Source of the DNA: an uncultured Opitutia bacterium
GTDB taxonomy: Bacteria; Verrucomicrobiota; Verrucomicrobiia; Opitutales; Puniceicoccaceae
Reading direction: 5' to 3'
Assembly: GCA_913056175.1 (NCBI GenBank)
Contig: CAJXLM010000019.1
Location: 1 to 42,956 of the forward strand
Length of the DNA: 42,956 bases
Shown here: positions 1 through 42,956 of the stretch, piece by piece
Layout of the letters: each line of letters opens with the position of its first letter
Position numbering within the stretch: the first letter of the stretch is position 1
Position numbers and translations under genes: made by a program
Notes under the pieces: model-generated
What the model was told of the DNA's origin: nothing
The model's database searches: none
What the model saw: only the letters and a program-made list of their open reading frames with translations

Positions 1-86
1 TCCGCCCCCAACCGAAACTCCCCCAACAACTCCCCCCGCAAATAGTAGTACCCCTCCCCCTTCAACTTGTACCGCCGCCGTCTCAT
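1..86 (-). CDS. RAYT-like (Y1 transposase-related) protein, N-terminal fragment cut by window edge
   Basis: Only the first 28 codons are inside the window; the ATG is at 86 and the frame runs off the left edge. The N-terminus starts MRRRRYKLKGEGYYYLRGEL and matches the copy at 42841 (84 of 86 bases identical by eye) and, less closely, the full-length copy at 24269-25165. The coding strand is extremely G-rich and C-poor. The family is related to REP-associated tyrosine (Y1) transposases, but no catalytic region is visible in this fragment. Confidence is high for family membership and none for whether the gene is intact. Confidence 0.75.
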   Translation of the reverse strand, partial: MRRRRYKLKGEGYYYLRGELLGEFRLGA

Positions 87-117
87 ACACCCAATCCCAA
101 CCCCACTCACCTTGGAA

Positions 118-144
118 GTCAAGCGTGTGTAAAGCCTGTCATTA
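118..144 (-). repeat. 27-bp element upstream of RAYT-like gene (left copy)
   Basis: These 27 bases are identical, in inverted orientation, to 42783-42809. Each copy ends (gene strand) in CTTGAC exactly 31 nt before the ATG of its RAYT-like gene. Similarity to the other end of the window stops abruptly just outside this element, so it probably marks the edge of the repeated unit. Whether it is a promoter, a protein-binding site or a transposition end is not known. Confidence 0.7.
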
Positions 145-184
145 TATTCCGGCCCGGTGAGATGGAGCGGGAGAGGGGGTGGGG

Positions 185-1465
185 TTAGCGGAGGCCGCCG
201 GGGAGGCCGTGGGGGCCGTAGCCGACCAGTTCGAGGTAGGCGAGGCCGCGGAGGCCGGAGGGGGAGGAGACGGAGCAGGCGCCCTCGTAGTAGGCGTTGT
301 CGGCGAGGGGATCGCGGACTTCCTGGTCGTCGAGGCGTGGGTGGAGGCGGAGGGAGACGGGTTGTCCGGTGGCGGGGTCGCGGGTGTCGATCCGGACGGT
401 GGACGGGTAGGAGGTGCCCGTGTGGGGGCTGGTCCACGAATCGATTCCCGTCCACTGGAAGTCGGGCCCGGGCCGGAAGGCCGTCTGGGAGCCGTCGGGC
501 CCGATCCAGACCAGGCGGGAGAAGGGGGAGGGGGTGCCGTCCTCCCGGCGGAGGATGTAGGCCTTGAGGGACCGGCCGTCCTCGAGCTGGATGGCGGTCC
601 AGTCCCACCCGGCGAGGTCGTCCCCGAGTTGCTGGGAGCTGACCTCGTGGTCCATCCAGGCGGATCCGGAGACAATCCTTTCCTTCCCGTGGACGGTGAG
701 CGTCCCGGCCACCTCCAGCCGTGGGAAGGTAAGGTAATAGCTGCGGGCGGCCGGGTCGGAGCCCTTGCGGGAGGTGCCGTCCTCGCCGAAGACCACCAGC
801 GGCTGTTGCGGGGTGAGGGTCAGGCGGGCATGGCTGTCCGGGCCCGTGGAGAAGACCAGTTCCATCCGCTCGGTCTCCGGGTCGGCGAGGGCGAGGGACC
901 ACGGCCCGTGGCGGACCGCGAGGGTGTCGGTGGCGGCGGCGGCGTTCCAGCCCTCCCGGTCCATCCGGTGGGCCTGGAGGAATTGTCCGCCGTCGATGTC
1001 AGCGAGGGCCACATGGGTGGAGAAGATCTGTCGGTCCCCGGCGAGAGGGTCGGCAGCGGGGAGGGAGTCTTCCTCTTCCGGGAGCGGGCCGGCGTAGCGG
1101 AAGAAGGTGACCTGGAAGCCGTAGGAGCGGCCGCCACCGTCCGGACTATTGCGGGCCGACTCCGGCGTGCCCGTCGTACCGCCGACGCTTTCGAGGTGCC
1201 CCGTGAGGTACCACCACTCGATCCGGTAGTCCGGGTGGGATCCGTGGTCCCGGGGAAAGGAAAAGGCCGTGCCCGGCTGAGGCACCGGGAATCCATCATC
1301 GGTGCGGGCGGGCACCGCCGGCGGTTCACCGCTCGCCCCGGGGGAGGCCGTAGCGGCGAAGGTGCCCATGGCCATGGTGCCGAGGGCGAGCGCACCCGTC
1401 CCGAGGTGGCGGAGGGTGCGGCGGAGTCGGGAGGGTTGGTGCGGGGAAACGGGCGAGGTCATCAT
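185..1465 (-). CDS. attH: AttH-like secreted lipocalin-fold protein (COG5621/CrtC-like)
   Basis: A 426-residue protein with a basic, hydrophobic N-terminus (about residues 12-45) typical of an export signal. The core carries hallmarks of the AttH/DUF2006/carotenoid-hydratase-like family: an EWWYLTGHL motif early, YGFQVTFFR, a WMDHEVSSQQ motif followed by GWDWTAIQLEDG, and a final YYEGACSVSS. These proteins are predicted to bind a hydrophobic ligand; an enzymatic reaction is not established. The ATG at 1465 overlaps the stop of the upstream permease gene (ATGA), so translation is probably coupled. Together with the ATPase and double permease this gives the attEFGH arrangement, in which AttH would receive or hand on a lipid-like substrate outside the cytoplasmic membrane (inference). 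Confidence 0.82.
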   Translation of the reverse strand: MMTSPVSPHQPSRLRRTLRHLGTGALALGTMAMGTFAATASPGASGEPPAVPARTDDGFPVPQPGTAFSFPRDHGSHPDYRIEWWYLTGHLESVGGTTGTPESARNSPDGGGRSYGFQVTFFRYAGPLPEEEDSLPAADPLAGDRQIFSTHVALADIDGGQFLQAHRMDREGWNAAAATDTLAVRHGPWSLALADPETERMELVFSTGPDSHARLTLTPQQPLVVFGEDGTSRKGSDPAARSYYLTFPRLEVAGTLTVHGKERIVSGSAWMDHEVSSQQLGDDLAGWDWTAIQLEDGRSLKAYILRREDGTPSPFSRLVWIGPDGSQTAFRPGPDFQWTGIDSWTSPHTGTSYPSTVRIDTRDPATGQPVSLRLHPRLDDQEVRDPLADNAYYEGACSVSSPSGLRGLAYLELVGYGPHGLPGGLR

Positions 1466-4095
1466 GAGTCGGGGGAGCTTGGGCGATCGCGAGCGCGGGT
1501 GGAGCGAGCGCAGAGCCAGCCGACCAGCGCGCCCGTGGCGACGATGGCGACTGCTTGAAGGGCCATCTCGGTGGCGGGCAGCCGGTAGAGGAGGGTCCAG
1601 CCGAAGGATTGCCGGTTGATCACGAAAATCAGGAGGGCGGCGAGCGCGAGGCTGAGGACGAGTCCTCCGAGGACGGCCACCGCGGCCAGCCCGGCGCCCT
1701 CGGTGGCGAGGACCTTGGCGATTCTCCGCTCGTCGAGCCCGAGGCAGCGGAGTGTGCGGAGGCTGGCGGCGTCCTCGCGGATGATGGTGAGCAGGGCGAG
1801 GGCGAGTCCCGCAAAGGCGACGCCCAGCCCCAGCACCTGGATGGCCTGGGCAATCGTGAAGGTTTCCCCGAAGATCCGCAGGGCGGTCGCGCGCAGCTCA
1901 CCCTGCCGGAGAAACTGGAGCCCCGTTTCGCGCGCCCGCCATGTCTCCAGCGGGATCGGGGCGCCCGGTTCCGTGTGGATCACCGCGTTGGTGTAGAAGG
2001 GAATGTCGAACCAGGAACGGAGGGCCCTGAGGTCGGTTTCGAGGAGGCCCCGGTCGTTTCCGTAGTCGGCCTTGACGGCCCGGATCCAGAGCGTGCGCGG
2101 ACCGGCGGGCGTGGTCAGGGTGACCCGGTCCCCCTGGCCCTTCCCGAAGCGGTAGCGAAAGGTTTCGTTGACAACCGCGAAGCTGTCGGCGTCCGCCGGC
2201 TGGGCGCTGAGGGGGAGGGGTTCCTCGATCCAGAGGAATTCCTCCTCCTCGAGGAGGTCGGGATAGCGGGCTCCGGCGAGAAGGACCGTACGCCCCTCGA
2301 GGGGAACGGGAAAGCGGGCGGAGGGCAGCACCGCGCGTACCTCCGGCTGTGCCTCCAGCCACTCGACCGTGGCGAAGGGGACCCCCGGCTGGCCCCCCGC
2401 ATCCGGGGCGGAGAGGTAGACATCGGCCTGGAAGCGGACATTCAGCCAGCGGACGACGGTGCTCTCGAAGCTGCCGACCATAATGCCCATGCTGAGGGCC
2501 ATGCCCGTGGCCACGAAGAGCCCGGCCACGGCCAACCGGTGGCGGCTGGAGGCGGCCCGGAGGCGCTGGAAGCCGTGGCGAAGCGCCGGGGGAAGGGAGC
2601 GCCGACCGGCGAGGGCACGGGCGACCGGCCGGACGATCCCCGCCACCAGCAAGGTTCCCCCGATCAACCAGGCAAAGGCGGCGGCATAGCCGGCCACCGG
2701 AAACCGGCTGCCCGCTGGCAGGGGCACGGGCGGCAGCCAGAGTACGGCGAGGCCGAAGACCACGAGGACCAGCCCCAGCCCCGGGCGCCGGAGCAGCCCG
2801 AGCCCCGGCCGGAAGCGCCCCGCGCTGAGCACCTGGGCGGGCGGGGTGGAGGCGGCATCGCGGAGGGGCAGCCAGGCGGCGAGGAGGCCTCCGCCCAGAC
2901 CGAGCAGCAGGGCCATGGCGACATCGCCGGCCTGCAGCTGGGCGCTGGCGGCGGTGGTCTCCAGATAGAGCGTGTTCACGGTGCGGGCGACCGCCCGGAC
3001 CACCAATTGTGAGCCGAGGCTCCCGAGGACCAGGCCGGCAGCGGTGCCGGCGAGGGCGAGGGCGGCGATGTCGAGCGCCCAGAGCTTGCGGATCTCCCCG
3101 GCGGTCAACCCCAGCGAGCGGAGGATCCCGATCTCGCGACGCCGTTTCACCACGGCCGCGTCCATTCCCAGGGCGATCAGGTAGAGCCCGACAAGGAGGG
3201 CGATCAGGGAGAGGATCAGCAGGTTGAGACGAAAAGCCGCGGTCATCTGGGCCCCGGCAGCCTGTTGTTGTCCCGGCAGCAGCACTTGCCAGGCTCCCCC
3301 GCCGACCCCGGCCAACTCCTCGGCGAGGATCCTGCGGAGGGCCTCGGCGTCGGGGAGTTCCGGGTCGACGAGGATCTCGACGCGGTCGACTCCACCGCGG
3401 TCGAGCAGGGAACGGGCGGCGGCGAGGTCGAGAACGACCAGGTTGGGCGGTACGGACACCCCGCCCTCGCCGGGGGGCAGGACTCCGCGAACGGTGAGGG
3501 CGTGCTCCTCACCGCGGGCGCGGATCGTCCACGTCTCCCCCGGGGAGAGCCCCTCGCGCCGGGCCACCTCCGGGGCGACCCAAGCGGAGCGGCGGTCGCG
3601 GAGGATGGACCAGAGTCCCGGTTCCTCGCCCGGTGGGGGGAGGAGGTCCGCCGAGGAGTCGGCGACCGGCGCGTTCTGGATCCCGACCAGGTCGACCCCG
3701 AGCAGGCGGAGCGGCCGGCCCGGATCGGTCCCCGCGGTGGCCGCCTCGCCCTCGACCAGCGGGACCACCTCGGCCGGGCGCAGCCCGACCGTGTCCCGGA
3801 TCCGGCCCAGCTCCCCCGCGGAAAACGCTCCCACTGCCTTTTCCACGGTGACGGTGCTGCGGCCGGTGACCGCATCGGTAAAGCCCTCGAAGCCCGTCAC
3901 GGCCGCCCGGTTCGCCATCTGGATGGAGAGGAAGCCTCCGACGCCCAACCCGAGGATCGCCACCAGGGCGAGGGTTTGCCACGGCTGGTTGCGGGCGTGG
4001 CGCAGGCTGGTCTTTCGCCAGAGCGCACCGAGCCTCCGGGCTGGACCCGGAGGAGCCGGGGAGGCCGACGCGTGCGGGAGGGGGCGGGCCCTCAT
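1462..4095 (-). CDS. ABC transporter permease with two FtsX/MacB-type domains (AttF-AttG fusion type)
   Basis: An 877-residue integral membrane protein from the start chosen here. One TM segment near residues 42-62 is followed by a large extracytoplasmic domain, three TM segments, further hydrophobic stretches, a second extracytoplasmic domain and a final FtsX-type triplet of TM segments. This duplicated FtsX layout is that of YbbP and of fused AttF/AttG. The open frame extends to 4125, but the ATG at 4095 overlaps the ATPase stop as ATGA, and the same ATGA junction recurs at the next gene, so I prefer 4095. It pairs with the ATPase at 4095-4796 and the AttH-like protein downstream. The likely role is lipid or lipoprotein movement out of the inner membrane; the substrate is unknown. 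Confidence 0.85.
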   Translation of the reverse strand: MRARPLPHASASPAPPGPARRLGALWRKTSLRHARNQPWQTLALVAILGLGVGGFLSIQMANRAAVTGFEGFTDAVTGRSTVTVEKAVGAFSAGELGRIRDTVGLRPAEVVPLVEGEAATAGTDPGRPLRLLGVDLVGIQNAPVADSSADLLPPPGEEPGLWSILRDRRSAWVAPEVARREGLSPGETWTIRARGEEHALTVRGVLPPGEGGVSVPPNLVVLDLAAARSLLDRGGVDRVEILVDPELPDAEALRRILAEELAGVGGGAWQVLLPGQQQAAGAQMTAAFRLNLLILSLIALLVGLYLIALGMDAAVVKRRREIGILRSLGLTAGEIRKLWALDIAALALAGTAAGLVLGSLGSQLVVRAVARTVNTLYLETTAASAQLQAGDVAMALLLGLGGGLLAAWLPLRDAASTPPAQVLSAGRFRPGLGLLRRPGLGLVLVVFGLAVLWLPPVPLPAGSRFPVAGYAAAFAWLIGGTLLVAGIVRPVARALAGRRSLPPALRHGFQRLRAASSRHRLAVAGLFVATGMALSMGIMVGSFESTVVRWLNVRFQADVYLSAPDAGGQPGVPFATVEWLEAQPEVRAVLPSARFPVPLEGRTVLLAGARYPDLLEEEEFLWIEEPLPLSAQPADADSFAVVNETFRYRFGKGQGDRVTLTTPAGPRTLWIRAVKADYGNDRGLLETDLRALRSWFDIPFYTNAVIHTEPGAPIPLETWRARETGLQFLRQGELRATALRIFGETFTIAQAIQVLGLGVAFAGLALALLTIIREDAASLRTLRCLGLDERRIAKVLATEGAGLAAVAVLGGLVLSLALAALLIFVINRQSFGWTLLYRLPATEMALQAVAIVATGALVGWLCARSTRARDRPSSPDS

Positions 4096-4796
4096 TCCTC
4101 TGCGGGGGTGGGCTCGCCGATCCATTGTCCATCGCGCATGTGCAGCACGCGGTCGCAGATCCGGGTGGTTTCCGGTTGGTGGGTCACCATGACGAGGGCC
4201 GTCCCCGCGGAGGTACAGAGTTCGGCGAGCAGGTCGAGCACCCGTTCCCCGCTGGCCGTGTCCAGATTCCCGGTGGGCTCATCGGCGAGGAGGAGCCGGG
4301 GGCGGATGGCGAGAGCCCGGGCGAGGGCGATGCGCTGGCACTCGCCCCCGCTGAGCTCGGAGGGAGTGCCCGCGGCGCGGTGAGTCATGCCGACCGCGGC
4401 GAGCAGGTCCTCGACCCGTTCGCGGCGCTCGCGCGAGGACACCCCGGCGAACTCCAGGGGAAGCTCGATGTTCTCGCGGGCGGAGAGGGTGGGGAGCAGG
4501 TGGAAGAACTGGAAGACAAAGCCAATGGCGGAGCGGCGCAGGGCGGCCCGGGCCGACTCGTCGAGCGCGGCGAGATCCTCGCCACGAAAGAGGATGCGGC
4601 CCTCGTCGACGGTCTCGATGCCCCCGAGGCAGTGGAGCAGGGTGGACTTGCCCGAGCCGGAGGGACCCATCAGGGCGAGCCGCTCTCCCGGGTCCAAGCG
4701 CAGGGAGAGGCCGCGGAGCACCGGCTGCGGGTCGTAGTGCTTGCTGATTCCCTCGGCAACGAGAAGCGGGGTGGGGGAGGGGGAAGATGCGTCCAC
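4092..4796 (-). CDS. ABC transporter ATP-binding protein (LolD/MacB/AttE class)
   Basis: A 234-residue ATPase with Walker A GPSGSGKS, Q-loop region FVFQFFHLLPTLS, signature LSGGE, Walker B LLLADEPTGNLD and the switch histidine in VMVTHQP. The Q-loop sequence and 'DEPTGNLD' are typical of the LolD/FtsE/MacB/AttE group that partners FtsX-type permeases. The start is GTG at 4796, 15 residues before the conserved region, and no Shine-Dalgarno motif precedes it. The stop overlaps the permease ATG by 4 nt. This is the first gene of the three-gene export operon. Confidence 0.9.
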   Translation of the reverse strand: MDASSPSPTPLLVAEGISKHYDPQPVLRGLSLRLDPGERLALMGPSGSGKSTLLHCLGGIETVDEGRILFRGEDLAALDESARAALRRSAIGFVFQFFHLLPTLSARENIELPLEFAGVSSRERRERVEDLLAAVGMTHRAAGTPSELSGGECQRIALARALAIRPRLLLADEPTGNLDTASGERVLDLLAELCTSAGTALVMVTHQPETTRICDRVLHMRDGQWIGEPTPAEE

Positions 4797-5251
4797 GGCG
4801 GGAGCTTAGCACAGCTGCCCCGATTTGCACGCAGGGGAAAGCGTGGGACGGCCCAAGGAACGACAGAAGCCCGTGGACCCAAGTCCCGGGCCCCTCGCGC
4901 CCGCTCCCCGCTCCCTCCGCCTCGACCGGTGCAAGCGTTCCCGCGGGGCCGCGCCTCCCCGGCGCGCCCTCTTCCGAGGAGCGGCCCCCTTTTCCTTTGG
5001 GGACCCCGCCCCGCCTCCACGCCTCGGCCCCCGCGGCCGTCCCCGGAGGAAGAGCCCGCGGGGAAGGGGCCGACCCGATGCGGGGCCGGGTTGAAGGCCT
5101 GTGATCTTGCGGAGCCCTTCCGGAGGGGGCGGGCCCCGGTTCGCGGAAATCGTGGAAACGCCGACAAATCCCGTCCCCGATGGCGGGTCCCCGCGTTCTG
5201 GCGGGGTTTTGCGCTTCCGGCGGGTCGGGGAATTTGTTGGGATCCGTTTCT
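4797..5251. other. Divergent intergenic region between the att-type operon and serS
   Basis: This 455-bp stretch separates two divergent transcription units and should contain both promoters. I see no supportable gene, tRNA or T-box structure. Open frames here have no recognisable product. The last 30 bp before serS are relatively AT-rich and show no Shine-Dalgarno motif. Confidence 0.5.
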
Positions 5252-6523
5252 ATGCTCGATCCCCACTGGATCCGGGAGAAACCGGAAGTGCTCCGTGCCG
5301 AACTGGCGAAGAAGAAGTTCGGGTCCGACCTCGGGACCCTCCTCGAGCTGGACGCGCGTCGGAGGGAAAGCATCCGGGAGGCGGAGACCCGGCGGGCGGG
5401 CCAGAAGGCCGCCAACGTGGAGATGGCCGCGCTGGAGAAGGGTTCGGAGGCCTTCCGGGCGAAGGTGGCCGAGATGAAGGAGCTGTCGGCGCGGGTCAAG
5501 GAGGCGGAGGCGACCGCCCGGGATGCGGACCGGGCGTGGGAGGAGGCGTGCCTGGAGCTGCCGAATGTCCCGCACCCGGAGGCGCCCGTGGGTCGGGGCG
5601 AGGAGGACAACGTGGAGATCCGGCGGGGCGGGCCGGACCCGGGAAGTTTCCCCGTCGCCGCCATCCACGATGAATTGCCCGGGATGGGTCGGCTCCTCGA
5701 CATGGAGCGGGGCGTGCGGGTGACCGGGGGAGGGTTCCCCTTCTACCGAGGGCCCCTCGCCCGCCTCGTCCGGGTGCTCGTGGACTGGTTTCTCGACGAG
5801 AATGCCCGGCGCGGCTACGAGGAGCTCCTCGCTCCCCTCCTCGTGAATGCGGACAGTGCCCGCGCGACCGGCCAGCTGCCGGACAAGGAGGGCCAGATGT
5901 ACACCGTGCCCGGGGACGAGCTTTACCTCATCCCGACGGCGGAGGTCCCGGTCACCAACTTCTACCGGGGGGAAATCCTGCCGGCGGCGGAGCTCCCCCT
6001 CAAGCACTGCGCGCACACCCCCTGTTTCCGGCGGGAGGCGGGCAGCTGGGGGGCCCACGTGCGCGGTCTGAACCGCCTCCACCAGTTCGACAAGGTGGAA
6101 ATCGTGCGCTGGGAGCGGCCCGAGGACGGGGAGGCGGCGCACCAGGAACTCCTCCGGGACGCGGAGGTCCTCCTGCAGGAGCTCGGATTGCCCTACCGCG
6201 TCCTCGAGATCTGCACGGGTGATATGGGCTTCCCGCACCACCGCCAGTACGACCTCGAGGTCTGGGCCGCCGGGCAGGGGCGCTGGCTCGAAGTGAGCAG
6301 TTGCAGTCACTTCACGGATTTCCAGGCCCGCCGGGCGAACATCCGCTTCCGGCGGGAGCCCGGGGCCAAGCCCGAGTACCTGCATACCCTGAACGGGTCC
6401 GCCCTGGCCGTCCCGCGAGTGCTCGCGGCGCTCCTCGAGAACGGGTACGATGGAGCGGGGGCGGTCCGGCTGCCGGCGGTGCTCGCCGACCGGATGGGAC
6501 AGGAGACCCTCCCGCTCCCCTGA
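5252..6523 (+). CDS. serS: Seryl-tRNA synthetase
   Basis: A 423-residue class II aminoacyl-tRNA synthetase that charges tRNA(Ser) with serine. The ATG at 5252 gives the usual N-terminus MLDPHWIREKPEVLR; the open frame reaches back to 5180, but those 24 residues are not family-like. Residues about 30-105 form the long tRNA-binding coiled-coil arm. Also visible are the TAEVPVTNFY segment, motif 2 (CFRREAGSWG, then VRGLNRLHQFDKVE), the SSCSHFTDFQARR segment and motif 3 (NGSALAVPRVLAALLEN). Length is normal. It is followed after 18 bp by tilS, so it may be the first gene of a translation-related operon. Confidence 0.97.
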   Translation: MLDPHWIREKPEVLRAELAKKKFGSDLGTLLELDARRRESIREAETRRAGQKAANVEMAALEKGSEAFRAKVAEMKELSARVKEAEATARDADRAWEEACLELPNVPHPEAPVGRGEEDNVEIRRGGPDPGSFPVAAIHDELPGMGRLLDMERGVRVTGGGFPFYRGPLARLVRVLVDWFLDENARRGYEELLAPLLVNADSARATGQLPDKEGQMYTVPGDELYLIPTAEVPVTNFYRGEILPAAELPLKHCAHTPCFRREAGSWGAHVRGLNRLHQFDKVEIVRWERPEDGEAAHQELLRDAEVLLQELGLPYRVLEICTGDMGFPHHRQYDLEVWAAGQGRWLEVSSCSHFTDFQARRANIRFRREPGAKPEYLHTLNGSALAVPRVLAALLENGYDGAGAVRLPAVLADRMGQETLPLP

Positions 6524-6541
6524 GCGGCGGGGCGGCGCGCG

Positions 6542-7966
6542 ATGGCCCCGCTCCGGCAGGAGCTGCGGGAGCGCTTCCCCCTCGGGCGGTGTCCCCGAGC
6601 CGTGGAGGATCTCCTGCGGGCGGACGACGGGGACCAGCCGTGGGCGTTGGCGTGCTCCGGCGGTCCCGACTCGTTGTTCCTCCTCTACTGGTGGGCCGCC
6701 CATTTCCCCGGGCGGGTTCCCCGCACCCGCGTGCTTCACTTCGACCATCGGGTGCGGCCCCACGGGGCGGAGGAGGCCGCCCGGGTGCGTTCGTGGGCGG
6801 AGGGCGAGGGCTTTCCCTGTGCCGTGGGAAGCCGGGCGGAGACAGGGCCCGCCCCGGAGGCGGAACTGCGGGCGGCGCGTTTCGCTTTCTTCGGGAGGGA
6901 GCTGCAGGTGTCCCCGCCCTGTCGTCATCTCCTCGTCGGGCACAACCGGGACGATGCCGTGGAGACCCTGCTCCTCCGGCTGGCCCGGGGCAGTCATCCC
7001 GAGGGCCTCGCGGCACCCCGGGCGGTGGCCCGGCACCGGACCCCTTTTCCCCATTGGCGCCTGCGCCCCCTTCTCGGGTGGTCGGCCGCGGAGATTCGCG
7101 CCTTCCTGCGGGAACGGGGAGTCGAGCCTACTTATGATTCCAGTAACGACGGCCTTGGCCCGGAAAGGAACCGGATCCGCCACCAAGTCCTGCCCGCCTG
7201 GGAGGCGGCTCTCGGGCGGGAAGCGGCCGCCGGTCTGCTCCGCAGCCAGGAGGAGCTCGCCGAGTGGGCGGACCACTTCGCGGAGGAGGCGGAGCCGTTC
7301 CTGCGGGGAGCGGGGGCTGCGGAGGCGGGGGAGGAGCTCCGCGTGGGCGAACTGCGGGGGCGCAGCCCGGCCCTGCGAAGGTTCGTCCTGCAACGGATTT
7401 TTGCCCGATGGGAGCAACCAGTCGCTCCCGCGGTGGTGGACTCCCTCGTGGTAACCCTGGGTCGTGGTGGGGATGGCCGCTGGAGTGTCGCTGGCGGTTC
7501 CCGCCTGCACCTTGAGGGAGAGTGGCTCCGCCGGGAGGGGCCTGGCGAGGTCCCGGTGGGGTGGGCTTCCGTCACCTGGCCGCCCTCTGTCCAGCTGCAC
7601 GGACCGGACGGGGACCGTCTCGACCGGCGGAAGTTGTCCAACGCGGAACCGGCCGCCGGCCTTTGGCAGGCGGACCCCGGCCGCGAGGCCTTCCTCGGGG
7701 TGCGTGGTGATCCCCTCCTGCGGGTGCGTCGCTGGGAGGCCGGGGATCGTTATCGGCCCCTCGGGGCACCCGGCACGCGCAAGCTGCAGGACCTCTTCAC
7801 GGACCGTCGTATCGATCGCCTCGTCCGGCGACTGCTTCCCGTCGTGGAGATTCCCGGGCAGGGGATCGTGTGGGTGCCCGGTCTTCCGCCGGCAGAGCCC
7901 TTCCGGGTCGACCGGGGGCACGCTTCGGTTCTGCATTTGACTTACCGTCCCCCTTCGCGAAGTTAG
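6542..7966 (+). CDS. tilS: tRNA(Ile)-lysidine synthase
   Basis: A 474-residue N-type PP-loop ATPase that converts the wobble cytidine of the AUA-reading tRNA(Ile) to lysidine. The PP-loop SGGPDS lies at residues 39-44, followed by HFDHRVRP and the GHNRDDAVETLLLRLARGS helix. The C-terminal TilS domain is visible as RRWEAGDRYRPLG and KLQDLFTDRRI. It lies between serS and ftsH; tilS-ftsH adjacency is common in bacteria and supports the call. Confidence 0.95.
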   Translation: MAPLRQELRERFPLGRCPRAVEDLLRADDGDQPWALACSGGPDSLFLLYWWAAHFPGRVPRTRVLHFDHRVRPHGAEEAARVRSWAEGEGFPCAVGSRAETGPAPEAELRAARFAFFGRELQVSPPCRHLLVGHNRDDAVETLLLRLARGSHPEGLAAPRAVARHRTPFPHWRLRPLLGWSAAEIRAFLRERGVEPTYDSSNDGLGPERNRIRHQVLPAWEAALGREAAAGLLRSQEELAEWADHFAEEAEPFLRGAGAAEAGEELRVGELRGRSPALRRFVLQRIFARWEQPVAPAVVDSLVVTLGRGGDGRWSVAGGSRLHLEGEWLRREGPGEVPVGWASVTWPPSVQLHGPDGDRLDRRKLSNAEPAAGLWQADPGREAFLGVRGDPLLRVRRWEAGDRYRPLGAPGTRKLQDLFTDRRIDRLVRRLLPVVEIPGQGIVWVPGLPPAEPFRVDRGHASVLHLTYRPPSRS

Positions 7967-7996
7967 CGAAAAAGGCGGGGTTTCCGCCGCATTCCT

Positions 7997-10027
7997 ATGG
8001 CCAAAGAAAATTCACCAAAAAAAGCCTCGGGCGGCGGCCCGAAGCCCGACCGTTTCCAGCCGAAGGTCCTCATGATCTGGTTGGGGATCCTCGCCGCGAT
8101 CTTCACCCTGTATGCCCTGAGTGATTCGCAGCGCGGCCAAGTCACTCAGATGAGCATCCCGCAGGTGCTCGAGGCCGCCCAGGACAACCGGATCATCACC
8201 GGGACGATCAAGAACGAGCCCAACGGCGGGAACGAGTGGTACCTTATCTCCGGACGGATGGCGCCTCCCGGCAACACGGCGGGGCAGCTGGAGGGGGATT
8301 CCAGCATCGAGCCCATCCTCTTCCAGGCGCGCGGCCGCCTTACTTCGGACGAGTACACCACGATCCGGCCGTTTTTCCGGGAAGAACCGGCGAGCACCTT
8401 CCTGACCGACCTCCTCATCAACCTCGTCCCCTTCCTCCTGATCATCGGGCTCCTCTACTTCCTTTTCGTCCGGCAGCTCCGCAACGCCGGCAAGGGGGCG
8501 ATGAGCTTCGGGAAGAGCAAGGCGAAGATGCTGACCCGCGACCGGGAAAAGGTGCACTTCAAGGACGTGGCCGGATGTGACGAGGCGAAGGAAGAGGTCA
8601 GCGAGATCGTCGACTTCCTGAAGGACCCCAAGCGCTTCCAGAAGATCGGGGGCAAAATCCCCAAAGGCGTGCTCATGGTGGGCCCACCCGGTACCGGGAA
8701 GACCCTCCTCGCCAAGGCGGTGGCCGGCGAGGCGGATGTTCCGTTCTTCACCATCAGTGGGTCCGATTTCGTGGAGATGTTCGTGGGGGTGGGCGCCGCC
8801 CGCGTGCGGGACATGTTTGAGCAAGCCCGCAAGAATTCCCCCTGTATTGTCTTCATCGACGAAATCGACGCGGTCGGCCGTCAGCGCGGGGCGGGGCTCG
8901 GCGGGGGGAACGACGAGCGCGAGCAGACCCTGAACTCCCTGCTCGTGGAGATGGACGGCTTCGAGGATCACGAGGGGATCATCGTGATCGCGGCGACCAA
9001 CCGTCCCGACGTGCTGGACAAGGCCCTCCTCCGCCCCGGTCGGTTCGACCGCCAAGTGGGCATCGATCCCCCCGACCTGAACGGGCGGGAGCAGATCCTC
9101 GCCGTGCACGCGAAGAAGATCAAGATGGCCGAGGACATCGATCTGAAGGTCGTCGCCCGGTCGACCCCCGGTTTTGCCGGGGCCGACCTCGCCAACCTCC
9201 TCAACGAGGCTGCCCTCATCGCTGCGCGGCGGAAGCGGAAGGAAGTCCTCATGTTGGACATCGACGAGGCCCGCGACAAGATCTCCTTCGGCCGCGAGCG
9301 GCGGCGGCTCATGGACGAGGAGGACAAGAAGATCACCGCCTACCACGAGGCGGGTCACGCGATCATCCAGGCCGTCGTCGACGACGGGAAGATGCCCCTC
9401 TACAAAGTGACCATCATCCCGCGCGGGCAGAGTCTCGGGAGCACCATGTTCACCCCGACCAAGGACATCCTCAACCAGGGGAAAGCGCGGGCCCTCAACC
9501 AGATCTGCGTCGCCATGGGCGGGCGAATCGCCGAGGACATGGTGATCGGGGACATCACCAGCGGGGCCTCCGGGGACATCAAGATGGCCACGAAGCTCGC
9601 CCGGCGAATGGTCTGCGACTGGGGCATGAGCAAGCTCGGGCCGATCGCCTTCGGGGAGAACCAGGACCATGTCTTCCTCGGCAAGGAGATCTCCCGCGAC
9701 CAGAACTACAGCGAGGCCACCGCCCAAGCGATCGACGGAGCCATCCACGAGATTGTCGAACAGCAGTACGAGCGTGCCGAGCAAATCCTCGAGGAGCACC
9801 GGGAACACCTGCACACCCTCGCCGATTCCCTCATCCAGTACGAGACCGTGGACGGGAAGCACGTCCACGAGATTCTCGAGACCGGGGCCATCCAGTCCCC
9901 GATCGAGCCCCCCGAGCCCATGACGGTTCCCGGTCCCGGAGACGGGGAGGAGGAACCGGAGAAGAAGGCCGGCAGCGGCGAAGAGGAACTCGGGAGCGGT
10001 CCCGAGCCGGCCGGCGCTCCGGCCTGA
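7997..10027 (+). CDS. ftsH: ATP-dependent zinc metalloprotease FtsH
   Basis: A 676-residue membrane-anchored AAA+ protease for quality control of membrane and regulatory proteins. It shows a short basic N-terminus, a TM segment near residues 27-43, a periplasmic segment and a second TM near 138-158. The AAA domain has Walker A GPPGTGKT (about 231-238), Walker [14 protein letters not shown] and SRH residues in [20 protein letters not shown]. The zinc protease site is HEAGH (about 449-453). The tail is long and acidic, rich in Pro and Glu. The ATG at 7997 starts a lysine/serine-rich leader, and no Shine-Dalgarno motif is seen. It lies 30 bp after tilS, probably in the same operon. Confidence 0.97.
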
Positions 10028-10066
10028 CCCGGCCCAGCCCCGTCCGGAGCCCGGTACCCCGTTCGC

Positions 10067-11068
10067 ATGCGCCGATTCCCGGCGGAGTGGGAATCCCACG
10101 CGGCCACCTGGATTTTCTGGCCGCGCGGGGCGGATCGGTACCTCTACGGGTCGGTGGCCGACTACCGCGAGGTGCGGGACGCTTTCGTCCGGCTGATCGA
10201 TGTGCTCGCCGCCCTCGAGCCGGCCGTCGAACTGGGGGTCGATCCCTCCCGGGAGGAGGAAGCCCGCGCCGAGGTGGGAGGTCGGGCCCGGGTGCACGCC
10301 TTGCCCCTCGACGACGCGTGGGCGCGGGATACCGGACCGAGCTTTGTGGTGGAGGGGGAAGACCCCCCAGGGCTCGTCGGGGTCTGCTGGTCCTTCAACG
10401 GCTGGGGGCAGCGGTTCGCGCCCTGGGAGCGAGACGCCGCGGTGGGCCGCGCGGTCGCCCGTCTCGCCGGGGCCCGCGCAGAGGAGAGCCCGCTCGCCTG
10501 GGAGGGCGGTGCGGTGGCCACGGACGGGACCGGCCGGCTCCTGACAACGGCTCCGGTGCTGGAGGATCCCGGCCGACTCGGCGGTCGGTCGGCGGAGGAG
10601 ACGGCCACCGCCCTCCAGGGCTCCCTCGGGGGTCGGGAACTGCTCGTCCTGCCAGAGGGCATGGAAGGCGACGATACCGGAGGCCATGTCGACCAGGTGG
10701 CCGCCTGGGCTCCGACGGGGGTTGTCCTCGTGCCGGAGGCCATCGACCTCGCCGGGGAGGCCCGGCGCCGGGCCCTCGCCAACGAGGCCTACCTCCGGGA
10801 GCGGGGCGTGGAGACCGTGGGCCTGCCGGCCCCGGATCCCGTTCTCCACCGCGGCGAACCACTGGCGGCGAGCTACCTGAATTTCTACCCGGTGAACGCC
10901 GGCCTCCTCGTCCCCGCTTTCGGGCAGCCCGGTTCCGACGAGCGGGCCCGGGCGATCCTCGGCGAGCACTTCCCGGACCGCGAGATCATCGGGATGGAGA
11001 GCCGACCCTTTCTCCTCGGCGGAGGGGGCCTGCATTGCCTGACCCAGCCGCAGCCGGCGGTGGGGTGA
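10067..11068 (+). CDS. aguA: Agmatine deiminase (peptidyl-arginine deiminase family)
   Basis: A 333-residue guanidino-group hydrolase that converts agmatine to N-carbamoylputrescine, a route to putrescine. Family signatures are FPAEWESHAATWIFWP at the N-terminus, DDAWARDTGPSF, the acidic/histidine motif EGDDTGGHVDQVA, and the catalytic cysteine in GGGLHCLTQPQP (Cys324) close to the C-terminus. Length fits the family. It lies 39 bp after ftsH on the same strand. The next genes are convergent, so this ends the serS-tilS-ftsH-aguA run. A neighbouring N-carbamoylputrescine amidase is not present in the window. Confidence 0.9.
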   Translation: MRRFPAEWESHAATWIFWPRGADRYLYGSVADYREVRDAFVRLIDVLAALEPAVELGVDPSREEEARAEVGGRARVHALPLDDAWARDTGPSFVVEGEDPPGLVGVCWSFNGWGQRFAPWERDAAVGRAVARLAGARAEESPLAWEGGAVATDGTGRLLTTAPVLEDPGRLGGRSAEETATALQGSLGGRELLVLPEGMEGDDTGGHVDQVAAWAPTGVVLVPEAIDLAGEARRRALANEAYLRERGVETVGLPAPDPVLHRGEPLAASYLNFYPVNAGLLVPAFGQPGSDERARAILGEHFPDREIIGMESRPFLLGGGGLHCLTQPQPAVG

Positions 11069-11214
11069 GTCCAGACCGGGGATTCGGCCGGAGGACGCGC
11101 GGTGGCCGGCGGTGGGTCGCCGCGGCCGGGCGGGGCGTGGGGTCGATGCGGGTCTGTCCCGTGGGTAGGGAGGCCCCGGTGCGCCGGTTTCGCGTCCGCC
11201 TCCCGCGGGTGGGG

Positions 11215-11958
11215 TCAGCCGTGGGGCTGCTCTCCCAGCAGGGAAGCAGTGCGGGCGAAGAGGTCCTCCGCGAAGACGCCGGCGGTAGCGAGGGCCTGCA
11301 GGAGGATCTCGCCGGAAAAGACCAGGGAGTCCCCCTGCTGAAGGAGGAGGGTTCCGGCGACCTCCCCGGCCCGGGCCTCCTCGAGGGAGGTGTAGAAGGA
11401 GAGCGAAAAGAGACCCTGCCGGTTGAGGATCTCGGGAGTGGCGACCGTCTGCTGCTTCACGAGCGATTCGGCGAGGATGGAGAGCCCGTGAATGGAGGCG
11501 TCGAGCAGGCACTCGATCCCGTACTCCTCCCGGAGGATCTGGAACTTCCGGCGGAGGGCGACCTTCTGGAACTGCTGCTGGCGTTCCTGGGCCTGGCGCT
11601 GGACCTCGAGGCGGGGCGCATTGGCCTCGCGGTTGATCTTGTAGAGGCAGAGGAAGAGGTGGTTCTGATGGAGGGCGGCCAGCGAAAGCTGGAAGGCATC
11701 GGTGATGGTCTGCCGGCTGAGGATCTCCCGGGCCACCTCGCGCGCGGTCGGGAAGGGGAGGTGGCGGTCGAGCCGGGCGTCGTTGCGCACTTGGCGCGCG
11801 TGGACCTCGTAGTCGTCCTCGGAAGCGGAGGCGTGGGCGGCCAGCTGGAAGGCGAGCCAGTCGATGGACTTCTGCACCTTGCCCTGGAAGTCGCGGGCGA
11901 GGTCGGGATGCCGGAGTTGCCGGTGGGCACCGGCGGAGGGATCGGGCACTTCACTCAT
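11215..11958 (-). CDS. Conserved-looking protein of unknown function
   Basis: A 247-residue soluble protein with no signal or TM segment that I do not recognise. Residues about 20-110 are helical and mixed-charge. Residues about 120-147 are glutamine/arginine-rich and likely coiled (QRQAQERQQQFQKVALRRKF). The C-terminal 100 residues look like alternating helix and strand. It lies 45 bp downstream of the small membrane protein gene, the last member of a run beginning with pgsA. The long frame, normal composition and tight spacing support a real gene; function cannot be inferred. Confidence 0.7.
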   Translation of the reverse strand: MSEVPDPSAGAHRQLRHPDLARDFQGKVQKSIDWLAFQLAAHASASEDDYEVHARQVRNDARLDRHLPFPTAREVAREILSRQTITDAFQLSLAALHQNHLFLCLYKINREANAPRLEVQRQAQERQQQFQKVALRRKFQILREEYGIECLLDASIHGLSILAESLVKQQTVATPEILNRQGLFSLSFYTSLEEARAGEVAGTLLLQQGDSLVFSGEILLQALATAGVFAEDLFARTASLLGEQPHG

Positions 11959-12003
11959 GGAATGGAGAGGGGCGCGGCTGCGTTCGGGAGGGGTGGATCC
12001 TTC

Positions 12004-12147
12004 TCACACAAACAGGAGCATGAGGAAGGGGAGGAGGACGAGGACGGCCATGATGGCGTAGAGGATCCAGATGGTTCGCTGGGCCTTGCGCCGGACCTCC
12101 GGAGACACCTCGTCCATGCGGTTTCGTTTTTCGGAATCCTTATCCAT
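12004..12147 (-). CDS. Small single-pass membrane protein (47 aa)
   Basis: ATG at 12147 and TGA ending at 12004 give 47 residues. A charged, soluble N-terminal half (MDKDSEKRNRMDE..., residues 1-24) is followed by one strongly hydrophobic helix (about residues 26-47) that reaches the C-terminus. Its start lies inside the last codons of pgpA (8-nt overlap), and the unknown gene follows 45 nt later. The overlap and clear membrane topology argue for translation. A role in phospholipid metabolism is only suggested by position. Confidence 0.55.
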   Translation of the reverse strand: MDKDSEKRNRMDEVSPEVRRKAQRTIWILYAIMAVLVLLPFLMLLFV

Positions 12148-12646
12148 GGGAAAAGAAGAACAGGGCAATCAGTTGGAGGACAAGATTGGTCGCCACGGCG
12201 GCGGCGACATCGTCGGCGACCACGCCCCAGCCCCCCGGGAGGCGCTGCAGGCGGGAAATCCAGAAGGGCTTGGCGATATCGAAGAGGCGGAAGAGCAGGA
12301 ATCCCCCGAGAATCCAGGGTGCCCCGATGGTGCTGGCGGGAAAGGTGAAGCCGAGGAAGCACAGCGGGAAGGCGGCAAACTCGTCGAGGACGATCCGGCC
12401 CGGGTCGCGCAGGCCCAGACGGACCTCCGCCTCCCCGCAGACGAGGACCGCGAGGTAGAGGAGGAGGACATTGAGGAGCAGGAAGGGAACCGGCAGCAGG
12501 TGAGCGAAGAAGACCGCGTAGAGCGGGATGGCGGCCACGCTCCCCCAGGTGCCCGGCGCCTTCAGCTGTCCGAGCGGACCCAGCGTGGCCAGCGGGACGA
12601 CCACCGAGGAGGGCAGGAAATTCCAGAGGGGGTGCCGCTCCTTCAT
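12140..12646 (-). CDS. pgpA: Phosphatidylglycerophosphatase A
   Basis: A 168-residue membrane enzyme that dephosphorylates phosphatidylglycerophosphate to phosphatidylglycerol. Family features are KAPGTWGS near the N-terminus, the DPGRIVLDEFAAF motif with acidic residues, FRLFDIAKPFWI, and GGWGVVADDVAAA near the C-terminus, with about four hydrophobic segments. Its ATG overlaps the pgsA stop (ATGA at 12643-12646), so the enzymes for the last two steps of phosphatidylglycerol synthesis are translationally coupled. Confidence 0.93.
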   Translation of the reverse strand: MKERHPLWNFLPSSVVVPLATLGPLGQLKAPGTWGSVAAIPLYAVFFAHLLPVPFLLLNVLLLYLAVLVCGEAEVRLGLRDPGRIVLDEFAAFPLCFLGFTFPASTIGAPWILGGFLLFRLFDIAKPFWISRLQRLPGGWGVVADDVAAAVATNLVLQLIALFFFSHG

Positions 12647-13215
12647 GCGGCCTCCCCCGCGCGGAGAAGCAGGCCGCGGTACTTCCAGAGGTAGAGGCCC
12701 CCGGAGTAGGCGGTGAGGAGGGCCGCGGCGACGAAGGCGATGATGCCGAGGACGGAGAACAAGCCCGCGGCGGCGGGGAGGGCCGCCCCGAGGAGCAGCA
12801 GGCCGGCACTGACCACCTGGAGGACCATCTTCAGCTTGCCGGCACCCTCGGCCGCCAAGACTACCTGGCGCACCGCCGCGAGCATGCGCAGGCCGGTGAT
12901 GAGGAATTCGCGGGCGAGGATGAGGAGGAGGAAAAGGAGGGTCCAGCCGGGGAGGAGGCCCGTGGCCAGAAAGGTCACAAACAGGCCGACCATGAGGATC
13001 TTGTCGGTGAGCGCGTCCATGAGCTTCCCGTAGTCGGAGACGGTGCCCTGCTGCCGGGCGACCAGCCCGTCCAGCCAGTCCGTGAGCGCCGCCACCACGA
13101 AGAGAAGGAAGGCGAGGACCGCGAGTCCCTGGGGGGGACCCGGTACACTGAGGGCGGCCGCGATCAGGAAGAGGAAGGGCACCCGGGACAGGCTGAGGAC
13201 ATCGGGCAGGGACAT
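12643..13215 (-). CDS. pgsA: CDP-diacylglycerol--glycerol-3-phosphate 3-phosphatidyltransferase
   Basis: A 190-residue inner-membrane enzyme that makes phosphatidylglycerophosphate from CDP-diacylglycerol and glycerol-3-phosphate. The CDP-alcohol phosphotransferase signature D-x2-D-G-x2-A-R-x8-G-x3-D-x3-D is complete: DWLDGLVAR (Asp46, Asp49), then G and two further aspartates in GKLMDALTD. About six hydrophobic helices are present. It starts the cluster pgsA-pgpA-small membrane protein-unknown protein. No Shine-Dalgarno motif precedes the ATG at 13215. Confidence 0.94.
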   Translation of the reverse strand: MSLPDVLSLSRVPFLFLIAAALSVPGPPQGLAVLAFLLFVVAALTDWLDGLVARQQGTVSDYGKLMDALTDKILMVGLFVTFLATGLLPGWTLLFLLLILAREFLITGLRMLAAVRQVVLAAEGAGKLKMVLQVVSAGLLLLGAALPAAAGLFSVLGIIAFVAAALLTAYSGGLYLWKYRGLLLRAGEAA

Positions 13216-13349
13216 TGCGTTGTTTCTACGCCACCCGGCCCGGGGAGGGAAAGCAAGGACTGCCCGCGGCAGCGCTGTTTTGGTCGGAAGTCCCCCCGTC
13301 CGGAGTCGGGGAGGGTGGCGGCGGGAAGGGGTGCGCGCTCCGGCGGCCC

Positions 13350-13955
13350 TCAGGATTCGCTCCCGTCCCCCTCGACGGAGGCCCTCGCCTGGAGCTCCGC
13401 GATGCGCTCCTCCGAGCGCTTGCGGTATTCCTCAATGAGCGCGGGGATCTCTTCGGGAGAGTCCGCCGGCACAAACGCCAGGGCGGCCGAGTTGATGCAG
13501 TAGCGAAGCCCGGTGGGCGCAGGCCCGTCGTTGAAAACATGCCCGAGGTGGCCGCCGTCATCGGCCGAGAACACTTCGGTCCGCCGCATGCCGTAGGAGA
13601 GGTCGGTCTCCTCCCCGACCGCCTCTTCCTGAATCGGGCGGGTGAAGCTCGGCCAGCCGGTGCCGGACTCGAACTTGTCCTCGCTGGAGAAGAGGGGCAC
13701 GAGGGTGACCGGGTGGATGTAAATGCCCGGGCGCTTCTCGTCGTAGAGGGGGTTGGCGAACGGGCGCTCGGTTCCGCGCTCGCGCAGGACCTTGTACTGG
13801 TGGGGGGTGAGGAGGTCCGCCCACTCGTGTTCGGGGAGGGAGATGCTGCAGGCGCGGGGGGTGTCGCTGGACATGGTGGAGGAGGGTTCGGATTCCGAAA
13901 AGAGGAAGGGAACGGCGGCGAGGACGGCGAGAGCGGGGAGGAACCAAAAGCGCAT
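13350..13955 (-). CDS. msrB: Peptide-methionine (R)-S-oxide reductase, exported or membrane-anchored
   Basis: A 201-residue protein with a hydrophobic N-terminal segment (residues 3-19), so it is secreted or anchored and would repair oxidised methionine outside the cytoplasm. MsrB signatures are FESGTGWPSF, GGHLGHVFNDGP and the catalytic cysteine in LRYCINSAAL. The two CxxC pairs that bind structural zinc in many MsrBs are absent: LVPLFSSEDKF and EVFSADDGGH occur at those positions. A further cysteine (ACSISL) sits in the N-terminal part of the mature protein. No msrA is nearby. Confidence 0.9.
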   Translation of the reverse strand: MRFWFLPALAVLAAVPFLFSESEPSSTMSSDTPRACSISLPEHEWADLLTPHQYKVLRERGTERPFANPLYDEKRPGIYIHPVTLVPLFSSEDKFESGTGWPSFTRPIQEEAVGEETDLSYGMRRTEVFSADDGGHLGHVFNDGPAPTGLRYCINSAALAFVPADSPEEIPALIEEYRKRSEERIAELQARASVEGDGSES

Positions 13956-14360
13956 GGGAAGATCCTACCACAGCTGGAATCCTTTGCAAGCCGGGGTGGG
14001 GGAACGGCGAACGACGAAGCGGAAGGGGCCTCGGGAGGGAGACAACCTAATGGGTCAATGAAGCGCGCAAAAAAATTCGCTTGACCATTCCGGACCTCAA
14101 ATCGAAGCCTTACCCCGTCGACTCCCCGCGAGTCACGCTACCCCGAGACAGCCCCTACCCAAGCCCCCTTGTCGGTATCCCCCCGCAACGCACCTCCGTG
14201 CTCCCTGCAGCCGTTCCGGTCCTCTCTTCCGGGCCGTTCCGCTGGGCCCGCGGAGCGCGGGATGCGTTCCGGCAGGCGAGGAGGAAGAGGTCCTCGATTT
14301 CTGTCCCCGTTGATTTCCGGTCCTCCGGAGATCGTTCCTCCCCAACCAACCTGAACACCT
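13956..14360. other. Intergenic region upstream of the symporter cluster
   Basis: This 405-bp region separates divergent msrB and the symporter cluster. It contains an A-tract (seven A's, about 14070-14076) followed by TTGACC (about 14082-14087), and a perfect 6-bp-stem hairpin CCCGCG/CGCGGG with 3-nt loop at 14247-14261. I see no gene. A promoter for the symporter operon probably lies near the A-tract, but a clear -10 box is not visible. Confidence 0.45.
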
Positions 14361-14636
14361 ATGTCGGAAATGACCCCCTCCCAGCAGGAAAGCCGTCACC
14401 TCTACTGGCGGAAGAACCTGAAAATCATCCTCTGGTCGCTCGCGATCTGGGCCTTCGTGTCCCTCGGTCTCGGGATCGTGTTCGCCGAGCCCCTGAACAA
14501 CCTGTCCATCGGTGGCTATCCCCTTGGGTTCTGGTTCGCCCAGCAGGGCGCGATCTACACCTTCCTCATCCTGATTTTCTTCTACGCCTGGCGGATGAAC
14601 CGGCTCGACCGGGAATTCGGGGTGGACGAGGAATAA
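14361..14636 (+). CDS. DUF4212 small subunit of Na+/solute symporter
   Basis: A 91-residue protein with two TM helices (about residues 19-43 and 58-78). It carries the family hallmarks YWRKNLKIILWSLAIW, the SIGGYPLGFWFAQQG motif and the closing RMNRLDREFGVDEE. DUF4212 proteins are small partners of a specific subfamily of sodium/solute symporters and are nearly always encoded directly upstream of the large subunit, as here (43-bp gap). The leader before the ATG is AC-rich with no Shine-Dalgarno motif. Confidence 0.93.
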   Translation: MSEMTPSQQESRHLYWRKNLKIILWSLAIWAFVSLGLGIVFAEPLNNLSIGGYPLGFWFAQQGAIYTFLILIFFYAWRMNRLDREFGVDEE

Positions 14637-14679
14637 GCGGGCTCACGAGACAACCCCCACCACGAACCCTACCCCCCTC

Positions 14680-16443
14680 ATGAGTCTGCAAGTACTCTCC
14701 TTCATTGTCGTGGGCGCGACCTTCGCCCTTTACATCGGCATCGCGATTTGGGCCCGCACCAGCAGCACCAGCGAGTTCTACGTCGCCGGCAAGGGCATCA
14801 ACCCCGTGGCCAACGGGATGGCCACCGCGGCCGATTGGATGTCCGCGGCCAGTTTCATTTCCATGGCCGGCCTGATCGCCTTTCTCGGCTACAGCGGCGG
14901 GGCCTACCTCATGGGCTGGACCGGTGGCTACGTGCTCATGGCGCTTCTCCTCGCGCCCTACCTGCGCAAGTTTGGGAAGTTCACCGTGCCGGAGTTCATC
15001 GGGGACCGCTACTACTCCCGGCTGGCCCGGGTCATCGCGGTGATCTCCCTGCTCGTCATCTCCATCACCTACGTGATCGGGCAGATGCGCGGGGTCGGGA
15101 TCGCCTTTGCGAACCTCCTCAACATGTCCGTGGAGGTCGGCCTATTCTCCGGGATGGTCGTCGTCTTCATCTACGCGGTCTTCGGCGGGATGAAGGGGAT
15201 CACCTACACGCAGATCGCCCAGTACTGCGTGATGATCTTCGCCTACACCGTGCCGGCGGTCTTCATCGCCCTGCAGCTGACCGGCACTGCCCTCCCGCAG
15301 ATCGGGCTCGGGTCGAACCTCGCCAGCAACAACACCCATGTGCTCGAGGCCCTCGACAAGACCCTCGTGGAGCTCGGCTTCGGTCCCTACACCGGCCTCG
15401 GCGGGATGTCGCAGATGAACATGTTCCTGCTGACCCTCTCCCTCATGGTGGGGACGGCCGGGCTTCCTCACGTCATCGTGCGCTTCTTCACGGTGCCCCG
15501 CATCCGGGACGCCCGGAAGTCCGCCGGCTGGTCCCTCGTCTTCATCGCCATCCTCTACACCACCGCGCCGGCCGTCGGGGCCATGGCCATGTGGAACTTC
15601 ATCGCCACCGTCCAGCCCGGCCCGATCGGCTCCCCGGACGGCAACGTGAAGTTCGAGGACCTGCCCGCCTGGACCGACCGTTGGGAGGAGACCGGCCTGC
15701 TCGCCTTCGAGGACAAGAACGGGGACGGCCGCGTGCAGTACTACAACGCGGACAACCCCGACTTCGCCCCGATCGCCGCCAGCTACGGCTGGGAGGGCAA
15801 CGAGGTGACCGAGCTGGACCGCGACATCATGGTGCTCGCCAATCCGGGCATCGCCGGCCTGCCCAACTGGGTGATCGCCCTCGTCGCGGCCGGCGGGATC
15901 GCCGCGGCCCTCTCGACGGCGGCCGGCCTGCTCCTCGCGATCAGCTCGTCCATCTCCCACGACCTGCTCAAGGGGGTCTTCCTGCCCAACATCAGTGAGA
16001 AATCGGAGATGCTGGCGGCCCGCTTGAGCATGGTGGCGGCCATTCTCGTGGCCGGGTACCTCGGCCTGAATCCGCCCGGGTTCGCCGCCCAGGTGGTCGC
16101 GCTCGCCTTCGGGTTCGCTGCGGCCAGCCTCTTCCCGGCCCTCCTCATGGGGATCTTCATGAAGAGCCTCAACAAGCAGGGAGCCATCGCCGGGATGCTG
16201 GCGGGCCTGCTCAGCACCCTCCTGTACATCTTCCTCTACAAGGGTTGGTTCTTCATCCCCGGCACGAACGTCTTCCCGGACACCCCCGATTACTGGCTCT
16301 TCGGGATCAGCACGGGCGGCTTCGGGGCGATCGGCGCGGCCATCAACTTCGTGGTCGCCTACCTCGTGAGCCGGGCGACCGCCCCCACACCCGAGCACAT
16401 CAAGCAGATGGTCGAGGATGTGCGGGTGCCCCGCTCCTCCTGA
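14680..16443 (+). CDS. Sodium:solute symporter, large subunit (VC_2705-type; acetate/monocarboxylate likely)
   Basis: A 587-residue SSS-family transporter with about 13 hydrophobic helices. Motifs include ADWMSAASFISMAGLI, the GYSGGAYLMGWTGGY segment, YVIGQMRGVG and GIAAALSTAAGLLLAISSS. A hydrophilic insertion (about residues 310-385) contains an EF-hand-like loop, DKNGDGRVQYYN. Together with the upstream DUF4212 protein and the downstream cNMP/CBS/DUF294 protein it matches the conserved cluster usually called acetate permease-like. The substrate is inferred from the family, not shown. A strong hairpin follows the gene at 16480-16508. Confidence 0.92.
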   Translation: MSLQVLSFIVVGATFALYIGIAIWARTSSTSEFYVAGKGINPVANGMATAADWMSAASFISMAGLIAFLGYSGGAYLMGWTGGYVLMALLLAPYLRKFGKFTVPEFIGDRYYSRLARVIAVISLLVISITYVIGQMRGVGIAFANLLNMSVEVGLFSGMVVVFIYAVFGGMKGITYTQIAQYCVMIFAYTVPAVFIALQLTGTALPQIGLGSNLASNNTHVLEALDKTLVELGFGPYTGLGGMSQMNMFLLTLSLMVGTAGLPHVIVRFFTVPRIRDARKSAGWSLVFIAILYTTAPAVGAMAMWNFIATVQPGPIGSPDGNVKFEDLPAWTDRWEETGLLAFEDKNGDGRVQYYNADNPDFAPIAASYGWEGNEVTELDRDIMVLANPGIAGLPNWVIALVAAGGIAAALSTAAGLLLAISSSISHDLLKGVFLPNISEKSEMLAARLSMVAAILVAGYLGLNPPGFAAQVVALAFGFAAASLFPALLMGIFMKSLNKQGAIAGMLAGLLSTLLYIFLYKGWFFIPGTNVFPDTPDYWLFGISTGGFGAIGAAINFVVAYLVSRATAPTPEHIKQMVEDVRVPRSS

Positions 16444-16479
16444 GACCAGCGCCCTTCTTGCCCCTCCCCTCCCGCGTGC

Positions 16480-16508
16480 GGGGCAGTCGCCCTCCCGGCG
16501 GCTGCCCC
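16480..16508 (+). terminator. Hairpin after symporter gene, probable terminator or attenuator
   Basis: A 12-bp stem (one G-U pair) with a 5-nt loop, GGGGCAGTCGCC / GGCGGCTGCCCC, lies 37 bp after the symporter stop and is followed by GTTCCCCCC rather than a clean T-run. It could end or reduce transcription between the transporter genes and the DUF294 regulator. Confidence 0.6.
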
Positions 16509-16615
16509 GTTCCCCCCGGGTCCGATCCCCGGCGCGGGCTGGTGTTTTCCGCGGCACGACGGTATCATTATAGAGTAATGAGTTTGGCTCCGTTCCCACC
16601 CGCTCCCGCCACCTC

Positions 16616-18517
16616 ATGACCCGGGAGAGCGAGGAGCTTGAGGCCGAGTCCATTGCCGGCCGGATCGTCGACTTCCTGCGGGGAGTTTCGCCCTTTGACC
16701 ACCTCTCCACCGAGGCGCTCACCTCCCTCGCCCGGTCCGCCGGGCTGAGCTATCACGAGGACGGGGAGGAGCTCTTCGAGACGGGCCAGGCTCCGCTCGA
16801 CCGCGTCTTTCTCGTCCGCAAGGGCCAGGTCGACATCCTCGCTGCCGACGGCAGCCTCGCCGACCGCTGTTCGGAGGGGGAGATCTTCGGTGGTACGGCC
16901 CTCCTCGGGGATGGCCATTACCTAGGCACCGCCCGTGTGTCCGGGGAGGCCCTCCTCCTGCGCCTGCCAGCGGTCGAGCTGCGCAGCCTCATGGGGGATT
17001 ATCCCGTCCTCCTGCACTTCTTCTTCAGCGACGCGCAGTCCGGCCCCGGCCGGCGCCAGCGCCGTCTCGCGGAGATCAACCGGGATTTCGGCCAGATCAA
17101 GCAGGGCAGTTACCGGGACGCCGGCACCCGCACCCTCACCGATTTCAAGGCCCCGATCACCTGCCGGCCGAATACCTCCCTGCAGGAAGTGGCCCGGATC
17201 ATGCGGGAGCACGGGATCGGGTCGATGATCCTGGCGGAGACGGACGGGCTGCCCCGCGGCATTGTCACCAACTCCGACCTGCGGAATACGGTGGTGACCG
17301 GCGAGGTGCCGCTGAACCGGCCGGTCTCGGCCATCATGCGCAGCCCCGTCCTCTGCGCGCCCGCTGGCGAGAGCGTGGACACCTACCTCTTGCAGATGGT
17401 GCGGGAGGGCATCCAGCACCTCTGCATCACCCGGGATGGCACGGACCGCACCGCGGTGACTGGGGTCTTCACCGACCACGACCTCCTCCTCGAGACCGGG
17501 AACAGTCCGGCGGTCCTCCTCAAGGCCCTCCAGCGGGCGCAGCGGGTGGACGAACTGGCCGAGGCGGTCGGCCGGGTGCGGCGGTTCATCCGGCAACTCG
17601 TGGAGGCGGACCAACCCATCCGGCACATCTGCCACCTTGCCGAGGGCTTCAACCGACAGTTGCTCGACCGCGCGCTCCACTTCGCCTTCGAGGAAGTCCG
17701 CCCCAAGCTGACCCCGGAGGACTTCTGCTGGTTGGCAGTGGGCAGCGTGGCCCGGGCGGAGCAAGTCCTCCCCACCGATTTTGACGCCGGCCTCGTCCTT
17801 GCCGGGGGCAAGGGCCACCTGCGGGAGGAGGCCCAGCGGCTGGCCGCGGTCACCTACCGCAACCTCGTGGCCTGTGGTTTCCACGAGGACCGGGCGGGCG
17901 TGCAGGCCTCCAACCCCGAGTGGATCAAGACGGTCTACGAGTGGGAGCAACTCTTTGAGTCGTGGATGGAGACCCCGCTGGAGCGCTCCCTGCTCCACGC
18001 GACGATTTTCTTCGACCTCATGCCCTTCTACGGGAACGGGGACCTCGGCGTGCAGCTCCAAGAGGTCATCAGCCGGAATTTCCAGCGGCGGCGCAGCTTT
18101 TCCGGCTTCCTCGCCCTGAACGCCCTGAAGAACCCGCCCCCCCTCGGTTTTTTCAAGGGCTTCCTCCTCGAGAAGTCCGGGGAGCACGCCAACACCTTCG
18201 ACATCAAACTGCGCGCGATGATGCCCCTCGCGAACGCCGCCCGTCTTCTCTCCCTGCAGGAGGGCACCGTGTATCCCTCCAGCACCGTGGAGCGCTTTCA
18301 CCGGGTGGCCGAGGCGAACGCGGACCTGCGCGAGCGTGTGGAGGAGGGGGCCGAGGCCTACGAGATCTTCCTGCGGCTGCGCGCCGAACAGGGCTACCGC
18401 CACGGCGACGACGGGCGCTACATCGACCCGAACGAGCTCAGCCCCCTCGAAAAGCGCGTCCTCAAGGACGCCTTTGGACCGATCGGCGAGCTCCAGAGCC
18501 TGATCAAGCCGAACTGA
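16616..18517 (+). CDS. cNMP-binding / CBS-pair / DUF294 nucleotidyltransferase-like regulator
   Basis: A 633-residue cytoplasmic protein with three parts: a cyclic-nucleotide-binding fold (about residues 25-140, with GEIFGGTALLGDG as the phosphate-binding cassette region), a CBS pair (about 170-295, with MREHGIGSMIL and GVFTDHDLLL), and a DUF294 nucleotidyltransferase-like half (about 330-625). The NTase site reads GSVARAEQVLPTDFDAGLVL, with an Asp-x-Asp pair. Such proteins commonly lie beside this symporter family and may act as uridylyltransferase-like regulators; the target here is not known. The 172-bp gap before it contains the hairpin at 16480-16508 and an AT-rich patch (about 16563-16579) that may be a second promoter. 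Confidence 0.92.
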   Translation: MTRESEELEAESIAGRIVDFLRGVSPFDHLSTEALTSLARSAGLSYHEDGEELFETGQAPLDRVFLVRKGQVDILAADGSLADRCSEGEIFGGTALLGDGHYLGTARVSGEALLLRLPAVELRSLMGDYPVLLHFFFSDAQSGPGRRQRRLAEINRDFGQIKQGSYRDAGTRTLTDFKAPITCRPNTSLQEVARIMREHGIGSMILAETDGLPRGIVTNSDLRNTVVTGEVPLNRPVSAIMRSPVLCAPAGESVDTYLLQMVREGIQHLCITRDGTDRTAVTGVFTDHDLLLETGNSPAVLLKALQRAQRVDELAEAVGRVRRFIRQLVEADQPIRHICHLAEGFNRQLLDRALHFAFEEVRPKLTPEDFCWLAVGSVARAEQVLPTDFDAGLVLAGGKGHLREEAQRLAAVTYRNLVACGFHEDRAGVQASNPEWIKTVYEWEQLFESWMETPLERSLLHATIFFDLMPFYGNGDLGVQLQEVISRNFQRRRSFSGFLALNALKNPPPLGFFKGFLLEKSGEHANTFDIKLRAMMPLANAARLLSLQEGTVYPSSTVERFHRVAEANADLRERVEEGAEAYEIFLRLRAEQGYRHGDDGRYIDPNELSPLEKRVLKDAFGPIGELQSLIKPN

Positions 18518-18519
18518 CC

Positions 18520-19182
18520 ATGCCCGCCTGGTGGCGTCGGAAACCGCGCGTCCCGGAAGTACCGGAGGCGCCCGCGTTTGTGCAGGCCTACCTCGACCTC
18601 TGGCGCGGCGGCTGGCCGGAGCCCGCGGGCTTCACCGTTCTCGACCTCGAGACCAGCGGGCTGGTGCGGGAGGGGGCCCGCATCCTCTCCTTCGCCCTCC
18701 TCCGGATCGAGGACGGCGTCCTTCGGTTCGGGGACCTCTTCGAGGGGACCCTCCGCGATCCCGGCGGCGAGGACCTGACCGCCGTGGAGATTCACCAGGT
18801 CGTGCGGAGCGAGGTGGCCGCGGGGGTGGAGCCCGGGGAGTTTGCCCGGCGCAGCCTCGCCCTCCTCGGGACCGACCGGATCGTCGGGCACCACATCTCC
18901 TTCGACAAGGCCTGCCTCGACCGCTTCTTCGCCGCGCGCTACGGCTTCACCCTCCTCAACGAGGTGGTCGACACCGGCCAGCTGGCGGCCCGTCTCCGCG
19001 ATCCTGTCCTCGGGGGATTCCAGGGCCGGGAGCGTCCCCTGCAGAGCCTCGACGTACTCGCCCGCGCCTACGGGATCACCCCCGAGGCGCGCCACAGTGC
19101 CTCCGGCGACGTCCTCACCACCGCCCTCCTTTTCCTGAAACTGCACAAGGCCGCGCAGCGGCGAGGGATCCGCCGGCTCTAG
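18520..19182 (+). CDS. DnaQ-like 3'-5' exonuclease (DEDDh family)
   Basis: A 220-residue exonuclease. Motif Exo I is VLDLETSGL (Asp and Glu), Exo II is GHHISFDKACLDRFF, and Exo III is HSASGDVLTTALLFL with the His and Asp of the DEDDh type. The start (ATG 18520) lies 2 nt after the DUF294 stop, so the two are cotranscribed. This pairing of a DUF294 regulator with an exonuclease near the symporter is a known cluster, though the functional link is unclear. Its stop codon overlaps the convergent polyprenyl synthetase stop by 4 nt. Confidence 0.92.
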   Translation: MPAWWRRKPRVPEVPEAPAFVQAYLDLWRGGWPEPAGFTVLDLETSGLVREGARILSFALLRIEDGVLRFGDLFEGTLRDPGGEDLTAVEIHQVVRSEVAAGVEPGEFARRSLALLGTDRIVGHHISFDKACLDRFFAARYGFTLLNEVVDTGQLAARLRDPVLGGFQGRERPLQSLDVLARAYGITPEARHSASGDVLTTALLFLKLHKAAQRRGIRRL

Positions 19183-20303
19183 CCAGCGGGGGTCTTCCCG
19201 GGCGATACGGCCGGTGTGGGGGGAGGGGTGAGCGGGGCCTCGGAGTGCTGGCGGTGGGCGGCCAGATAATCGGTGAGCGCGCCGAGCCCCTCGCGCTGGG
19301 CGGCGTTCAGCCGGGAGTCCGCGGTGATCGCCCCGCGGGCCTGCCGGAACTGCTCCCCGATCCGCTCGCGAAGCTCGGGCACCAGTCCCGATCCGGCGAG
19401 CAGGCGGTGCCAGTACTCCAGCTCCTCCCGACCCCAGGGGGAATGGGAGAGGAGGGCCTCCAGCTCCTCCCGGCCCGCCCGCGGGAGGCGCTCGAGGAGC
19501 AGCCGGAGGAAAAGCGTCTTCACCCCCGCCTGGAAATCGTAGGCCCGGGCGAGGAAGGCCTCTCCCTGCAGGGTCGCCTCGTGCAGGTCGTTCTCCAGCT
19601 GGAAGGCTTCCCCCACGGTGATGGCGAGCGCGTGCAGCGCCGGCCGGACGGATTCCGGCGCGCCCGCGGCCCGCGCCCCGAACCAGAGGGGGAGCTCGAC
19701 GGTGTAGCGACTCGTCTTCAGCTCGTAGATCCGTTCGATCTCCGCGCGGCTCACCTCGCGGAGGGGGCGCGGGAGACTCTCCAGCTCAAGGGCCTCCCCG
19801 GTGCCGGTGTCCACGGTGACGGCGGCGAAATCGGCGAGGAAGCCGGCGAGGGCCTCACCGGGAAATCCCGCCCGGGCGAGGGTGTCGATGGCGTGGCCGT
19901 GGAGGATGTTGCCGAGGACGATGGCGATGCTGCCGGCCTCGGCGGAGGGAAGGTCCGCCTCCTGCTCGAGCCTCCGGTGGAGGGTGGGGCGGTCCCGCCG
20001 GCGATCCGAGCCGTCGATGACGTCGTCGTGGACGAGGACAAAGGCGTGAAAGGTTTCGAGGGCGTGGGCGAGGGCCTGCACCGGCGGGGGAGGCGTCTTT
20101 CCCCCGGAAAAGACCCGGTAGGCCCCGAGGAGGAGAGCCGGCCGGATCCGTTTGCCCCGCGGTTCGAGCTCCTCGGTGAGGAGGGAGCCGAGGCGGGCCG
20201 CCCGGTCCCCATGGGCGGCCATCCGCGCGGCGAGTTCTTCCCGCCGGACGGCGGCGTACTCGCGCTGGGCTTCGAGATCCCCTGCCAACCGCTCCGCGAG
20301 CAT
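19179..20303 (-). CDS. Polyprenyl synthetase family protein (trans-isoprenyl diphosphate synthase)
   Basis: A 374-residue protein of the prenyl elongation family. The GKRIRPALLLGA motif is present, and the first Asp-rich motif is DDVIDGSDRRRDRPTLH (the DDxxD plus RR signature). The second Asp-rich motif, normally FQxxDDxxD, reads FQLENDLHE, so the DDxxD is degenerate. The conserved Lys-Thr after it remains (GVKTLFL). The C-terminus ends in a proline-rich tail. It is the last gene of the pdh operon by position (24 bp after pdhC). Chain length and activity cannot be told; a divergent synthase or one with altered metal binding is possible. Confidence 0.85.
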   Translation of the reverse strand: MLAERLAGDLEAQREYAAVRREELAARMAAHGDRAARLGSLLTEELEPRGKRIRPALLLGAYRVFSGGKTPPPPVQALAHALETFHAFVLVHDDVIDGSDRRRDRPTLHRRLEQEADLPSAEAGSIAIVLGNILHGHAIDTLARAGFPGEALAGFLADFAAVTVDTGTGEALELESLPRPLREVSRAEIERIYELKTSRYTVELPLWFGARAAGAPESVRPALHALAITVGEAFQLENDLHEATLQGEAFLARAYDFQAGVKTLFLRLLLERLPRAGREELEALLSHSPWGREELEYWHRLLAGSGLVPELRERIGEQFRQARGAITADSRLNAAQREGLGALTDYLAAHRQHSEAPLTPPPTPAVSPGKTPAG

Positions 20304-20327
20304 TGATGGTGAGGAGGACCTCGCTCC

Positions 20328-21680
20328 CTAGACGAGGAGGACGGAGGGCGACTCGAGGACGGTCTGCAGCGCCTGCAGGAAGGAGGCGCCGACGGCCCCG
20401 TCGACGACCCGGTGGTCCGCGCTCAGTCCGAGGGTGGTCCGGCGGCCGACGGCGAGGGCGCCGTCGACCACCACCGGTTTCTCCACGGTGGCCCCGATGG
20501 AGAGGATCGCCGCGTTCGGCGGGTTGATGATCCCGAAGAAGGAGGTGATCCCGAACATGCCGAGATTCGTCAGCGTAAAGGTGGAATCGCTCATCTCCGC
20601 CGGGGTCAGCTTTTTCTGGCGGGCCTTCCCGGTCAGTTCGTTCGCCTCCATGGCGATCTGGCGCAGGCCCTTGCGGTCGGCCTCGCGGATGACCGGGGTG
20701 ACCAACCCTTCGTCCACGGCCACGGCGAAAGCGAGGTGTACCTCCCCGTGCCGGATCACCTTGTCCCCCGCCCAGGTGGAGTTGATCGCGGGGGCCCGCC
20801 GGATGGCCTCGGCGCAGGCCTTCAGGAAGAAGTGGTTGACGGTGAACCGGGCCCCGCCCTGCTCGGGGGGAAGGTCGGCGAGGCCGGCGTTGATGGACTG
20901 GCGCAGGTCGAGGAGGGGGCCCATGTCCACCTCGATCTCGAGGTAGTAGTGGGGAATGGTGGTCTTCGACTCAAGGAGGCGGCGGGCAATGGTCGCCCGC
21001 ATGTTGGAGACGGGTTCCTCCCGGCTCTCCAGCTGCGGCACCGGGGTCGGCGCGGGTGCCGGGGGTGGCCCGATCTCCCGCACCGATTCCCGGGCGGGAG
21101 CGGTGGGGGCGGAAGCGGGAGCGGGCTCCGCGCTCGCCGCCGGAACTCCTTCCGCCACCGCCTTCTCCACATCGGCCTTCACGATCCGGCCGTTGGTGCC
21201 GCTGCCGGTGAGGCGGGCCGGGTCGATACCGTGCTCCTCGGCCAGCTTGCGGGCGAGCGGGGAGATTTTGCGGCGGCCCGTGGAGGCGGTGGTCTCCGCA
21301 GCGGGCTCCGCCGGGATCAGCGGGGATTCCGGGGCCGCTTCCTCGGTGGGGGAGGCCGCTTCCTTTCCTGCGGTCTCTTCGCCCGCAGCGGCCTCCGAGG
21401 GGCCGCCTTCCCCACCGCCGGCGGCGTCCGGGGCTTCCTCGCCCTCCTCGCCGATGGCGCAGACCGGTCGGCCGATCTCCACTTCCTCCCCCTCACCGAC
21501 ATAGTGGCGGAGGAGGACGCCGTCCTCGAAATTTTCCAGCTCCATGGTGGCCTTATCCGTCTCCACCTCGGCCAGCTTGTCGCCGTTGGTAACCGTGTCC
21601 CCCTCCTTCTTCAGCCACTTCACGAGCGTACCGCTCGTCATGGTGTCGCTGAGTTTCGGCATTTCGATGATCTCGGCCAT
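20328..21680 (-). CDS. pdhC: Pyruvate dehydrogenase E2, dihydrolipoyl acetyltransferase
   Basis: A 450-residue E2 core subunit that transfers acetyl groups to CoA. One lipoyl domain lies at residues 1-75 with the lipoylated lysine in ETDKATME. An Ala/Pro/Glu linker follows, then the peripheral-subunit-binding domain (ISPLARKLAEEHGIDPARL, GSGTNGRIVKADVE) at about residues 135-175, a second linker, and the catalytic domain with SADHRVVDGA near the C-terminus. It follows pdhB by 47 bp. E3 (lipoamide dehydrogenase) is not in the window. Confidence 0.95.
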   Translation of the reverse strand: MAEIIEMPKLSDTMTSGTLVKWLKKEGDTVTNGDKLAEVETDKATMELENFEDGVLLRHYVGEGEEVEIGRPVCAIGEEGEEAPDAAGGGEGGPSEAAAGEETAGKEAASPTEEAAPESPLIPAEPAAETTASTGRRKISPLARKLAEEHGIDPARLTGSGTNGRIVKADVEKAVAEGVPAASAEPAPASAPTAPARESVREIGPPPAPAPTPVPQLESREEPVSNMRATIARRLLESKTTIPHYYLEIEVDMGPLLDLRQSINAGLADLPPEQGGARFTVNHFFLKACAEAIRRAPAINSTWAGDKVIRHGEVHLAFAVAVDEGLVTPVIREADRKGLRQIAMEANELTGKARQKKLTPAEMSDSTFTLTNLGMFGITSFFGIINPPNAAILSIGATVEKPVVVDGALAVGRRTTLGLSADHRVVDGAVGASFLQALQTVLESPSVLLV

Positions 21681-21727
21681 GGTTCTTTGGTTCCTCGGGT
21701 TGGGGAGGGAGCGAGAAAAAAGGTCGG

Positions 21728-22723
21728 TCAGCCGGCGGCGCGCGGGGCGTCCTCGAGCACTTGCTGCACGGCCTCTTGAATCCGGCGTGGGTTGGGAAGC
21801 TGTTCCCGCTCGAGCGGGTCCGAGTAGATGGCGGGGGCGTCGAGGGAGGTGACCCGCCGGATGGGGGCGTCCAGCTCGTCAAAGGCCTCCTCCTGGATCA
21901 TGTGCGAGACCTGCGCGCTCACCCCGCAGAAGGGCTTGTTCTCGTCGACGAGGACGACCCGGTGGGTGCGGGCGACGGAGGCGAGGACCGTGTCAATGTC
22001 GAGCGGCCGGAGGGAGCGCAGGTCGACGACTTCGGCCTCGATGCCCTCCCCGGCGAGATGCCCGGCCGCCTCGAGGGCGGTGAGGATGGAGCGGCCGTGC
22101 CCGATGAGGGAGACATCGCGGCCCTCGCGGAGTACCTGGGCGTGGCCGAGCGGGATGGTGTACTCCTCGGTGGGGACCTCCCCCTTGTTCCCGTAGAGGA
22201 GGGTGTTTTCCATGACGTAGACGGGGTCGTTGTCGCGGATGGCCGTCTTCAGGAGACCCTTGGCGTCGTAGGGGGTCGCCGGGCAGACGACCTTGAGCCC
22301 GGGCGTGTGGGCCATGAAATTCTCGGGGGTGTGGGAATGGGTGGCCCCGACATTGGTGCCCCCGTTGGCGGGACCGCGGATCACGATGGGTACGTGGGTG
22401 AGCCCGCCGGACATGTAGCGGACCATCGCCGCATTGTTCACGATCTGGTCGAAGGCGACATAGGAGAAACTCCAGAACATCAACTCCATCACCGGGCGCA
22501 GGCCGAGCATGGACGCCCCGATGCCCATGCCGATGAAGCCGGCCTCGCTGATCGGGGTGTCCTTGATGCGGTCCTCCCCGAAGCGGTCGTAGAGGCCTTC
22601 GGTCACCTTGTAGGCGCCGTTGTACTGGGCGACCTCCTCGCCCATGACGAAGACATTCTCGTCGCGCTCGATTTCCTCGGCGAGGGCGTCGTTGATGGCC
22701 TGGCGGTAGGTGATCTCGGGCAT
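21728..22723 (-). CDS. pdhB: Pyruvate dehydrogenase E1 component, beta subunit
   Basis: A 331-residue transketolase-like beta subunit. Diagnostic segments are MPEITYRQAINDALAEE at the start, MGEEVAQYNGAYKVTEGL, DTPISEAGFIGMGIGAS, and the C-terminal transketolase domain with VVDLRSLRPLD and DENKPFCGVS. It pairs with the alpha subunit upstream (81-bp gap) to bind thiamine diphosphate and decarboxylate pyruvate. Confidence 0.95.
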   Translation of the reverse strand: MPEITYRQAINDALAEEIERDENVFVMGEEVAQYNGAYKVTEGLYDRFGEDRIKDTPISEAGFIGMGIGASMLGLRPVMELMFWSFSYVAFDQIVNNAAMVRYMSGGLTHVPIVIRGPANGGTNVGATHSHTPENFMAHTPGLKVVCPATPYDAKGLLKTAIRDNDPVYVMENTLLYGNKGEVPTEEYTIPLGHAQVLREGRDVSLIGHGRSILTALEAAGHLAGEGIEAEVVDLRSLRPLDIDTVLASVARTHRVVLVDENKPFCGVSAQVSHMIQEEAFDELDAPIRRVTSLDAPAIYSDPLEREQLPNPRRIQEAVQQVLEDAPRAAG

Positions 22724-22804
22724 GGCGGGAAGGACGGGAAAAGCTTCGAAAGGACGGGAGGGGCGGGAGGGGCGGTGGGAGTTTTCGAGAACCGTGGCAG
22801 TTTC

Positions 22805-23890
22805 CTAGAAAAAGAGCCGTCCGCCGCTGGTGCGCTCGGGTTGGTCGCTCTCCCAGTAGACGTCCTCGGTGATCGAGGAGACCGGAGGGAACTCGCTCTT
22901 TTCGGCGAACTTGGCGGCGGCGGCCGCCTCGTCCTTGGCCGCCTTCTCCATGGCCTGGACTTGTTCGTTGTCGAGGATGCCCTCCTCCTGGAGCGTCTTC
23001 CGGTAGACGGTGATCGGGTCCATGGTCTCCTGGTAGTGCTCGATTTCCTCCTTGGTGCGGTACTTCTCCGAGTTGGCGTCGGCCACGGAGTGCCCGCGGT
23101 AGCGGTACGTCTTGTATTCGAGCAGAACGGGCTGGCTGTGCTCGCGGGCGTGCCGGGCGTGCCGTTCGGTGGCCTCGCGCACCGTGTAAATGTGGTTGGC
23201 CACGACCGTCTCCCACTTCATGTCGTAGGCCTCCGCCCGGCTGGCGAGATGGTCGGAGAACCGGCTGGAGCGGGCCTCGCTCGTGCCCATGGAGTAACCG
23301 TTGTTCTCGATGATGTAGACGACGGGAATACTCCAGAGGGAGGCGAGGTTGAGGGACTCGTGGAAGACGCCCTGGTTGACGGCCCCCTCACCGAGGAAGC
23401 AGAGGCAGCAGCCGGGGATCTGCTTGTACTTGAGGGCGAAGGCGAGCCCGAGCCCGAGGGGGGTCTGGCCGGCGACAATGCCGTGGCCGCCCCAGTAGTG
23501 GCGCTCCGGCGCGAAGAAGTGCATGGAGCCCCCCTTGCCGCGGGAGCAACCGGTGGCCTTCCCGTAGAGCTCGGCCATGCACTCGTCCATGGACATTCCG
23601 CCGGCGAGGGCGTGGCCGTGGTCGCGGTAGGCGGTGATGAAGTGGTCGTGCTCCCCGAGGACGGAGACGGTGCCGGTGGCCACCGATTCCTGCCCGATGT
23701 AGAGGTGGAGAAAGCCGCCGATGTGCCCCTGTTGGTAGGCGCGCAGGGAGCGTTCCTCGAAGCGGCGGATCCGGATCATGGTGGCCAGCAGGTCTCGTTT
23801 GGCCTCCGGGGAAAGGTCCGCGTTGATAGGGGCACGGCTGGCCTCGGCTACGGCTTCCGTGTCGGGCGCGTCGATGGGCGGTTCGGCCAT
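22805..23890 (-). CDS. pdhA: Pyruvate dehydrogenase E1 component, alpha subunit
   Basis: A 361-residue thiamine-diphosphate subunit. The ThDP motif is GEGAVNQGVFHES...IIENN; GGSMHFF and the phosphorylation-loop region YRYRGHSVADANSEKYRT are also typical. The open frame extends to 24193, but those extra 101 residues are unlike the family, so the ATG at 23890 is chosen. It is the first gene of pdhA-pdhB-pdhC-polyprenyl synthetase. Confidence 0.94.
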   Translation of the reverse strand: MAEPPIDAPDTEAVAEASRAPINADLSPEAKRDLLATMIRIRRFEERSLRAYQQGHIGGFLHLYIGQESVATGTVSVLGEHDHFITAYRDHGHALAGGMSMDECMAELYGKATGCSRGKGGSMHFFAPERHYWGGHGIVAGQTPLGLGLAFALKYKQIPGCCLCFLGEGAVNQGVFHESLNLASLWSIPVVYIIENNGYSMGTSEARSSRFSDHLASRAEAYDMKWETVVANHIYTVREATERHARHAREHSQPVLLEYKTYRYRGHSVADANSEKYRTKEEIEHYQETMDPITVYRKTLQEEGILDNEQVQAMEKAAKDEAAAAAKFAEKSEFPPVSSITEDVYWESDQPERTSGGRLFF

Positions 23891-24268
23891 GCCCGTAGCG
23901 AAGCGCAGGACGATTCCCCCTTCAACCCCAATTGGCGCCCGCCCGTCGTTCGCCTTCCGTTCTCCAAGGGCGTTCTTCCGGAGGCGCGCCGCTTTCCAGT
24001 CCTCTCGGCAGTCGGGCCGAACGTGAAAAAGGGGCAGGTCCGTGAAGGGAGGCAGCCGCCTTACGGATTCCGGGGCTTCCGCGAGGGAGGGCGCCCGGAA
24101 GACTGCGGAAGCCATCGGGACCCGGCAGCCTTCTCTTCCGATACTAAGAGAGGAGGACGGTGCGGGGCTTTCTCTCCCGCCGGCCTGGACCACGCCCCCT
24201 GCAACCCCCCTCGCGACAGCCGGTCGGCGTACCTCTGCTTGCGTCCACTGGAACGCACGGCACTCGCC
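23891..24268. other. Intergenic region between pdhA and the RAYT-like gene
   Basis: This 378-bp region must hold the pdh promoter. The frame upstream of pdhA stays open through most of it but shows no family sequence. Close to the RAYT-like stop is an imperfect inverted repeat GCGTCCACTGGAACGC (24241-24256), which may be its terminator or a remnant of a mobile-element end. No gene is supported. Confidence 0.4.
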
Positions 24269-25165
24269 CTATGCCGGAAAGGTCCGGCGCCAGGTTTGCG
24301 CCCCCCAAAGAGGCATCTGTACCTCCTCGATAGGCACTGCCCGGGGCGTGCCGGTCCAGCGGACCTGGTGACGCCGCACGTAGGCCTCCGAGCCGGCGAT
24401 CACCCGGCGGGCCATCGCTTCCTCGATCTCCCGCAGGGAGTAGCGCCCGGATTTGGCCCGGGCGACCCGGCCGGCCGGATTGAGAATCCAGTAGAGAGCC
24501 TCTTCGGCCGCTTGCCGGGTCCACGCCCGGAACTCCCGCCGCAGGGAGAACCGCCGGATGCCACTCCATCCGCCCGGGCCGACGGTCGACCACCGGTAAT
24601 CCCAGGGGTGGACGGCCTCCTCCGCCCGCACCGGGGCGACCTGCACGGCCGCGCGGTACCAACCTACCGCCTGCGGCTTCGGCTCGATGAGCACGCTCTG
24701 GAAACGGTCCGTCCAGAGGGGACCCTTCCGCTGGTACCGACGGTTGAACCAGCGGGTAAAGCGCTGCTTGATGGTTTGCATCAGCGCGGAAATGTCGTGC
24801 ATGCGCGCCAGCAGCGCCCGCCGGGCCTCCCGGGCCGTCTCGCCCCCCTTGGCCAGCACCGCCTCCAGCCCGTCCGCGTCGTAGCCGAGGAAGCCCACCG
24901 CGCCCCCGTAGAGGGCCCGGTAACGCGCCACCAGCTCCGCCGCACCCGCGTCCTTCCTCTCCCGCGGGTCGGCCACTACCACCAGCTGGATCCCCGTCGG
25001 CAGCACCACGCACTCCAGCACATCCACCCCCGCAAACTCCGTCGCCCGTACCGCCAGCCCCATCAGAAATTCCCGCTCCTCCGCCCCCAACCGAAACTCC
25101 CCCAACAGCTCCGTCCGCACGTAATAGTACCCTTTCCCTTTCAGCTTGTACCGCCGCCGTCTCAT
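24269..25165 (-). CDS. RAYT-like Y1 transposase homologue with both catalytic motifs lost
   Basis: A 298-residue protein with the overall pattern of REP-associated/IS200-like Y1 transposases: VVLP in the core strand (residues 53-56), then NRRYQRKGPLWTDRFQSVLIE (about 141-161), APVRA (177-181) and DYRWST. The HUH motif that should follow VVLP is replaced by T-G-I-Q (57-60), so both histidines are missing. The catalytic tyrosine expected four residues before the Asn/Ala of 'NPVRA' is Ala173. I therefore infer that it cannot cut DNA by the HUH mechanism and may be a domesticated DNA-binding protein. The frame is intact, with normal composition after the G-rich start. It sits between the pdh operon and cutA with a repeat cluster upstream. 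Confidence 0.85.
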   Translation of the reverse strand: MRRRRYKLKGKGYYYVRTELLGEFRLGAEEREFLMGLAVRATEFAGVDVLECVVLPTGIQLVVVADPRERKDAGAAELVARYRALYGGAVGFLGYDADGLEAVLAKGGETAREARRALLARMHDISALMQTIKQRFTRWFNRRYQRKGPLWTDRFQSVLIEPKPQAVGWYRAAVQVAPVRAEEAVHPWDYRWSTVGPGGWSGIRRFSLRREFRAWTRQAAEEALYWILNPAGRVARAKSGRYSLREIEEAMARRVIAGSEAYVRRHQVRWTGTPRAVPIEEVQMPLWGAQTWRRTFPA

Positions 25166-25236
25166 GCACTCACCCCATCACAAATTTTCTGCCTTAGTCA
25201 ATAGCAATTTTCCCTGTCCCTGCAATCTTCAGTTCT

Positions 25237-25252
25237 CCGAGAAGGTTCTCGG
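25237..25252. repeat. Inverted repeat upstream of RAYT-like gene
   Basis: CCGAGAAGGTTCTCGG: a perfect 7-bp inverted repeat with a 2-nt centre, 72-87 nt before the ATG of the RAYT-like gene. This spacing fits an operator or a small hairpin. No equivalent was found upstream of the left and right copies. Confidence 0.45.
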
Positions 25253-25329
25253 TTGGGGCTTGGGGGGGAGGGGCGAGGTTGGTCGGGGGAGGGCTGGGTG
25301 GACAATGGCGGAAGTTCGGGGAGGGGTGG

Positions 25330-25634
25330 TGGTTTGTGCGGGGTATGGGGTTGGGGGGTTGGACTTGGTCGGGAAAGAGGGCGTTGCCGGGGGGAGGAAA
25401 CTGTTTTCGTCTTTGGGGATTCTTTCCCGATCCTTTGGTCGGCCGGGCTCTGTGCGGTGGGAAAGCCTGGGCGAGGACTTTCTGGCTGGGTGGGCTCTGT
25501 GCGGTGGGAAAGCTTGGGAGCTCGGGGTGGGGGCTTTTGGAGCGGCGGGCTTTGTGCGGTGGGAAAGCCCTGGGTAGCACTTCTTGGCCCGGCGGAGTGC
25601 TGTCCTCTGGAGTCGGTTCGGAAAGACGTTCGGG
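25330..25634. repeat. REP-like repeat cluster upstream of the RAYT-like gene
   Basis: Three clear units share GGGCTYTGTGCGGTGGGAAA and then G-C-rich ends: 25445-25471, 25492-25518 and 25547-25574 (27, 27 and 28 bp; gaps of 20 and 28 bp). The third is a perfect 7-bp hairpin, GGGCTTT / AAAGCCC with a 10-nt loop; the first two keep only part of the stem. Degenerate look-alikes occur near 25330-25350, 25362-25382 and 25611-25634. Start-to-start distances of 47 and 55 bp are not multiples of three, so this is not a coding repeat. A hairpin repeat next to a Y1-transposase relative resembles a REP/RAYT arrangement. Confidence 0.65.
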
Positions 25635-25818
25635 GTCTCCTGAGGAAGCGCGGGGAGGGGAGCTTCGGGCGGGTGGCGCCGGTTTTGGCGCTGCTGCCCC
25701 CCGTTGCTCCCGCCTCTTTCCGGGTCGTTCTCTTGCACCGATGCGCTCGTCCTCGCAGCGGACACATGGAGAACCTTTCTCCTCGTTGCGGTTGGGATGC
25801 GGGGGGTAGGATCCCGGT

Positions 25819-26163
25819 ATGAGCGAGGAGACCGATCCCATCGTGGTGGGCTGGACCACCGTGAGCCAATCCCTCGAGGCGGAGGATCTCGCCGAGAGGA
25901 TCGTTGCGTCCGGGGCGGCCGCCTGCGTGCAGGTCGAGGGTCCCACCCGTTCCTTCTACACTTGGGAGGGCCGGGTGCACCGGGAGGGGGAGATGCGCGT
26001 GTGGGTGAAGACCACCCTCTCCGCGGAGCCGCGTTTGCGGGAGGTTCTCCGGCGCGAGCACCCCTACGAGGTACCCCAGTGGGTCGCGGTGCGGGCGGAG
26101 TCGGTCCTCCCGGAATACGCCGATTGGGTGCGGGAGTGCACCCGCTCCGCGCCGGAAGGTTGA
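25819..26163 (+). CDS. cutA: CutA1-like divalent cation tolerance protein
   Basis: A 114-residue small trimeric protein of the CutA1 family. Typical segments are VVGWTTVSQSLEAEDLA at the N-terminus, GAAACVQVEG, YTWEGRVHREGEMRVWVKTT and HPYEVPQWVAV. Its physiological role remains uncertain even in model organisms; copper tolerance and signalling have been proposed. A weak AGGAT precedes the ATG. It lies 32 bp upstream of the WYL regulator and may be cotranscribed. Confidence 0.92.
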   Translation: MSEETDPIVVGWTTVSQSLEAEDLAERIVASGAAACVQVEGPTRSFYTWEGRVHREGEMRVWVKTTLSAEPRLREVLRREHPYEVPQWVAVRAESVLPEYADWVRECTRSAPEG

Positions 26164-26195
26164 CCACCGGAACCCGTCCGCCCATTCTTCGGGTC

Positions 26196-27305
26196 ATGGC
26201 GCGTTCTCCGCAGACCCGGCCGCCCTTTGAGCGGATGCAACGAATCCATGAGCGGCTGGCGGCGGAGCAGCCGTTGAACTGTTCGCGCATGGCGGGCGAG
26301 CTGGAGGTGACCCCAAAGACCGTGCAGCGGGACATCGCCTTCATGCGGGACCGCTGGGGCCTCCCCATCGAGTGGGATCCGCAGGAGAACAGTTACTTCT
26401 ACGACGGGGAGGTATCCTCCCTGCCCACCGTGCAGGTGACCGAGGGGGAGGTACTCGCGCTCTTCGTGGCCCGTCGGGCGCTCAGCTCTTACGAGGGAAC
26501 GCCCTTCGAGCAGCCCCTGCGTTCGGCCTTTGGCAAGCTGGCGGAATCGCTGCGGGGCCAGTTCAGCATCTCCCTCGACGAGCTGAGCCGGTCGATCTCC
26601 TTCGTGACCCCGCGCAGCTCGGTGGCCGACCTCGAGACCTTCTCGGCGGTGACCGAAGCCCTCAACCGCCGCTGGACGATCCGTTTCCCCTACCGGAAGC
26701 TGAATGCGGACGGTCCGGAGATGAGGACCGTGCAGCCCTTCCACCTCGCCTCGATCGAGGGGCAGTGGTATCTCTTCGGGCACGATTGCGACCGCGGGGC
26801 CATCCGCACCTTCGTGCTCGGCCGCATTCTCGGGGAGGTGGAGCCCGGCGAGGAGTTCGCCATGCCGGAGGACTTCGACCTGCGGGAGTATCTCCTCAGC
26901 TCCTTCGGCGTCTTCATCGGCACCGGGGAGTACCAGGTCGTCATCGAGTTCCACGGTTCGGCGGCCCGGCTCATCCGGGAACGGAAGTGGCATCCCACCC
27001 AGCGGCTCCGCGAGCTCCCGGGGGGAAGCGTGGAGCTGGAAATGCAGCTGGGTTCGCTCGAGGAGGTCAGCCGCTGGGTGCTCCACTGGGGCGGCCAGGC
27101 GCGGGTGGTGGGTCCCTCCGAGCTGCGCGCGCTGGTCCAACAGTCCATCCGGGACATGCGCCACCTGTATTCGTCGGGACCACTCGAACTCGCGGAGATG
27201 CGGCAGGACCTCGCCGAGGAACACCAGCAACGGCTGCTCGAGTACATTACCCAGCTGGCGGACGAGAGGAACCAGTTGGAGTTGCGCTTCGAGGAAGCAG
27301 GCTGA
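26196..27305 (+). CDS. WYL-domain transcriptional regulator (HTH + WYL)
   Basis: A 369-residue regulator. The N-terminal winged helix-turn-helix (about residues 10-65) is recognisable from RIHERLAAEQPLNCSRMAGEL and the recognition helix PKTVQRDIAFMRDRWGLPIE. The WYL domain (about 150-235) includes RFPYRKLNADGPE, VQPFHLASIEGQWYLFGHD and RTFVLGRI, followed by a WCX-type C-terminal extension ending in a coiled-coil-like tail. The open frame runs back to 25704; the ATG at 26196 is chosen because the homologous region begins there. WYL proteins often sense ligands or nucleic acid in stress and phage responses; no such target is visible nearby. Confidence 0.9.
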   Translation: MARSPQTRPPFERMQRIHERLAAEQPLNCSRMAGELEVTPKTVQRDIAFMRDRWGLPIEWDPQENSYFYDGEVSSLPTVQVTEGEVLALFVARRALSSYEGTPFEQPLRSAFGKLAESLRGQFSISLDELSRSISFVTPRSSVADLETFSAVTEALNRRWTIRFPYRKLNADGPEMRTVQPFHLASIEGQWYLFGHDCDRGAIRTFVLGRILGEVEPGEEFAMPEDFDLREYLLSSFGVFIGTGEYQVVIEFHGSAARLIRERKWHPTQRLRELPGGSVELEMQLGSLEEVSRWVLHWGGQARVVGPSELRALVQQSIRDMRHLYSSGPLELAEMRQDLAEEHQQRLLEYITQLADERNQLELRFEEAG

Positions 27306-27341
27306 CGCCGGCCGAGGGAGGGTCGTAACCCGCGGAAGGGC

Positions 27342-27905
27342 TCAGCGGGAGTAGGGTCCCGGGCCGGGGCCGTGCGGGGGGAGAAGGTCGGTGGGGCGGA
27401 AGTCCGGAGGGAACAGGAAGGACTCGACGGGGTAGACCCGGCCGTTGGCGGTCTCTACCGGCGGGCCGACCAACGCGGCTTCCCCGACGAGAAGATCGCC
27501 GTCCGCGGACCGTGCGAAGGGCAGGGACTGGCCCTCGCGGGTGCGGAGACGCTCACCGACCTCGGCGGCGGGATCGATGCGGCCGGGCACCATCTGGTAG
27601 CGGAGAATCTTCCGGAAGACCGGAGTGTTGAAGTTCAGTTGCATCCGCCGGAACCGACCGTCGGGGAGGTCGAGGATCGCCCGGTTGGTCGGGGCAAAGA
27701 AGGTGACCCCGTCCGCTCCGCGCACCACGCTGAGGAGGTTGCTCGAACGCAGGCCCATGGCCAGCAACCGAAAGCGGGGGTCTTCCTCGATGACGGTGGC
27801 GAGGTCGGGGGCGGGCGGCTCGTCTCCGCGGGCCGTTGCGGGGAGGGAACCGAGCGCTGCCAGCAGGCAGGCGAGGCAGAGGGAAAGGGAGAGGAACTGC
27901 TTCAT
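27342..27905 (-). CDS. Secreted fasciclin (FAS1) domain protein
   Basis: A 187-residue protein with a clear signal peptide (residues 1-27, ending in an Ala-rich cleavage region). One FAS1 domain follows: the VTFFAPTNRAILDLP motif, the ILRYQMVPGRI segment and NGRVYPVESFLFP. The tail is Pro/Gly-rich. FAS1 domains mediate adhesion or matrix binding. It lies 160 bp downstream of ruvA on the same strand and may be a separate unit. Confidence 0.85.
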   Translation of the reverse strand: MKQFLSLSLCLACLLAALGSLPATARGDEPPAPDLATVIEEDPRFRLLAMGLRSSNLLSVVRGADGVTFFAPTNRAILDLPDGRFRRMQLNFNTPVFRKILRYQMVPGRIDPAAEVGERLRTREGQSLPFARSADGDLLVGEAALVGPPVETANGRVYPVESFLFPPDFRPTDLLPPHGPGPGPYSR

Positions 27906-28058
27906 ACCGAAGACAGAAGGAGGGGATGGCGTTCCTTCAAGGGTGGGTTCCCGGAAATTGTGGGGGAGCCTTCCGGCATCCCGCCGGGAAGCTTCCTCCG
28001 GGAAAAGGTCGGCTGCTCGCGGCTGGAGGAAGGCTGGACCCCGAGCAGCCCGGGCGAG

Positions 28059-28084
28059 CCGGGCCTCAGCGCAGCGAGGCCCGG
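28059..28084 (-). terminator. Hairpin spanning the ruvA stop codon
   Basis: A perfect 9-bp stem, CCGGGCCTC / GAGGCCCGG, with an 8-nt loop that contains the end of the ruvA stop codon. No U-run follows. It could act as a 3' stabiliser or Rho-dependent terminator for the yej-ruvA transcript. Confidence 0.5.
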
Positions 28085-28668
28085 ACCAGTTCCTCGGTGG
28101 AGAGTCCCTCCCCGTTCTGCTGGAGGGCCCGGTCGACCGCCTTCTGGGCCTCGGCGGCGCGGTAGCCGAGGGTGATGAGGGCGGCGACGGCCTCGCCGGC
28201 GGGTCCGCGCGGGGTGCCCGCGGCGGCCGCCTCCGCCGTGGCCGGGGGCAGCCCGGTCCCGGTGCCCCCGGCCACGGCGTCCTTCAGCTCGAGGACGAGC
28301 CGTTCGGCGGTCTTTTTCCCGATCCCGGGGGCCTTGGCGAGGGTGGTAGTGTCCGCGGCGGCGATGCTGGCGCGGAGCTGGTCGGGGTCCACCTTGCTGA
28401 GGAGGGTGAGGGCGGTGCGGGGACCGATCCCGCTGACCCGGAGGAGCTGGTCGAAGAAGTCGCGCTCGCCGGGGTGGAGGAAGCCGTACAGGTCCGCGCT
28501 GTCCTCGCGGTAGACCGCCCGGGTGTAGAGGAAGACCTCACCACCGGGAGTGCCGAGCTGCTGGGAAACCCGCAGGGGAATGTGCACCCCGTAGCCGGTT
28601 CCGTGGGTCTCGACGACCGCGTAGAGGGGGTGGCACTCGAGGAGGTGGCCGCGCAGGGAGACGATCAT
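28066..28668 (-). CDS. ruvA: Holliday junction branch migration protein RuvA
   Basis: A 200-residue DNA-binding subunit of RuvAB. Domain I starts at MIVSLRGHLLE. Domain II contains two helix-hairpin-helix motifs (LRVSGIGPRTALTLLS and KAPGIGKKTAERLVLELKD). A flexible Ala/Gly linker precedes the C-terminal domain III (AVAALITLGYRAAEAQKAV). The frame is open to 29088, but the ATG at 28668 gives the family N-terminus and overlaps the yejA stop as ATGA. ruvB and ruvC are not in the window. Confidence 0.95.
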   Translation of the reverse strand: MIVSLRGHLLECHPLYAVVETHGTGYGVHIPLRVSQQLGTPGGEVFLYTRAVYREDSADLYGFLHPGERDFFDQLLRVSGIGPRTALTLLSKVDPDQLRASIAAADTTTLAKAPGIGKKTAERLVLELKDAVAGGTGTGLPPATAEAAAAGTPRGPAGEAVAALITLGYRAAEAQKAVDRALQQNGEGLSTEELVRASLR

Positions 28669-30641
28669 GGTTGGTCCGGGGCGTAACGGTCGTAGACGAG
28701 GACGTCGTTCTCGTAGGTGCTGTCCCCGCGCCGCTCGGCGAGGATCCGCGAACGCTCCTCCTGGTCGATCCAGAGAAGACCGTACTGCCCGGCCCCCTGG
28801 CTGAGGCGGACGTCGAAATGCTCGGGAAAGTGGATCCAGCGCCAGTAGGCCACCCGGTAGAAGGGTACGTAGTAGCCGGGGATGAAGACGGCCTCCTCGT
28901 GGACCCGCTCCTCGAGTTGGTGGGCGAGGGCGATCTTCTCCTCGCGGGAGGTGGAGGCGCGGTAGCGCTCGATGAGGGCGTCCAGCCCGGGGTCGTCCGT
29001 GTTCGTGATGTTGTTGGTCTGCGGGCGGCCGGCGTTCGCCGAGTGGAAACCCTCCCAGTAGCGGGGGTAGGGGAGGCTGGTGTTCCACCCGGAAAACGCG
29101 ATCTGGTGCTGCTTCTCGAGGATCTGCTTGAAGGCGGAGGTCGGCTCGAGGGAGAGGATATTCAGCTCCAGACCCGCCTTGCGGGCCTCCTCCCGAAGGA
29201 TCTGGAGCACTTCCTCGCGGGGACCCTGGGAAACGGTGACCGTGAAGGAGAGGCGGTCGCCGTCCGCGTTGCGGAGGATGCCGTCCGGCCCGGGCTGGTC
29301 GAAGCCGGCCTCCGCGAAGAGCTCGCGGGCGCGGTTAATGTCGAAGGGGCGGGCGGCGAGGTCGGGGTGGGTGAAGGCGCCGAAGCCGTCCGAGGTACCC
29401 TGGAGGCGGGCGTAGTCCCCGCGGAAGTGCTTCTCGATGACCCGGTCGAAGTCCATGGCGTGGGCGATGCCGCGGCGGATGAGGGGGTCGGCGAGGTAGC
29501 CCTGGTCCTCGTTGATCCAGAGGCCGATGCTCGGTCGGGGACGCTGGTTGTAGAAGACGGCCTTGCGGATGAGGCCTCGCTGGAAAGGCTCGGCCTCGGC
29601 GCTGCGCTCGTACCAGTACTCGGGGAGGGTCAGGCCGAAGAGGTCGAACTCCCCCTTCTTGAAGCGCTCGAAGGCGATGTTCAGGTCGCGGACGATCGCG
29701 TAGTGCTTGGCGGCGGGATTGAAGCGGTGCCGGTAGAACTTGTGGTCGTTGGCCCACCAGTCCTCCACCCGGGTGAGGCGGAGGGAACGCCCGTGCTGGA
29801 TGTTTTCCGGGAGGAGCTCGTAGGGACCGGTGGTCGGCTCGAACTTCCACTGGTGCCCGGGGACCCAGTCGGGCTGGAGGGTCCCGTAGAAGTGGGCGGG
29901 CACCGGCCGCACGCTGGCGAACTCGAGGGGCTCGGGCTTCGGGGTGGAGAGGTGAATGGCGAAGGTGCGGTCGTCGTAGCGGGTGATCCCGTTGTATTCG
30001 GTGGAGTACCAGTTGTTGTACCAGGGCGCCTGGATGTGCGGCGACTGCATGAAGTAGAAGAGGTAGAAGAAATCCTCGGTGCGGACGGGCTCACCGTCGG
30101 AGAAGGTGGCGTCCTCGCGGAGGCGGTAGACCACCGTCTGCTGGTCGGGGAGGACCGCCCACTCCTCGGCGAGGGCGGCAAAGAAGCGGCCGGTCTCGGG
30201 GTGGCGGGCGACGAGGGAAACGGCGTTGTCGTCGAGGAGGGCGCTACGGAAGGAGTGGTTGGAGTCCGGCCCGACGAGGCGGACGGTGGGCGGGAAGTTG
30301 AGGAGGAAGCTGCGGAGGGTGCCCCCGCGGACTGCCTCCGGCGAGGCGAAGACAGGCTGGTCCATGCCGTCCTCCCACGAGAGGTCTGCGGGCAAGTCCT
30401 CGGGGTTGGCCTCCCGGAAGAATTCGGGGTGCTCCGCGTAGTACTCGGCCGGGGTGACCGGGGCGCCCGCCTCCCCGTCGGCGGCATCGGCAGGCGGGCC
30501 GGCGGTGGCGGGCTCCCGGGCCTCCTCCTCGGCGGAGGCGGAGCTGTCGGCCGCATCGCCACCACCGCCACAGGCCGTGAGCAGCAGGAGGGGGAGGAGG
30601 GCGAGGGTGCCTGCGGAAAGGGCTTCTCGGAAAGAACGCAT
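28665..30641 (-). CDS. yejA: Peptide ABC transporter substrate-binding lipoprotein (YejA-like)
   Basis: A 658-residue extracellular solute-binding protein, family 5. The signal ends in a lipobox, LLLTACGGGG, so the mature protein is a lipoprotein. A low-complexity Asp/Ala/Glu linker follows, then the DLSWEDGMDQPVFASPEAVRG entry typical of YejA-type proteins and long homologous stretches such as YRLREDATFSDGEPV. It lies 3 bp after yejE. The likely substrate class is oligopeptides or microcin C-like peptides, inferred from the family. Confidence 0.92.
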   Translation of the reverse strand: MRSFREALSAGTLALLPLLLLTACGGGGDAADSSASAEEEAREPATAGPPADAADGEAGAPVTPAEYYAEHPEFFREANPEDLPADLSWEDGMDQPVFASPEAVRGGTLRSFLLNFPPTVRLVGPDSNHSFRSALLDDNAVSLVARHPETGRFFAALAEEWAVLPDQQTVVYRLREDATFSDGEPVRTEDFFYLFYFMQSPHIQAPWYNNWYSTEYNGITRYDDRTFAIHLSTPKPEPLEFASVRPVPAHFYGTLQPDWVPGHQWKFEPTTGPYELLPENIQHGRSLRLTRVEDWWANDHKFYRHRFNPAAKHYAIVRDLNIAFERFKKGEFDLFGLTLPEYWYERSAEAEPFQRGLIRKAVFYNQRPRPSIGLWINEDQGYLADPLIRRGIAHAMDFDRVIEKHFRGDYARLQGTSDGFGAFTHPDLAARPFDINRARELFAEAGFDQPGPDGILRNADGDRLSFTVTVSQGPREEVLQILREEARKAGLELNILSLEPTSAFKQILEKQHQIAFSGWNTSLPYPRYWEGFHSANAGRPQTNNITNTDDPGLDALIERYRASTSREEKIALAHQLEERVHEEAVFIPGYYVPFYRVAYWRWIHFPEHFDVRLSQGAGQYGLLWIDQEERSRILAERRGDSTYENDVLVYDRYAPDQP

Positions 30642-30644
30642 GGT

Positions 30645-31700
30645 TTATCGGAAATAGGAAAACTTCTTCGGGTCAAAGGCTTCGCGGATCCCCTCCCCGA
30701 TAAAGGTGACGAGGGTGAGCACCACGACCATGGCGACAAAGGTCGAGGCGACGATCCAGGGGGCGTCCAGGCGGTTGGTCCCCTGCTGGAGGAGCTCGCC
30801 CCAGCTGGGGGTGGGCGGGGGAATCCCGAAGCCGAGGAAATCGAGGGCGGTCAGCGCGGTGATCCCGGCCACCACCGTAAAGGGGATGAAGGTGACCACG
30901 ATGGAGAGGGTGTTCGGGAGGAGGTGGCGGAAGATGATGCGGAGGGGCCCGGCCCCGATCACGCGGGCCGCCGCGATGTAGTCGCGGGCCCGCTCGCGGT
31001 AGGCGGCGGTCCGCATGTAGTTGGCCATGGCGATCCAGTTGAAGATGACCATGACCGCGAGGAGGGCTCCGATGCGGGCGGGCGCGCCGACCGCCGGGGG
31101 AATGGTCGAGGCGAGGATAATGACGACGTAGAGGAAGGGAATGTTCGTCCAGATCTCCATGAGGCGCTGTCCGGTGAGGTCGAACCACCCTCCAAAATAG
31201 CCCATGGCGCAGCCGATGAGGATGGCGAGGAGATAGGTGCAGGCCATCAAGCCGAGCGAAAATCCGAGGGCGATGCGGAAGCCGTAGACAAGCCGGGCGA
31301 GCACGTCGCGGCCGAGCGGGTCGGTACCGAGATAGTGCTGGGTGCGCGCGCTCGGGGGATAGGGCGGGAAACTGCCCTCCCGGTAGACGGACTCGTCCGG
31401 GCCGTAGGGGATGAGGGGCATGAGCACCCAGTTCGGGTTGCCGGGAGCGGCAAACTGCTCCTTCAGCGCCCGGTAGTTGGCCTCGTAAGGATAATCCTGC
31501 CCGAACTCCTCACCGGAGTATTGGCTGGCGTAGGTCGGGAAGTAGAGCCGGCCGTCGTAGGAGACCACGATCGCCCGCTGGTTGATCCAGAGCTCGGCGA
31601 GGGCTGCGACCAGAATGATCGCGGCGAAGATCAGGAAGGACCAGTAGCCGCGCTTGAGGCTGCGGAAATGCTGCAGGCGTCGGCGGGTGATCGGGTTCAT
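30645..31700 (-). CDS. yejE: Peptide ABC transporter permease (YejE-like)
   Basis: A 351-residue permease. The N-terminal segment with one TM (RRGYWSFLIFAAIILVAALAE) precedes a periplasmic stretch containing YDGRLYFPTYAS and HYLGTDPLGRDVLARLVYGFRI, then five TM helices with the EAA-loop region YRERARDYIAAARVIGAG. This long N-terminal extension is characteristic of YejE. It is separated from yejB by 110 bp. Confidence 0.94.
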   Translation of the reverse strand: MNPITRRRLQHFRSLKRGYWSFLIFAAIILVAALAELWINQRAIVVSYDGRLYFPTYASQYSGEEFGQDYPYEANYRALKEQFAAPGNPNWVLMPLIPYGPDESVYREGSFPPYPPSARTQHYLGTDPLGRDVLARLVYGFRIALGFSLGLMACTYLLAILIGCAMGYFGGWFDLTGQRLMEIWTNIPFLYVVIILASTIPPAVGAPARIGALLAVMVIFNWIAMANYMRTAAYRERARDYIAAARVIGAGPLRIIFRHLLPNTLSIVVTFIPFTVVAGITALTALDFLGFGIPPPTPSWGELLQQGTNRLDAPWIVASTFVAMVVVLTLVTFIGEGIREAFDPKKFSYFR

Positions 31701-31810
31701 CGGTGCGGGCGGCGGCGGGGACGGGGGACGCGGGCGGTGCGGTCGGGCAAGGGGGGCGCTTACGAAGGTGTGGGTCGGATCAAGGCCACGGGGGAGGAGG
31801 GCCGGCGGGC

Positions 31811-32824
31811 TTAGTCAAAGCGGATGCGCGGGTCGACGGTGGCGACGAGGAGGTCGGAGAGGAGGTTGCCCACGAGGAGCAGGAAGGAGGAGAGGAGGAG
31901 GACGCCCATGACGACCGGGTAGTCCCGCTCGATCAGGGAGGTGTACCCGAGCAGCCCGAATCCCTCGATGGAAAAGATCTTCTCGATGAGGAAGGAGCCG
32001 GCCACGAAGAGGGAGATGGCGTTGCCGAAGTTGGTGGCGATGGGGATGAGGGAGTTGCGCAGGGCGTGCCGGAAGACGGCCCGCCGGAAGGACAAGCCCT
32101 TGGCCGCGGCGGTGCGCATGTAGTCGGCGGCGAGGTTGTCGAGCAGGCTGTTCTTCATGAGGAGGGTGAGAAAGGCAAAGCTCCCCACGAGGTAACAGAT
32201 GAGCGGAAGGGCGGAGTGGCGGACGAGGTCCCAGACCTTTCCCCAGAACCCGAGGTCCGCGAAGAAGGGGCTGACGAAGCCGCCGGTGGGAAACCACTCG
32301 AGCTGGAAGGCGAAGAAGACGAGGAGGAGGGCTCCGAGGACATAGCCGGGCACGGCGTAGCCCGCGAAGACAATGATCGAGGTGATTCCGTCGAGCCGGG
32401 TGCGGTGCTTGATGGCCTTGACGATCCCGAGCGGCACGCAGACAGCGTAGGTGAACACGAAGGTGATCAGGCCGTAGTAGAGGGAAACCGGGAGCCGGTC
32501 GAAGATCATGGAGGTCACCGGAATCTGGTAGCGGTAGGACTGGCCGAGATCACCGGTGGCCACCTGTCCGAGCCATTCCGCGTAGGCGAGGTACCAGGGT
32601 TGGTCGAAACCGTAGTACGACTCGAGTTGCCGGACCTGGGCTGGCGAGAGCCCGACACCCTCCGCGCTGCTCGAGGAGCTGTCCCCCTGGGCCATCTGTC
32701 CCTGCAGGAGGGCCTGCTCCACCGGGCCACCGGGCAGGAAGCGGGTGATCGCGAAGACGAGCAGGGTGATCCCGATGAGGGTCGGGACGATGAGGAGGAG
32801 TCGGCGAAGGAAGTAGGCGCGCAT
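31811..32824 (-). CDS. yejB: Peptide ABC transporter permease (YejB-like)
   Basis: A 337-residue permease with six TM helices. The N-terminal region reads YFLRRLLLIVPTLIGITLL and is followed by FLPGGPVEQAL and the extended periplasmic loop seen in YejB. The EAA-loop reads YMRTAAAKGLSFRRAV. It is the first gene of yejB-yejE-yejA. The dual ATPase YejF expected in the operon is not found in the window, so it must be encoded elsewhere or shared. Confidence 0.94.
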   Translation of the reverse strand: MRAYFLRRLLLIVPTLIGITLLVFAITRFLPGGPVEQALLQGQMAQGDSSSSSAEGVGLSPAQVRQLESYYGFDQPWYLAYAEWLGQVATGDLGQSYRYQIPVTSMIFDRLPVSLYYGLITFVFTYAVCVPLGIVKAIKHRTRLDGITSIIVFAGYAVPGYVLGALLLVFFAFQLEWFPTGGFVSPFFADLGFWGKVWDLVRHSALPLICYLVGSFAFLTLLMKNSLLDNLAADYMRTAAAKGLSFRRAVFRHALRNSLIPIATNFGNAISLFVAGSFLIEKIFSIEGFGLLGYTSLIERDYPVVMGVLLLSSFLLLVGNLLSDLLVATVDPRIRFD

Positions 32825-33006
32825 GGCGTGTCCGGGGAGTCTCGCGGAGGGAGACGATCTCGTCCAGCCTTCCCAGACGGGGTCTTCTGGCGGGGTCCAG
32901 CGGGAGAGCTGGGCCGATTCCGGGGAGAAGGCGGGGGGATCCGTAACTGCCGAAACTTGCTTGATTTAGGGTTGTCGCAATCCCCAACCGGGGTTTCCTT
33001 GCCTTC

Positions 33007-34281
33007 ATGAAAAGTCGATTCCCGCTCCATCGCCTTCTTGCCGGACTTTCCATGCTTCTCGCCTGTGCTGTTTTCCTGCAGGCGCAGGTCGTGGAGCTCT
33101 CCCCGACCGAGGTCTCCGCCATCCGGGCAGGCGACCGCGAGGCCGTCAAGCAGGTGCTTCGCCGCAGCGGAGTCGATCTGAACGATCCCCAGGCCGTCCG
33201 GCAGGCCGTGGGTTCGCTGGTCGAGTCAGCCTCCGCCGGGGTGGACGCTGCGGGTGCCGCCGAAGCTCTCGAGGCAATCTCCTCCACCGTGATCGCGGGT
33301 GTGGTCGAGTCGGCCGCGGAGACCGGCGGGGATGTCGGATCCGCAGCGGAAGCGGCCTCGGCGGGGGCCGCGGAAAGCGCGGTTTCCGTCGCGCTCGCCG
33401 TCGGGGCGGACCCTGGATCCGCGGCGGAGGCCGCCTCCCGGGGAGGGACCCGCGGGGCGTCCGAAACGGGGAGTTCGGCGGACGTGAACGGGGACGGGGT
33501 GGTCGATAGCCGCGACCGCGAGGAGGTGGTCTCCCGCACCTCACGCGGGTCCTCCGAGGGTGCCGTGGAAGCTTCCGCCCGCTCGGGCATTGATCCTTCC
33601 CCGGTTGCGGAGCGCGCGGCGGCAGGGTCGACCGCGGCGGCCGTGGAAGGCGCTGTGGCCACGGGCGGATCGGTCGGGGACGCCGTGCGGTCCGCGACCC
33701 GTGGATCCGTACAGGGGGCCTCGCGTGGGGCGACAATTTCCGGGTTGGATACCGCCTCGCGGGAACAACTGGTAAGGAGTGTCTCCGCGGGTTCCTCCGA
33801 GTCCGCGATCACGACCGCCGCGCAGGTGGGTGCCGACTCGCTGGAGGCGGCCCAAGCCGCCTCTTCGGGCGCGGTCTCCGCCGCCGTGGAGGAGGCTTCG
33901 GCGGCAGGTGAGGACACGCGGGCGGCGGCCTCCGCCGCCTCCTCGGGAGCTGGCTCGGGCGCCGCCCGCGGCGCGGAATCGATCGGTGTCAGTGTAGAGG
34001 AAGTTGCCCAGGCCACGGGTCAGGGTGTGGTGGACGGAGCGGAAGAGGGCGCGGCCGCCACGGGAGAAGACGCCGGCACTCTGGCGGATGCGGCGACCGA
34101 GGGGGCCACCGAGGGATTGCTGACTCCTGCTCCGGCTCCCGAGCCTGAAGTGGTCGTCGCCGAGGAGGAGGTTGTCGTCGAGGAGGACACGATCGATACC
34201 GCGGATCTCGAAGATCTCGAGGCTCAGGAAGAGGAGCAGGTCACCGAACCGGCGGACGATCAGGATTACTTCACTCCCTGA
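33007..34281 (+). CDS. Secreted Ala/Ser-rich protein with ten 26-residue tandem repeats
   Basis: A 424-residue protein of unknown function. A signal peptide (residues 1-26, ending LQAQ) precedes a short globular N-terminus (about 28-93). Ten repeats follow, at 94-119, 120-145, 146-180, 181-206, 207-232, 233-261, 262-287, 288-313, 314-339 and 340-365; eight are exactly 26 residues. The consensus is Gly at 1, small residues at 4-6, Gly at 14, Asp at 16 and Ala-Ala-x-Ala-Ala-Ser at the end. The 146-180 unit is enlarged by a dockerin-like Ca2+ loop, DVNGDGVVDSRD (159-170). The C-terminal 45 residues are acidic and end in a tail shared with the gene at 35043. I know of no named family. Confidence 0.85.
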   Translation: MKSRFPLHRLLAGLSMLLACAVFLQAQVVELSPTEVSAIRAGDREAVKQVLRRSGVDLNDPQAVRQAVGSLVESASAGVDAAGAAEALEAISSTVIAGVVESAAETGGDVGSAAEAASAGAAESAVSVALAVGADPGSAAEAASRGGTRGASETGSSADVNGDGVVDSRDREEVVSRTSRGSSEGAVEASARSGIDPSPVAERAAAGSTAAAVEGAVATGGSVGDAVRSATRGSVQGASRGATISGLDTASREQLVRSVSAGSSESAITTAAQVGADSLEAAQAASSGAVSAAVEEASAAGEDTRAAASAASSGAGSGAARGAESIGVSVEEVAQATGQGVVDGAEEGAAATGEDAGTLADAATEGATEGLLTPAPAPEPEVVVAEEEVVVEEDTIDTADLEDLEAQEEEQVTEPADDQDYFTP

Positions 34282-34291
34282 TCCCACGCGG

Positions 34292-34314
34292 CGACCGTGG
34301 TGCGCCCGCGGTCG
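34292..34314 (+). terminator. Hairpin after the repeat-protein gene
   Basis: A 6-bp stem CGACCG / CGGTCG with an 11-nt loop starting 11 nt after the stop codon. No T-run follows. It may end the first transcript of the secreted-protein locus. Confidence 0.45.
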
Positions 34315-34457
34315 GCCTGCGCCATGGGGTCATGAGAGCACCCGGACCTCGTTCGGAATCGTCCTCGGTTCGGCTGGGCCGCTCAGAGAAGCGAAGGGGC
34401 AGCCTGGCCGCTCCTGGGCACGCGAAGTATTCGGGTTGGCGGCCGCGATTAGGGGTC

Positions 34458-34480
34458 GGGAAGCGGCGGCCGCGCTTCCC
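34458..34480 (+). other. Hairpin in the leader of the small secreted protein gene
   Basis: A perfect 8-bp stem GGGAAGCG / CGCTTCCC with a 7-nt loop, ending 71 nt before the ATG at 34552. Position and strength fit an untranslated-leader structure. No partner or ligand can be named. Confidence 0.45.
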
Positions 34481-34551
34481 GCACGGGTGGTGCCAATCGG
34501 TGCCGACGATCGGGCTTGCCCTTGCGACCCCGGTTCACTACCGGAGATCGC

Positions 34552-35046
34552 ATGAAATGGTTGACGGCCCTTGCCGGGTGGATCCGCCCGGTGTCCACGC
34601 GCACCTTCGCCTCCGTTGCGGCGGTCCTCGCTCTCTCCGCAGTTCCCGCGGGAGGGGAGGATCTCGAGGAAGTCGCAGCCTGCGCGGGCACGGTCATCGG
34701 TCAGTCGGTGGTCGATCTCTACTATGAGGATGCGACGGCGTTCGAGGAGGGTACCCGACTAGCGCTCCTCGCCTACTACGGCTCGATCAACGCGCGGGAC
34801 TATTCGGAGGAGGAGATTGAGGCGGCGGACCTCTTGCTCGGGGAGCGGACGGACCGGATTCTCTCGGCAGCGAACGAGGATCGTTATGATGCCGCAATGT
34901 TCGGGGAAGTGCTCGACTGCTACCGCCAGCTTGCACTCGGACTCTATGAGAACCGTGCGGTGCTCGACGCCGATGCCCAGGCCTACGAGGAAGCTGTCGA
35001 CATTTCGATCGAAGCCCTCCGCGAAACTTTCGCTCGAGAGGAATGA
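34552..35046 (+). CDS. Small secreted helical protein with two cysteines, unknown function
   Basis: A 164-residue protein. The start is ATG 34552, preceded by CCGGAGATCG (a good GGAG, rare in this window). A signal peptide covers residues 1-35. The mature part is acidic and predicted all-helical, with Cys44 and Cys123 as the only cysteines, which could form a disulfide. Its stop overlaps the next start by 4 nt (ATGA at 35043-35046), so production with the second repeat protein is coupled. No family recognised. Confidence 0.75.
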   Translation: MKWLTALAGWIRPVSTRTFASVAAVLALSAVPAGGEDLEEVAACAGTVIGQSVVDLYYEDATAFEEGTRLALLAYYGSINARDYSEEEIEAADLLLGERTDRILSAANEDRYDAAMFGEVLDCYRQLALGLYENRAVLDADAQAYEEAVDISIEALRETFAREE

Positions 35047-36689
35047 GGCAGGCAAAGGCCCTTGTGGAGCTCATGAAAAGGGGGGCGGGAGCCTGTCGGT
35101 GGGCCTTTCTGGCCTCGGTGGTCCCGCTCGCAATTGCCCCGGCTCTCGCCACGGACCACGAGCCTCGTTTCTGCAACGGGGACTGTATCGACCTAGTGAA
35201 CCAAGGGGTTCGGCCCCCGCCTGACGGTCTCTACAACCAATTGCGCTCCGTCTTCTCCGGCGCCGGCGTTCGAATACGAATATTCCCGCTCGGAAGATCG
35301 GTCGACACGGACCCGGCCCGCCGCCCCATCCCACTTCGCACTCTCCAGATCCCGCGTCCTCCGCCCATTCTCACCGCGGACATGATTCCTAATCCAAGGC
35401 TTGGTCCGGAGGAGCAGGGGGCAGGTGGGAACCGGGCCGGGGAAGAGCAAAGGCCCGGCGGAAGAGAGGCGTCCAGGCCCGGCGATTCGATGGGGGCGGG
35501 CCCGTCGGGAGAAGGTTCCCGGCCGGAGGATCGGCCGGCGACGCGGGCCTCGGAAGAAGGAAAATCCCCTTCCGAATCCGATCTCCCCGCGTCTGCGGAC
35601 ACTCTCTCTCCGGAGCTCGAAAGGTCACCGGGTCTGCTCCAGCCCGCTCCCGTACCGGATCTTGGGAGGTTGCGTCCTGGACAAGCCGCGGCGGTTCGTG
35701 CGGGAAACCAATTCGTCGTGATCGGTCTTTTCCGGTCGTCGGGCTTCGTCTGGGACAACCCGGAGGATGTCCGTCGTTTCGCTTCCCTGCTCCTGCGCAC
35801 TGTCACTGAGGGAGTACCCGCGGAGCAGCTCGGCTCGGTGGTGGAGGCGATCTCCTCGGCGGTCATGGCGGCCCTCCTGCCGCCCTCGCCGGAAGCCGCA
35901 AGGGCGAGTTCGGAAGCGGTCGCCTCCGGTCTCGCCGAGGGAGCCGTCGCGGTAGCCGTGGAGGGTGGGCTTAATCCTGCCTCTTTGGTGGAACGCTCCT
36001 CCGCCAGTGCGACCCGGGCCGTGGTGGAGCGCGCGGTGGCGACGGCGAGCCCGGTTCCCCCCGTGGTTCGCGATGCGGCGCGGGGAGCCGTGGTGGGGAG
36101 CGTCCGCGGTACGGTGCTCTACGTGAATCCACTCGAGGATTCTCTGGAACCAAGGGAAATCCTCCGCGGGGCCGCGGCGGGCGCGGCGGAGGCTGCCGTG
36201 AGCGCCGCGGCGGCCGAGGGAGTGGATGCAGGTGATGCCGTCGAGGCTGCCTCGGAGGGCGCGGTCGCCGCGGCGATCGAGTCGGCCGCTGGGGGAGAGG
36301 AGGAGGCGCTCAATGCGGCGGCGGCAGCGTCCTCCGGTGCGACGAGTGGGGCGCTGCGGGGATCGCGTTCCGCGGGTCTCGATCCGGGGAGGGGTGCGAT
36401 GAGAGCGTTGGCAGGGGCGCGGGTAGGTGCCCAGACGGGCGCGACGGCCAGGGGAGAGAACCCCTTCGATCTGATTCGTGCCGCCGGGATCGCTTCCCTG
36501 GAGACAAGCTCGGAAGAGGGAGGCCCCGCCGACGATCCGGTGTCCACGGAGGTTTCGGTGGCCGCAGCGAACTTGGAAGGGGTGGGGGAGGATTCCCTTG
36601 ACCCGGCCGACCTCGAGGACCTCGAGGTCCAGGAGGGGGAACAGATCACTGTTCCGGTCGACGACGAGGAATACTTTGCTCCGAACTGA
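35043..36689 (+). CDS. Secreted 26-residue-repeat protein, paralogue of the one at 33007
   Basis: A 548-residue protein. The signal region is residues about 14-37 (an alternative start is Met11). A CNGDC motif (44-48) is followed by a long Pro/Gly/Glu-rich low-complexity region (about 90-205). A helical segment (238-280) shares 'EAIS-S-(T/A)-V' with the paralogue. Repeats occur at 296-321, 322-347, 348-379, 380-405, 406-431 and 432-457; all but one are 26 residues. The C-terminus ends in the same acidic tail as the paralogue (ADLEDLE-x-QE-x-EQ, then an aromatic YF and Pro). Same repeat, same tail and same locus indicate duplication and divergence. Function unknown. Confidence 0.82.
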   Translation: MRQAKALVELMKRGAGACRWAFLASVVPLAIAPALATDHEPRFCNGDCIDLVNQGVRPPPDGLYNQLRSVFSGAGVRIRIFPLGRSVDTDPARRPIPLRTLQIPRPPPILTADMIPNPRLGPEEQGAGGNRAGEEQRPGGREASRPGDSMGAGPSGEGSRPEDRPATRASEEGKSPSESDLPASADTLSPELERSPGLLQPAPVPDLGRLRPGQAAAVRAGNQFVVIGLFRSSGFVWDNPEDVRRFASLLLRTVTEGVPAEQLGSVVEAISSAVMAALLPPSPEAARASSEAVASGLAEGAVAVAVEGGLNPASLVERSSASATRAVVERAVATASPVPPVVRDAARGAVVGSVRGTVLYVNPLEDSLEPREILRGAAAGAAEAAVSAAAAEGVDAGDAVEAASEGAVAAAIESAAGGEEEALNAAAAASSGATSGALRGSRSAGLDPGRGAMRALAGARVGAQTGATARGENPFDLIRAAGIASLETSSEEGGPADDPVSTEVSVAAANLEGVGEDSLDPADLEDLEVQEGEQITVPVDDEEYFAPN

Positions 36690-37377
36690 GCGCGGGACTC
36701 TTCCGGCTTCCGGTATCGAGACCAAGGCGATCGCTCTTTCCCGGCCGGCGCCGGCGACCCATCCCGCCTCCTCGCCGGGGAGCGTCGGCGAGCCCGTTCC
36801 CGGTCGGCGGACAACCCCCGGACGCGCCCGGGACCACCCGCGGGAGCGGGCGGCACCGACCAGGGATCCCTCTCCTGAGGGGGCGCCCTTGTCCCGCAAG
36901 GGGGGCGTCCCAACGCTGCAAAAGGTGAGCGCGAACCAGCATGGACCGGGGCGGGCGAGGGATGCCCCGCCTTGTTTTCTCCATGACTTCCGTGGTTGCG
37001 TCCGGGAGGGGTTGGATGGGCCATCGCACCGCGGAGGGCGTCGGGGAGGCGGAGGGCGAATCGGGGGGATTGCGGGATCCCGGTCTTGCCCTTGGCATCG
37101 AGCCTTTCCTCGCCGGGGTGCATCGCGGCAGGAGTGTTGGCCTCCCTGAACCACGGCGGTCGTCCGAACCGTGATTCCCAGGGGCGCACTCTTCGCCACA
37201 CCGGCCGGGATCTTTCCGACGGACACTGCCTCCGGCGATGGGCGGGGCAACGGGAATGCCCGGGCGATCCTCTTCGTCTTTCCGGAAGGAGGGAGCGGCT
37301 CCGGGCTTCTTTTCTCCGGCCCGGGATGGGAGTGGCGTGGCTGGTGGGCGAAGGCTCGCGGAAGAGAGGGCGGGGGA
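36690..37377. other. Large intergenic region between the secreted-protein locus and the iron ABC genes
   Basis: In these 688 bp I see no gene with a recognisable product. Two adjacent short hairpins, CCCTC/GAGGG (36868-36881) and CCCTTG/CAAGGG (36886-36902), may end the upstream transcript. The rest is G-rich and could be a decayed gene; no frame supports one. Confidence 0.4.
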
Positions 37378-38469
37378 TCAACCTTTTGCAAAAGGGAAGA
37401 CGAGCTGGGGGTCGATCCAGCAGGGGACGGTTTCACCGGGCGGAACCGGGGTGGTCAGCCGGTGGGAGGCGCGGAGGATGGGACCGTCCGGCTCACTCTC
37501 CCCGGTCGGCACCACCCGGAAACGGGTCATCCGCCGTCCCCCGATGGGCCGGGAATCGAGCACCCGCGCCTGGAAGGAGGGGTGGCGCGGGCCGTCCGGG
37601 AGGGGTTCGCGGAACTGGAAGGCCTGCTCCCGGAAGATCACCTCGACGGGGCCTTCGCGAACCTCCCGACCCTCGCCCACGGGCCAGGACCCGAGGACGG
37701 TGTGGAGGACGCCACCTTCCACGCTTCCCCGAAGGCTGTGGGTTTCGCCGAAAAACCGGGCGGTGAAGGGGTTGACCGGGCGGAAGAGGAAGTCGTCGGG
37801 AATGCCCTCCTGGACCACACCGCCGCGCTCCATGAGAAGGATCCGGTCGGCGAGCTGGGTCGCCTCGTCGCTGTCGTGAGTGACGAGGACGGTAGCGGTG
37901 CCCTCCTCCTGGAGGATACGGCGGGTCTCCTCGCGGACGCTGAAGCGCAGATTGGCGTCGAGGTTGGAGAAGGGCTCGTCCATGAGCATCACCGCCGGAC
38001 GCAAGGCCACCGCCCGGGCGAGGGCGACCCGCTGCTGCTGGCCCCCGCTGAGGGTGTGGGGGAAACGGTCCTTCTCGGCGGCGAGTCCGACCTGGGCGAG
38101 GACTTCCCGGGCCCGCCGGTAGCGCTCGGTTGGCTCGATCCGGGACAGCCCGAAGACGATGTTCTGGAGGACGTTAAGGTGGGGGAAGAGGGCGTAGTCC
38201 TGGAAAACCATCGCGATGGGTCGCTTGTCCGGCGCGACACCCCGTCCAGCCTGGGCGACCTTCCGCCCGTTCATGAGGATCTCGCCGCGGTCGGGGACTT
38301 CGAGGCCGCTGGCGAGCCGGAGAAGGGTGGTCTTGCCGCACCCGGAGGGTCCGAGGAGGCAGAGGATTTCCCCGGGGGCGAGGTCGAAGCTGATGCCGGC
38401 CACGCTGGGGGTTTTTCCATAGCGGTGGGACACCTCGCGGAAGGAGAGGGCGGGGGGAGAATCGATCAT
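37378..38469 (-). CDS. fbpC: Iron(III)-type ABC transporter ATP-binding protein (FbpC-like)
   Basis: A 363-residue CUT1/FbpC-class ATPase. It shows Walker A GPSGCGKTT, Q-loop VFQDYALFPHLNV, signature LSGGQQQR, Walker B VMLMDEPFSNLD and switch LVTHDSDEA, followed by a C-terminal regulatory (TOBE-like) domain of about 125 residues. The open frame extends to 38532, but the ATG at 38469 directly precedes the conserved start (SFREVSHRYG). It is cotranscribed with the permease 40 bp upstream. Sulfate, thiamine or spermidine cannot be excluded from the ATPase alone; the two-domain permease favours iron. Confidence 0.88.
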   Translation of the reverse strand: MIDSPPALSFREVSHRYGKTPSVAGISFDLAPGEILCLLGPSGCGKTTLLRLASGLEVPDRGEILMNGRKVAQAGRGVAPDKRPIAMVFQDYALFPHLNVLQNIVFGLSRIEPTERYRRAREVLAQVGLAAEKDRFPHTLSGGQQQRVALARAVALRPAVMLMDEPFSNLDANLRFSVREETRRILQEEGTATVLVTHDSDEATQLADRILLMERGGVVQEGIPDDFLFRPVNPFTARFFGETHSLRGSVEGGVLHTVLGSWPVGEGREVREGPVEVIFREQAFQFREPLPDGPRHPSFQARVLDSRPIGGRRMTRFRVVPTGESEPDGPILRASHRLTTPVPPGETVPCWIDPQLVFPFAKG

Positions 38470-38509
38470 GGCAGGGAGCGGCTGGGTGCGTACGGGAAAG
38501 CTCCGGACC

Positions 38510-40204
38510 CTACTGCTCGCCCCGGCCGCCACGCATCATACGGCTGAGGAAGACGACCGGAACGAGTCCTGCCGCCACGATGAGGAGGGCGGGCGCTGCC
38601 GACTCGGCGAAGCGCTCGTCCGAGGCGAGCTGGTAGATGCGCACGGCGAGGGTATCGAAATTGAAGGGCCGGATCATCAGGGTGGCCGGCAACTCCTTGA
38701 GAACCTCCACGAAAACGAGCAGGGCGGCGGCGAGACTGCTCGCCCGCAGCAGGGGGAAGTGGACCCGCCCGAGCACGCCGAGCGCGCTGGAGCGGAGGGT
38801 GCGCCCGGCCTGGTCGAGGTTGGGCTGGATGCGCGCCATCCCCGCATCCACGGCGTGCAGGCCGAGAGTGAGAAAGCGTACGAGGTAGGCGAAGACGAGG
38901 GCGAAAAGGGTGCCGCTCACGAGTCCGGTGGCCCCTCCAAGGAGGCGATCCACCCCGCCGAGGAGGAGGAGGATGCCCACCGCGATGACCGAGCCGGGCA
39001 CGGCGTAGCCGAGGGAAGCCATCCCGGTGAGCCCGCGCGAGGCCGGCCCGGCGCACAGTCGGTTGTTGTAGGCGAGAAGCAAGGAAGTGGCCACGGCGAG
39101 CACCGCGGCCACCGTGGCGAGGAGGAGGCTGTGGCCGGTCCAGGCGAGGGAGTCCTCCAGGGAGGGAAGGAAGCCCGCCGTGAAGGAGGCCTCCACGAGG
39201 ATGCCTACGGGCACGCCGAAGCCGAGGAGGACCGGCAGGAGGCAGAAGGCAAGGGCCCCGATCCCGCGCCAGCCCCGCAGGGGCCAGCCGGGCAGGTCCT
39301 GCCGTTTGGTGGTGGTCCCGTGGAAACGGCGCTTGCCGCGGGAGAGGCGCTCGAGGACGAGGAGGAGAACGACCACCCCGAGGAGGCCGGCCGCCAGCTG
39401 GGCCGCCGCGACGGGCGCCCCGAGGCCGAACCAGGTCCGGTAGATCCCGGTCGTGAAGGTGTCCACGGCGAAGTAGTCGACCGCCCCGAAATCGGCCAGC
39501 GACTCCATGGCTACGAGGGCAATGCCGCCGGCCAGGGCCGGGCGCGCCATGGGCAGGGCGACCCGCCAGAAACTGCGGGTGCGCGACATCCCGAGGGTGC
39601 GGGAGGCGTCGAGGACGCAGACACTCTGCTCGAGGAAGGAAGCCCGGCAGAGGAGGTAGACGTAGGGATAGAGGACGAGCGAGAAGAGGACGATGGCTCC
39701 TCCGAGGGAGCGGATCGGCGGGAACCACAGCTCGCCGGCCCCCAAGCCGGTCACCGAGCGCAGCCAGGTCTGGACGGGCCCATCGAAGACGAGGAAATCG
39801 GTGTAGGCGTAGGCCACGAGGTAAGTGGGCATGGCCAGCGGCAACAGGAGGAGCCAATCCACCCAGCTCCGCCCGGGGAAGCGGTAGACCGCGGTGAACC
39901 ACGCGGTGCTCACCCCGAGCAGGCCCGCACCGGTCCCGGCACCGAGGGCGAGGAGCACGCTGTTCGTCACGTAGGTCCCGAGGACGGTTTCCCGGAGGTG
40001 CTGCCAAGTGCTTCCCCCTGCCTCAAAGAGGGGACTCGCCACGATCACGAGGATGGGGGAGGCCACGAAGAGAGAGACCGCCGCCGCCGCCACGAACAGC
40101 CACGAACGACCCTTGCGGCGGAGCCCGCGGGGCTCCCGCAAGTCCTCGCTCCACAGCGAGGGATCGGCCGGTTCGGTCTCAGCGCCAGCCGGCAGGGTCG
40201 CCAT
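38510..40204 (-). CDS. fbpB: Iron(III)-type ABC transporter permease, two fused domains (FbpB-like)
   Basis: A 564-residue permease with about 12 TM helices in two homologous halves. The first half contains PLAMPTYLVAYAYTDF and the EAA-loop DASRTLGMSRTRSFWRVALP; the second contains GYAVPGSVIAVGIL and LDQAGRTLRSSALGVLGRVHFP. This double-domain form is typical of Fbp/Sfu iron permeases. A TTG-started frame reaches 40279, but the ATG at 40204 seems more likely. The periplasmic iron-binding protein FbpA is not in the window. Confidence 0.88.
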   Translation of the reverse strand: MATLPAGAETEPADPSLWSEDLREPRGLRRKGRSWLFVAAAAVSLFVASPILVIVASPLFEAGGSTWQHLRETVLGTYVTNSVLLALGAGTGAGLLGVSTAWFTAVYRFPGRSWVDWLLLLPLAMPTYLVAYAYTDFLVFDGPVQTWLRSVTGLGAGELWFPPIRSLGGAIVLFSLVLYPYVYLLCRASFLEQSVCVLDASRTLGMSRTRSFWRVALPMARPALAGGIALVAMESLADFGAVDYFAVDTFTTGIYRTWFGLGAPVAAAQLAAGLLGVVVLLLVLERLSRGKRRFHGTTTKRQDLPGWPLRGWRGIGALAFCLLPVLLGFGVPVGILVEASFTAGFLPSLEDSLAWTGHSLLLATVAAVLAVATSLLLAYNNRLCAGPASRGLTGMASLGYAVPGSVIAVGILLLLGGVDRLLGGATGLVSGTLFALVFAYLVRFLTLGLHAVDAGMARIQPNLDQAGRTLRSSALGVLGRVHFPLLRASSLAAALLVFVEVLKELPATLMIRPFNFDTLAVRIYQLASDERFAESAAPALLIVAAGLVPVVFLSRMMRGGRGEQ

Positions 40205-40551
40205 CGCAGGGGGAATGCGCCAACCATTCGACGGGAGAGCGACCGTCGGACTCGGGCTTGTCTGGAGGGTGAGCCGCAAGGACGGGCGGCGGTGTCGTGA
40301 GCCTTAGCTTCCTTTCCTTCCGGCCCAAGATTTCGGTCCCACGCCCCAGCGCACTGGACAACAACCGTCCGTTCATAGGGAAAGAATGAGTCTCAATAGC
40401 GTTAGCCTGTCAAGCAGGGCTGCTGCGGGAGGGCGACGGAGGGCGGAAAGCGGCTGGCTTTGCGCTGGGGGGAGCGGGACCACCGGAAGCGGGATCTGGA
40501 GGGGAGTTCGCCGAGCAGGGCCTGGGCCGGAGCTCCCGAGGGGGGTGCGGC
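40205..40551. other. Regulatory region between fbpB and nadK
   Basis: This 347-bp region lies upstream of fbpB and downstream of nadK (both minus strand). It contains a TTGACA (minus strand, 40408-40413), a possible -35 box, with a Fur-like site just downstream. A convincing -10 hexamer is not visible. No gene seen. Confidence 0.45.
40382..40400 (-). promoter_or_regulatory. Candidate Fur box upstream of fbpBC
   Basis: On the minus strand the 19 bases GCTATTGAGACTCATTCTT match the classical E. coli Fur box at 13 of 19 positions (counted by hand). The TGAGACTCA core is a perfect 4-1-4 palindrome. It lies 8 bp downstream of a TTGACA, where a repressor would block the promoter, and upstream of iron-transport-type genes, which supports the reading. 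Confidence 0.5.
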
Positions 40552-41358
40552 TCACCAACCGAGTTTCTTGCGGACGGTGCGGTAGGGCGAGTAGCCCTGT
40601 CCGTGGAGGAGGGGAAGCCTTTGGCGGGGCACGCGGATGCCCATGGGAAAGGCGGGTGCATCGGGGAGGAGCCGACCGTCGAGGGCTACCTGGATGGAGG
40701 GGACACTGGTACGCAGCGTGAGGGCGGTGTCCGGCGGCAGGAGCATGCTGCGGTTGGAGAGGGTGTGCGGGCAGATGGGAGTGAGGGCGATGCCCTCGAC
40801 GCGGGGATGGACGATCGGACCGCCGGCGGAGAGGTTGTAGGCGGTCGAGCCGGTGGGAGTGGCCACGATGAGCCCGTCGCAGGTGAAGGTGTTGACCTCG
40901 TCCTCGTCGGCGAGGACCTCGAAGCTGGGGAGGCGGGAGGGGGCGTTTTCCTTGACGACCACATCGTTCAGGCAGAGCCGGGTGGCACCGGACGCCGTGG
41001 TTACCTCGAGGACCATGCGGTCTTCGGTGTCGTAGCGCCCGGCGAGGATCGCCGGGAGGCTCTCGCTGATGCCCTGGGGGGAAAAGGTGACGAGGAAGCC
41101 GAGCTTGCCGAGGTTGACCCCGAGGACCTTGGTACCGTGGCGAAGGGCCTCGGGCACCGTGCCGAGAAGGGTGCCATCGCCCCCGACCACGCAGACAGCG
41201 TCGCATCCGGCGAGGAAACCCTCCGGGAGGGGAAACTCGTCGGTGCGGCGGACGGAGGCACCGGCGCGCTCGGCGATTTGCCGGAGCTGCTCCCCGACCT
41301 CGGGGGCCCCGGCCTTTTCACGGTTGATCACGAGGGCAAGCTGCTGGATGGCGTCCAC
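40552..41358 (-). CDS. nadK: NAD kinase
   Basis: A 268-residue enzyme that phosphorylates NAD to NADP. The conserved GGDGTLL motif, LGVNLGKLGFLV, LNDVVVKENAPSRL, the DGLIVATPTGSTAYNLSAGGP motif and LDGRL are all present. The open frame reaches a TTG at 41394; the GTG at 41358 (VDAIQQLALVINREK) places the start just before the first conserved strand and is preferred. It is divergent from the XerC/D gene. Confidence 0.94.
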   Translation of the reverse strand: MDAIQQLALVINREKAGAPEVGEQLRQIAERAGASVRRTDEFPLPEGFLAGCDAVCVVGGDGTLLGTVPEALRHGTKVLGVNLGKLGFLVTFSPQGISESLPAILAGRYDTEDRMVLEVTTASGATRLCLNDVVVKENAPSRLPSFEVLADEDEVNTFTCDGLIVATPTGSTAYNLSAGGPIVHPRVEGIALTPICPHTLSNRSMLLPPDTALTLRTSVPSIQVALDGRLLPDAPAFPMGIRVPRQRLPLLHGQGYSPYRTVRKKLGW

Positions 41359-41464
41359 GGCGGGGAAGCTAAGCAGGGGGAGCGCACCTTCCAATCCGGA
41401 AGTGGAGGCGGGCGGAGGTCCGGCTTGTCCATGGGAAAGACCGCCGACAGGCTACGGAAGGGCT

Positions 41465-42388
41465 ATGGAGGATTCCTCACGCCAGCTTCCGGAACCTTGG
41501 GTCCGCCCGGTCTCGGACTACTGTGAGTGGCTGCAATGGGAGCGGGGCCTCTCCAGCCATACGGTGGAAGCCTATCGAAGGGATCTCAGCCAGGCGGCTC
41601 GCCTGCTCGCCGGGCAGGGGGAGGAATCGTGGGAGAGCGTGGACGAGGGCTCCGTGAGCGCTTGTCTCGTCGAGCTGGCGGCGGCGGAGTACGGAACAGC
41701 CTCGCTGCGCCGCAAGCTTTCCGCCCTGCGGGGGTTCAGCGCCTACCGGGAGCGAGAGCACGGCTTGCCCGGGTTTGCGGAACTGGTCCGCGGACCGCGT
41801 CCCGGTCGCCGTCTTCCGCATAGCCTGACTGTCGGGGAGGTCCGCCGCTTGCTGGAGGCACCCCCCACGGACCGGCCAGAGGGGGTGCGCGACCGCGCCC
41901 TGCTGGAACTGCTCTACGCCTCGGGCTTGCGGGTGAGTGAGCTGACGGAACTCAGCCTGACTTCCGTGGACCCGGAAAGTGAGGCGGTGCGGGTGCTCGG
42001 GAAAGGGGCCAAGGAGCGGATTGTGCCGGTCGGGAGCAGCGCACTACGGGCCCTCCGTCATTACCTCGCCGTCGGCCGACCGGCCCTGGTTCGGTCAGCC
42101 ACGGGGAGCGAACTCTTCCTGAGCCGACGGGGTACCGGCATTTCCCGCAAGACTCTCTGGCACCTGGTCAAGCAATGGGGGGAGAAGGCCGGGTTGAGCG
42201 TGCCCGTCTGGCCGCATCGGCTCCGCCACTCCTTTGCCACCCACCTGTTGGAGGGCGGGGCCGATCTCCGGGTCATTCAGGAAATGCTCGGGCACGCCGA
42301 TATCGCCACCACCCAGGTGTACACGGAAGTCAGCCGGGAACGGGCCCTCGAGGAACACGCCCGCTACCATCCCCGGAACCGGGACTGA
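41465..42388 (+). CDS. xerD: Tyrosine recombinase XerC/XerD
   Basis: A 307-residue site-specific recombinase. The N-terminal SAM-like DNA-binding domain (about 15-110) has YCEWLQWERGLSSHTVEAYRRDL. The catalytic domain has Arg in YASGLRVSEL, His and Arg in HRLRHSFATHLLEGG, and HADIATTQVYTEVS with the nucleophile Tyr. Length and motif spacing are those of chromosomal XerC/D rather than a phage integrase; which of the two cannot be decided, so the symbol is provisional. GGAAGG precedes the ATG. A hairpin follows the stop. Confidence 0.93.
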   Translation: MEDSSRQLPEPWVRPVSDYCEWLQWERGLSSHTVEAYRRDLSQAARLLAGQGEESWESVDEGSVSACLVELAAAEYGTASLRRKLSALRGFSAYREREHGLPGFAELVRGPRPGRRLPHSLTVGEVRRLLEAPPTDRPEGVRDRALLELLYASGLRVSELTELSLTSVDPESEAVRVLGKGAKERIVPVGSSALRALRHYLAVGRPALVRSATGSELFLSRRGTGISRKTLWHLVKQWGEKAGLSVPVWPHRLRHSFATHLLEGGADLRVIQEMLGHADIATTQVYTEVSRERALEEHARYHPRNRD

Positions 42389-42400
42389 AAGGAACCTCCC

Positions 42401-42422
42401 GCCCTTCCCCCCGCGGAAGGGC
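42401..42422 (+). terminator. Hairpin after the xer gene
   Basis: A perfect 8-bp stem GCCCTTCC / GGAAGGGC with a 6-nt loop starts 12 nt after the stop codon. It lacks a T-run but is the best terminator candidate for the recombinase gene. Confidence 0.6.
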
Positions 42423-42782
42423 CGTCAGACCCGCCGAGGGATCGCTCCGGAGGAGCCTTCCGCCAAGCCGCCACCCGGCGGAAAGCGCCCACCCACTTTC
42501 CCCGGAACCGCCGGAACACAACCTCTCCCTCGGTTGCCCCGGTAAGAGGATCCCCCCAACACCCCGCGTGGAATCCCGGGAAAAGTCCCAAGCCCCGCCA
42601 GCTGGCCAGCACCCCCCCCGACCGAGCCTGCTGGCCCCAATAAACCCGCGACGTCCCCCCATCCCACACGCCACCCCCCCTCCCACGATCCGCTCCCGAA
42701 ACCCATCACCGCTCCGTCAACCACCACCATCCACCTTCCTCCGGTATCACGAAACGGTCGCACAAATCCGCTGGCTTGAGTT
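42423..42782. other. C-rich non-coding region upstream of the right RAYT-like gene
   Basis: No gene is visible. The strand is strongly pyrimidine-biased; for example 42661-42720 has 34 C and 6 G. A second inverted repeat, TTCCGCC / GGCGGAA, lies near 42457-42483. No copies of the hairpin repeat seen at 25445-25574 were found here. Confidence 0.45.
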
Positions 42783-42809
42783 TAATGACAGGCTTTACAC
42801 ACGCTTGAC
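42783..42809 (+). repeat. 27-bp element upstream of RAYT-like gene (right copy)
   Basis: Identical over 27 bases to 118-144 in inverted orientation. It ends in CTTGAC 31 nt before the ATG at 42841. The full-length copy at 25165 has only a diverged version (GACAGG followed after 11 nt by TTGAC). Confidence 0.7.
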
Positions 42810-42840
42810 CTTGTGGGTGAGCGGTGTTGGGTTGGAGGTT

Positions 42841-42956
42841 ATGAGACGGCGGCGGTACAAGTTGAGGGGGGAGGGGTATTACTATTTGCGGGGGGAGTTG
42901 TTGGGGGAGTTTCGGTTGGGGGCGGAGGAGCGGGAGTTTTTGATGCGGCTGGCGGT
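42841..42956 (+). CDS. RAYT-like (Y1 transposase-related) protein, N-terminal fragment cut by window edge
   Basis: The first 38 codons of a RAYT-like gene running off the right edge; the start MRRRRYKLRGEGYYYLRGEL matches the other copies. Of 116 bases, 59 are G and 12 are C (hand count), an extreme strand bias created by codons such as GGG, GAG and TTG. The catalytic region is outside the window, so activity cannot be judged. Confidence 0.75.
   Translation, partial: MRRRRYKLRGEGYYYLRGELLGEFRLGAEEREFLMRLA

Follow-up and report, generated by a model that had tools for sequence, protein, structure and literature searches.

Residues 58-60 of a full-length transposase homologue read Gly-Ile-Gln where a nuclease of its family would carry its HUH histidines, and the question that this locus raises is whether such a gene is a transposase in decay or a member of a family kept for something other than cutting DNA. 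The gene, L001, occupies positions 24269-25165 on the minus strand of the window, that is, the whole stretch of 42,956 nucleotides analysed, which belongs to an uncultured bacterium of the order Opitutales whose assembly comprises 2.61 Mb in 84 contigs and is 96.5% complete. It lies between a CutA gene and a pyruvate dehydrogenase E1 alpha gene, and encodes 298 amino acids in an open frame, which confirmed the sequence-only reading of an intact, full-length protein. An AlphaFold model built from the family alignment (mean pLDDT 88.6) found its best structural match in TnpA-REP (PDB 4er8; Z 13.8, rmsd 2.7 Å over 151 residues, Foldseek E 1e-4), followed by IS608 (Z 9.1) and then other IS200-type transposases. 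The window protein matches Pfam Y1_Tnp with 16.3 bits (cut-off 23) and NCBIfam REP_Tyr_transpos with 22.2 bits (cut-off 80); despite these scores below the cut-offs, fold and phylogeny place it firmly in the TnpA-Y1 (RAYT/TIRYT) family.

The active-site columns were anchored on the solved TnpA-REP structure 4er8, whose Y115 and HUH align with the YIDLN and NHFH columns of the relatives, and on 91 relatives from other genomes that retain HUH. In this alignment, the HUH columns of the window copy (residues 58-60; 24986-24994, minus strand) correspond to Gly-Ile-Gln, and the Tyr-x-x-x-Asn columns (residues 173-177; 24635-24649, minus strand) to Ala-Val-Gln-Val-Ala, with Ala173 (24647-24649) at the catalytic tyrosine and Ala177 (24635-24637) at the third metal ligand, which is N119 in E. 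coli TnpA-REP (PMC6006769). The assignment of both sites first made from the letters alone, GIQ for HUH and Ala173 for the tyrosine, was thus upheld, and the structural match to TnpA-REP confirmed the fold.

Searching the genome gave 70 family matches, hence the term multicopy, used of this gene at the outset, was an understatement. Most matches are pieces at contig ends, because the family copies break the assembly, so that the total of at least 40 loci (26 group-A, 7 group-B and 2-3 group-C loci, and 8 full-length copies) sets a minimum. Group A, with 26 N-terminal pieces in differing upstream flanks and 19 C-terminal pieces, is known from pieces, some 16 residues of the middle of the protein being unassembled; group B is represented by seven N-terminal pieces, and group C by two N-terminal and three C-terminal ones. 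Within the window, two contig-end-cut N-terminal pieces of group A accompany L001, one at 3-86 on the minus strand (L070; 89% identity to residues 1-28) and the other at 42841-42954 on the plus strand (L027; 87% identity to residues 1-38), in agreement with the earlier estimate of at least three members. A large share of the contig ends lies in the gene family or its arrays (e.g., L004, L010, L016, L022, L061, L065, L091 and other group-A loci), and thus the family is a main cause of assembly fragmentation.

HUH and the tyrosine are absent from seven of the eight full-length copies (L001, L002, L003, L006, L009, L011 and L012), and the eighth, L014, retains HUH as HFH with the tyrosine replaced by Gln. 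Among the pieces, the HUH columns are covered by five, all of group A and all with TGIQ or RGIQ; the sole group-A piece that extends to the tyrosine (L004) has Ser there, and two group-B pieces have Phe. The HUH-bearing relatives have 41 columns conserved at 95% or more, of which at least six of the seven HUH-less copies retain 17, largely between residues 122 and 157 (plus F44, G46, R81, R180, Y190 and G258), including a core at residues 124-160 (24686-24796, minus strand; D-S--M---KQR----N------G--W--RF-S) that is invariant in both sets. A further 15 have disappeared from every one of the seven, including H15, N57, H58, H60, Y173, D175 and N177; residue 173 is A, S, L, F or H, residue 177 is Ala in every one, and two replacements are uniform (A171 to R and N177 to A). 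Alignment and model together indicate that the nuclease has been lost in the HUH-less clade, and the combination of lost and kept columns points to a changed, still constrained function, not to decay.

Relatives from other genomes retain HUH and Tyr in 91 of 91 aligned cases, and in other genera, where they often occur in many copies per genome, both were present in every copy inspected. Genomes of the same order are rich in diverged HUH+Tyr copies, with 39 matches in G003 and 45 of 45 scored candidates matching in G024; in G199, also of this order, a first look gave 243 candidates. Phylogenetic analysis of 103 proteins unites the seven HUH-less copies in a single clade (support 100/99), with L014 as its long-branched sister (98/80, a node for which the program warns that long branches meet). 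L014 (G000:C6:62778-63623) is a single copy and, with HUH kept and Tyr changed to Gln, perhaps an intermediate step of site loss. Against a profile of the HUH-less proteins, the copies scored from this genome reach 447-495 bits, and the best from other genomes of the class do not exceed 198 bits; across the 384 genomes searched, with the best six candidates per genome scored, no HUH-less branch was found elsewhere, and HUH and Tyr are present in all retrieved relatives with a readable site. As far as seen in these sequences, the loss of the nuclease site is confined to this lineage, and most likely it preceded the amplification of group A, since it is common to all group-A pieces and to the related copies L001-L003. 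No family relative was found in the viral contigs searched, and a plasmid search gave one weak match of 70 residues. It had been proposed that this gene would be an ordinary dead transposase if most copies in related genomes retained HUH and Tyr; the relatives do retain them, but the conclusion does not follow, because the dead form is the amplified and constrained one in its own genome.

Upstream of L001, GGGACAG, a spacer and TTGAC (25197-25220, minus strand) constitute a diverged form of the element found before other copies and relatives. In group A, upstream conservation sets in abruptly some 87 nt ahead of the ATG (consensus GGAATATAATGACAGGCTTT...CTTGACTT), and an arrangement of short motif, TTGAC and ATG is seen again, with differing motifs, in most other copies of this genome and most HUH-bearing relatives of the same taxonomic family. 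Downstream, group-A copies have tandem palindrome modules of about 300 bp, ordered as hairpins tagged with GGCA[GT]GGGA, a spacer (GGGTTCGGG, a T run and CGGGGAATTCAA), and hairpins with the inverse linker TCCCTGC. A local pairing count over 22 modules, on hairpins picked from the consensus and without shuffle control, found the three left-hand stems to be 93-94% paired, the first with G-C to A-T double changes, and those on the right to be less regular (76-79%). RNAalifold, given the modules in full length, preferred long-range pairs, with covariation not above that of shuffles, and was less informative than the local count. Repeat counts are high beside the copies of this genome and nearly nil beside most HUH-bearing relatives, and no arrays adjoin the HUH+Tyr copies inspected in G003 and G024. 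The modules were found only beside family genes, not dispersed alone; apparent stand-alone arrays detected with the linker pattern were explained either by group-A arrays running into a contig end or by chance matches lacking the central motif of the module. No module lies beside L001, which has only a local threefold repeat upstream, and the single copies L002, L006, L009 and L011 are equally without them; therefore, the modules are either not the target of every member or are bound in trans. The arrays could also be by-products of local recombination.

The spread of the family had been ascribed in the sequence-only reading, as a possibility, to mobilisation in trans by an active relative. 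According to this explanation, the dead genes are non-autonomous elements moved by an intact HUH/Tyr enzyme, and their low dN/dS reflects the repeated copying of good versions. The dispersal of at least 26 group-A units, in unrelated surroundings and sharply bounded on the 5' side, is consistent with it, as are the perfect 16-bp terminal inverted repeats of L014, which show that ancestors had TIRYT-type ends, and the presence of two intact TnpA-Y1 genes in the genome. These two TnpA-Y1-like genes (L099 in G000:C7 and L100 in G000:C8), with HSH and Tyr intact and TTGAC about 36 nt before each start, belong however to another subclass, and no end motif or hairpin linker common to them and groups A-C was found, which leaves mobilisation in trans without positive support. 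Nor was a family member with intact HUH and Tyr found in this 96.5% complete genome. Furthermore, movement by another enzyme would leave unexplained why a protein without a role stays conserved, at dN/dS of about 0.01-0.15. We regard this explanation as unlikely, although a partner not seen here may exist.

The conservation itself is most evident in group A, for which dN/dS was computed without the window copy. Values are 0.10-0.15 for the N-terminal stretches and 0.01-0.02 for the C-terminal ones (at pS 0.17-0.20), with 0.07 for the longest stretch, available in two copies. No stop codon occurs in the 2,207 codons of the 45 group-A pieces. The window copy yields a dN/dS of 0.23-0.31 when compared with group A and L002, its closest paralogues, and of 0.42 when compared with L003. 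These intact frames and dN/dS values rule out an ordinary pseudogene, and they bear out, through purifying selection, the initial description of a repeated, intact and full-length family without a nuclease site.

A family that is functionless and passive, whose copies look well preserved because they are young or are homogenised by gene conversion alone, would account for part of these observations. Four-gamete violations, seen in 11 of 28 and 9 of 10 group-A site pairs, indicate that dispersed copies probably recombine or undergo gene conversion, to which recurrent mutation can contribute, and some identical stretches are long enough to break the assembly. However, synonymous sites of group A differ by 13-20% and non-synonymous ones by 0.2-3%, a disparity that gene conversion by itself does not create; the absence of stops and the old diverged copies, still open at dN/dS of 0.28-0.42, also argue against passivity, which makes this account rather improbable. 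That a relocated active site still cuts DNA (e.g., Gln60, kept in five of the seven HUH-less full-length copies, together with Y6 or Y14, tyrosines of the N-terminus invariant in the seven) is very improbable, given that both metal-binding histidines and H15 are lost, residue 173 is any of five amino acids, Asn177 is uniformly Ala, and Y14, being conserved in HUH-bearing relatives too, is no new nucleophile.

We favour, with a probability of roughly 0.5, the reading that a RAYT/TIRYT lineage lost its nuclease, amplified, and survives as a DNA-binding, probably hairpin-binding, family. A TnpA-Y1 lineage in an ancestor of this bacterium would have lost its nuclease site and then multiplied to at least 40 loci. 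Its protein would bind DNA without cutting it, the likeliest target being the hairpins next to its genes in their folded, single-stranded form, and this binding would be what selection keeps. The suggestion rests on TnpA-REP proteins, which bind folded REP hairpins (PMC8266576), and on a family that lost the catalytic residues and kept the core. The benefit might lie with the host, for instance in genome organisation, in the 3' ends of transcripts or in regulation of the family's genes; alternatively, the protein might take part in a recombination-based selfish cycle. A repeated, intact family without the nuclease site and under purifying selection makes a binding role appear the most economical reading. 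More tentatively, a nuclease-free RAYT may have become one of the most numerous families of its genome only after total loss of the catalytic site, spreading and being homogenised along with its hairpin arrays through a pathway independent of any nuclease of its own, so that binding alone drives or rewards multiplication; this stronger version is possible, though less likely than not.

The closest described systems are TnpA-REP/RAYT, TIRYT/TIRtron and TnpA-Y1 subclass 2.3. The family resembles TnpA-REP/RAYT (E. coli, PDB 4er8; TnpA-Y1 class 2, PMC6006769, PMC8266576) in its fold (Z 13.8 over 151 residues), in the conserved core W--RF-S, and in the palindromic arrays that adjoin group-A genes in inverted clusters, as in BIMEs. 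It differs in the absence of HUH, Tyr and the metal-ligand Asn, in having dozens of near-identical copies where RAYTs have one per genome, in hairpin modules found beside the genes only and not dispersed, and in the tag, GGCA[GT]GGGA instead of GTAG. With TIRYT/TIRtron elements (PMC3733652; largely TnpA-Y1 subclass 2.1), it shares the layout of short motif, TTGAC and ATG in most of its members, and the perfect inverted repeats of L014, in which GGGGACAG fits the motif GGGGWSAS. All TIRYTs aligned in PMC3733652 keep HUH and Tyr, whereas the HUH-less clade has neither; TIRtron motifs are inverted, whereas those of groups B and C are direct, and no inverted ends were found around the window copy. 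Subclass 2.3 (PMC6006769) is similarly multicopy (more than five per genome) with diverged copies, at least 39 being present in relatives of this order, and its median HUH-to-Tyr distance of 110 residues is close to the ~113 found here, although this assignment is by length and spacing only, not by tree, and the published set is limited to proteins with HuH and Y. The family is a derivative of RAYT/TIRYT and not an active member, because the catalytic residues that define those groups are missing from it.

In the literature, RAYTs figure as domesticated transposases with HUH and Tyr retained, and the open-access papers searched did not describe a dead-nuclease branch that is both amplified and constrained. 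The superfamily survey (PMC6006769) set aside sequences without HuH and Y as presumably non-functional, and members of precisely this kind are the amplified, conserved ones in the genome studied here. The family thus makes it possible to test directly if the binding of hairpins could by itself be what selection maintains in a descendant of RAYTs, and poses the question of how a gene family spreads once its nuclease is lost.

Other repeats surround these loci. L014 is bounded by the perfect 16-bp inverted repeats GGGGGACAGACATCGC; a search of 400 bp upstream and 600 bp downstream of the window copy revealed none. Groups B (L064, L086, L096, L097) and C (L087-L089) have flanks differing from those of group A, their own motif, TCTGTCCC-CACAAT or ATGTCCCTTTTAATC, being repeated in direct orientation ahead of the gene and some 250 bp downstream of it; L097 lies near a tRNA-Cys gene and L089 near a tRNA-Arg gene. 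Upstream of L001, at 25434-25595, there are three tandem GC-rich units with TGTGCGGTGGGAAAGC, which we discarded as a genome-wide REP, its three matches in the genome all being at this locus. Other group-A copies (L063, L030, L023, L069 and L076) likewise display locus-specific upstream tandem repeats of their own.

Follow-up and report, generated by a model that had tools for sequence, protein, structure and literature searches.

The locus under study lies on the forward strand of a window of 42,956 nucleotides, the whole stretch of DNA that was analysed. An open reading frame at 33007-34281 (+) encodes P0001, a predicted secreted protein of 424 residues with tandem 26-residue repeats. G+C contents at the three codon positions of this frame are uneven and coding-like (0.77/0.60/0.76), and homologues in the same frame were found in other genomes. 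An antisense ORF at 32550-34016 has flat codon-position G+C (0.68/0.72/0.70) and is not coding-like. The ORF at 33007-34281 is a real gene. Residues 1-26 (33007-33084, +) were judged by eye to be a Sec-type signal peptide with an LQA end before Gln27; a helix is predicted at residues 7-23 with low pLDDT, and homologues with an intact start have, also by eye, an equal layout. We infer from sequence that P0001 is exported via Sec. The mature N-terminus of nearly all homologues, again by eye, is a Gln following the likely cleavage site, a residue that could turn into pyroglutamate.

The signal peptide is followed by an N-terminal cap at residues 33-75 (33103-33231, +), for which AlphaFold2 (AF2) predicted three short helices (33-40, 44-54 and 61-75, pLDDT 93-97) and which is kept in homologues. 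Predicted single-helix 26-residue repeats occupy residues 81-372 (33247-34122, +), as indicated by AF2 helices from 81-105 to 356-372, profile units at 107-352 and autocorrelation. A putative EF-hand/dockerin-like calcium loop, DVNGDGVVDSRD, is situated between two repeats at residues 159-170 (33481-33516, +). The protein ends with an acidic linker of low confidence (pLDDT 46-68) and a conserved tail (34123-34278, +), with TEPADDQDYFTP at 34243-34278; the last 40 residues carry a net charge of -18. The earlier note on this DNA had described the signal peptide and short cap, which were recovered here, and had passed over both the conserved tail and a paralogue at 35043-36689 (+).

The paralogue, P0002, is 548 residues long with a Pro-rich N-terminal extension, seven profile units and the same C-terminal tail, and is 44% identical to P0001 over residues 179-424 of the latter. 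Between the two genes lies P0003 (34552-35046, +), a small predicted secreted protein of 164 residues that gave no Pfam match over the cut-off and no NCBIfam match. The coordinates show that the P0003 stop codon overlaps the P0002 start, so P0003 and P0002 may be co-transcribed, and P0003 may be a partner. The third-position G+C of the three genes (33007-36689) was 0.72-0.76 and that of the ABC transporter gene next to them 0.91, a gap that may reflect a different origin or expression. Both flanks (28665-32824 and 37378-40279, minus strand) encode parts of peptide-type ABC transporters (SBP_bac_5, BPD_transp_1, ABC_tran).

The 26-residue repeat unit

Autocorrelation over P0001 residues 61-375 peaked at lag 26 with 25.6% identity, followed by lag 52. 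The mean BLOSUM62 score over the same residues was 0.77 at lag 26 versus a maximum of 0.41 over 2000 shuffles (lags 13/26). The 26-residue period of P0001 is far above chance. The family profile detected nine units at residues 107-352 with spacings of 26, 35, 26, 26, 29, 26, 26 and 26 residues, exactly 26 in six of the eight steps, and a mean identity between units of 33% (range 15-50%). The 35-residue step is a unit plus a 9-residue insert carrying the calcium loop Asp159-Asp170, and among the profile units of family members inserts of 3, 9 or 11 residues stretch single repeat steps. Repeated inserts of other types, such as GNGANSRIIIDTTDID, were seen in the loops between the repeats of homologues at loci L018 (79-1662), L056 (3103-4464) and L060 (4676-6205), those of L018 and L056 being 11 residues over the standard step. 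The locus had been described earlier as ten near-exact 26-residue repeats, eight of exactly that length. The period and the regularity of length hold, though not every spacing is exactly 26; the near-exact label, wrong for P0001, is nearly right for the homologue in genome G263 with a mean repeat identity of 71%.

The register adopted here has Gly at positions 1, 14 and 18 and Asp at position 3; the pattern of Gly 1, Gly 14 and Asp 16 reported in the earlier note agrees with Gly 1/14 and Asp 3 after a shift of 13. Unit statistics cover 128 units drawn from 24 sequences, the very set on which the profile was trained and one that includes the doubtful genomes G021 and G088. The commonest residues per position were G-I-D-V-A-A-A-A-E-A-A-S-S-G-A-T-Q-G-A-V-E-A-A-A-E-A, with Gly14 at 96%, Gly18 at 80%, Ala19 at 82%, Ala10 at 78%, and Gly or Ala at position 18 in 98%. 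Twenty shuffles of the 24-sequence set produced 3 profile matches in total versus the 128 real units. By helical moments, small residues and charged or amide residues fall on separate sides of the helix (282 and 148 degrees). A glycine halfway along a helix carries a cost that only the close passage of an adjacent helix offsets, so the line of Ala10, Gly14, Gly18 and Ala22 is read as a GxxxG-type packing face. At the helix ends, Asp3 would suit an N-cap and Gly1 a C-cap.

Predicted fold and distribution of the family

The AF2 model of P0001, computed from a thin alignment of 8 rows, had a mean pLDDT of 87.0 and a pTM of 0.81, with the repeat blocks mostly at 94-98 and the calcium loop at about 56-70. 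It contains 11 long helices at residues 81-372, each unit consisting of a ~23-residue helix and a short turn. A member from genome G792, only 25% identical to P0001, gave a mean pLDDT of 82.2 and a pTM of 0.78, and the regular part of its model has helices of about 22 residues separated by 3-4 residues. Both models thus have one helix per ~26 residues. Tandem helical units in an elongated array, the criterion for an alpha-solenoid, were predicted with high confidence in these two homologues. The earlier note had suggested a regular helical solenoid or a Gly/Ala-packed helical bundle and named structure prediction as a check; the two separate predictions fit that suggestion and gave a confident repeated fold.

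The solved structures ranked highest for both models were de novo designed helical repeat proteins. The top match of both was 8cws_A (Z 21.8, rmsd 4.0 over 313 for P0001; Z 23.5, 3.7 over 317 for G792), and 8cwy_A reached Z 17.7 and 19.3 respectively. The designed repeat protein DHR4 (5cwb) scored Z 14.2 with rmsd 3.0 over 197 (P0001) and Z 15.2 with 3.2 over 195 (G792), a match that is marginal on its own as mostly helical models often reach a best Z near 14. Next after DHR4 in both lists were 7mwr_B and 6vfi_A, with 9drl_A level with 6vfi_A in the P0001 list. The best natural chains had Z 6.4 (P0001 model) and 8.4 (G792 model), although a chain missing from such lists may still share the fold. 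Foldseek TM-scores were 0.58/0.55 for 8cws_A and at most 0.40 by query length in the other 49 matches listed. Matches to viral structures, mostly ankyrin proteins with TM of at most 0.18, were dismissed as chance or compositional.

Sequence identity in the structural alignments with 8cws, 8cwy and 5cwb was 11-13%, and the family profile weakly matched 5cwc (E 0.0041) and 5cwb (E 0.046). The designs described in the 8CWS paper (PMC12253981) are fusions of oligomers with designed helical repeats. These designed proteins resemble the two models in that helices of about equal length run antiparallel and repeat regularly, but they are artificial, whereas the P0001 family, predicted to have one helix per 26-residue unit, has a fixed GxxxG, a secreted N-terminus, a cap, a tail and natural variation in length.

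No Pfam or NCBIfam model covers the 26-residue repeat, in agreement with the earlier statement that it belongs to no named family. The Pfam models for HEAT, ARM, TPR, ANK and Sel1 gave no match at E <= 1 to P0001 or P0002 and none at E <= 0.1 to 11 aligned members. Two homologues scored 21.3 and 17.2 bits with Phage tail protein X (PF05489; cut-off 22) over repeat stretches and P0001 had no such match; PHROGs and NCBIfam matches of the 11 members were judged chance or compositional. No paper on this repeat family was found in open-licence PMC text. Natural alpha-solenoid subfolds listed in part of PMC11514114 are HEAT, ARM, TPR, PPR, ANK and Sel1-like, and the same passages give a HEAT unit as about 40 residues with two helices and an ARM unit as 42 residues with three. 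The models share with these folds an elongated helix stack of tandem units, but natural alpha-solenoids as described there have two or three helices per unit, whereas P0001 is predicted to have one per 26 residues and has no Pfam match to any of these families. The repeat represents a new lineage-specific family and is probably a one-helix-per-unit solenoid, an alpha-solenoid in kind.

The family was searched for with P0001 or an 8-member profile in genome sets that overlap and include the genome of origin where it was drawn. Matches were found in 3 of 52 near-relative genomes (one of them the doubtful G021), in 6/384 and 7/384 genomes of class-level sets (the latter including the doubtful G088), in 6 of 387 genomes of the phylum (G088 included), in 5/150 of family f14 and in 11/43 of family f11. 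The other three genomes of the organism's own family (G001-G003) yielded no homologue. We judged 17 genomes to hold clear members, leaving out weak matches in G021 (L006/L021), G088 (L028/L064) and G000:C11 (L004). At E <= 1e-5 the profile matched 22 ORFs (20 loci examined). Full-length clear members have from 3 (G130) to 13 (one G231 copy) detected units, with 10 in G263, as the earlier note had anticipated in proposing to look for homologues with varying repeat numbers.

Paralogues occur near each other in G000 and G231. A HisA-like gene adjoins the repeat gene in 7 loci of f11 genomes, and in 4 loci of one f14 genus it is flanked by ATP-synthase genes on one side and FeoB-like genes on the other (gene names by eye). 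Because orthologues retain their neighbours, inheritance within lineages appears vertical; the distribution is patchy, so the function is not a core one. No relatives were found in viral contigs or in phage and plasmid records, and none in genome contigs by short exact peptide patterns, a search insensitive for this family.

Calcium loop and C-terminal tail

The match of P0001 to Dockerin_1 (PF00404) fell short of the 22.9-bit cut-off when the protein was scanned (21.1 bits) and passed it when the genome was scanned (23.6 bits), and it covered only profile positions 26-52 of 57, that is, one loop and not two loop/helix repeats. A homologue in G402, clipped by a contig end, begins with a near-identical calcium loop; apart from P0001, a single one of 22 homologous ORFs had the loop motif. 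Cohesin (PF00963) was found in none of six genomes at E <= 0.01, among them the genome of origin (96.5% complete), and the sole dockerin match in these six was P0001 itself. P0001 has in common with type I dockerins one canonical calcium loop and the helix that follows, but it amounts to half a dockerin set within a solenoid, in genomes without detected cohesin (0/6). In view of the half-match, the absence of cohesin from the six genomes and the single dockerin match, the feature is taken as a lone calcium-type loop and not as evidence of a cellulosome. Loop 159-170 may bind calcium.

Most members have an acidic or Pro-rich stretch followed by a hydrophobic-[STA]-P motif at the C-terminus. The loose pattern [VIFLYT][STA]P-x(0-9)-end occurred in 17 of the 24 sequences, with 3.2 expected from shuffled ends, and in 24 of 345 other ORFs; a strict pattern occurred in 8 of 24 (0.85 expected) and in 4 of 345. 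Both patterns were picked post hoc, after inspection of the tails, and the 24 sequences include those of the doubtful G021 and G088. The tails of P0001 and P0002 are 65% identical over 34 residues, and a tail search of their own genome returned only these two paralogues.

Similar tails were found on three FecR-domain proteins of relatives, in G013, G402 and G263. The tail match of the G263 FecR protein had E 7.3e-8 and 79% identity over 29 residues; its last 14 residues are the same as those of the repeat protein in that genome, with 9 silent base changes between the genes. The FecR-like gene of G013 adjoins the repeat gene and encodes the C-terminus EVVIVSPLTHT; it was so called by likeness to a G821 neighbour that matches PF04773, whereas genome G013 had no match at E <= 1e-5. 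The tail of the G402 protein is TPEDNVQVPSPSGRQ. Most of the FecR proteins listed (30 loci) had no visible tail, and several loci gave a longer wrong-frame ORF in place of the FecR frame. The likeness is confined to the tail of some FecR-domain proteins (PF04773): P0001 has no FecR match in the Pfam scan and its genome none at E <= 1e-5, and the G263 FecR protein repeats every 30 residues, not 26. This protein (L087, a 565-residue open frame) has an Ala-rich 30-residue repeat after its FecR domain; a test for homology between this part and the 26-residue repeat was negative, and the family profile does not match it.

Wider use of the tail was surveyed in 400 kb of G013 with 359 greedy gene calls, 70 of which had a crude signal-peptide pattern; the FecR neighbour, which straddles the border of the stretch, was uncounted. 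The strict pattern was present in 3 of these 70 and 4 of the 289 others, the loose pattern in 4 of 70 and 9 of 289, and by eye a true tail was present only on the repeat gene. A general C-terminal sorting signal was rejected given this result and the restriction of the tail to the two paralogues in the genome of origin. The tail could instead be a specific docking peptide shared with FecR-domain proteins in some lineages. Because no wider use was found in the 400 kb of G013, conservation is the one line of evidence that points to docking.

Proposed role of the exported repeat protein

We propose that P0001 is an exported one-helix-per-unit alpha-solenoid that acts as an envelope scaffold, spacer or docking rod, an explanation that as a whole has an even chance of being correct. 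Each 26-residue unit would start with a helix-capping Asp at position 3, continue as a helix of ~23 residues and end in the Gly turn at position 1 of the next unit. A GxxxG-type face, made up of the small residues at positions 10, 11, 14, 18, 19 and 22 (A/A/G/G/A/A), would allow successive antiparallel helices to pack tightly, and the number of units would set the length of the rod. The loops would accept inserts, of which the putative calcium-binding EF-hand loop would stiffen or gate the rod locally. P0001 would be exported by Sec and carry a disordered acidic linker, and the conserved short tail at its end would probably dock it to an envelope partner. The proposed role is that of a stiff scaffold, spacer or binding rod, located either on the cell surface or in the periplasm. 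The structural part, an exported and extendable helical rod or solenoid, is highly probable judging from the models. The scaffold or docking role of the rod is a more tentative proposal. A broader claim, that P0001 is a natural single-helix-repeat solenoid of a geometry so far seen only in computer designs, with strict GxxxG packing, extendable length, a calcium-loop switch and tail docking shared with FecR proteins of the same envelope system, is unlikely to hold in full.

The predicted solenoid could be an artefact in which AF2 overstates the order of an Ala/Gly-rich repeat that in reality is unstructured or forms a loose helical polymer. The alignments are thin, and part of PMC11795689 reports that AF2 gives confident but unrealistic beta-solenoids for perfect random repeats. 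The repeats of the P0001 family, unlike those, are imperfect and helical; they are just 33% identical in P0001 and keep a position-specific Gly/Ala/Asp pattern across families, the P0001 insert falls between predicted helices and a less regular homologue gave the same result, all of which make an artefact quite improbable. Alternatively, P0001 may be a secreted extracellular matrix or adhesin rod, with no specific partner, whose repeats only hold the acidic tail or cap at a distance from the cell, or link cells. The export signal (by eye), the variable repeat number, the proximity of paralogues in G000 and G231 and the acidic linkers of most members are consistent with such a rod, but Pfam and NCBIfam scans revealed no domain known for adhesion, carbohydrate binding or anchoring and the tail is conserved, not drifting, which leaves this reading a minor though appreciable chance.

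A calcium-triggered or cohesin-dependent scaffold, with the dockerin-like loop tethering P0001 in a cellulosome-like complex, would account for the canonical loop DVNGDGVVDSRD, its Dockerin_1 half-match and the near-identical loop in the G402 homologue. It is nevertheless very unlikely given the partial dockerin profile, the absence of cohesin from the six genomes and the rarity of the loop motif among homologous ORFs. Phasins are cytoplasmic, and P0001 has a signal peptide (by eye). An ice-binding or lipid- or polymer-coating helical protein, antifreeze-like or phasin-like, is suggested only by analogy with Ala-rich helices; with no such match in Pfam or NCBIfam, it is scarcely credible.

If the predicted fold of the one-helix-per-unit rod is right, a solenoid with a single helix per repeat, best matched among solved structures by de novo designs, is in use in nature, and the family would offer those who design proteins a natural point of comparison that varies in length and accepts inserts in its loops. 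It would also provide a testable model for an unannotated family of exported proteins.
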